Virus record (IMG/VR): IMGVR_UViG_3300028596_001141
Span: 1-28,612 of that record
DNA length: 28,612 bases
Source of the DNA: a virus
Reading direction: 5' to 3' (one strand)
Of this stretch, positions 1-28,612 are shown in pieces. Each line of letters begins with the position of its first letter. Within the stretch, counting starts at the first letter, position 1. The translations under genes were made by a program, and so were the position numbers. The notes under the pieces are model-generated. The model was given only the letters and a program-made list of their open reading frames with translations. It was not told where the DNA came from and did not search any database.

Positions 1-252
1 TCACTCGTCCCCCTCGGGCAGGTAGTAGCCCGCCTCGTTCATGCGGGAGACCAGATCGTTGCAGTCCAGGCCGCCGACGTTGTTGGACTCGATGACGAAG
101 TCGTCGATGATGGCGATGAGCGGCGCAAGGATGGACGCCTCGAAGTCGTCGATGGACTTCTTCGCCTCATCGCGGGTACTGCCTGCCACGGTCATCTCGC
201 CGAAGATGTGGGACCGCAGATCGAAGTACTTCTCGCTGTACTTCTCGCTCAC
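1..252 (-). CDS. hypothetical acidic helical protein, last gene of left block in window
   Basis: Small acidic protein of 83 residues with no domain I recognise; it looks helical and has no cysteines beyond one near the C-terminus. The GTG at 252 is preceded by a clear Shine-Dalgarno stretch (AAGGAGAGGG, about 8 bases from the start). An in-frame GTG at 321 would give 106 residues but has no ribosome site, so 252 is preferred. The stop codon lies at the very edge of the window, so the gene is complete. It lies downstream of the HD hydrolase gene in the same minus-strand block. Function unknown. Confidence 0.7.
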   Translation of the reverse strand: MSEKYSEKYFDLRSHIFGEMTVAGSTRDEAKKSIDDFEASILAPLIAIIDDFVIESNNVGGLDCNDLVSRMNEAGYYLPEGDE

Positions 253-340
253 GCTTGCTTCCCTCTCCTTGTAGTGCGCGCTGATCTGTTCGGCCAGAAT
301 GGCCAGGTTGTGGTGGATCACGGCTAGCCGCCCAGGAGCG

Positions 341-856
341 TCACGAGAGTCTCCGGACGTTCAGCTCGGTCAGCAGCTCCGGGTTTACGGCCTGGAGGAT
401 CCGGCGGATGTGGTCCGGGTGGGCATGCGGCCACAGGACGTCGCGCGCCTTGTAGTACTTGGCCCGCAGCCGTACAGCGGTCTCCGGCGGCAGCTTCTCC
501 AGCCGGTCGGTCCGGGAGTTGTGTGCGTTGTCGGAGATCTTCACCAGGACGGCCGCCGGGTTCTTGGCGATCGAGAGCAGCTTGTCCGCGTAGGGGACAC
601 CGGGCTGGTTGGTGACAGCCTCGACAACGGCGACGATCCGGGACGACGTACCGGCTTCGAGAAGATCCTGCGCCGTCAGCTCGGTGTCTTCCAGCAGGTC
701 GTGGAAGAGGCCCGCGATGATGAAGTCGTCACCGAACGAGGCCAGACCCGAGGCGACCATGCGGACGTGGCCGATGTAGGGGACGCCCAGCTTGTCGGTC
801 TGGAGGGCATGGGCGACCGCCGCGTAGGCATGGGCCCGGGGGACGTCCATCCTCAC
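341..856 (-). CDS. HD-domain hydrolase, (p)ppGpp hydrolase (SpoT/MESH1)-like
   Basis: 171-residue single-domain HD phosphohydrolase. The residue pattern fits the hydrolase domain of RelA/SpoT and small alarmone hydrolases: PYIGH with H30, the HD pair H52-D53 followed by LLEDT (E56, D57), and a late ISDNAHN segment with D109 and N113 spaced as in that family (D-x3-N). No synthetase, TGS or ACT domain is present, and the length suits a stand-alone hydrolase. In the family these residues bind Mn2+ and remove the 3'-pyrophosphate of (p)ppGpp. Removal of the host stringent signal during infection is an inference; another nucleotide could be the substrate. The GTG start overlaps the preceding gene's stop (GTGA), and GGAG lies 8 bases upstream. 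ATG 850 is an alternative start. Confidence 0.8.
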   Translation of the reverse strand: MRMDVPRAHAYAAVAHALQTDKLGVPYIGHVRMVASGLASFGDDFIIAGLFHDLLEDTELTAQDLLEAGTSSRIVAVVEAVTNQPGVPYADKLLSIAKNPAAVLVKISDNAHNSRTDRLEKLPPETAVRLRAKYYKARDVLWPHAHPDHIRRILQAVNPELLTELNVRRLS

Positions 857-1173
857 CGGGCACGCTCCGCCTCGTCGAGGATGTACCCCAGCAGCCGGGC
901 GGAGAGGGTCTCACCACCGGCGCGCCCCTCCTCGGACAGCCAGCAGTCGCTGTACTCCTGCATCGTGAAGTCGCCGCCCTTCCACCCCTCGTAGGTGGTT
1001 CCGACGGCACCCTTCGCGGCTTCCAGCATCTCGCGGACGGTGACGTTCTGCGCGGGCTCGAAGGCCAGCTCGTGGTAGTAGCCCCGGTAGGAGTGGGGGT
1101 GGTTGAAGCCGTTCGGGACGACCATGTCCGGGTCGGCCGCTTCCAGCATCTTGATCAGGTCACCCAGTTCCAT
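853..1173 (-). CDS. conserved hypothetical phage protein
   Basis: 106-residue soluble acidic protein. It begins MELGDLIKMLEAADPD and has a central aromatic stretch (HSYRGYYHELAFEP) and a later GTTYEGWKGGDFTM segment. I recall similar small proteins in actinophage genomes, but know no function. The ATG start has a good ribosome site (AAGGAGAG). It overlaps the upstream cysteine-rich gene by 14 bases and its stop overlaps the HD hydrolase start, so the genes are likely translated together. Confidence 0.75.
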   Translation of the reverse strand: MELGDLIKMLEAADPDMVVPNGFNHPHSYRGYYHELAFEPAQNVTVREMLEAAKGAVGTTYEGWKGGDFTMQEYSDCWLSEEGRAGGETLSARLLGYILDEAERAR

Positions 1174-1351
1174 CGCTCTCTCCTTCTTCTCTTGCGCAGG
1201 GGCAGGCGCAGAGCCCCTCGGGGGCGGGCTGCCCCGCTTCCTGCGCGGCTTCGATTTCTTCGGAGTCGGCCCAGATGTGGGCCTGGGGCGGTTCGTAGCA
1301 CTGGCCGAACTTGCAGGCCCAGCACGTGGCGTAGCAGATGATGACGCTCAT
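1160..1351 (-). CDS. small cysteine-rich protein, putative zinc binding
   Basis: 63-residue protein with seven cysteines: C6, C10, C13 and C18 near the N-terminus (CWACKFGQC) and C48, C50, C52 near the C-terminus (CACPC). The spacing suggests a metal-binding knuckle, but no named family is recognised. The ATG at 1351 sits 6 bases after GAGGAGGTG, a very strong ribosome site, and overlaps the upstream gene's stop as ATGA. The alternative longer frame from 1525 lacks a ribosome site and is not used. Confidence 0.65.
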   Translation of the reverse strand: MSVIICYATCWACKFGQCYEPPQAHIWADSEEIEAAQEAGQPAPEGLCACPCAREEGESDGTG

Positions 1352-1593
1352 TCGAGCACCTCCTCGACGACGAAGCTGATGATCAGCTCCTCGTCGCCGA
1401 CCTTGATCTGCATGGCATCGTCGGGGAGCGGACGGGAATCGTCCTCGCTCACCCTGACGTGGGTACGGTAGGCGAGTTCTGCGGTCGTGAGAGCCGAACG
1501 CAGATCTCCCAGCATGGCGCCCCACGGCTCACGGGCCGGAACGATCCACTCGTGACGGCGGCTGACCACGGTACGGCGGGACCAGGTGGCCAT
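1348..1593 (-). CDS. hypothetical protein
   Basis: 81-residue protein with a basic N-terminal part (MATWSRRTVVSRRHEW) and an acidic C-terminus ending FVVEEVLE. No domain recognised. The ATG at 1593 overlaps the stop of the DUF6221-like gene (ATGA), with GGAG about 10 bases upstream. Its own stop overlaps the start of the cysteine-rich gene that follows. Position and spacing support a real, translationally coupled gene; function unknown. Confidence 0.65.
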   Translation of the reverse strand: MATWSRRTVVSRRHEWIVPAREPWGAMLGDLRSALTTAELAYRTHVRVSEDDSRPLPDDAMQIKVGDEELIISFVVEEVLE

Positions 1594-2120
1594 CAGGCAG
1601 GGCTCCATTCGGTGTCGTAGTCGGGGTGATCCTGGTACGGCGCCGCGAGGTCGCGAACGGTGAAGCACGGGGCGACGATCCGCCGCCACTCGCCCTCGTG
1701 GTGCGCGGCGCAGACGTGACACCGGCCATCGATCGGCCGGTGCTCGTCCAGGGTCCGCCGCTTGGCGGCCACATCGGCCAGAATGCGGGCTGGATGGAAG
1801 CGGACCATGAAGGCGCCGACCTCGCGCTCGACCTCCTCCACCTCATGGATGGCGAACTGCGGAAGGGCGACGTGCCTGCCGATGGCGCCGCCCCGGACGG
1901 GCCACTCTTCACGGCTCCGCAGGGAGACGCGGACTTCGTCGCCGCCGACGAACTCCTCGTCTCTGTCGAGGACGGCGTCCTCGTCCTGAAGTGTCGACCA
2001 GAACCAGTGCACACCGGCCACCGGGTAGTCCGCGTAGCCGTGCTTCCTGCTGGCCTGCGAGGCGAAGCGCGCGTCCTCGTCCAGACGCTCCCGGACGAAC
2101 TTGTAGATGTCCACGCTCAC
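1593..2120 (-). CDS. DUF6221-like conserved actinophage protein
   Basis: 175-residue soluble protein resembling the DUF6221 family, common in actinophages and actinomycetes. The recognisable part is the C-terminal half: a PARILADVAAKR helix, a CHVC pair, a later PCFTVRDLA motif and an ending close to HPDYDTEW. The two cysteines of CHVC and the later PC could bind a metal. The family has no established function. The GTG start overlaps the upstream gene's stop (GTGA) and follows GGGGAGGTG. Confidence 0.75.
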   Translation of the reverse strand: MSVDIYKFVRERLDEDARFASQASRKHGYADYPVAGVHWFWSTLQDEDAVLDRDEEFVGGDEVRVSLRSREEWPVRGGAIGRHVALPQFAIHEVEEVEREVGAFMVRFHPARILADVAAKRRTLDEHRPIDGRCHVCAAHHEGEWRRIVAPCFTVRDLAAPYQDHPDYDTEWSPA

Positions 2121-2674
2121 AGCACCTCCCCGCCGACCGTGGGCGGCTCGATGTGGTCGTCCGGCTCACAGTCGAATCCGTGGTCCGGGCACCCCTTGAG
2201 GTGGATGACGCGGGTCATGGCCCGAAGGGCCCAGCGCTGGGTGTAGTCGCAGTCGGTCTCGGGACAGGCCCAGCCCTCCTCCGTCGCCGTCAGGATCCGG
2301 TGGCCGTCATGGTCCCGGCCGCAGGTGAACGGATGGAACTTCACGTTGCCCTGGTGGATGTTGAGGAGCTTGACCTGCTCCGCCGTCCACGGCGCGTGCA
2401 GGATCATCGGGTCGGCCTCGTCGCGGCAGTTCGCGCAGAGGTCTTCCCCGTCCTGGCACAGCCAGCCGAAGGTGCCGACCGCGTAGGTACGGACGACCCC
2501 GAGACGCTCGGCCTTGGTCATGCCCTCGTGGACGATGAAGTCGCCTTCGACGACGATCTCGCACTCGTCACAGAACACGCCGAGGTGCGAGGGGTAGGGC
2601 TCGACGTCGTCGGGCAGGTTGTGCTGCTGCTTGTACATGCCCAGCATCTCGTTCAGGCTGAACGGATTACTCAT
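2117..2674 (-). CDS. hypothetical multi-cysteine protein
   Basis: 185-residue protein with repeated cysteine pairs: C35/C38 (CDEC), C80/C83 (CANC), C118, C137/C142 and C162/C169, plus many histidines. The arrangement suggests two or more zinc sites, but I cannot name a family. The ATG at 2674 follows GGAGG at 6-7 bases; a longer frame to 2761 would add an unlikely Ser/Pro-rich leader and overlap the neighbour, so the shorter start is chosen. Function unknown. Confidence 0.7.
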   Translation of the reverse strand: MSNPFSLNEMLGMYKQQHNLPDDVEPYPSHLGVFCDECEIVVEGDFIVHEGMTKAERLGVVRTYAVGTFGWLCQDGEDLCANCRDEADPMILHAPWTAEQVKLLNIHQGNVKFHPFTCGRDHDGHRILTATEEGWACPETDCDYTQRWALRAMTRVIHLKGCPDHGFDCEPDDHIEPPTVGGEVL

Positions 2675-3056
2675 CGGATCCTCCGAGGACGGCCAGAGCC
2701 AGCTCCAGGGCGGACTCGTACGAGCAGGTGTCGGACTTGCAGGAGTAGTGCGCCTCGTCACCGTTCCAGGTGGAGGCCTCGACCCTCAGCCAGTTCGCGG
2801 TGGCACGCGCCACCCTGTGGTCCATCAGCGCGATGAAGGCGCCGTACTCGGGCGTCTCGGCGTCGGCGATGTAGCGGACCGAGAAGGCCTCCTTGAAGCT
2901 GCCCGCCCTGCCCTGTGCGACGATGCACGGGCACTCGCGCTCCGTGCACTCTTCGGCATGCCAGGGGCGCATGTCCGTGGACGTCTCCCCCATGGCGGCC
3001 AGGGCGGTCTCGATCCGGTGTGCGGCCTTCAGCAGAAGGTCAGGCCTTGGCGCCAC
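2667..3056 (-). CDS. hypothetical protein with cysteine cluster
   Basis: 129-residue protein. An N-terminal helix (DLLLKAAHRIETALAAMG) is followed by C37, C42 and C44 (ECPCIV), a segment with MDHRVARATANWLRVEA and a late CKSDTC pair. The layout is reminiscent of small actinophage proteins of unknown role. The GTG at 3056 is preceded by AAGGAAGGGGTG about 7 bases upstream. The gene overlaps both neighbours, by 8 and 17 bases. Confidence 0.65.
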   Translation of the reverse strand: MAPRPDLLLKAAHRIETALAAMGETSTDMRPWHAEECTERECPCIVAQGRAGSFKEAFSVRYIADAETPEYGAFIALMDHRVARATANWLRVEASTWNGDEAHYSCKSDTCSYESALELALAVLGGSDE

Positions 3057-3237
3057 GGAGCTTCACCCCTTCCTTGATGCACCGGGCGCACGTGATCTTC
3101 GTGTTGTCCGGCAGCCAGTTGTTCTGCGCCTCGGCGGTCAGGAAGATCGCGCAGGTGGTGAAGTATCCGATGCCGTCGTCCATGGCCCGGACCTTGTGCA
3201 CCACGCGTCCTCCGTGCAGCCGCACTCTCTTCTTCAT
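3040..3237 (-). CDS. small basic protein with CxxC, hypothetical
   Basis: 65-residue basic protein beginning MKKRVRLHGGRVVHKVR, with H14, C29, C50 and C53. The final CARCIKEG segment suggests a zinc-binding fold. The ATG at 3237 overlaps the previous gene's stop (ATGA) and has GGGAGAGG upstream; an upstream in-frame start at 3312 would overlap that gene heavily and is rejected. Function unknown; nucleic acid binding is possible from charge and cysteines only. Confidence 0.6.
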   Translation of the reverse strand: MKKRVRLHGGRVVHKVRAMDDGIGYFTTCAIFLTAEAQNNWLPDNTKITCARCIKEGVKLRGAKA

Positions 3238-3440
3238 CGGTCCGCCTCTCCCGAGCAGGCGATCCAGCGCCCGCCCAGTACTCTCCATCCACGGCCCGCG
3301 CACCAGTTGCACGGCCTGCCTTCACGGTGCTGCGGACAGAACATCCGCGTGTTGGTCTCTTCGGCGCAGCCTCCACAGGGAGACTCCAGCGGATCGACGG
3401 TGGCATACCGTGCGCTTCCGCTCTTGTTCCGGTCTTCCAT
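3234..3440 (-). CDS. small cysteine-rich zinc-knuckle-like protein
   Basis: 68-residue protein with C22/C25 (CGGC), C35, C44/C47 (CNWCAGRGW) and C62. CNWCAGRGW resembles the CxxCxGxG element of DnaJ-type zinc motifs, but only one such unit is present. The ATG at 3440 is joined to the stop of the upstream gene as TGATG. A longer frame to 3749 runs antisense-like through the neighbouring FtsK-gamma gene and is rejected. Function unknown. Confidence 0.6.
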   Translation of the reverse strand: MEDRNKSGSARYATVDPLESPCGGCAEETNTRMFCPQHREGRPCNWCAGRGWRVLGGRWIACSGEADR

Positions 3441-3790
3441 CAGTCCCCCTCCTCGTCGCTTTGCCGGGGCCAGCGTTTGCGGCAGGCCGTCCTGGCGGTA
3501 CAGAACCACATCCCGTGGCTGTGGTCGGGGAATTCCAGCAGGCTGAAGCCCCGCTTCCCGATCCGGTCGCACTGCTGGCAGCACTTGACCAGGACGGGAG
3601 AGGCCTTCGAGCCGGTGGTGAAGCCGACGATTCCCCGGGTGCGCATCCTGGCGATCAGGTCCCTGGCCTCGGCGAAGGAGATGTCGAGGCTGCGCTGAAG
3701 AGTGGAGATGCCTCCGTGCTGCGCCTTGATCACAAAGCGGACGGCGCACCGGAACAGTTCGTCGTCCGTGTCGTAGAGGTACTGCTTCAT
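3440..3790 (-). CDS. FtsK gamma-like winged helix with C-terminal cysteine cluster
   Basis: 116-residue protein. Residues 9-65 match the pattern of the FtsK/SpoIIIE gamma domain, a winged helix that reads polar DNA motifs: DELFRCAVRFVIKAQ, then STLQRSLDISFAEARDLI, then MRTRGIVG followed by GSK. No ATPase motor is attached. Residues 70-103 hold C70, C71, C74, C97 and C103, a probable zinc ribbon. A DNA-binding regulator or decoy of host segregation machinery is an inference. The ATG has GAGGAG 6 bases upstream. A 10-bp hairpin lies just upstream (3804-3830). Confidence 0.72.
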   Translation of the reverse strand: MKQYLYDTDDELFRCAVRFVIKAQHGGISTLQRSLDISFAEARDLIARMRTRGIVGFTTGSKASPVLVKCCQQCDRIGKRGFSLLEFPDHSHGMWFCTARTACRKRWPRQSDEEGD

Positions 3791-3803
3791 GTCTTCTCCT
3801 CGG

Positions 3804-3830
3804 GGCCGGGGGCCGGTGGAGCCCCCGGCC
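3804..3830 (-). terminator. strong GC hairpin between left-block genes
   Basis: Perfect 10-bp inverted repeat: 3804-3813 pairs with 3821-3830 around a 7-base loop. It lies in the only gap of this part of the block, downstream of the 108-residue gene and immediately before the ribosome site of the FtsK-gamma-like gene. No T-run follows on the minus strand, so it could be an attenuator, an RNA-processing stem or a weak terminator. Confidence 0.5.
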
Positions 3831-3833
3831 GGT

Positions 3834-4160
3834 TCACCACTGGCCGTCGTCGAGGAAGCGGGGACCGCTCTCGGTGAGCTGGATCCCGCCGCCCGGACCT
3901 TCCAGCGGACAGGTGGTGTCTTCGCGCATCGGGTCGTTCTCGTCGCCGTTGCACTTGGCCTTGTCGCGGTGCTCCATCAGGAGAACCAGCGACCGGTAGC
4001 CGCGCGCGTTGACGCTGACGCCGTGGCGGTCGACGGCGCGGATCCAGTCGGGTCCGGTCTCCTCGATCCGTACACAGTCGTAGTGGTCGCGGCCGAACAC
4101 GCCACACGAGAAGTTGTGCAGCACATCGCCGACCGCGAGGGGCCGGTGCTCCTGCTCCAT
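3834..4160 (-). CDS. hypothetical protein
   Basis: 108-residue acidic protein. The N-terminal half (PLAVGDVLHNFSCGVFG) looks like a small beta domain and the rest includes RAVDRHGVSVNARGYRS and a CNGDENDPM loop. No family recognised. The ATG at 4160 overlaps the preceding gene by one base and follows GGAGG. The gene ends a few bases before the strong hairpin at 3804-3830. Confidence 0.65.
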   Translation of the reverse strand: MEQEHRPLAVGDVLHNFSCGVFGRDHYDCVRIEETGPDWIRAVDRHGVSVNARGYRSLVLLMEHRDKAKCNGDENDPMREDTTCPLEGPGGGIQLTESGPRFLDDGQW

Positions 4161-4378
4161 CAGTCCTCCACCAGGTGGTCGTAGTCGCGCCGGATCAGCT
4201 CGGTCCAGATGTCGCTGATGGTGCTTCGCACGATCTGGTCCTCGATCGCGTTGCCGGTCTCGATGCCCAGCGCCAGGTCGCACTCCATCCCCCGGATCGC
4301 ATCGGCGACCGAGTGTGCGGCCCTGGTCTTCAGCTCGGCCAGCCGGGCCGGGTCGACCATCGCCTCGACGTGCCTCAC
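4160..4378 (-). CDS. hypothetical small helical protein
   Basis: 72-residue protein, mostly helical by composition (PARLAELKTRAAHSVADAI), ending in an acidic LVED tail; one cysteine. No domain recognised. The GTG at 4378 overlaps the stop of the 43-residue gene upstream and lies after GGAGGAG; ATG 4360 is a possible alternative. Function unknown. Confidence 0.62.
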   Translation of the reverse strand: MRHVEAMVDPARLAELKTRAAHSVADAIRGMECDLALGIETGNAIEDQIVRSTISDIWTELIRRDYDHLVED

Positions 4379-4506
4379 TTCTTCTCCTCCACCGGGTACC
4401 AGCCGCCGCGCTTCGCGTCGAAGACGGTGACGTCCTTCGGGTTGTCGTCGGCGGATCCGGTCTTGGGGCGGATGTCGAACTTCTTGGCGTTGTCGCGCAG
4501 ACTCAC
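4375..4506 (-). CDS. 43-residue hypothetical protein
   Basis: A very short gene that fills exactly the space between its neighbours. The GTG at 4506 overlaps the upstream stop (GTGA), and its own stop overlaps the next GTG. It encodes a charged peptide starting MSLRDNAKKFDIRPK and ending GGWYPVEEKK. Codon third positions are almost all G or C, as in neighbouring genes. This and the double overlap make it a convincing gene despite its size. Function unknown. Confidence 0.6.
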   Translation of the reverse strand: MSLRDNAKKFDIRPKTGSADDNPKDVTVFDAKRGGWYPVEEKK

Positions 4507-4745
4507 CGGTTCCAGTCCTCTCGCTTGAAGCCGTAGGGCTCGGGTCGTACGTACATCCCCTGGAGCATGTAGACCGCCATCTGGCGGGTCTCGAAGTTCC
4601 CGCCGCCGGTGTGGGGGTCGAGGGACATCAGGCCGTTGGGGACGACCCAGGTGTAGCCCTCGCCGATCTTCCCGGTCCAGCCGATCTCCTGGCCGTTGTC
4701 CAGGTGCGCGATCTGCACCTCGGTCATGTCGGGGTGGAAGTTCAC
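4503..4745 (-). CDS. hypothetical protein
   Basis: 80-residue protein with an aromatic and glycine-rich middle (IGEGYTWVVPNGLMSLDP) and a C-terminus ending FKREDWNR. No recognised domain, no cysteines. The GTG start overlaps the upstream stop and the gene's stop overlaps the next start, so it is embedded in the coupled block. Function unknown. Confidence 0.65.
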   Translation of the reverse strand: MNFHPDMTEVQIAHLDNGQEIGWTGKIGEGYTWVVPNGLMSLDPHTGGGNFETRQMAVYMLQGMYVRPEPYGFKREDWNR

Positions 4746-4921
4746 AGCTCGTCGCGCTCCTTGAGGATGTCGATGATCTCGTTCATGTAGCCGTGGATGG
4801 CATCCCGCGTCTTGACGTCAAGGCCGGGAAGCGCCTTGTTGTAGGTGACCAGCTTCTGCTTCAGCTCCTTGGAGCTGAACTTCAGGTAGCAGTCACGCAT
4901 CAGATCCTGGGCGCCGGTCAT
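4742..4921 (-). CDS. small helical hypothetical protein
   Basis: 59-residue, largely helical and charged protein (MRDCYLKFSSKELKQKL near the start, EIIDILKERDEL at the end). Its ATG at 4921 shares one base with the stop of the membrane-anchored gene upstream (TGATG), so translation is probably coupled. A longer frame reaching 5209 is a shadow of that upstream gene. Function unknown. Confidence 0.6.
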   Translation of the reverse strand: MTGAQDLMRDCYLKFSSKELKQKLVTYNKALPGLDVKTRDAIHGYMNEIIDILKERDEL

Positions 4922-5343
4922 CAGTTGCAGGGGTAGGTCGCCGCGTTGCCGGTGTACGCCTTCTTGACGTAGCCCGCGTACAGCGCACCCCAGCCGCCGG
5001 ACGCGCCGTCCTCGGCCTTGTCGAGCTGGTAGACATTGATCAGGCCCGAGCCCTTGGGGCCGCAGTCCGTGAAGATGAACCGCTGGCCCTCGCCGATGCC
5101 GGACCCGAGGTCGTTGCCCTTCTCGTCGCGGAAGACGAGGCCGCCGGTACCGGCCGCTGCCGTGCCGATGATCTGGGTGGGCCGGGTCTCCTGGGTGCCG
5201 TCCTCGCACTTCCTGACGGTGACGGGCCCGTCCTGCCGCATCTCGATGACCGTCTTGCAGGTGTCCTGCATGGCCGGTACGGCGACGACGACGGTGCCTC
5301 CGAGGAGAGCGCTCACGACGGCTGCTCCGGTGACAAGCTCCAT
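4921..5343 (-). CDS. membrane-anchored or exported cysteine-containing protein
   Basis: 140-residue protein with a hydrophobic N-terminal segment (about residues 4-24, VTGAAVVSALLGGTVVVAV) acting as anchor or uncleaved signal. The remainder is hydrophilic with four cysteines (C29, C46, C94 and C139, one residue from the end), suitable for two disulfides outside the cell. The ATG has an excellent ribosome site (AAAAGGAGA). A phage early-region protein of this shape might act at the host envelope, for example in superinfection exclusion, but that is inference only; no family is recognised. Confidence 0.7.
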   Translation of the reverse strand: MELVTGAAVVSALLGGTVVVAVPAMQDTCKTVIEMRQDGPVTVRKCEDGTQETRPTQIIGTAAAGTGGLVFRDEKGNDLGSGIGEGQRFIFTDCGPKGSGLINVYQLDKAEDGASGGWGALYAGYVKKAYTGNAATYPCN

Positions 5344-5387
5344 GACTCTTTCTCCTTTTCGCGAATTCTCACTGCTTGGCCATCATC

Positions 5388-5424
5388 CACCATGACGGGG
5401 CCGGAACGCAACCCCGTCATGGTG
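5388..5424 (-). terminator. 13-bp hairpin downstream of the HIT gene
   Basis: Perfect 13-bp inverted repeat, 5388-5400 with 5412-5424, loop of 11 bases. It lies between the stop of the HIT gene and the ribosome site of the next gene on the minus strand. No T-run follows, so it may be an intrinsic-like terminator without U-tract or an mRNA stabilising stem. Confidence 0.55.
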
Positions 5425-5432
5425 AAGCGGCC

Positions 5433-5804
5433 TCAGTGACGTGCCCCCTTGCCGCCCCGGCCCGAGTACCAGGGGAGGGCCAGCCCGTCATCCTTGGCCC
5501 TCGGAACCAGATGAACATGCAGGTGGAAGACCGATTGCGTGGCTTCCGCCCCACGGGAGGTGATGACATTCATCGGCCGGGGCGACCACTGCATGAGCTG
5601 CGCCGCCCGGCGCGAGACGGCCGCGTAGACCTCGGGATCGGCCGCGAAGTCGGGGACGTGGACCTTCGGTACCACCAGGACATGCCCCTCGGTCACCGGG
5701 TTGAGCGGCGTGAAGGCCACCACGTCGGGCCAGTAGTCCGGGTCGACCACCCACTCGGCCGGGGCATGACCCGTGACGATCCGGCAGAACACGCAGTCCT
5801 TCAC
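5433..5804 (-). CDS. HIT-family nucleotide hydrolase/transferase
   Basis: 123-residue single-domain histidine triad protein. The catalytic motif is H94-L-H96-V-H98 followed by LVPR, preceded by the usual N79 and G85...Q90 residues. C4 and C7 (CVFC) with conserved histidines fit the zinc site of the HinT/Fhit-like branch, and NPVTEGHVLVVPK is the typical strand before the helix. Family members hydrolyse or transfer nucleoside phosphates such as AMP-lysine, AMP-NH2 or dinucleoside polyphosphates; the phage substrate is unknown. The GTG overlaps the upstream stop (GTGA) and follows AGGAGGGAG. Confidence 0.88.
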   Translation of the reverse strand: MKDCVFCRIVTGHAPAEWVVDPDYWPDVVAFTPLNPVTEGHVLVVPKVHVPDFAADPEVYAAVSRRAAQLMQWSPRPMNVITSRGAEATQSVFHLHVHLVPRAKDDGLALPWYSGRGGKGARH

Positions 5805-6286
5805 GGCTGCTCCCTCCTCTTCACCGTGCGGCGCGGAACCGTACCGTCTTCGAGCGCCTCACGCAGACGGCGCACCGCCCGCTCGGCCATGGGCCTCTTC
5901 AGCTTCTCGTCGTAGGAGCGGGAGTCCTCGTACAGCCCCAGCTCCTCCGTGGCGCGGACCATCGCGGTGAACGAGGCTTCGCGGGGATCGATCGCGTCGA
6001 CCATGGCCTGCACGGCAGCGCGGGCGATCTCCTCCACATGAATCGTGCCGAGGTCCCGCCCGAGCAGATGCAGGGCGCGGTCGCCGATCTCCTCGGCCAC
6101 GGCACGGATCACCGCATCCTGGAAGAGCAGCTCGTTCTCCGCCTTCACCACCGCGTCCGCGTAGGCGAACCAGACGCTGCGGATGTGCTCCATGCAGGTC
6201 TCGTCCGACAGGAACGCCTTCGATCCGGCGCTTCCCGCCAGTGCCTCGGCGTAGACCTGGCGCCGGTCGGTCACCTTCTCTTCCAT
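5801..6286 (-). CDS. hypothetical helical protein
   Basis: 161-residue soluble, predominantly helical protein rich in Ala, Glu and Arg, with segments such as WFAYADAVVKAENELL and AVIRAVAEEIGDRALHLL. No motif recognised. The ATG at 6286 is chosen because the longer frame to 6442 has an Arg/Pro-rich leader typical of a shadow. It overlaps the first gene of the block by 16 bases and its stop overlaps the HIT start. Function unknown. Confidence 0.68.
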   Translation of the reverse strand: MEEKVTDRRQVYAEALAGSAGSKAFLSDETCMEHIRSVWFAYADAVVKAENELLFQDAVIRAVAEEIGDRALHLLGRDLGTIHVEEIARAAVQAMVDAIDPREASFTAMVRATEELGLYEDSRSYDEKLKRPMAERAVRRLREALEDGTVPRRTVKRREQP

Positions 6287-6765
6287 GCGCGGGGCTCCAT
6301 CCTTTCCTCTTCGGGCGGCACGACGATCTCCTTGCCGTGCACCGTGTGGCCGATGACCATGCCTGTCGGCATGTGGGGGTTTCCGTGGTTGTGTGCGCCG
6401 CAGCCGTAGCAGGGGTCGATCCGGTGGCGCCCGTGGACGCACCGGTCCAGGTCGGAGACGAGGGCACGCCAGGAGGTCACCTCGGCACGCAGTTCCGCTA
6501 TCTCCCTGCGGGCCTCTTCCAGCTCGCGCCGGGCTTCGCTCTCCTCGTCGAGGAAGACGATCCGGGTGGCCCCGCCATGACCGTGGATAGCCTGGACAGC
6601 CTCGATACCGTCAGGGTGGGGGGTCGTGGTGGGCCACCGGCCGAGGAAGTGGACAGCGGCTTCACCGTCGCTGAAGATCACTCCGTCGGCCACATGGCCG
6701 GTTCCTGAAACGTCCGACACGTCCACGTCTCTGATCAGACGGAAGTGTCTGGGCAGTGTGCCCAT
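6271..6765 (-). CDS. first gene of left block, coiled-coil protein with Cys/His cluster
   Basis: 164-residue protein. Residues 1-70 begin GTLPRHFRLIRDVDVSDVSG and include a short beta-like domain ending IHGHGGATRIVFLD. Residues 73-108 are a charged coiled coil. Residues 109-129 carry C109, C119, C122 and several histidines (CVHGRHRIDPCYGCGAHNHGN), probably a zinc site. I recall similarly built proteins in actinomycetes and their phages, without known function. The ATG at 6765 follows GAGAGGGTG and is the first start of the minus-strand block, facing the divergent control region. Confidence 0.75.
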   Translation of the reverse strand: MGTLPRHFRLIRDVDVSDVSGTGHVADGVIFSDGEAAVHFLGRWPTTTPHPDGIEAVQAIHGHGGATRIVFLDEESEARRELEEARREIAELRAEVTSWRALVSDLDRCVHGRHRIDPCYGCGAHNHGNPHMPTGMVIGHTVHGKEIVVPPEEERMEPRAWKRR

Positions 6766-6854
6766 GTCGCACCCTCTCGTGTGATGTGGATCAACCGGTG
6801 AGGATCTGACGATCGCCCACCGGTTTTGGCCAGCATACAGACAAGGAAAGCTAC
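6766..6854. promoter_or_regulatory. divergent control region with inverted repeat
   Basis: This 89-base gap separates two divergent starts and is the natural place for promoters of both the left block and the plus-strand gene at 6855. It holds an 8-bp inverted repeat, AACCGGTG at 6793-6800 and CACCGGTT at 6818-6825, 17 bases apart. This could be an operator or a stem-loop. No convincing -35/-10 pair was found by eye. Confidence 0.5.
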
Positions 6855-7202
6855 ATGAATCTGAACGTGCCCAACGTGTCTTTCTCGATGCTGCGAGACG
6901 AAAACTGCGAAGGCCAGGCATGCGGTGAGTGCCATACGTGCCGCCGTGCGGCGTCCCTGGCGATCGTCTCGTACGTGCTGCGCAAGAGGTTCGAGGAGAG
7001 GGGCCGGACGTACGAGAACTCGGGCGCCGAGGAGCGTCAGTACATCCACACCACGATCTTGAAGATGCTGGACGTCGCTGGCCTGAGCAGCGAAAAGAGG
7101 TTCATTACGCTGGATGAGATCAAGCGGTCCGAGTGGGGTTACGCCATGCGCCAGCGTCAGCTCAGGAAGGAAGGGCCGCACTCTCCAGAAGACACTCGAT
7201 GA
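6855..7202 (+). CDS. hypothetical protein with N-terminal cysteine cluster
   Basis: 115-residue protein on the opposite strand to the left block. Four cysteines (C18, C23, C26, C29) lie close together and may bind zinc; the rest is helical and basic (SYVLRKRFEERGRTYEN) with a charged tail. No family recognised. The ATG follows AAGGAAAG at 5 bases. Its 3' end overlaps, by about 41 bases, the end of the convergent minus-strand gene. A regulator is possible from position and charge, but this is inference. Confidence 0.68.
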   Translation: MNLNVPNVSFSMLRDENCEGQACGECHTCRRAASLAIVSYVLRKRFEERGRTYENSGAEERQYIHTTILKMLDVAGLSSEKRFITLDEIKRSEWGYAMRQRQLRKEGPHSPEDTR

Positions 7203-7533
7203 CCTCTTCCACGTCCAGGCGGTCCATCGCCCGGGTCGATCCGCACTCCAGCAGTTTTTGCTGGCACCTTTCCAGATCGAGCCAGCCGGTTTTCACCAGA
7301 AGGCCCAGCAGCATCACCGCTTCGAGGACCGTTTTCTTGTCGGTCTCTGGATCACCGAGGATCCGGGCGATACGGACGGCCTTCGTGCGCGCCAGTGATT
7401 GAGCAGCGGGGTGGCGTGGGCAGGAAACCTCGTGGGTCACGAGCCATTTGTTCCTGACCCTCGCCATATCGCCTTCGCCAGAAGGAACTGGAACCTGGCA
7501 GACGGAGCAGTTCTGCGGGTACTTGTTCTTCAT
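7162..7533 (-). CDS. hypothetical zinc-ribbon-like protein
   Basis: 123-residue protein with C9, C12, C38 and H41 (CSVC ... SCPRHP), a likely zinc site, followed by a helical part (AQSLARTKAVRIARIL, AVMLLGLLVKTGWLDL) and a C-terminal EEVIECLLES segment. Start chosen at ATG 7533; the frame stays open to 7647, but that would reach into the endolysin gene. No ribosome site precedes ATG 7533, so a leaderless message is possible. The gene is convergent with the 6855 gene. Function unknown. Confidence 0.6.
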   Translation of the reverse strand: MKNKYPQNCSVCQVPVPSGEGDMARVRNKWLVTHEVSCPRHPAAQSLARTKAVRIARILGDPETDKKTVLEAVMLLGLLVKTGWLDLERCQQKLLECGSTRAMDRLDVEEVIECLLESAALPS

Positions 7534-7607
7534 GAGCAGATGATGCCAGGAAGGGAGCCAGGACCAACCGTGCACACGCAATTCATCGCCCCGGCAGGGA
7601 GCCTCGT

Positions 7608-7613
7608 TAGGGT
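7608..7613 (+). promoter_or_regulatory. possible -10 element for a leaderless endolysin transcript
   Basis: TAGGGT (TANNNT type) ends 6 bases before the endolysin ATG at 7620, a spacing that places transcription start at or near the ATG as in actinomycete leaderless mRNAs. The only ribosome site candidate upstream is weak (AGGG), which fits. No -35 box is evident, so this is tentative. Confidence 0.3.
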
Positions 7614-7619
7614 GTTCGT

Positions 7620-8549
7620 ATGAGCACACCACTGAGCGCCAGCGCATTCATAGCCGCCCTGCGGCAGGAAGGGCTGCGGGTCGTCGAGGTCGGCGAATGG
7701 TCCACCCACAACCGCAACCACAAGGGACCGTGGGGTCCCGTCCACGGCGTCATGATGCACCACACCGTGACCGAGGGCACCGCGTCCTCCGTGCGGATCT
7801 GCCGGGACGGACACAGCTCGCTGCCCGGACCGCTCTGTCACGGCGTCGTCGACAAGGACGGCACCGTCTACCTCGTCGGGTACGGCCGGTGCAACCACGC
7901 CGGTCTCGGCGACCCCGACGTCCTGAAGGCCGTCATCTCGGAAGAGCCGCTGCCCGCCGACAACGAGGCGACCGCCGACGGCAACCGCTCCTTCTACGGG
8001 TTCGAGTGCGTGAACATGGGCGACGCCAACGACCCGTGGCCTGCCGCCCAGGTCGAGGCGATGGAGAAGATCGGTGCCGCCCTGTGCCGTGCGCACAAGT
8101 GGACCGCCCGCTCCGTCATCGCGCACAAGGAGTGGCAGCCCGGCAAGCCCGACCCGTCCGGGCCCGGGATGCCCGACATGAACACCTTCCGCGCGAAGGT
8201 GTCCTCGCTGCTCGGCACGAAGAAGCCGGTCCCCCCGCCGCCACCGAAGAAGCCGGTCGTCGATCTGTCCCGGCTGGTGGCCGCAGCCAAGACCGACCCG
8301 GGCCGCAGCGGCACCCCGGTCAGCTACTCCGGAGTCCGCACGGTCGAGGTGGCCCTGGTGGACGAAGGGCTCCTCGCCAAGAAGCGTCTCGACGGTCACT
8401 ACGGATCCGACACCAAGCTCGCCATGACCCTGTGGCAGGAGAAGTGCGGCTACCGGGGACGGGAGCCCGGCGGAGCCGCTGACGGAATTCCCGGGTGGGA
8501 CAGCCTGAACCGGCTGGCCAAGAAGCACGGATTCGACGTCATCCGCTGA
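7620..8549 (+). CDS. endolysin: N-acetylmuramoyl-L-alanine amidase with peptidoglycan-binding domain
   Basis: 309-residue endolysin. Residues about 25-195 form an amidase_2 (PGRP/AmpD-like) domain that cuts between MurNAc and the stem peptide. Likely zinc ligands and catalytic residues are H47/H48 (VMMHHTV), H169, K176 and D178 (AHKEWQPGKPDPSGP), and FYGFECVN is a typical core strand. A proline-rich linker (204-213) leads to a C-terminal peptidoglycan-binding module (about 219-305; LDGHYGSDTKLAMTLWQ). No signal peptide is seen, so release would depend on the holin. The gene precedes the terminase, and the holin follows the terminase. Confidence 0.92.
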   Translation: MSTPLSASAFIAALRQEGLRVVEVGEWSTHNRNHKGPWGPVHGVMMHHTVTEGTASSVRICRDGHSSLPGPLCHGVVDKDGTVYLVGYGRCNHAGLGDPDVLKAVISEEPLPADNEATADGNRSFYGFECVNMGDANDPWPAAQVEAMEKIGAALCRAHKWTARSVIAHKEWQPGKPDPSGPGMPDMNTFRAKVSSLLGTKKPVPPPPPKKPVVDLSRLVAAAKTDPGRSGTPVSYSGVRTVEVALVDEGLLAKKRLDGHYGSDTKLAMTLWQEKCGYRGREPGGAADGIPGWDSLNRLAKKHGFDVIR

Positions 8550-8801
8550 CCTGGAAAGGGCTGCGGAAACTGGTGTACCGTTTCCGTATAACTACCCCGG
8601 CGCCCGGCAACGCGCCACGGCAACTCAGCCGAACGCGAGGAAACCCCTCTGCTCACCCGCCGGGCGCCGTATCCATTTCCACGGCAACGCTGGAAATCCG
8701 CAGGTCAGAAGTTTCCATGACCCGGATGACGGCGTTGCCGTTTCTGTTGCCTGATCATGGAGCACAAGGAAATGCTCGTTCGGTGAAGGGGTGGTTGAGC
8801 C
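8550..8801 (+). promoter_or_regulatory. repeat-rich gap upstream of terminase: probable control or packaging site
   Basis: 252 bases without a gene and dense in symmetry. CGGAAAC (8564-8570) pairs with GTTTCCG (8580-8586), directly followed by a TATAAC -10-like hexamer (8587-8592). An 11-bp repeat at 8598-8608 is inverted at 8659-8669. ATTTCCA (8675-8681) pairs with TGGAAAT (8691-8697). CGGCAACGC occurs at 8605-8613 and 8682-8690 and is inverted at 8732-8740. This could be the late promoter with operator, a cos/pac recognition region, or both. A ribosome site (AAGGGGTGG) precedes the terminase start. Confidence 0.5.
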
Positions 8802-11183
8802 ATGAGTAGAGCGGACAGGGAGGTCGCATCCTCTGTCGCGGAGGCTCTGCGAAGCCAGGCGCAGCAGGCCGGATGGGCACAGGATCCCGTCAAGTGGGCC
8901 AACGATGTTCTCGGCGTACACCTGTGGAGCAAGCAGAAAGAGATCTCCGAGTCGGTCTCCAGCAACAAGCGAACTGTCGTGGCGTCCTGCCACGGCACCG
9001 GCAAGGCGCTCGACGTCGAGACGCCGATCCCCACGCCGGACGGTCCGGTCCGCATGGGCGATCTGGTCGTGGGCTCGAAGGTCTACGGATCCGACGGCTC
9101 CATCGTCAGCGTGGTGGCCACCACGGGCGTCCACCGGTCCGACCGGTACCGGCTGACCCTCATGGCGAACGGCACCGAGACGGAGATCATCGCGTCGGGC
9201 AACCACCTCTGGCCGGTCATGACCGGGCGGGGCCGGGCGCGGGCCGAAGTGCCCACCACCCGGATCAACCTGCCCGGCCCGCACTACGGCGCGTGGCACC
9301 ACCTGGCGTCCAATCTCGACACGCGCACCTTGAACGCGATGATGCACCAGAACCACCGGCTGGTGATCCCCGGCCGCGTGCCGGTCCTGCGGCCCGATGC
9401 CGTGCCGTGGCAGGTGGAGAACTGGATCACCGACATCCTCCGCAAGCGAGGTGTGTGCGACGAGGGCGGAAGGCCCGCGATCCGCTGGGTGACGCACGGA
9501 TCGAATCCCCCGGGCGAACTGGTGAAGGTCCGCCAGAGTCTGCGCGAGGCGCACATCCCGACCCTGCTGCACCGGCGCAGGCACAACGCCTCGGTGACGT
9601 GGACCCTGGCGCTGTGCTCGATGGACGCGATCGAGTTCCTGCCGGACCAGAACGAGCGGGCCCTGGCACTGAACGCCGCCATCGACCGGCAGTGGGCCAG
9701 CTACGACCCGGGCCCCGAAGGCTGGGAGATCACTTCGATCACCCGCATGGGAGACGGCGACGTCCAGTGCATCCAGGTCGACTCGCCGGACCATCTGTAC
9801 CTGTGCACCGAAGAGGGGATCCCGACCCACAACTCGATGATCGCCTCGGTGCTGGCTTGCTGGTGGGTCAACACCCGGCCGCCGGGTGATGCCATCGTCG
9901 TGAGCACCGCGCCCACGTACGCCCAGGTCAACAAGATCCTCTGGGAGGAGATCAGGAAGCACCACGCCACGGCGCAGCAGCGGGGCTTCCCCATGATCGG
10001 CCGGGTCACCCAGGGAGACGAGTGGAAGACGGACGCGGGTCAGGTCGTCGCCTTCGGACGCAAGCCCGCCACCGGTGACCGGCACGCCTTCCACGGTATC
10101 CACCGACGGTACGTACTCGTCGTCATCGACGAGGCCTGCGGTGTGCCGGAGGAGATCTGGACGGGCGTCGAGGCGATCACCACCACCGAGGGCTGCCGCA
10201 TCCTCGCCATCGGGAACCCGGACGACCGCAACACCGAGTTCGGCAAGGTCTACCTGAAGCCCGAGATGGCGCACATGTGGCACCGGATCTCGGTTCCCGC
10301 CCACTCCACTCCGAACTTCACGGGCGAGCCGGTGCCCGATCTTCTGAAGGACGTTCTCGTCTCGAAGAAGTGGTGCGAGGAGCGGCTTCAGGCCTGGGGC
10401 AACAAGGACCCCCGGTATATCGCCAAGGTTATGGCCGAGTTTCCCGACGTATCGAAGTCCTCGCTCTTCGCGCCGTCGCTGGTTTCCCAGGCTTTCGAGG
10501 ACGTTACTCCGCAGATGCGCGGTGGGGTGCTCCGGCTCGGTGTTGACGTCGCCCGATTCGGTTCGGACTCCAACGTGGTCGTGTCGTACGCCGGACGGAC
10601 CGCGAAGGTGGAGTCCACGTGGTCCGGCACGGACACCACGTCCTCGGCACATCAGGTGCTGCATCTGGCCGAGGAGATCAAGGACCGGACGAAGTCCTCG
10701 TGGGTCGAGATCCGGGTCGACGCCGTCGGTCTGGGCGCCGGTGTCGTCGACACGCTCAACGCCCGCCTGGCGCTCCTTCCGGAGCCCTGGTACTCGGTGT
10801 ACGAGATGCACGGTTCCGCAGCCGCACCGACCGACCTGGGCGGTTCTGTGCACGGCTACGGCAACGCGCGTGCGTACTGGTTCGACCAGCTCCGCCAGAT
10901 GATGCGCAACGGCTCGGTGAAGGTGGAGGACCACGAGGCCCTGAAGGACGACCTGGCGATCATCTTCTACTCGATCCGGAACGGGAAGCTGTACATCGCG
11001 CCGAAGGAGGAGATGCGCCAGAAGCACGGACGCTCCCCCGACTTCGCCGATGCCCTGGCCTACGCGACAGCCCCTGTGGCCTCGGGCCCGAGGATCGGCG
11101 ACACCTACTCGGAGACGGCGGAGGACTTCGCCCGGGACCTCGACGACTACGTGGACGACGACCTGAGCATCGCCCCGTTCTAG
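8802..11183 (+). CDS. terminase large subunit, interrupted by an intein
   Basis: 793-residue precursor; removal of residues 69-344 leaves a 517-residue terminase. The ATPase Walker A is split: CHGTGK (63-68) before the intein and S345 after it. Walker B is VLVVIDE (438-444), and AIGNP (469-473) is the coupling motif. The C-terminal RNase H-like nuclease has D582 (RLGVDVAR), D640 (RVDAVG) and D747/D750 (SPDFADAL). It drives DNA into the prohead through the portal and cuts the concatemer. No small terminase gene is recognisable next to it. Because the ATP-binding loop is broken, the precursor should be inactive until splicing. Confidence 0.93.
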   Translation: MSRADREVASSVAEALRSQAQQAGWAQDPVKWANDVLGVHLWSKQKEISESVSSNKRTVVASCHGTGKALDVETPIPTPDGPVRMGDLVVGSKVYGSDGSIVSVVATTGVHRSDRYRLTLMANGTETEIIASGNHLWPVMTGRGRARAEVPTTRINLPGPHYGAWHHLASNLDTRTLNAMMHQNHRLVIPGRVPVLRPDAVPWQVENWITDILRKRGVCDEGGRPAIRWVTHGSNPPGELVKVRQSLREAHIPTLLHRRRHNASVTWTLALCSMDAIEFLPDQNERALALNAAIDRQWASYDPGPEGWEITSITRMGDGDVQCIQVDSPDHLYLCTEEGIPTHNSMIASVLACWWVNTRPPGDAIVVSTAPTYAQVNKILWEEIRKHHATAQQRGFPMIGRVTQGDEWKTDAGQVVAFGRKPATGDRHAFHGIHRRYVLVVIDEACGVPEEIWTGVEAITTTEGCRILAIGNPDDRNTEFGKVYLKPEMAHMWHRISVPAHSTPNFTGEPVPDLLKDVLVSKKWCEERLQAWGNKDPRYIAKVMAEFPDVSKSSLFAPSLVSQAFEDVTPQMRGGVLRLGVDVARFGSDSNVVVSYAGRTAKVESTWSGTDTTSSAHQVLHLAEEIKDRTKSSWVEIRVDAVGLGAGVVDTLNARLALLPEPWYSVYEMHGSAAAPTDLGGSVHGYGNARAYWFDQLRQMMRNGSVKVEDHEALKDDLAIIFYSIRNGKLYIAPKEEMRQKHGRSPDFADALAYATAPVASGPRIGDTYSETAEDFARDLDDYVDDDLSIAPF
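9006..9833 (+). mobile_element. intein inside terminase Walker A, class 3 type
   Basis: 276-residue in-frame insertion with splicing-domain motifs. It begins at A69 (ALDVETPIPTPDG), so the usual Ser/Cys at position 1 is missing. Block B has SGNHLW (H135, W137). Block F has DVQCIQVDSPDHLYL with C323. Block G ends PTHN (T342, H343, N344) before S345. W137, C323 and T342 fit the W-C-T triplet of class 3 inteins, in which the block F cysteine starts splicing. The middle (about 215-295, with SLREAHIPTLL and WTLALCSMDAIEFL) resembles the end of a LAGLIDADG endonuclease, but no LAGLIDADG helix is visible, so homing is probably lost. Confidence 0.88.
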
Positions 11184-11341
11184 CAACACAGCGCCGGTCA
11201 CGAGTCAAGCGACGCCACGAAATTCGCTGAATATCTCACTCGTGTGACTGATCATGGAACCCTGGTACAGGAGCCTCAGGAGTGAGGCTCCTCACCGGAC
11301 CGCCGCAAGCGGAACGGTGGCTAGCAAAACGAGGTGTCCCC
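11184..11341 (+). promoter_or_regulatory. terminase-holin gap with hairpin
   Basis: 158 bases without a gene. A perfect 9-bp hairpin, 11270-11278 with 11283-11291 around GGAG, lies 50 bases before the holin start; it may be a terminator for the terminase message or a control stem for holin translation. The 11-mer CTGATCATGGA at 11248-11258 also occurs at 8751-8761, 41 bases before the terminase start, and may be a shared regulatory element or chance. Confidence 0.4.
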
Positions 11342-11683
11342 ATGTCTCAGCACAGCAAGACGTCCATGCTCACCGACCGGAGGTTCTGGGTCGCCACGGC
11401 GGAACGGTCCGTCTTCACCGGCGCCCAGGCCATCCTGGCCCAGCTCGTGGTCTTCTCCGCGACCGACATCACCGACAGCGGTCTCGGCGTACTCCCCTGG
11501 TCCACCATGGGTTCCGTCGCCGTCTTCGCCGTCCTCGTCTCGGTCGTCACGTCCGTCGCCAAGCTCGGCATCGGAAACGAGGGTCCCGGCATCGTGGAGT
11601 GCCTGCCGAGAAGAAGTGCCCGCCGGAGAACCACGACAGCATCGACGGAACCCCCGGAGATGAAGCCCCCAAGTCCCCTCTGA
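11342..11683 (+). CDS. holin (r1t-type, two membrane spans), C-terminus possibly frameshifted
   Basis: About 113-residue small membrane protein. The N-terminus is hydrophilic (MSQHSKTSMLTDRRFW), followed by two hydrophobic spans (around AQAILAQLVVF and VAVFAVLVSVVTSVA), as in r1t-type actinophage holins, which open the membrane to the endolysin. ATG 11342 follows GAGGTG; the longer frame from 11282 lacks a ribosome site. After GNEGPGIVE the annotated frame becomes Arg-rich with rare AGA codons, while the -1 frame from about 11600 reads a more typical charged tail (AEKKCPPENHDSIDGTPGDE) ending at 11694. This suggests a one-base deletion or a frameshift. Confidence 0.78.
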   Translation: MSQHSKTSMLTDRRFWVATAERSVFTGAQAILAQLVVFSATDITDSGLGVLPWSTMGSVAVFAVLVSVVTSVAKLGIGNEGPGIVECLPRRSARRRTTTASTEPPEMKPPSPL

Positions 11684-11747
11684 CCAAGAACTGAATCCGC
11701 AGGTCGTATCAATAACCCCGGAGTAAGAGCAGGATTATTCTGAGGTT

Positions 11748-13418
11748 ATGGACTACGACGGCATGAACCTCGAAGAGCTGTCCCTCAAGCAGGTCAGGGC
11801 GCTCGTCGACACGCTGGAAGCACGTAACGAGGAACTCACCGGTCTCGTCTCGGAAGAGATGATCCAGGAGGCCGGTGAGTTCTCCACCGCCCAGCTCGCA
11901 CTCGAAGACATCGGCTGGCGCCCCCTCGCGGGCGTCGCCGACTCGTCCAACTCCTTCACGCTCGACGGGCTGCACCGCGCCTCGGAACTGTGCCGCGCCG
12001 TCGCCACCGTGAACCCTCTGGTCGAGCGAGGCCTGAAGGTCCGCACCGGCTACATCTGGGGATCCGGTGTGAGCGTCGTCGCCAAGGAGTTCATCTCCGG
12101 CGGACCAGGCCGCCCTCGCAGTGTGAACGTCGAGCCCACTCTTCCCCCGGGCCTCGACGACGTCCTGACGGGCTCCCTCGCCCAGATGGAGATCGAGATG
12201 ACGGCGGCCACCGACGGCAACCTCTTCTTCCTGGTCGACAAGAAGAACAAGACCGTCCAGCGCGTACCGTTCGAGGAGATCACCGAGGCGGTGTCGCAGC
12301 GCGGAAACCGCGAGCGCATCCTCTACCTGCGGCGCACCTGGAACGACTGGGATCTCGAACTCGACTCCGGCGCCGGAGTGGAGGACCAGCCGGTCACCGA
12401 TCCCGACTTCTCCCGGGGAAGCCGGTCGTGGTCCAACATGAACCGCGACGGAAGCCAGAACGTGGCTTTCCGCAACACGGCCGTCTGGTACCCGACGAGC
12501 AGCCTCGTCGAGCAGAACGACCGCAAGCGGGTCCGCACCCGTATCGACGGTGACCCCGTCGACCACAGCAAGGTCATGGTGCACATCGCCTTCAACCGGC
12601 TCGTCGGCTGGAGATGGGGAATTCCCGATGTGCTCCCCGCCGTGTGGTGGACCAAGGCGTACAAGGAGTACCTGGAGAACTGCGCCACCCTGACCAAGGC
12701 CTACGCCCGCTTCGCCTGGAAGGTGACGAGCGAGAAGTCGCGCGGTGTGCGCCGGACCGCAGCACAGCTCGCACAGGCGCCGCGCACCGACCCGACCACC
12801 GGCCAGCCCCTGGCGGTCGGAGGTTCCGCCGTCCTGGGAGCCGGGCAGGATCTGACGGCCGTCGGCCGGAACACGGCTGTCGACTTCGACGCCGGACGCC
12901 CTCTCGCGGCGATGATCGCAGCCGCCCTCGACGTACCGCTCCCCGCTCTCACCGAGGACCCCACTCTCGGCACGAGGGCGACGGCCGCCGCGCTCGACAC
13001 GTCCACGGTTCTCGTGATGCAGGCGCGGCAGAAGGCGATGGACGAGGCCTTCACGATCATCTTCCGGCTGCTCGGTCTGAAGGTCCGTCTGCGGTGGCCC
13101 GAGATCTCCGAAGAGCCCATCCACCGCCGCCTTCAGGCCATCAACATGGCTGTGCGACTGGGAATTCTTTCGTCCGCAGAATCTCGCGCAATGGTGCTCG
13201 ACGCCTGGCACGACAAGTGGGACGACTTCCCCAAGGACCCCCCGAAGCCGGAGGATCTTCCCTACATCCTCCAGCCCAACACCGCAGCCCAGACGCCTGC
13301 TTCGCCGACTTCCGGCAGGTCGCAGGGGGGTGCCCCGCCGGAGGCCGATCCGATGTCGATGGGAGACCACGAACTTCGCGACGAAGAAGGCGGCGAAGAC
13401 GCCGATACGACGGATTGA
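11748..13418 (+). CDS. portal protein
   Basis: 556-residue protein placed between terminase and protease, the usual portal position and size. It forms the dodecameric ring at the capsid vertex through which DNA enters. The N-terminal 40 residues are helical and charged, followed by a segment in the style of portal cores (ASELCRAVATVNPLVERGLK, then VRTGYIWGSGVSV). The last 50 residues are disordered and acidic (Pro/Gly/Asp/Glu-rich). The ribosome site is poor (GAGG two bases before ATG); ATG 11763 is an in-frame alternative. Identity rests on context and overall form rather than one signature motif. Confidence 0.85.
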   Translation: MDYDGMNLEELSLKQVRALVDTLEARNEELTGLVSEEMIQEAGEFSTAQLALEDIGWRPLAGVADSSNSFTLDGLHRASELCRAVATVNPLVERGLKVRTGYIWGSGVSVVAKEFISGGPGRPRSVNVEPTLPPGLDDVLTGSLAQMEIEMTAATDGNLFFLVDKKNKTVQRVPFEEITEAVSQRGNRERILYLRRTWNDWDLELDSGAGVEDQPVTDPDFSRGSRSWSNMNRDGSQNVAFRNTAVWYPTSSLVEQNDRKRVRTRIDGDPVDHSKVMVHIAFNRLVGWRWGIPDVLPAVWWTKAYKEYLENCATLTKAYARFAWKVTSEKSRGVRRTAAQLAQAPRTDPTTGQPLAVGGSAVLGAGQDLTAVGRNTAVDFDAGRPLAAMIAAALDVPLPALTEDPTLGTRATAAALDTSTVLVMQARQKAMDEAFTIIFRLLGLKVRLRWPEISEEPIHRRLQAINMAVRLGILSSAESRAMVLDAWHDKWDDFPKDPPKPEDLPYILQPNTAAQTPASPTSGRSQGGAPPEADPMSMGDHELRDEEGGEDADTTD

Positions 13419-13484
13419 TCCTTTCCAGGCCCAGACGCGTTACCCTGTGTCCTGTCACACGCGCTAGCCGTTAGGAATGCAAAC

Positions 13485-14477
13485 GTGGTTGTCGCCACTC
13501 TGGCGGAATCGGCCACCCTGGAACTCACGCCCATAGGGGTGGAGTCGAAGGGCATTTGGCGCGCCCGCCTCATCGAAGCAGACGTGCAGGGAAGCTCGGG
13601 CTTCTACCCGGCCGACGTCCTTCACCGGGACGGTCCGGTTGCTTTCCCTGCGGGTACGCACGTGTACCTGGATCACCCGACTGAGACCGAAGAGGTCGAA
13701 CGTCCCGAGCGCAGTGTCCGCGATCTCGCGGGCGTGCTCATGGACGCGGCATCCTTCGAGGAAGCGGCCGACGGCCGTGGCCTCTTCGCCAGGATCCAGT
13801 TCTTTGAGCACGTCAAGGACAACATCCGCTCCGTCGCCAAGCACGTCGGACTGTCCATTCGGGCTGCGGGTGAAATCGAAGACACGGCGACCGGCCGCGT
13901 TGTGCGTAGCATCCGCGAGGGACTGTCTGTGGATGTAGTCACTCGCCCTGGGGCCGGAGGAAGGCTGATTTACATGACCGAAAGCAACGCGTCGCCCTCG
14001 GTGCAGGGCGCCGCTACGGCCGCGCCCGTCGCCCCGTCCGGGGTCACGGACCGGGACCTCACCACCGAGGTCGTGGCCCTGCGCGAGTCCTACGAAGGCA
14101 AGATGGACCGCTTCACGCTGGCCATCACCAACCTCACCCAGCTCCTGCGCGACAAGCAGAAGGAGCAGGACCGTCAGCTTCAGGAGGCGCAGAGCGCGGG
14201 CAAGGTGGCTGCGAAGCTCCTGGCCGCCGACCTGCCGAACTCCTCGCGCGTCCGCCTCGCCGAGAACTACCAGGCCGGTCAGGACCTGGACTCGTCGATC
14301 GAGCGCGAGAAGGAGTACCTGAACTCCGTCCTGTCCGAGTCGTCCAACGGCGAGATCAAGAAGGACGACCTTCGCGGTGGCACGTCGCTCGGCCTGTCCG
14401 AGTCGGCGCTGACCCAGCGCAAGCGCACGTCCGACGACTTCTCGGCGATCGAAGACGTCCTCCTCGGGAAGTTCTGA
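13485..14477 (+). CDS. prohead (capsid maturation) protease with fused scaffold region
   Basis: 330-residue protein. Residues 1-160 look like a HK97/herpes-type serine prohead protease: H64 in YLDHPTETEE and S124 in VGLSIRAAGE are the expected catalytic His and Ser. Residues 165-330 are hydrophilic and helical (LLRDKQKEQDRQLQEAQ), as expected of scaffold. The protease would cleave scaffold and capsid subunits during prohead maturation. The GTG at 13485 has only a weak upstream AGGA. A strongly supported internal in-frame start at 13974 is annotated separately. It lies between portal and decoration genes. Confidence 0.85.
   Translation: MVVATLAESATLELTPIGVESKGIWRARLIEADVQGSSGFYPADVLHRDGPVAFPAGTHVYLDHPTETEEVERPERSVRDLAGVLMDAASFEEAADGRGLFARIQFFEHVKDNIRSVAKHVGLSIRAAGEIEDTATGRVVRSIREGLSVDVVTRPGAGGRLIYMTESNASPSVQGAATAAPVAPSGVTDRDLTTEVVALRESYEGKMDRFTLAITNLTQLLRDKQKEQDRQLQEAQSAGKVAAKLLAADLPNSSRVRLAENYQAGQDLDSSIEREKEYLNSVLSESSNGEIKKDDLRGGTSLGLSESALTQRKRTSDDFSAIEDVLLGKF
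13974..14477 (+). CDS. nested scaffold protein (internal start in protease gene)
   Basis: In-frame ATG at codon 164 of the protease gene, preceded by GGAGGAAGG (13956-13964) nine bases upstream, a far better ribosome site than that of the full gene. The 167-residue product starts MTESNASPS at the junction between protease and helical region, just where a separate scaffold should begin. Lambda C/Nu3 is the known precedent for a scaffold made from a nested start. Expected role: many copies fill the prohead and are then degraded by the protease. Confidence 0.65.
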   Translation: MTESNASPSVQGAATAAPVAPSGVTDRDLTTEVVALRESYEGKMDRFTLAITNLTQLLRDKQKEQDRQLQEAQSAGKVAAKLLAADLPNSSRVRLAENYQAGQDLDSSIEREKEYLNSVLSESSNGEIKKDDLRGGTSLGLSESALTQRKRTSDDFSAIEDVLLGKF

Positions 14478-14480
14478 GCC

Positions 14481-14996
14481 ATGGCGACCAACGAGATCTT
14501 CAAGTACGGGCAGTGGATCAGCCTGCCCCTCCCGCTGCGGGGCGACGACCCCGCCGTCAACGACGACCCCACCCGCAACGGTGACCCGGTCCTCATCGGC
14601 GACCTGGTCGGCGTGGCCCAGGAGGTCGGCGGCGTCCCCGTCGAGTACTCCATCGGCTCGCTGACCGTGACGCAGACCCGCAACACGGCGAACTCGCTGG
14701 AGCCCGGCTGGGCCTCCATCGCGCTGTGCGGAGCCTGGGCCATCCCGGTCCAGGACTTCGACCCCGCCGTCCACGGCGCGGGCACCACGGTCAGCATCAC
14801 CGCCGCCTCCGGCTCGACGCCGGGCCAGCTCACGGTGGCGACCGGAGACCACTTCTTCGGCACCATCATCGGCTGGACCAAGATGATGCAGCTCGACGGC
14901 CTGGGCAACCCGCTCCGTCCGATCCCGATCGTGAACATCGTCCAGACGCTCACCGGCGTCGTCAACGCTGTTCCCGACATCGCCACCGGCTCCTGA
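14481..14996 (+). CDS. capsid decoration protein (DUF2190-like)
   Basis: 171-residue protein just before the major capsid gene. It starts with KYGQWISLPLPLRGDDP and has GDLVGVAQEVGG, a pattern of DUF2190-type head fibre/decoration proteins that sit on the capsid surface and stabilise it. It is mostly beta with low helix content and many Gly/Thr. It begins 3 bases after the protease stop with a weak ribosome site, so translation may be coupled. A head-stabilising role is inferred from family and position. Confidence 0.78.
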   Translation: MATNEIFKYGQWISLPLPLRGDDPAVNDDPTRNGDPVLIGDLVGVAQEVGGVPVEYSIGSLTVTQTRNTANSLEPGWASIALCGAWAIPVQDFDPAVHGAGTTVSITAASGSTPGQLTVATGDHFFGTIIGWTKMMQLDGLGNPLRPIPIVNIVQTLTGVVNAVPDIATGS

Positions 14997-15012
14997 AAGG
15001 AGGTAGAGAACC

Positions 15013-16371
15013 ATGGGTAACGAACTCGAACTCCTCGCAGTGCTCGACGGTATTCAGAACACGAACAACCGCGAGTTCACGAAGATCGCCGAGGCTCACC
15101 GCACGCGGCGCGAGCAGATCAAGCGCGGGGCCATGTCGCAGATCTCTGCGATGAAGAAGCCGATGGAGCTGATCCGCACCATCCGCGAGGCGGGCACCGG
15201 CCAGCACATGGCCATGGGTCGCCTCCGCGAGGCCGTCAGCTCCGGCGACTTCCCGCTGCTGTTCCAGGCGGTGTCGCAGGCGTCGATGCTCGGCCAGTAC
15301 GCCGACCTGCCGCAGCAGTGGCCCACCTTCTCGCAGCGCACCACGGTTCCGGACTTCCGTCCGGCGCGCCTGGTCCGCTGGGACTCGCAGATGGACCAGC
15401 TCCCCGACCACAACGGTGGTGCCGAGCGTCACGTGCGCGCGCTGCCCCGCATCCCGGAGCTGACGGAGTACCCGACCTTCAACCTCACCACCGAGGGTTC
15501 GGACTACTTCGTCAACAAGTACGGCGCGAGGTTCCCCTTCTCGTGGGAGGCCTTCCTCAACGACGAGCTGCGTGTTCTCCAGCAGCTCCCGTCGGAGATG
15601 GCGCGCTGGGCCCGCGACACCGAGGACGTCCTGACGACCGGCGTGCTGGCCACCAGCACCGGCCCGAACCCGGACTTCTTCAACACGACGGAGAACTTCG
15701 GCTCGCAGGTGCCCGAGGGCAACTACGTGACGAACAACCCGCCGCTGTCGCTGGAGGCGCTGGAGCAGGCCATCACCCAGATCGGCATGCGCAACGTCAA
15801 CGGGCGCATGGTCCGTGTGCAGAACTTCGTTCTGCTCGTCCCGCCGTCGCTGGCCCTGACCGCACGCGAGATCGCCCAGGCGACCACGTACATGCGCGTC
15901 ACCCGCGACGTGGACGGCAACGAGATCCGCATCAACGTGGCGTCGCCGATCGCCGGTCGCTTCACCGTCGTCGAGTCCCCGTGGCTCCCGCTCATCGACC
16001 TCTCGGCCGACGCGGCGACCACCTGGTACCTCGTCCCGGCCGGTGGCAACACCGAGCGCGGACCGGCCATCGTCACCGCGTTCCTCCGGGGCCACGAGTC
16101 CCCCGAGGTCCGCGTCATGGGCGACACCGGCCGCACCCTCGGTGGCGGCGACGTGTCGGCGTTCGAGGGCTCGTTCAGCCACGACGACATCCAGTACCGT
16201 GTCCGCTCGATCGTCGGTGCCGCCGGTATCGACAACAGCGCGGTCGCGGTCTCCCTGGGTGACGGTACGCCGACCGGTGGTGGCTCCTTCGCGGCGCCGA
16301 TCACCGTGCGCTCCACCCCGAAGGCCGTCGAGGCCAAGCCTGCCGACAAGCAGCCGCCCGCCTCGAAGTAG
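15013..16371 (+). CDS. major capsid protein
   Basis: 452-residue protein directly after decoration and scaffold genes, with the best ribosome site in the window (AAAGGAGGT, 9 bases before ATG), as expected for the most abundant product. The N-terminal 90 residues are helical and charged; the core contains FPFSWEAFLNDELRVLQQLP and WARDTEDVLTTGVLA, typical of HK97-fold capsid subunits in actinophages. The C-terminal 30 residues are disordered (Ser/Thr/Pro/Lys). It assembles the shell around the scaffold. Several stem-loops follow. Confidence 0.9.
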   Translation: MGNELELLAVLDGIQNTNNREFTKIAEAHRTRREQIKRGAMSQISAMKKPMELIRTIREAGTGQHMAMGRLREAVSSGDFPLLFQAVSQASMLGQYADLPQQWPTFSQRTTVPDFRPARLVRWDSQMDQLPDHNGGAERHVRALPRIPELTEYPTFNLTTEGSDYFVNKYGARFPFSWEAFLNDELRVLQQLPSEMARWARDTEDVLTTGVLATSTGPNPDFFNTTENFGSQVPEGNYVTNNPPLSLEALEQAITQIGMRNVNGRMVRVQNFVLLVPPSLALTAREIAQATTYMRVTRDVDGNEIRINVASPIAGRFTVVESPWLPLIDLSADAATTWYLVPAGGNTERGPAIVTAFLRGHESPEVRVMGDTGRTLGGGDVSAFEGSFSHDDIQYRVRSIVGAAGIDNSAVAVSLGDGTPTGGGSFAAPITVRSTPKAVEAKPADKQPPASK

Positions 16372-16469
16372 TCGAGACTGATCCCCGCCGCCTCCGACCA
16401 TCCCCTGGGGCGGCCGGGGGTCAGGTGGGGGCCAGAAAAGCGCCATTCCCCCTGGCAACCGCCCCAGAA

Positions 16470-16495
16470 CCCCCCGCAGTCGACATCGCGGGGGG
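16470..16495 (+). terminator. stem-loop terminator after capsid gene
   Basis: CCCCCCGC (16470-16477) pairs with GCGGGGGG (16488-16495), 8 bp with a 10-base loop, followed by CTTCTGGTT. First of three clear stem-loops downstream of the major capsid gene. Confidence 0.65.
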
Positions 16496-16595
16496 CTTCT
16501 GGTTGATATGGGGAAATGCGTGTATGGTCGACCTTGAAAGCGCGCCTGACCGGCCTCTTCACCCAGGTCGACATGTCGTCTTTCTCCTTTCCGGG

Positions 16596-16623
16596 AGAGG
16601 CCCTCGTTCATTCGAGGGCCTCT
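16596..16623 (+). terminator. stem-loop terminator, 11-bp stem
   Basis: AGAGGCCCTCG (16596-16606) pairs perfectly with CGAGGGCCTCT (16613-16623) around a 6-base loop, followed by TCTAGTTT. The best terminator of the group. Confidence 0.75.
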
Positions 16624-16639
16624 TCTAGTTTCCGGGCAT

Positions 16640-16677
16640 GAAGAAGCCCCGCCGAGGCGCATACGACGGGGCTCTTC
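16640..16677 (+). terminator. stem-loop, 11-bp stem with one bulge
   Basis: GAAGAAGCCCCG (16640-16651) pairs with CGGGGCTCTTC (16667-16677) with a single unpaired A. It lies only 16 bases after the previous stem-loop, forming a tandem pair before the fibre gene. Confidence 0.55.
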
Positions 16678-16830
16678 AACGGAAGCTCGGACTTCTCCGG
16701 ACTTCGACGTGGACGTGTACAGCGTATCTCACCGTCACCCCGGGTAGCCGCCACCGTGCGCGTGTCCGACTTGGCCTGATCTTGTGTGCATCGCGCGGAT
16801 ACCATGGCTGAAGGATGACGGGAGATGCCC

Positions 16831-19200
16831 ATGGTTCTGCCCACAACCCGGACTGTCACCGGGAAGTACGTCAACCCGGTGACCGGGAAGGCCCAGACGG
16901 GCAAGGTCGTCTTCACGCCCGTTCCCAGCCGGTGGACCGACAGCGCGGGAAACCAGATTCTCACCGGAGGCGGCTCCCGGCTCCTCGCGGCCGGTGAGTT
17001 CTCACTCGACCTGGTCACCACGGACGCTCCCGACGTGGCCCCGTCCGGACGCTCCTGGCAGCTTCAGGAATTCCTCAACGGCGTGTGGACCACCTGGATC
17101 TTCTCCCTGCCCGCTGGAGACGGTCCGGTCGACATCACGGACCTCCTGACCAACCCGGTCTCCCCGATCCCCGGGCAGCCCTCCCAGGGGCCGCCTGGGC
17201 CCCCTGGACCGCAGGGCCCCGCCGGACCTCAGGGAGAAGACGGGGACCCGGGACCTGCTGGCGCGACCGGACCAGAAGGTCCGCCTGGACCGGCCGGTGA
17301 GAGCAGCGGCATCTCGGGCCTGAACACAGGCATCACCGGCGGCGGCGACATCACCGTCAACGTCTCGAATCCCCTGGCCGTGGACATCTCGCCGCTGCGA
17401 GGGTTCATCGTCGACTACCTCACCGATCCGATGAACCCCGTCATCTCCACGGTGGAGACGGACTCGGTGATCACGGTCGAGCTGACCGCCGAGTCGCAGG
17501 CCAGGACCATCACCTGGTGGCTGATGGACGCGGACATGAACGTCATCCAGCAGCCGCTGCGGCCCACGGGATCCGACCGCCGGACGTACCTCGTTCTCGG
17601 TGTCACCGCACAGGCCTTCGGCAGCCTCATCGTCGACCAGTCGATCCCCGTGATCGTCCAGCAGCCGGTGAACCAGCTCTACGACCTGATGGACGCCATC
17701 GGAGCCTTCAGCATCTCCGGTAACCAGGTCAGCCCGAACGGCGCGAACCTGTCGCTCGACCTCGCCCCGGGCAAGGTGTTCTCGCGGTGCTGGAACCACT
17801 ACGTGGGACCCACCCCGACGAACGATCCGCACGTGGTGTCCACGGTGGGCGGATCCCCCGGCATCTGGATCCGTGTGCTGCGGGCCACCGACCTTCTCGG
17901 TTCTCCCCCGAGCGCGTTCCTGGACCCGGAGAACTACGACAACAACGGCACCCTCTCGCCGGTCGACGGCGCCTCGGAGCGCTCCACGGTCCAGCGGCTG
18001 TGGGTGTTCCCGAACAACGACGGCGTCTCGGACATCTACGTCGCCCAGTACGGCCAGGCCGTGTACGACACGCTGTCCGAGGCGGTCGCGGCGGCCGGTG
18101 ACCCGAACTTCGTCACCAACCAGGCACTGCCCGGACAGGGTGTCCTGGTGGGCTACCTCGCGGTCCGCTACACGGCCACCGACCTTTCGGACCCGACCCA
18201 GGCGCGCATCATCCCGGCGGCCAAGTTCGGCATCGGCCCGGCCATCGTCGATGCGTTCCCGGCGGAGGACGGCGCCAGCCTCGAAGCGCGCATGACGGCC
18301 GCCGAGAACTCGCTGCTCACCAAGGCGAGCAGGACCGCCAACCTGTCCGACCTGACGGACGCTGCGGTCGCACGCAGCAACCTGGGGCTCGGGAACTCCG
18401 CGACGCGCGACGTGGGAACGGCCGCCAGCACCGTTGCCGCCGGTGACGACACCCGGATCAACGGAGCGGCCCAGAAGGCGTCCAACCTCTCCGACCTGGG
18501 CAGCGCCTCCAGCGCCCGCACGAACCTGGGCCTCACCTCTGTGGCCACCGCGTCCTTCGGCACCACGGCCGGTACGGTCGCGGCCGGAGACGATGCCCGG
18601 ATCACCGGCGCCTTCCCGGCGACGGGCGGCACGGTCAGCGGCAACCTGTCGGTCACCGGATACTCCCTGGGGCAGGACACCCCGGCCGCTCACGGAATCT
18701 CCGCGTGGTGCTACGACCCGGCGCTGGCGGTGAACTCCACGCAGGTCAACGGAGGGGTGGCGTATCTGACCCGGGTCAATATCGCCGCCGCCGTCAACGC
18801 GACCAAGATCTACTGGTGGATCGCGAACGTCGGCGCGGGACCGGTGGCCACCCAGAACCAGGTGGCGCTGTACGACTCGACCGGAACGCGGCTGGCCGTC
18901 ACCAACGTGGACGCGGTCATCAGCTCGGCCGGACTGAAGTCCACCACCATCGCCTCGACGGCGCTGACGGCCGGTTCCTTCTACTGGGTCGCGCTGCTCT
19001 TCAACGCCTCCGCTACCCCGACGCTGACTCGCGCTTCGGGCTGGACCGGTGTGGACGCGGCAGCGAACATCGGCTACACGGCGGCAACATTCCGGTTCGC
19101 CACGAACGGATCTTCGCTGACCACGCTTCCCGCCACGATCACTCCGGCGTCCAATGTGGGAACCGACTTCGCCGGACCCTGGGCGGCCGTGGGTCCCTGA
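16831..19200 (+). CDS. collagen-like tail fibre / minor tail protein
   Basis: 789 residues from ATG 16831; ATG 16825, two codons upstream, is possible, but GGGAG touches it, while it is 6 bases from 16831. Numbering from 16825: residues 1-110 are a beta-rich N-terminal domain, 122-160 are 13 Gly-X-Y triplets, 180-490 a beta-rich shaft/receptor region, and 506-600 two tandem 48-residue repeats. The last 170 residues form a Trp/Tyr-containing beta domain (TKIYWWIANVG, SFYWVALLF) that may bind host surface sugar. Fibres of this form trimerise through the collagen segment. It sits between capsid and connector genes rather than after the tape measure. Confidence 0.85.
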   Translation: MVLPTTRTVTGKYVNPVTGKAQTGKVVFTPVPSRWTDSAGNQILTGGGSRLLAAGEFSLDLVTTDAPDVAPSGRSWQLQEFLNGVWTTWIFSLPAGDGPVDITDLLTNPVSPIPGQPSQGPPGPPGPQGPAGPQGEDGDPGPAGATGPEGPPGPAGESSGISGLNTGITGGGDITVNVSNPLAVDISPLRGFIVDYLTDPMNPVISTVETDSVITVELTAESQARTITWWLMDADMNVIQQPLRPTGSDRRTYLVLGVTAQAFGSLIVDQSIPVIVQQPVNQLYDLMDAIGAFSISGNQVSPNGANLSLDLAPGKVFSRCWNHYVGPTPTNDPHVVSTVGGSPGIWIRVLRATDLLGSPPSAFLDPENYDNNGTLSPVDGASERSTVQRLWVFPNNDGVSDIYVAQYGQAVYDTLSEAVAAAGDPNFVTNQALPGQGVLVGYLAVRYTATDLSDPTQARIIPAAKFGIGPAIVDAFPAEDGASLEARMTAAENSLLTKASRTANLSDLTDAAVARSNLGLGNSATRDVGTAASTVAAGDDTRINGAAQKASNLSDLGSASSARTNLGLTSVATASFGTTAGTVAAGDDARITGAFPATGGTVSGNLSVTGYSLGQDTPAAHGISAWCYDPALAVNSTQVNGGVAYLTRVNIAAAVNATKIYWWIANVGAGPVATQNQVALYDSTGTRLAVTNVDAVISSAGLKSTTIASTALTAGSFYWVALLFNASATPTLTRASGWTGVDAAANIGYTAATFRFATNGSSLTTLPATITPASNVGTDFAGPWAAVGP
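17188..17304 (+). repeat. collagen-like Gly-X-Y repeat coding region
   Basis: Thirteen uninterrupted G-X-Y triplets, proline-rich (GPPGPPGPQGPAGPQ at the start, GPPGPAGES at the end). Such runs form triple helices in phage fibres and are known hot spots for length change. Confidence 0.9.
18340..18627 (+). repeat. two tandem 144-base fibre repeats
   Basis: Copy 1 spans 18340-18483 and copy 2 starts at 18484. Both encode a 48-residue unit with NLSDL, then AR-NLGL, then TVAAGDD-RI-GA. This unit is common in tail fibre shafts, and duplication by recombination is likely. Confidence 0.8.
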
Positions 19201-19215
19201 TCCGGGACAGAAAGA

Positions 19216-19246
19216 AGCCCGGCCGCCAGATGGACGCGGCCGGGCT
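19216..19246. terminator. bidirectional terminator between fibre and DUF397 genes
   Basis: Perfect 11-bp inverted repeat, 19216-19226 with 19236-19246, 9-base loop. It lies between two convergent genes and can serve both directions; on the minus strand it is followed by CTTTCT. Confidence 0.78.
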
Positions 19247-19268
19247 CTCCTCACCGTGAGCGTGCAGC

Positions 19269-19463
19269 CTATCGCACGGACTTCACGAACTTCACCCAGG
19301 CATCCGGGTGGAACCCGAGAACGGCGCCGACGCCGTCGTTCTTGGTGTCGCGGACCACCGCATGTGCTCCGTCCACGGAAACGCCCTGCTCGATGCAGGC
19401 ACCGCCGGTGGAGTCGCTGTAGCTGGACTTGTGCCAGCCGGTGGCACCCTGGTCGTTGGTCAT
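19269..19463 (-). CDS. DUF397 protein
   Basis: 64-residue protein with the full DUF397 pattern: WHKSSYS near the N-terminus, a GGACIEQG segment, VVRDTKND, and a C-terminal FHPDAWVKFVKSV. DUF397 proteins are abundant in Streptomyces chromosomes, normally next to an XRE/DUF5753 regulator with which they are thought to act; some pairs are described as toxin-antitoxin-like. Its ATG overlaps the regulator's stop (ATGA), so the two are co-translated. Presence inside phage structural genes is unusual. The molecular role is unsettled even in hosts. Confidence 0.9.
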   Translation of the reverse strand: MTNDQGATGWHKSSYSDSTGGACIEQGVSVDGAHAVVRDTKNDGVGAVLGFHPDAWVKFVKSVR

Positions 19464-20338
19464 GCGATGTTCTCCTTCTGCGCTGCACGGAGGTTCGCCA
19501 GGAGCTTTTCCAGGCGATGTCTGGTGTCGATCCGGGACAGGGCGTGGGACTGCACCTCGGAAAACCGGGACAGCTCCAGCTTCACCTGGTCCGGGTGATC
19601 ACTGAAAGACCGGTACGTGTGTACCACAGAACCGTCCGGCGTGCCGTCGAAGCCCATCACGCTGAGGAACCCCGCGATGAGCATGTTTCCGGGACTGCCG
19701 ATCGGCAGGAGCTGGATGGTGACGTTGGGGCGCTCGCCGAGGTTCAGCAGGTGCTCGATCTGGCCGATCATGACGGACGGGTCCTCGAATTCGAGGGAGA
19801 GCACCGGCTCGGCGACGATGGCCCAGACCTTCGGCGGGTCGTCGCGGTCCAGGATGGAACGCCGCTCGCGCCGCAGGGAGAGCACGTCCTCGGGGTTGAG
19901 CTTCTCCTGCGCCAGCAGCCCCCGGGAGTTGACCAGCGACGCCTGCGCGAACTCCTCGGTCTCCAGCAGGGCGTGGAAGCTGTTCAGGTTGACTGTGCGC
20001 AGCTCGGTCGACAGGTCTTCGATGTCGGCCAGGTCGACGTGCTCGTCACTGGCGGTTTCGCCGTAGGCGAACCACCACCCGCGTACCCGGCAGGCGCGGG
20101 CCAGCGCGATGATCCGCTCACGGACCACAGGGTCCTCGATGCCGTAGATGTCGAGGTAGGTCTTGGCGTCCGCGATGGAGGTGGCGGTGTGCCCCGTCTC
20201 CTGGCGGTACACCACGCTCTTGCCCACTCCGAGGTGCTGCGCGGCAACGTCGATGCTCATGCCGTGGTCCTCGCGGAGTCGGCGGAGCTTCGAGCCGATG
20301 AGGCGCTTCCTCATGGTGGCGATTCCCCTGTAAGCCAT
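19460..20338 (-). CDS. XRE-family regulator with DUF5753 (WhiJ/Scr1-like)
   Basis: 292-residue regulator. Residues about 13-70 are an XRE helix-turn-helix (SKLRRLREDHGMSIDVAAQ, then HLGVGKSVVYRQETGH). Residues about 105-285 form a DUF5753 domain, with ETEEFAQASL, LRRERRSILDRDDPPKVWAIV, and VTIQLLPIGSPGN followed by FSV/VMGFDG-like strands. The ATG at 20338 has AGGAG 5 bases upstream; the longer frame to 20479 is not used. Homologues such as WhiJ repress or modulate development genes in Streptomyces together with a DUF397 protein and an RsbW-like ATPase, both present here. It probably binds its own divergent promoter region. Confidence 0.9.
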   Translation of the reverse strand: MAYRGIATMRKRLIGSKLRRLREDHGMSIDVAAQHLGVGKSVVYRQETGHTATSIADAKTYLDIYGIEDPVVRERIIALARACRVRGWWFAYGETASDEHVDLADIEDLSTELRTVNLNSFHALLETEEFAQASLVNSRGLLAQEKLNPEDVLSLRRERRSILDRDDPPKVWAIVAEPVLSLEFEDPSVMIGQIEHLLNLGERPNVTIQLLPIGSPGNMLIAGFLSVMGFDGTPDGSVVHTYRSFSDHPDQVKLELSRFSEVQSHALSRIDTRHRLEKLLANLRAAQKENIA

Positions 20339-20629
20339 GTCGTCTCCTGTGCCCTCTGTGACTGACGTCTTCTCCTTTGGCGAGCCCGCGCCGCCCGAAG
20401 GTGGAACGCTTGTTCGCGATAGCGAGATTATGTCACAGAGAGACTTGTCATTACCGCATCTGCGCGAGAGTCTGTTCATTACGTCAGTGTCCGGGCGAGT
20501 TTGTGGTGATCATGCCGATCCGGTGGAACACTTCGCGACACCTTGGCACAACGGGGAAAGTTCAGTCATACCAACCCAGGCGGCGCACTGGTGCCGCACA
20601 CCCTCGAACGCGAGCGACGGAGCCGCGCG
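20339..20629. promoter_or_regulatory. divergent intergenic region of the regulator cassette
   Basis: 291 bases between the divergent regulator and ATPase genes, visibly richer in A and T (20401-20520) than its surroundings. TCATTAC occurs at 20448-20454 and 20476-20482, 28 bases apart, and could mark operator half-sites. On the minus strand a CATAAT hexamer (complement of 20427-20432) is a candidate -10 for the regulator. No gene is visible. A ribosome site (GGAG) lies 7 bases before ATG 20630. Confidence 0.5.
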
Positions 20630-21031
20630 ATGACGATGACAGCAGCATGCGTAGGGCCGCAGCAGTACGAGAAGACCTACCCTTCCGACCGGACCTCGGT
20701 GAAAGAGATCCGGCACGACATGACCCTGGCTCTCCGGACCTGGGGGCTCGATGATCTGATCGACGACATCACGATGGTGGTGTCCGAGCTGATGACCAAC
20801 GCGATCCTCCACACCGAGACCCCGAAGATCGGCGCAACCATTACCAGGGTCGGGGACCAGACGGTCCGGCTTGAAGTGCGGGACCGCTCGCCGAAGGAGC
20901 CCCACGCGCCGCGCACAGGGAATACCGACGAATCGGGGCGTGGCATCGCCCTGGTCGACGCCCTGGCGAGCGCGTGGGGGTGGGAGCGTGTCTTCGGTGG
21001 CAAGAAGGTCTGGGCGGAAGTGAGCGCCTAG
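20630..21031 (+). CDS. RsbW-like ATP-binding (HATPase_c) protein
   Basis: 133-residue single-domain GHKL ATPase of the anti-sigma/RsbW type. The N-box is SELMTNAILHT (E, N and H as in the family), the G1-type segment reads EVRDRSPKEP, and the G2-type loop is DESGRGIALVDALA followed by WGWE. Proteins of this type bind partner sigma factors or anti-anti-sigma factors, or act as protein kinases; in whiJ/abaA-type loci their target is unknown. GGAG lies 7 bases upstream of ATG 20630; a start at 20543 lacks a site. Its stop shares CTAG with the stop of the convergent 62-residue gene. Confidence 0.88.
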   Translation: MTMTAACVGPQQYEKTYPSDRTSVKEIRHDMTLALRTWGLDDLIDDITMVVSELMTNAILHTETPKIGATITRVGDQTVRLEVRDRSPKEPHAPRTGNTDESGRGIALVDALASAWGWERVFGGKKVWAEVSA

Positions 21032-21216
21032 GAGCCAGGTTCCTCTCGCATTTCGGCGAGGAGGTCGAACATGTCGTGCACACGGTTGTCACGGTCCCCG
21101 ATGACGCGGGCCCTCCACTCCCTGTACACGGCAATGGCCTCCTCGCCGCTCATGTTCTCCGCCGGTGCGGTCGCCTCCCGCTGTCGAGGGACGCCCGTGG
21201 TGCATGGTGCAGGCAT
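21028..21216 (-). CDS. 62-residue hypothetical protein
   Basis: Small acidic, helical protein (SGEEAIAVYREWRARVIGD, then MFDLLAEMREE). The ATG at 21216 has a very strong ribosome site (AAGGAGG, 8 bases upstream); a longer frame to 21264 does not. Its stop and that of the ATPase gene overlap in a palindromic CTAG (21028-21031), so the genes are convergent and touch. No family recognised; from size and position it may belong to the regulatory cassette, but this is inference. Confidence 0.62.
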   Translation of the reverse strand: MPAPCTTGVPRQREATAPAENMSGEEAIAVYREWRARVIGDRDNRVHDMFDLLAEMREEPGS

Positions 21217-21516
21217 GTGGTGCGCCTCCTTCTGTCTCCGCGCGAAGGCTAAATCATTGGCCATGCCTTAGGCCAGGGTACGTTGCGTGGTGATGGACAC
21301 ACCATAGGTAGCCACACGGAAAACCCGGGGGATACCCAGGGGTTTTCTGGGGCTTTCGGCGCCCGAAAGGTAGGATGGGAAACAGAAAACCCGGCCCATG
21401 ATGACCGCTGAGTCAGGCCGGGTTCCCCGCAGAATCGCTATCAGCCAGCGATGCCGCCATCGTATCCCACAGGGTGTTGCGCGGCCAGCATCGCAGGTCA
21501 GAGGACAGGAGACCTG
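21217..21516. other. non-coding hairpin-rich region
   Basis: 300 bases without a convincing gene. It contains three stem-loops: GAAAACCC (21319-21326) with GGGTTTTC (21340-21347); CTTTCGG (21353-21359) with CCGAAAG (21363-21369); and AACCCGGCC (21388-21396) with GGCCGGGTT (21416-21424). The promoter of the minus-strand 62-residue gene should lie in 21217-21300. The hairpins may terminate readthrough from the left or form a structured leader for the gene at 21517. Confidence 0.6.
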
Positions 21517-22428
21517 GTGGCCCGCACTCGCCACGGACGGCAGCGCAGCTTTGCCTCCATCCCCAATGCCACTATCGACGATGCGCAGCATCTCGACTTC
21601 ATGGCGCTCGCTCTCCTCACGGTGCTTTTGCGCCAGAAGGATGGCTGGGACATGACGCTGGAACGCGTCGGTAAGAAGTACGGATACGGCCGGGAGGCTC
21701 TGGCAAATGCCATGGGCCTGCTCCAGGTGGCACGGTATGTCGTGAAGGTCCGTGTGCAGATCGGCGGCGGAGGCCACTGGTTCACCGAGATCATCACCTA
21801 CGACACACCCGCTTCCGACGAGGAGGTGTCGGAGCTTCTGCTGCGAATCGCCTCCGAGCCGCTCGTCATGGATGTGCGCTTCATCGAACCCACACAGACC
21901 GCCCGCAACCGTTCGAAGGCGCGGGCGACGAAGCTGGCGAAGACCAAGCCGGACCCCGAGAAGGTCGTGGTGGACCTCGGTGCCCGGACCAGCGAATGCT
22001 CGGATGAGCCGAGTGCCGGAAAACCCGCACTCGGTGACGACCCAGACGCCCCAAGGGTCGAGGAGGAGAAACCGCAGGTCAGCACCGAGTGCCGGGATAC
22101 CCGACAGTCGGCTGAGGCCGCACTCTCTAAGAAGACTGTCCCTCTCGAAGACATCTCTCTCTCATCCTGTGAGCCCTCGGGCGGAGCCTCGGGCGAGGAC
22201 GAAGAGATTTCACTGCTCGACGACCTGGGCTTCGCCAGTGAGACGCCCGAGAACCAGGCTGAGTGCCCGCCTGCGCGCCTCACAGTGGTTCCGGCACCCC
22301 AGGAGTCGGACGGGACGGAGAACGGCCCTGAGAGGCCCTCTCAGTACCCGGCGGTGTGCCGGTCGTGCTGGCAGCCGTTCGCCCGGACCCAGGGCGCCCT
22401 GGTGCGACTGTGCGAGAAGTGCCGCTGA
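21517..22428 (+). CDS. winged-helix DNA-binding protein with C-terminal zinc ribbon
   Basis: 303-residue protein. Residues about 20-95 look like a winged helix (FMALALLTVLLRQKDGWDMT, then GKKYGYGREALANAMGLL and a VKVRVQIGGGGHWF wing). A long acidic, Ser/Pro-rich linker (about 140-270) leads to CRSCWQPF ... LCEKC, a four-cysteine zinc ribbon at the extreme C-terminus. This layout resembles helix-turn-helix proteins found widely in Streptomyces genomes. The GTG at 21517 follows AGGAG at 5 bases; the frame upstream to 21451 lacks a site. It is probably transcriptional regulation, but the target is unknown. Confidence 0.72.
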   Translation: MARTRHGRQRSFASIPNATIDDAQHLDFMALALLTVLLRQKDGWDMTLERVGKKYGYGREALANAMGLLQVARYVVKVRVQIGGGGHWFTEIITYDTPASDEEVSELLLRIASEPLVMDVRFIEPTQTARNRSKARATKLAKTKPDPEKVVVDLGARTSECSDEPSAGKPALGDDPDAPRVEEEKPQVSTECRDTRQSAEAALSKKTVPLEDISLSSCEPSGGASGEDEEISLLDDLGFASETPENQAECPPARLTVVPAPQESDGTENGPERPSQYPAVCRSCWQPFARTQGALVRLCEKCR

Positions 22429-22467
22429 GAAGGCCGTTTCCGTGATCCTTCGGGGGATACTCGGTCC

Positions 22468-22995
22468 ATGGCCGACACCGTCTCCGTCTATCCCCCGGAC
22501 TTCGACACCGACATCGGATCCGTCCGGGCCCTCATTCCCGATGTCGAGCGCGTCGACTTCACCGGCGAAGGCGTCGCGACCTACATGTTCTCGGACGCGC
22601 ACCTGCGTTCCTTCCTGCGGCTGTACGCCTCACGGCCGTCCGCCGCCGGTCGGATCAAGCGGGCCGCCGCCGACGCGATCAGCGCCGTGGCCAACAGCGA
22701 AGCCCTGATCTCGAAGGTCATCAAGACCGAAGACCTTCAGACCGACGGCGCCAAGGTGGCCAACGCCCTGCTGGCCGGAGCCCGGCAGCTCCGCGACGAC
22801 GCCGAGCGGGACGACGAGCAGTCCGAGGACGAGTACGCCTTCCAGATTGTCGACTTCCAGCCGTACCCGCTGGACTGCCTGCCGTACACGCTGCGCGGCT
22901 TCCCCCAGCGCTGCTGCGTGGCGTCGTACGCCGGGAACTGCGGCTGCTCCGGCTCGAAGGACCGTGGCGCCGGGTTCGGCAGCGGACACGTGTGA
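22468..22995 (+). CDS. head-tail adaptor (connector) protein
   Basis: 175-residue protein, first of the connector genes. The N-terminal part (SVRALIPDVERVDFTGEG, then FSDAHLRSFLRLY) followed by a helical AAADAISAVANSEALISKVI stretch is typical of phage head-tail adaptors that bind the portal from below. The C-terminal 40 residues are unusual, with several cysteines (RCCVAS, CGCSGS). The ATG follows GGGGGA at about 9 bases. It is followed closely by the stopper-like gene. Confidence 0.8.
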   Translation: MADTVSVYPPDFDTDIGSVRALIPDVERVDFTGEGVATYMFSDAHLRSFLRLYASRPSAAGRIKRAAADAISAVANSEALISKVIKTEDLQTDGAKVANALLAGARQLRDDAERDDEQSEDEYAFQIVDFQPYPLDCLPYTLRGFPQRCCVASYAGNCGCSGSKDRGAGFGSGHV

Positions 22996-23005
22996 GGAGA
23001 AGACC

Positions 23006-23536
23006 ATGGCACCCCTGCTGAACCGGAGGGCCCTCGACCCACGGTGGGCGTGGCACCAGCGCTCCGTGCCCATCGGCCACATGTTCATCGTGTGCGAGAT
23101 CTTCCGGCGCGTGGGTGACGTGGCGAACTACAGCTACGACCCGGCCACCGGCGGCCTCGACGCGCCGCCCATGGTGCTGCTCTACCGGGGCCAGGCGCGC
23201 GCCGCGACCAACAAGGACTGGCGTGCCCGCGTGAAGACCATCCGAGGCGACTCGGGTATCGCACACGCCGTCCGCTTCCAGATCCCGGAGAGGGAGGCGC
23301 CCCCGATCCACGCACACGATGTGCTGCGGGTCATCGACTCTCCGGCCGACCAGGAACTGACCCACTTCGTCTTCCATGTGCGCAACATGATGATGTCGTC
23401 GGCACCGTGGCTCAGGAATCTTCTGTGCGATGTTGATGTTGCTCACCCCAACACCCTTCCGGCTCCGTATTCGATGCAGCCGGTCGAAGAATTCAACACA
23501 CCGCCGCCGATTACCACCGGCTGCAACTGCGGATAA
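23006..23536 (+). CDS. head-tail stopper-like protein
   Basis: 176-residue protein at the position of the head-tail stopper. The N-terminal part (PRWAWHQRSVPIGHMFIVCE) is followed by a beta-rich middle with GQARAATNKDWRARVK and IPEREAPPIHAHDVLRVID, consistent with the small barrel fold of stopper proteins, and a proline-rich tail ending CNCG. The ATG follows GAGGAGAAG. Function is assigned from gene order and general pattern; no signature motif is decisive. Confidence 0.65.
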   Translation: MAPLLNRRALDPRWAWHQRSVPIGHMFIVCEIFRRVGDVANYSYDPATGGLDAPPMVLLYRGQARAATNKDWRARVKTIRGDSGIAHAVRFQIPEREAPPIHAHDVLRVIDSPADQELTHFVFHVRNMMMSSAPWLRNLLCDVDVAHPNTLPAPYSMQPVEEFNTPPPITTGCNCG

Positions 23537-23549
23537 GGAGGAAGCTGCC

Positions 23550-23963
23550 TTGGCAGGCATCGAGTTCAAGTACAACTACCGCTTCGGCGGCGGCCACCGG
23601 TACTACCCGGGAGGCACTCCGCACGGCAAGCAGGACACCGGGCTCGACGACTTCGTCATCGACCACCTGAACAAGTCCCGCAGGCAGCTCATCCTCGACA
23701 TGTCCAACGCCCGGCGCCGGGGTGAAGGCATTGTGCGGGCGAAGGCCCGTGTCGACACGGGAGCGATGAAGCGCCAGGTCATGGGCACGGGCGACTTCGG
23801 AACGGACATCCTGAAGATCAGCTTCGGGTGGGAGTCCCTGGCCCCGTACTACGCGCCGTTCCAGGAATTCGGAACCCGGCACGGCATCACGCCGATGTAC
23901 GCCGTGTTCGACGCCTACAACCAGGTGCTGTCGGAACTGCGGTCCCGGCTCGGCGGTCGCTGA
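23550..23963 (+). CDS. HK97 gp10-like head-tail/tail completion protein
   Basis: 137-residue protein with the hallmark elements of the HK97 gp10 family: ARVDTGAMKRQV in the middle and YYAPFQEFGTRHGITPMYAV near the end. It helps join the finished tail to the head. The start is TTG at 23550, six bases after AAGGAGGA, in agreement with the length of the family; upstream codons in this frame lack a ribosome site. Its stop overlaps the next ATG (TGATG). Confidence 0.85.
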   Translation: MAGIEFKYNYRFGGGHRYYPGGTPHGKQDTGLDDFVIDHLNKSRRQLILDMSNARRRGEGIVRAKARVDTGAMKRQVMGTGDFGTDILKISFGWESLAPYYAPFQEFGTRHGITPMYAVFDAYNQVLSELRSRLGGR

Positions 23964-24418
23964 TGACCAAGTCCATCATCAACTGGCAGACGGCGATCTT
24001 CGATCACATCGAGCAGGCGGTGCCGAACAACCGCGTCTTCCTGGAGGGCGTTCCCGAATCCACCGAGATTCCGCTCGATCCGACCGGCCTGGTGAAGCCG
24101 TTCGTCATTCTGTGGTTCGGTCAGCTCACCGACATTCTGACCGGCACGCAGAGTGGTGACCTGTGCGGCTTCGGCGGTGGCATGTCGGCCCGTACGGCCA
24201 CCTTCGCCCTGGAGGTCGTCGCACCCAACGGGCTGTCGCTGCTCCAGTTCGAGGACCGGATCCGTTCGGCGCTCACCGGCTTCCAGCCAGCCGGTCAGGG
24301 AGAGCTGGCCGAGGGTGGCGTGACGGCCGTGCGTGACCCGCTGCCGACCGGCCTCGGTGTGGGCCTCAGGTTCTACAAGGCCATCTTCTTCTCCGGCGTC
24401 GTCGGCAACACCACCTGA
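23963..24418 (+). CDS. tail terminator protein
   Basis: 151-residue protein between the gp10-like gene and the major tail gene, the normal place for the terminator that caps the tail tube. The segment FALEVVAPNGLSLLQFEDRI and the following helix fit the fold of lambda gpU-type terminators in general form only. Translation is coupled to the upstream gene through TGATG. A strong hairpin follows. Confidence 0.75.
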   Translation: MTKSIINWQTAIFDHIEQAVPNNRVFLEGVPESTEIPLDPTGLVKPFVILWFGQLTDILTGTQSGDLCGFGGGMSARTATFALEVVAPNGLSLLQFEDRIRSALTGFQPAGQGELAEGGVTAVRDPLPTGLGVGLRFYKAIFFSGVVGNTT

Positions 24419-24436
24419 TGCACTTGCAAACAGGCC

Positions 24437-24456
24437 CCCGCTACGGCGGGGGCTTC
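24437..24456 (+). terminator. stem-loop terminator before major tail gene
   Basis: GCCCCCGC, then TAC, then GGCGGGGGC: a short, very stable stem with a three-base loop and TTCTTCGTG after it, about 20 bases after the tail terminator stop. The major tail gene beyond it should therefore have its own promoter in 24460-24560. Confidence 0.75.
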
Positions 24457-24572
24457 TTCGTGCTACAGGAGAAAATCAGGCCAGACGATCTAGACTCCTC
24501 AGGGAAGGGCCACCACGCGGAGAGCGTCGTGAGGGGCCAAGATGTAACGACATAGGCCGAGAGGTTGAGAAG

Positions 24573-25109
24573 ATGGCCAATGAAGTGAAGATGCTCCCGC
24601 CGAATGTCACCGTGTGGTGGGTGCCCATTCCGGACGGCATCGCGAACGTGAACTGCCCGACGGCGGCGGAGATCAACGCGGGAGTCAACATCTCCTGCGC
24701 CCTGACCACCGACCTGACCCTCGGCTGGACCGAGCGAGACACCGACGACACCGGTGGTCTGTGCGACGACGCCAACGTGGCCAACCCGACCAAGAAGAAC
24801 TACGAGGGCACCCTCAACTTCTTCCTGGACCGCGACCTCGGCGACGCGAAGCCCGAGTCGGTCTACAACGAGGCGCTGGAGCTGTTCAAGACGCCGCTCC
24901 AGCCGGGCTACCTGGTGCAGCGCATCGGCAAGCACCCGCGCAACGTTCCGGACGCGGCCGACGGCGACTACATCACCGTCTTCAAGTTCCTCTCGGGTGA
25001 CCCCAACATCGTCAACGACGCCACGGCGCCGGTGCAGATGGAGGTCGTCTTCTACGCCCAGGGTGAGTCCTCGGACGGCATCGTCCAGGTCGGCATCTGC
25101 GGCTCGTGA
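24573..25109 (+). CDS. major tail protein
   Basis: 178-residue protein forming the tail tube. Beta-rich with ALTTDLTLGWTERDTDDTGG near the middle of the N-terminal half and KNYEGTLNFFLDRDLGD, common in actinophage tube subunits of this class, then YLVQRIGKHPRN and a strand-rich end. The ATG at 24573 follows GAGAGG. The upstream frame is non-coding spacer with the hairpin. Its stop overlaps a short coupled ORF (GTGA). Confidence 0.85.
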   Translation: MANEVKMLPPNVTVWWVPIPDGIANVNCPTAAEINAGVNISCALTTDLTLGWTERDTDDTGGLCDDANVANPTKKNYEGTLNFFLDRDLGDAKPESVYNEALELFKTPLQPGYLVQRIGKHPRNVPDAADGDYITVFKFLSGDPNIVNDATAPVQMEVVFYAQGESSDGIVQVGICGS

Positions 25110-25213
25110 CGACGCCCGAGGAAGAGCAGGGGCTCGACGTTCTCGGGGAGATCCCGGAGAACTGGACCCCTGACACCGCCGGGGATGGCGGCGAGGAAAC
25201 CACAGGAAGCTGA
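25106..25213 (+). CDS. 35-residue acidic ORF coupled to the major tail gene
   Basis: GTG at 25106 overlaps the major tail stop (GTGA) with no other ribosome site. It encodes a very acidic peptide (VTTPEEEQGLDVLGEIPENW at the start). Third codon positions are mostly G or C, as in real genes here. It fills most of the gap before the tail chaperone gene. It might instead be the remains of a C-terminal extension of the tube protein. Function unknown. Confidence 0.4.
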   Translation: MTTPEEEQGLDVLGEIPENWTPDTAGDGGEETTGS

Positions 25214-25248
25214 CGCTTCCGCACGTAACGAACACCAAGGGGAATGGC

Positions 25249-26016
25249 ATGAGCGACGAGAAGAAGTCCGGGTTCGACAAGGCGCCGGGCCCGGACACCT
25301 TCAGCTTCGACGCGTACATCAAGGGGAAGTCGACCTTCCCCGAGTTCTCGCACACGGTCTACCTGGACCAGGCTGCGGGCGTCGAGCTGGGCGAGCTGAT
25401 CGAGCAGTACGAGGACGCCGTGAAGACCATCGGCGGGCTGAAGCTGAAGCAGGAGCGGGCCATGGAGTCCGGCTCCCTGTCGATGGCCGACGACACCCTC
25501 TCGGACCTGGCCGAGCTGATCGACGCCGAGGAGCGCCGCATCGAGTCGATCGACCTCCAGATGACGGAGCTGACCGACAAGATCAAGGCCACCTCCATCA
25601 CGCTGAACTTCCAGGCGGGCACCCCGCAGAAGTACGGCAAGGTCATCCGGCAGGCCGAGAAGGAGTACCTCAAGCTCCACGGCAAGGTCCGTGACGACGA
25701 CATGGAGCACGCCACGGCGCGCACCCGTCATGTCCTCGTGGCCCAGCTCGCGGCCTACTGCACGAGCTGGGAGACGCCGGACGGCCAGAAGTACGAGGCC
25801 CCGACCAAGGAGAGCATGGGCTCCATGGTCGACTCGCTCATCACCTCGGAGATGCTGCGCCTCATGTCGGCTCTGCACAAGGGACTCGACGCCAGCGCCG
25901 AGTGGGCCAGCAGGATCGACGCCGGATTTCCTGGCGGAGGCTCTGACGTGGGAAGCGAACCGGTGGGCGATTCCGGTGCTGAAGACAGCGAGATCCTGGG
26001 GGATTCCGCCGCTTGA
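25249..26016 (+). CDS. tail assembly chaperone G
   Basis: 255-residue acidic helical protein directly before the tape measure, the place of gpG-like chaperones. The N-terminal part (PDTFSFDAYIKGKSTFPEFS) and a long coiled-coil middle (about 60-120; LIEQYEDAVKTIGGLKLKQ) bind and protect the tape measure during tail assembly. In-frame translation after residue 227 gives a low-complexity Gly/Asp/Glu tail, consistent with readout past a frameshift site. The ATG lies after AAGGGGAA. Confidence 0.82.
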   Translation: MSDEKKSGFDKAPGPDTFSFDAYIKGKSTFPEFSHTVYLDQAAGVELGELIEQYEDAVKTIGGLKLKQERAMESGSLSMADDTLSDLAELIDAEERRIESIDLQMTELTDKIKATSITLNFQAGTPQKYGKVIRQAEKEYLKLHGKVRDDDMEHATARTRHVLVAQLAAYCTSWETPDGQKYEAPTKESMGSMVDSLITSEMLRLMSALHKGLDASAEWASRIDAGFPGGGSDVGSEPVGDSGAEDSEILGDSAA

Positions 26017-26350
26017 GCTGTTGTCGGGAAAGAGGGTCAAGTGGTCCGACGAGCGGAATCGAATGCTCGCCGTGGCCCTGACTCTCCTGGAGGACGAGAC
26101 GTGTGGAAGCTGCGGGACTCCGGCATGGATCGGCCACTCCACCGACAACACCATCGCGTTCAGCATCAAGTCGTCCGTGTGCTACGGATGCGCGGAGCTG
26201 GAGCGCGAGAGGGACAGCAGTGTGTCTCCCGACGGGAGGCAGAAGAGGAAGCCCCGTCCGGGTGAGACGAGGTACGTGACGGCGCACAACATCTGGGAGG
26301 GCCAGCCCCTTCCGTCGAGGTACAAGAGTTACACCGGCAAGGAGGACTAG
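25249..26350 (+). CDS. tail assembly chaperone G-T fusion by +1 frameshift
   Basis: After F227 (TTT, 25927-25929) a +1 shift continues as LAEALTWEANRWAIPVLKT for 139 more residues to a stop at 26350, giving about 366 residues. The T part contains two CxxC pairs (CGSC and CYGC), a zinc ribbon seen in the T domain of many actinophage chaperones. No ribosome site or start codon is seen for independent translation of T. G and G-T act together to load the tape measure into the tube; the ratio is set by the frameshift. Confidence 0.78.
25927..25930 (+). promoter_or_regulatory. probable +1 frameshift site (TTT-C)
   Basis: Frame 0 reads GGA TTT CCT; moving one base forward reads TTC CTG. The same Phe tRNA pairs with TTT and TTC, so a slip is cheap, and TTT is a rare codon in this GC-rich genome. 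The T frame opens here. A -2 slip would give the same frame and cannot be excluded. Confidence 0.6.
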
Positions 26351-28612
26351 GTGGCCAGCAGCCAGTTCGACGCTGTAGCCAGGATCAGCCTGGATCTGCG
26401 GGCGTTCACGGCTGGGGCCAGCCAGGTCACCCGTGCCGGTGGCCAGATGGAACAGATCTTCAAGCAGCTCAACTCGGTGCTGGGCAAAGTCGGCGACGTC
26501 AACAAGAAGCAGGCAGCCGACATTGCCCGCACCGCTCGGGCGTACAACCAGGTCACCTCCGTGGTCCGGGGCTACGTCGCCATGATCCAGGCGCTGAGCA
26601 AGGCCGAGGGGAACTCGGTCAACGCAACGAAGCAGATGGAGAAGGCCTTCAAGGGTCTTCAGTCCGTCATGAGCACTGTGCGCGGGCTCGGCGAGAAGGA
26701 GTTCCAGCGTGTGCAGCGCACGCTGACTCTGTATACCCAGATGGCCACGGTGCTTCAGCGCCTGGCTGCCGCCCAGAACCAGATGGCTGCCACCACGCAG
26801 CGCAGTACGGCCACGATGGCGGCCGAGGCGAAGGAGCGGGACCGGGCCAAGAAGGCGGCCACCGACCAGGCCATCGCCGAGCAGCGCCTGGCACAGGCGA
26901 CCGTGAAGACGGCGCAGGTACGGCTTCAGGCGACGCAGGCGGCAACGCTGGCACAGGAGCGTCAGGCCCAGGCGGCCAACAGGACAGTCGTCTCACAGAA
27001 CGCGGCGGCGGCTTCGGCCGTCCGTCTCTCCACGGCGAATCAGCGTCTGGCTCAGGCCACGGCGGCTGCGGCCCAGGCTCAGACGCGGGCTACCGCCGCT
27101 GCGGTGGCTGCGAATGCCGCACAGGCCCGGGGTGCTTCTCAGGCCGCAGCGGCCCAGGCGAGGGCCACTCAGGCCGCTGCCGCTGCGGCTGCGGCCCAGC
27201 TCCGTCTTGCCGAGGCCCAGCGCCGTGCGGCGGCTGCCCAGCGTCAGGTGAACGAGCAGCTCCGTGGAGGGTCCGGATCGGGCAATCTGCTGCGCCAGGA
27301 TCTCTCCGAGCTGGAGACGGCCTACCGACGGATGGCGCAGACGGCGGTCAGTGCGGTCACCGAGGTCATCAGCGCCGGAATCAGCCACGAGTCGGCATTC
27401 GCTCAGCTCGCCCGTGTCACCAAGGTCACGGGCGCCGAGGCCGACAACCTGAAGAAGGCGTTCGAGGGACTGGCCACCACGGAGCCGATCAGCTTCGAAG
27501 ACGTGGCGCGCGTCGGTCAGCTCGCGGCCCAGACCGGTGTCGCCACTGAGCAGCTTGAGCAGTTCTCGCGTACCGTCATCCGCTTCTCGGTGACCACGGG
27601 TATCGCATCCGACCAGGTCACGGTGCTCTTCGGCCGTATCCAGAACATGCAGAACCTGCCGACGCAGCAGGTCAGCAACTTCGCCTCGATGGTTCTCGCG
27701 GTCGGTACCGCGTCGGCCGCCACCGAAGACGAGATCCTCAAGGTCACGCAGGCCATCTCGACCTCGTCGACCATGTTCGGTCTGACAACCACGGACATCG
27801 GCGGTCTCGCCGGTGCGCTCGCTTCGCTGCGTGTGCCGCCCGAGTGGTCGCGTGGTACGACGACGCGTATCTTCCGCGAGCTGGACGACGCGGTGAAGGC
27901 GGCAGGTGCCGAGCTGGGCATCCTGTCGAACGTCATGAATATGACGGGCGAAGAGGTCCAGGCCCTTCGCGCCTCGGACCCGGGCGAGTTCTTCCGGCAG
28001 TTCATCAAGGGCATGCAGCAGTACACCGACACGTCGAAGTCGGCGGAGGAGGCCACCGCGTCGGTGGCCAATGTGCTGAAGTCCCTGGGTGTCGGCGCTG
28101 TGCGTGACATCGAGTTCATCTCGCGTCTGGCGTCGAACTTCGACACGCTGTCCGACCTGACCGATAAGTCGACCATCGCGTTCTCGCGGAACTCGGAGCT
28201 GACCGAGCAGGCGAACATCCTGTACGACACCGCACGCGTCAAGATCGACAACCTGGTCGACGCGTTCGAGGCCTTCCTCGCGGGCGTCGGCAAGGACATC
28301 GTCGTCACGCTCGGGCAGATCGCCTCGTTCGCCACCGACATGATCGAGGCCTTCTCCGGCGCCCCCTCGATCGTGAAGGGGATGCTGACGGCCATCGTCG
28401 CCGTGACCGCCTTCGCCGCCGCGCTGGCCGCCCTGCGCATGATCGCCTTCCAGAGCCTGCGCAGCCTGGTCGCCATGCGCGAGACCCAGGCCCGGCTCGG
28501 TGTGCAGACACTCAGCCTCCGCAACATCTACCAGGCCTACGGCCGGACCGTGAACGATGCCGCCACGGCCAACAGCAACGCCACGCGTGGCTACCTGGCC
28601 AACATCCGGGCG
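26351..28612 (+). CDS. tape measure protein (5' part, runs off window)
   Basis: 754 codons are present and the frame is open at the right edge. The GTG at 26351 touches the previous stop and follows AAGGAGG. Residues 1-150 are an N-terminal helical domain, 156-300 an Ala/Gln-rich coiled coil with near-repeats, and about 335-660 a TP901-type tape measure core (SHESAFAQLARVTKVTG, EPISFEDVARVGQLAAQTGV). Residues about 675-700 are a membrane-like segment (GMLTAIVAVTAFAAALAAL). It sets tail length and takes part in DNA injection. Confidence 0.92.
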   Translation, partial: MASSQFDAVARISLDLRAFTAGASQVTRAGGQMEQIFKQLNSVLGKVGDVNKKQAADIARTARAYNQVTSVVRGYVAMIQALSKAEGNSVNATKQMEKAFKGLQSVMSTVRGLGEKEFQRVQRTLTLYTQMATVLQRLAAAQNQMAATTQRSTATMAAEAKERDRAKKAATDQAIAEQRLAQATVKTAQVRLQATQAATLAQERQAQAANRTVVSQNAAAASAVRLSTANQRLAQATAAAAQAQTRATAAAVAANAAQARGASQAAAAQARATQAAAAAAAAQLRLAEAQRRAAAAQRQVNEQLRGGSGSGNLLRQDLSELETAYRRMAQTAVSAVTEVISAGISHESAFAQLARVTKVTGAEADNLKKAFEGLATTEPISFEDVARVGQLAAQTGVATEQLEQFSRTVIRFSVTTGIASDQVTVLFGRIQNMQNLPTQQVSNFASMVLAVGTASAATEDEILKVTQAISTSSTMFGLTTTDIGGLAGALASLRVPPEWSRGTTTRIFRELDDAVKAAGAELGILSNVMNMTGEEVQALRASDPGEFFRQFIKGMQQYTDTSKSAEEATASVANVLKSLGVGAVRDIEFISRLASNFDTLSDLTDKSTIAFSRNSELTEQANILYDTARVKIDNLVDAFEAFLAGVGKDIVVTLGQIASFATDMIEAFSGAPSIVKGMLTAIVAVTAFAAALAALRMIAFQSLRSLVAMRETQARLGVQTLSLRNIYQAYGRTVNDAATANSNATRGYLANIRA

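Follow-up and report, generated by a model that had tools for sequence, protein, structure and literature searches.

A divergent three-gene regulatory cassette lies among the structural genes of the window, the 28,612-nucleotide stretch of viral DNA analysed here, which is a 28.6-kb fragment from an IMG/VR virus record. On the minus strand, a gene for an XRE regulator with a DUF5753 domain is followed by one for a small DUF397 protein, and both point away from a plus-strand gene for a GHKL-type ATPase. The cassette and its surroundings comprise the following features:

16825-19200, left of the trio: tail fibre gene (PHROG E 1e-74)
19215-19250 (~19217-19246): hairpin in the convergent gap between the fibre and DUF397 genes (fold about -31 to -34 kcal/mol)
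19269-19463, minus strand: DUF397 (BldB-paralogue-like) protein, 64 aa (Pfam E 5.6e-15, 55.7 bits, cut-off 24)
19460-20338, minus strand: XRE HTH and DUF5753 (WhiJ-like) regulator, 292 aa (Pfam HTH_31 and DUF5753, alignment, tree)
20424-20473: candidate regulator operator GAGATTATGTCACAGAGAGACTTGTCATTACCGCATCTGCGCGAGAGTCT, near-invariant in four phage lineages
20630-21031, plus strand: GHKL/HATPase_c_2 (AbaA/RsbW/SpoIIAB-like) protein, 133 aa (Pfam E 1.6e-12, 48 bits, cut-off 27.4)
21028-21264, minus strand: conserved 78-aa ORF of no known family (61-70% aa identity in relatives)
21451-22428, plus strand: HTH-like DNA-binding protein (PHROG_1456 E 1e-8; the true start may lie further in)

The family memberships that an initial annotation had read from motifs held in profile searches, all three lying above the Pfam cut-offs; the DUF5753 domain of the regulator matched with E 5e-31 (108 bits, cut-off 23.4). 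The DUF397 protein carries the motifs KSSYS, CIE and RDT, in agreement with the expected KSSYS, CxE and RDS-type motifs. As first annotated, the end of the regulator gene overlaps the start of the DUF397 gene by ATGA at 19460-19463, an overlap that persists in the nearest relative and is replaced by a short gap in the other lineages, and the ATPase gene diverges from the regulator gene across an intergenic region of 290 bp. Start codons were refined to an ATG at 20338 for the regulator and an ATG at 20630 for the ATPase, both conserved in all relatives, and the longer, mechanically listed ORF starts at 20479 and 20543 were not supported. In the ATPase, residues E53, N57, D85 and G103-R104-G105 are invariant in the alignment with relatives. 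Its nearest solved relatives include SpoIIAB (PDB profile match, E about 1e-5), it scores below the NCBIfam cut-off for SpoIIAB, and Pfam recognised no sigma or anti-anti-sigma partner gene next to it. No sigma-70 promoters were found around the cassette, and AlphaFold modelled the regulator poorly (mean pLDDT 59.5 from four sequences).

The gap between the fibre and DUF397 genes had been described as holding a bidirectional terminator. The hairpin is present and folds on either strand (z about -1.9 on each), and a role as bidirectional terminator is plausible since contigs L010, L012 and L013 have a G+C hairpin, with altered bases, in the corresponding position. On the other side of the trio, the 78-aa ORF is convergent with the ATPase gene, their stops overlapping by 4 nt, and its C-terminal part finds a match at Satis gp48 (53% over 37 aa). 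The HTH-like gene beyond it occurs in all four lineages (52-80% aa identity), has no match in Satis, and is followed by neck and tail genes (PHROGs).

PHROGs also recognise the terminase, portal, protease, capsid, fibre, major tail protein and tail-assembly chaperone in the window, and the reported position of the trio between the fibre and head-tail connector genes was confirmed. The window is kin to the cluster-BM Streptomyces phages, with ~77-79% DNA identity to Satis, Kradal, Frankenweenie, Kela and JustBecause over parts of the terminase-capsid and connector regions. Nucleotide and gene similarity to Satis and JustBecause is present and the structural proteins are related; membership here means similarity to these ~186-kb phages and not a formal cluster threshold. 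In a 166.8-kb relative of the window, the terminase ORF (L015, 336-3752; 1138 aa) apparently has two intein-type insertions, after GTGK and VVLDEAC, and the window terminase (8802-11183, 793 aa) may bear the first of these, after GTGK. We also found that a minus-strand frame of the window at 3834-4283, within 3834-4378, corresponds in position to Satis gp44 (45% over 94 aa), a gene located in the Satis slot that in the window houses the trio; the block of small minus-strand genes seems to be displaced to the left of the terminase in the window.

Neither the 166.8-kb relative nor Satis yielded a tyrosine integrase or large serine recombinase in profile searches, the serine recombinase search recovering the Picard enzyme as a working positive control, and no match to ParA-type AAA_31 was found in either genome. 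A prophage switch is disfavoured on these grounds, and action in lysogeny, which the initial annotation had entertained, is weakened. Because no integrase was found, the trio-bearing BM-like phage is probably virulent, as judged from a window that is certainly a fragment and a 166.8-kb relative that is perhaps incomplete. Frankenweenie, a member of cluster BM, is reported to lack an integrase and a repressor and to be an unlikely temperate phage (PMC10652959).

A search of viral contigs with the regulator returned five IMG/VR contigs, including two mutually close pairs, the window being the sixth record. The block and its slot are common to L010/L011, L012/L015 and L013/L014, and in all contigs the gene order is fibre, DUF397, XRE, ATPase and 78-aa ORF, with the HTH gene next wherever the contig extends. 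Chance is excluded by the conservation of this block in five other contigs. Compared with the other lineages, the window is 67-75% identical in the XRE regulator, 58-70% in the DUF397 protein and 63-87% in the ATPase. The frames of all three genes are unbroken across the lineages, with Nei-Gojobori dN/dS values of 0.24-0.37 (XRE), 0.32-0.56 (DUF397) and 0.12-0.41 (ATPase). The 166.8-kb relative contains a single DUF397 match. In isolated BM phages, the corresponding slot is a long block of small minus-strand genes, and tblastn detected none of the trio genes there; the trio therefore belongs to a sub-lineage so far seen only in metagenomes. From these comparisons, the trio is an old, lineage-conserved module under purifying selection. 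It is indeed a complete host-type trio, as had been proposed, but a reading as cargo freshly acquired from a host was rejected in view of the fixed slot, deep divergence and purifying selection.

The intergenic region between the regulator and ATPase genes is poorly conserved save for a few blocks, the largest of which (~20424-20473) forms the candidate operator. Its layout is TGTCACnGAGnnACTTGTCA, 8 bp, and then TCTGYGCGAGAnTCT, and its core TGTCACAGAGAGACTTGTCA (20431-20450) contains two TGTCA repeats 15 bp apart. No second copy of the core was found in the window or the 166.8-kb contig with up to three mismatches allowed, and regulation therefore looks local. The operator lies 93 bp from the start codon of the regulator in the window, in L010 and in two Streptomyces genomes, G150 and G306; in L012 and L013 the spacing is 82-85 bp. 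A 43-bp consensus derived from phages only has 9 mismatches to the intergenic sequence at the G150 sister locus, whereas none of 1000 dinucleotide shuffles of this sequence came below 16 and none of 38 other host loci (~3.7 kb) below 18. Across 393 Streptomyces genomes, the merged 20-bp pattern TGTCACnGAGnnACTTGTCA has a single occurrence, at the G150 sister XRE/DUF397 locus; the G150 site helped to define this pattern, and the independent evidence is only its absence elsewhere. Taken as sequence comparisons, the data are strong evidence that the conserved element is a site used by this regulator clade, and both the anatomy of the trio and a selected operator are well supported; the regulator presumably binds it. 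We found no enrichment of the WhiJ9 consensus CGNNCTCAAC in the window, and the intergenic region contains no match to it within one mismatch; a WhiJ9-type operator was therefore rejected, and the sites of WhiJ9 and the phage regulator differ.

Host relatives were obtained by whole-genome searches of the same 393 Streptomyces genomes. The nearest regulators have 43% identity (two genomes), followed by others at 30-37%; plasmids hold only regulators of ~30% identity, and a scan of genome contigs with the window regulator gave no relative, nor did a wide alignment give a usable stretch. In a maximum-likelihood tree, the BM-like regulators form a clade (100/100) that is sister to those of two Streptomyces genomes (100/100), on a long branch that calls for caution. 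This clade is separate from the Picard and Samy clades, which argues for independent acquisitions by phages. The nearest ATPases, found in about a dozen genomes at 43-50% identity, mostly have no DUF397 or DUF5753 neighbour and, where looked at, stand beside a different regulator. Separate host loci may thus have supplied the phage regulator and the phage ATPase, or the direct donor may be unsampled. At the Streptomyces loci L086, L088 and L090, the most phage-like ATPases (45-50%) have the same MTM N-terminus and adjoin a different XRE-type regulator, possibly representing a second type of abaA-like locus. Among the best 40 related Streptomyces loci (~1.5 kb flank each), a DUF397 gene lies near the regulator in 38 and an ATPase gene in 26. 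These counts bear out the whiJ/abaA-type layout originally suggested and agree with the published clustering of whiJ, bldB and abaA paralogues (PMC10294661).

The closest system that has been studied is that of S. venezuelae, where the direct repeats bound by WhiJ9 lie between whiJ9 and the divergent iosA; WhiJ9 is required for iosA activation and has its site downstream of its own promoter, with data that fit autorepression (PMC10294661). BldB hetero-oligomerises with its paralogues, its loss strongly raises all five abaA paralogues, and overexpression of abaA6 or iosA blocks sporulation (PMC10294661). We hold with moderate confidence that the phage trio is a WhiJ-BldB-AbaA-type switch, resident in probably virulent Streptomyces phages, whose anti-sigma-like ATPase would act on host transcription or development. 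Going beyond the genes, layout, slot and purifying selection visible in the sequences, we infer DNA binding and a host effect: the XRE/DUF5753 regulator would bind the 43-50 bp element, repress its own gene and the co-transcribed DUF397 gene, and control the divergent ATPase gene. Modulation of WhiJ proteins by the BldB family has been proposed, and the DUF397 protein may act on the phage regulator in this way, besides possibly pairing with BldB paralogues of the host. As the output of the switch, the ATPase, like AbaA, RsbW or SpoIIAB, might sequester or phosphorylate a host sigma-factor or anti-sigma partner, so that infected mycelium would stay vegetative and phage-productive while the phage replicates.

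This proposal is supported by the domains, the fixed slot, the dN/dS values of 0.12-0.56, the near-invariant single-copy operator and its recurrence at the G150 sister locus with identical 93-bp spacing, the recruitment of the whole trio by phages on at least two occasions, and parts and geometry resembling the WhiJ9-iosA system (PMC10294661); its anti-sigma component draws on the retained GHKL residues and the similarity to SpoIIAB. We count against it the missing WhiJ9 consensus and the sister host locus, which has no ATPase on the other side, so that the operator may mainly serve autoregulation. In addition, abaA6 was the only one of five abaA paralogues to give an obvious developmental phenotype on overexpression (PMC10294661). 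The steering of host differentiation or sigma factors, as first suggested, can reasonably be inferred. In a bolder form, which we offer tentatively, large, virulent, prolate-headed Streptomyces phages would use a domesticated BldB/WhiJ/AbaA copy to block aerial growth and sporulation in colonies that they infect, with the DUF397 protein tapping host BldB oligomers; if true, this would be a developmental hijack by a lytic phage.

It is also conceivable, although we doubt it, that the switch is directed at the phage's own gene expression instead of host development, with the ATPase as a phage anti-sigma factor or the regulator timing the structural genes. Redirection of host RNA polymerase is common among large phages, and the trio stands in the structural region beside the HTH gene and the connector and tail genes. 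However, an operator present once in the window and in the 166.8-kb relative leaves no obvious second phage target, and isolated BM phages manage without the trio. A superinfection-exclusion, defence or toxin-antitoxin-like unit, in which DUF397 would be the toxin and XRE the antitoxin, is improbable. XRE-DUF397 pairs have been predicted to be type II toxin-antitoxin systems (PMC2701414) and DUF397 genes have been linked to some conflict systems (PMC7159879), but 14 such pairs in S. coelicolor did not behave as type II toxin-antitoxin (PMC10364602) and PADLOC gave no match except a weak generic HTH; the toxin-antitoxin suggestion of the initial annotation, like a known defence system, is accordingly disfavoured. 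Slightly less probable still is a selfish or neutral passenger of no benefit to the phage: the family is mobile and multicopy in actinobacteria (PMC2701414, PMC10294661), but slot and order are fixed in three diverged lineages, purifying selection is evident, and the operator was kept while most intergenic sequence changed.

In Streptomyces, the BldB, WhiJ and AbaA paralogues rank among the most numerous regulators and among the least understood. The phage version is compact, has a single DNA site and shares its genome with no paralogues, which makes it a simple system for testing how the three proteins cooperate, and the operator is a directly testable DNA target common to phage and bacterial locus. 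Judging from the tree and layouts, phages appear to have recruited the whole trio at least twice, the second time in Picard-type phages; this repeated recruitment, probably by lytic phages among others, suggests that phages gain from changing the development or sigma-factor use of the host. Streptomyces uses this kind of switch to control sporulation and antibiotic production, and related viruses have kept their copy intact together with its own DNA control site, so the trio is a good candidate for a viral means of interfering with host development.

The presence of the trio in phages is already visible in public annotations. We found no paper on it in the literature searched, which left most subscription journals outside; as far as this shows, neither the fixed slot of the trio in a lineage of large, probably virulent phages nor the operator conserved between phage and host has been described before. 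The phage cassette resembles whiJ/bldB/abaA loci such as iosA-whiJ9-bldB9 (PMC10294661) in having an XRE/DUF5753 regulator, an adjacent DUF397 gene, a divergent effector and a candidate binding site between regulator and effector, and differs in being phage-borne and in an operator sequence unlike the WhiJ9 repeats. Its ATPase shares the GHKL fold family and nucleotide-binding residues of the SpoIIAB/RsbW anti-sigma kinases, although it is distant from SpoIIAB. Searching for the trio in other phages, we also found it in the temperate Streptomyces phages Picard and Darolandstone and their relatives, annotated gene by gene between endolysin and integrase, and the three genes recur together in this layout in 11 of 11 Picard-type viral contigs. 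These have the same three families and the same divergent arrangement, but they bear an integrase, their regulator is 27-28% identical and in a different tree clade, and the operator core is absent. The Streptomyces prophage Samy and Saccharomonospora phage PIS 136 likewise have a tandem regulator and DUF397 gene, but no ATPase partner is annotated and they occupy separate tree branches. Phage Raleigh (L008, 3358-4710) has a regulator-type gene of 450 aa beside an ATPase, with no DUF397 gene annotated; this gene shows no match to the regulator of the window and could be a fusion or a regulator of another type. Although the divergent gene at the XRE/DUF397 locus of G150 and G306 is a short unrelated ORF and not an ATPase, this bacterial locus is sister to the phage regulator (100/100) at 42% identity and has the same operator at the same distance.
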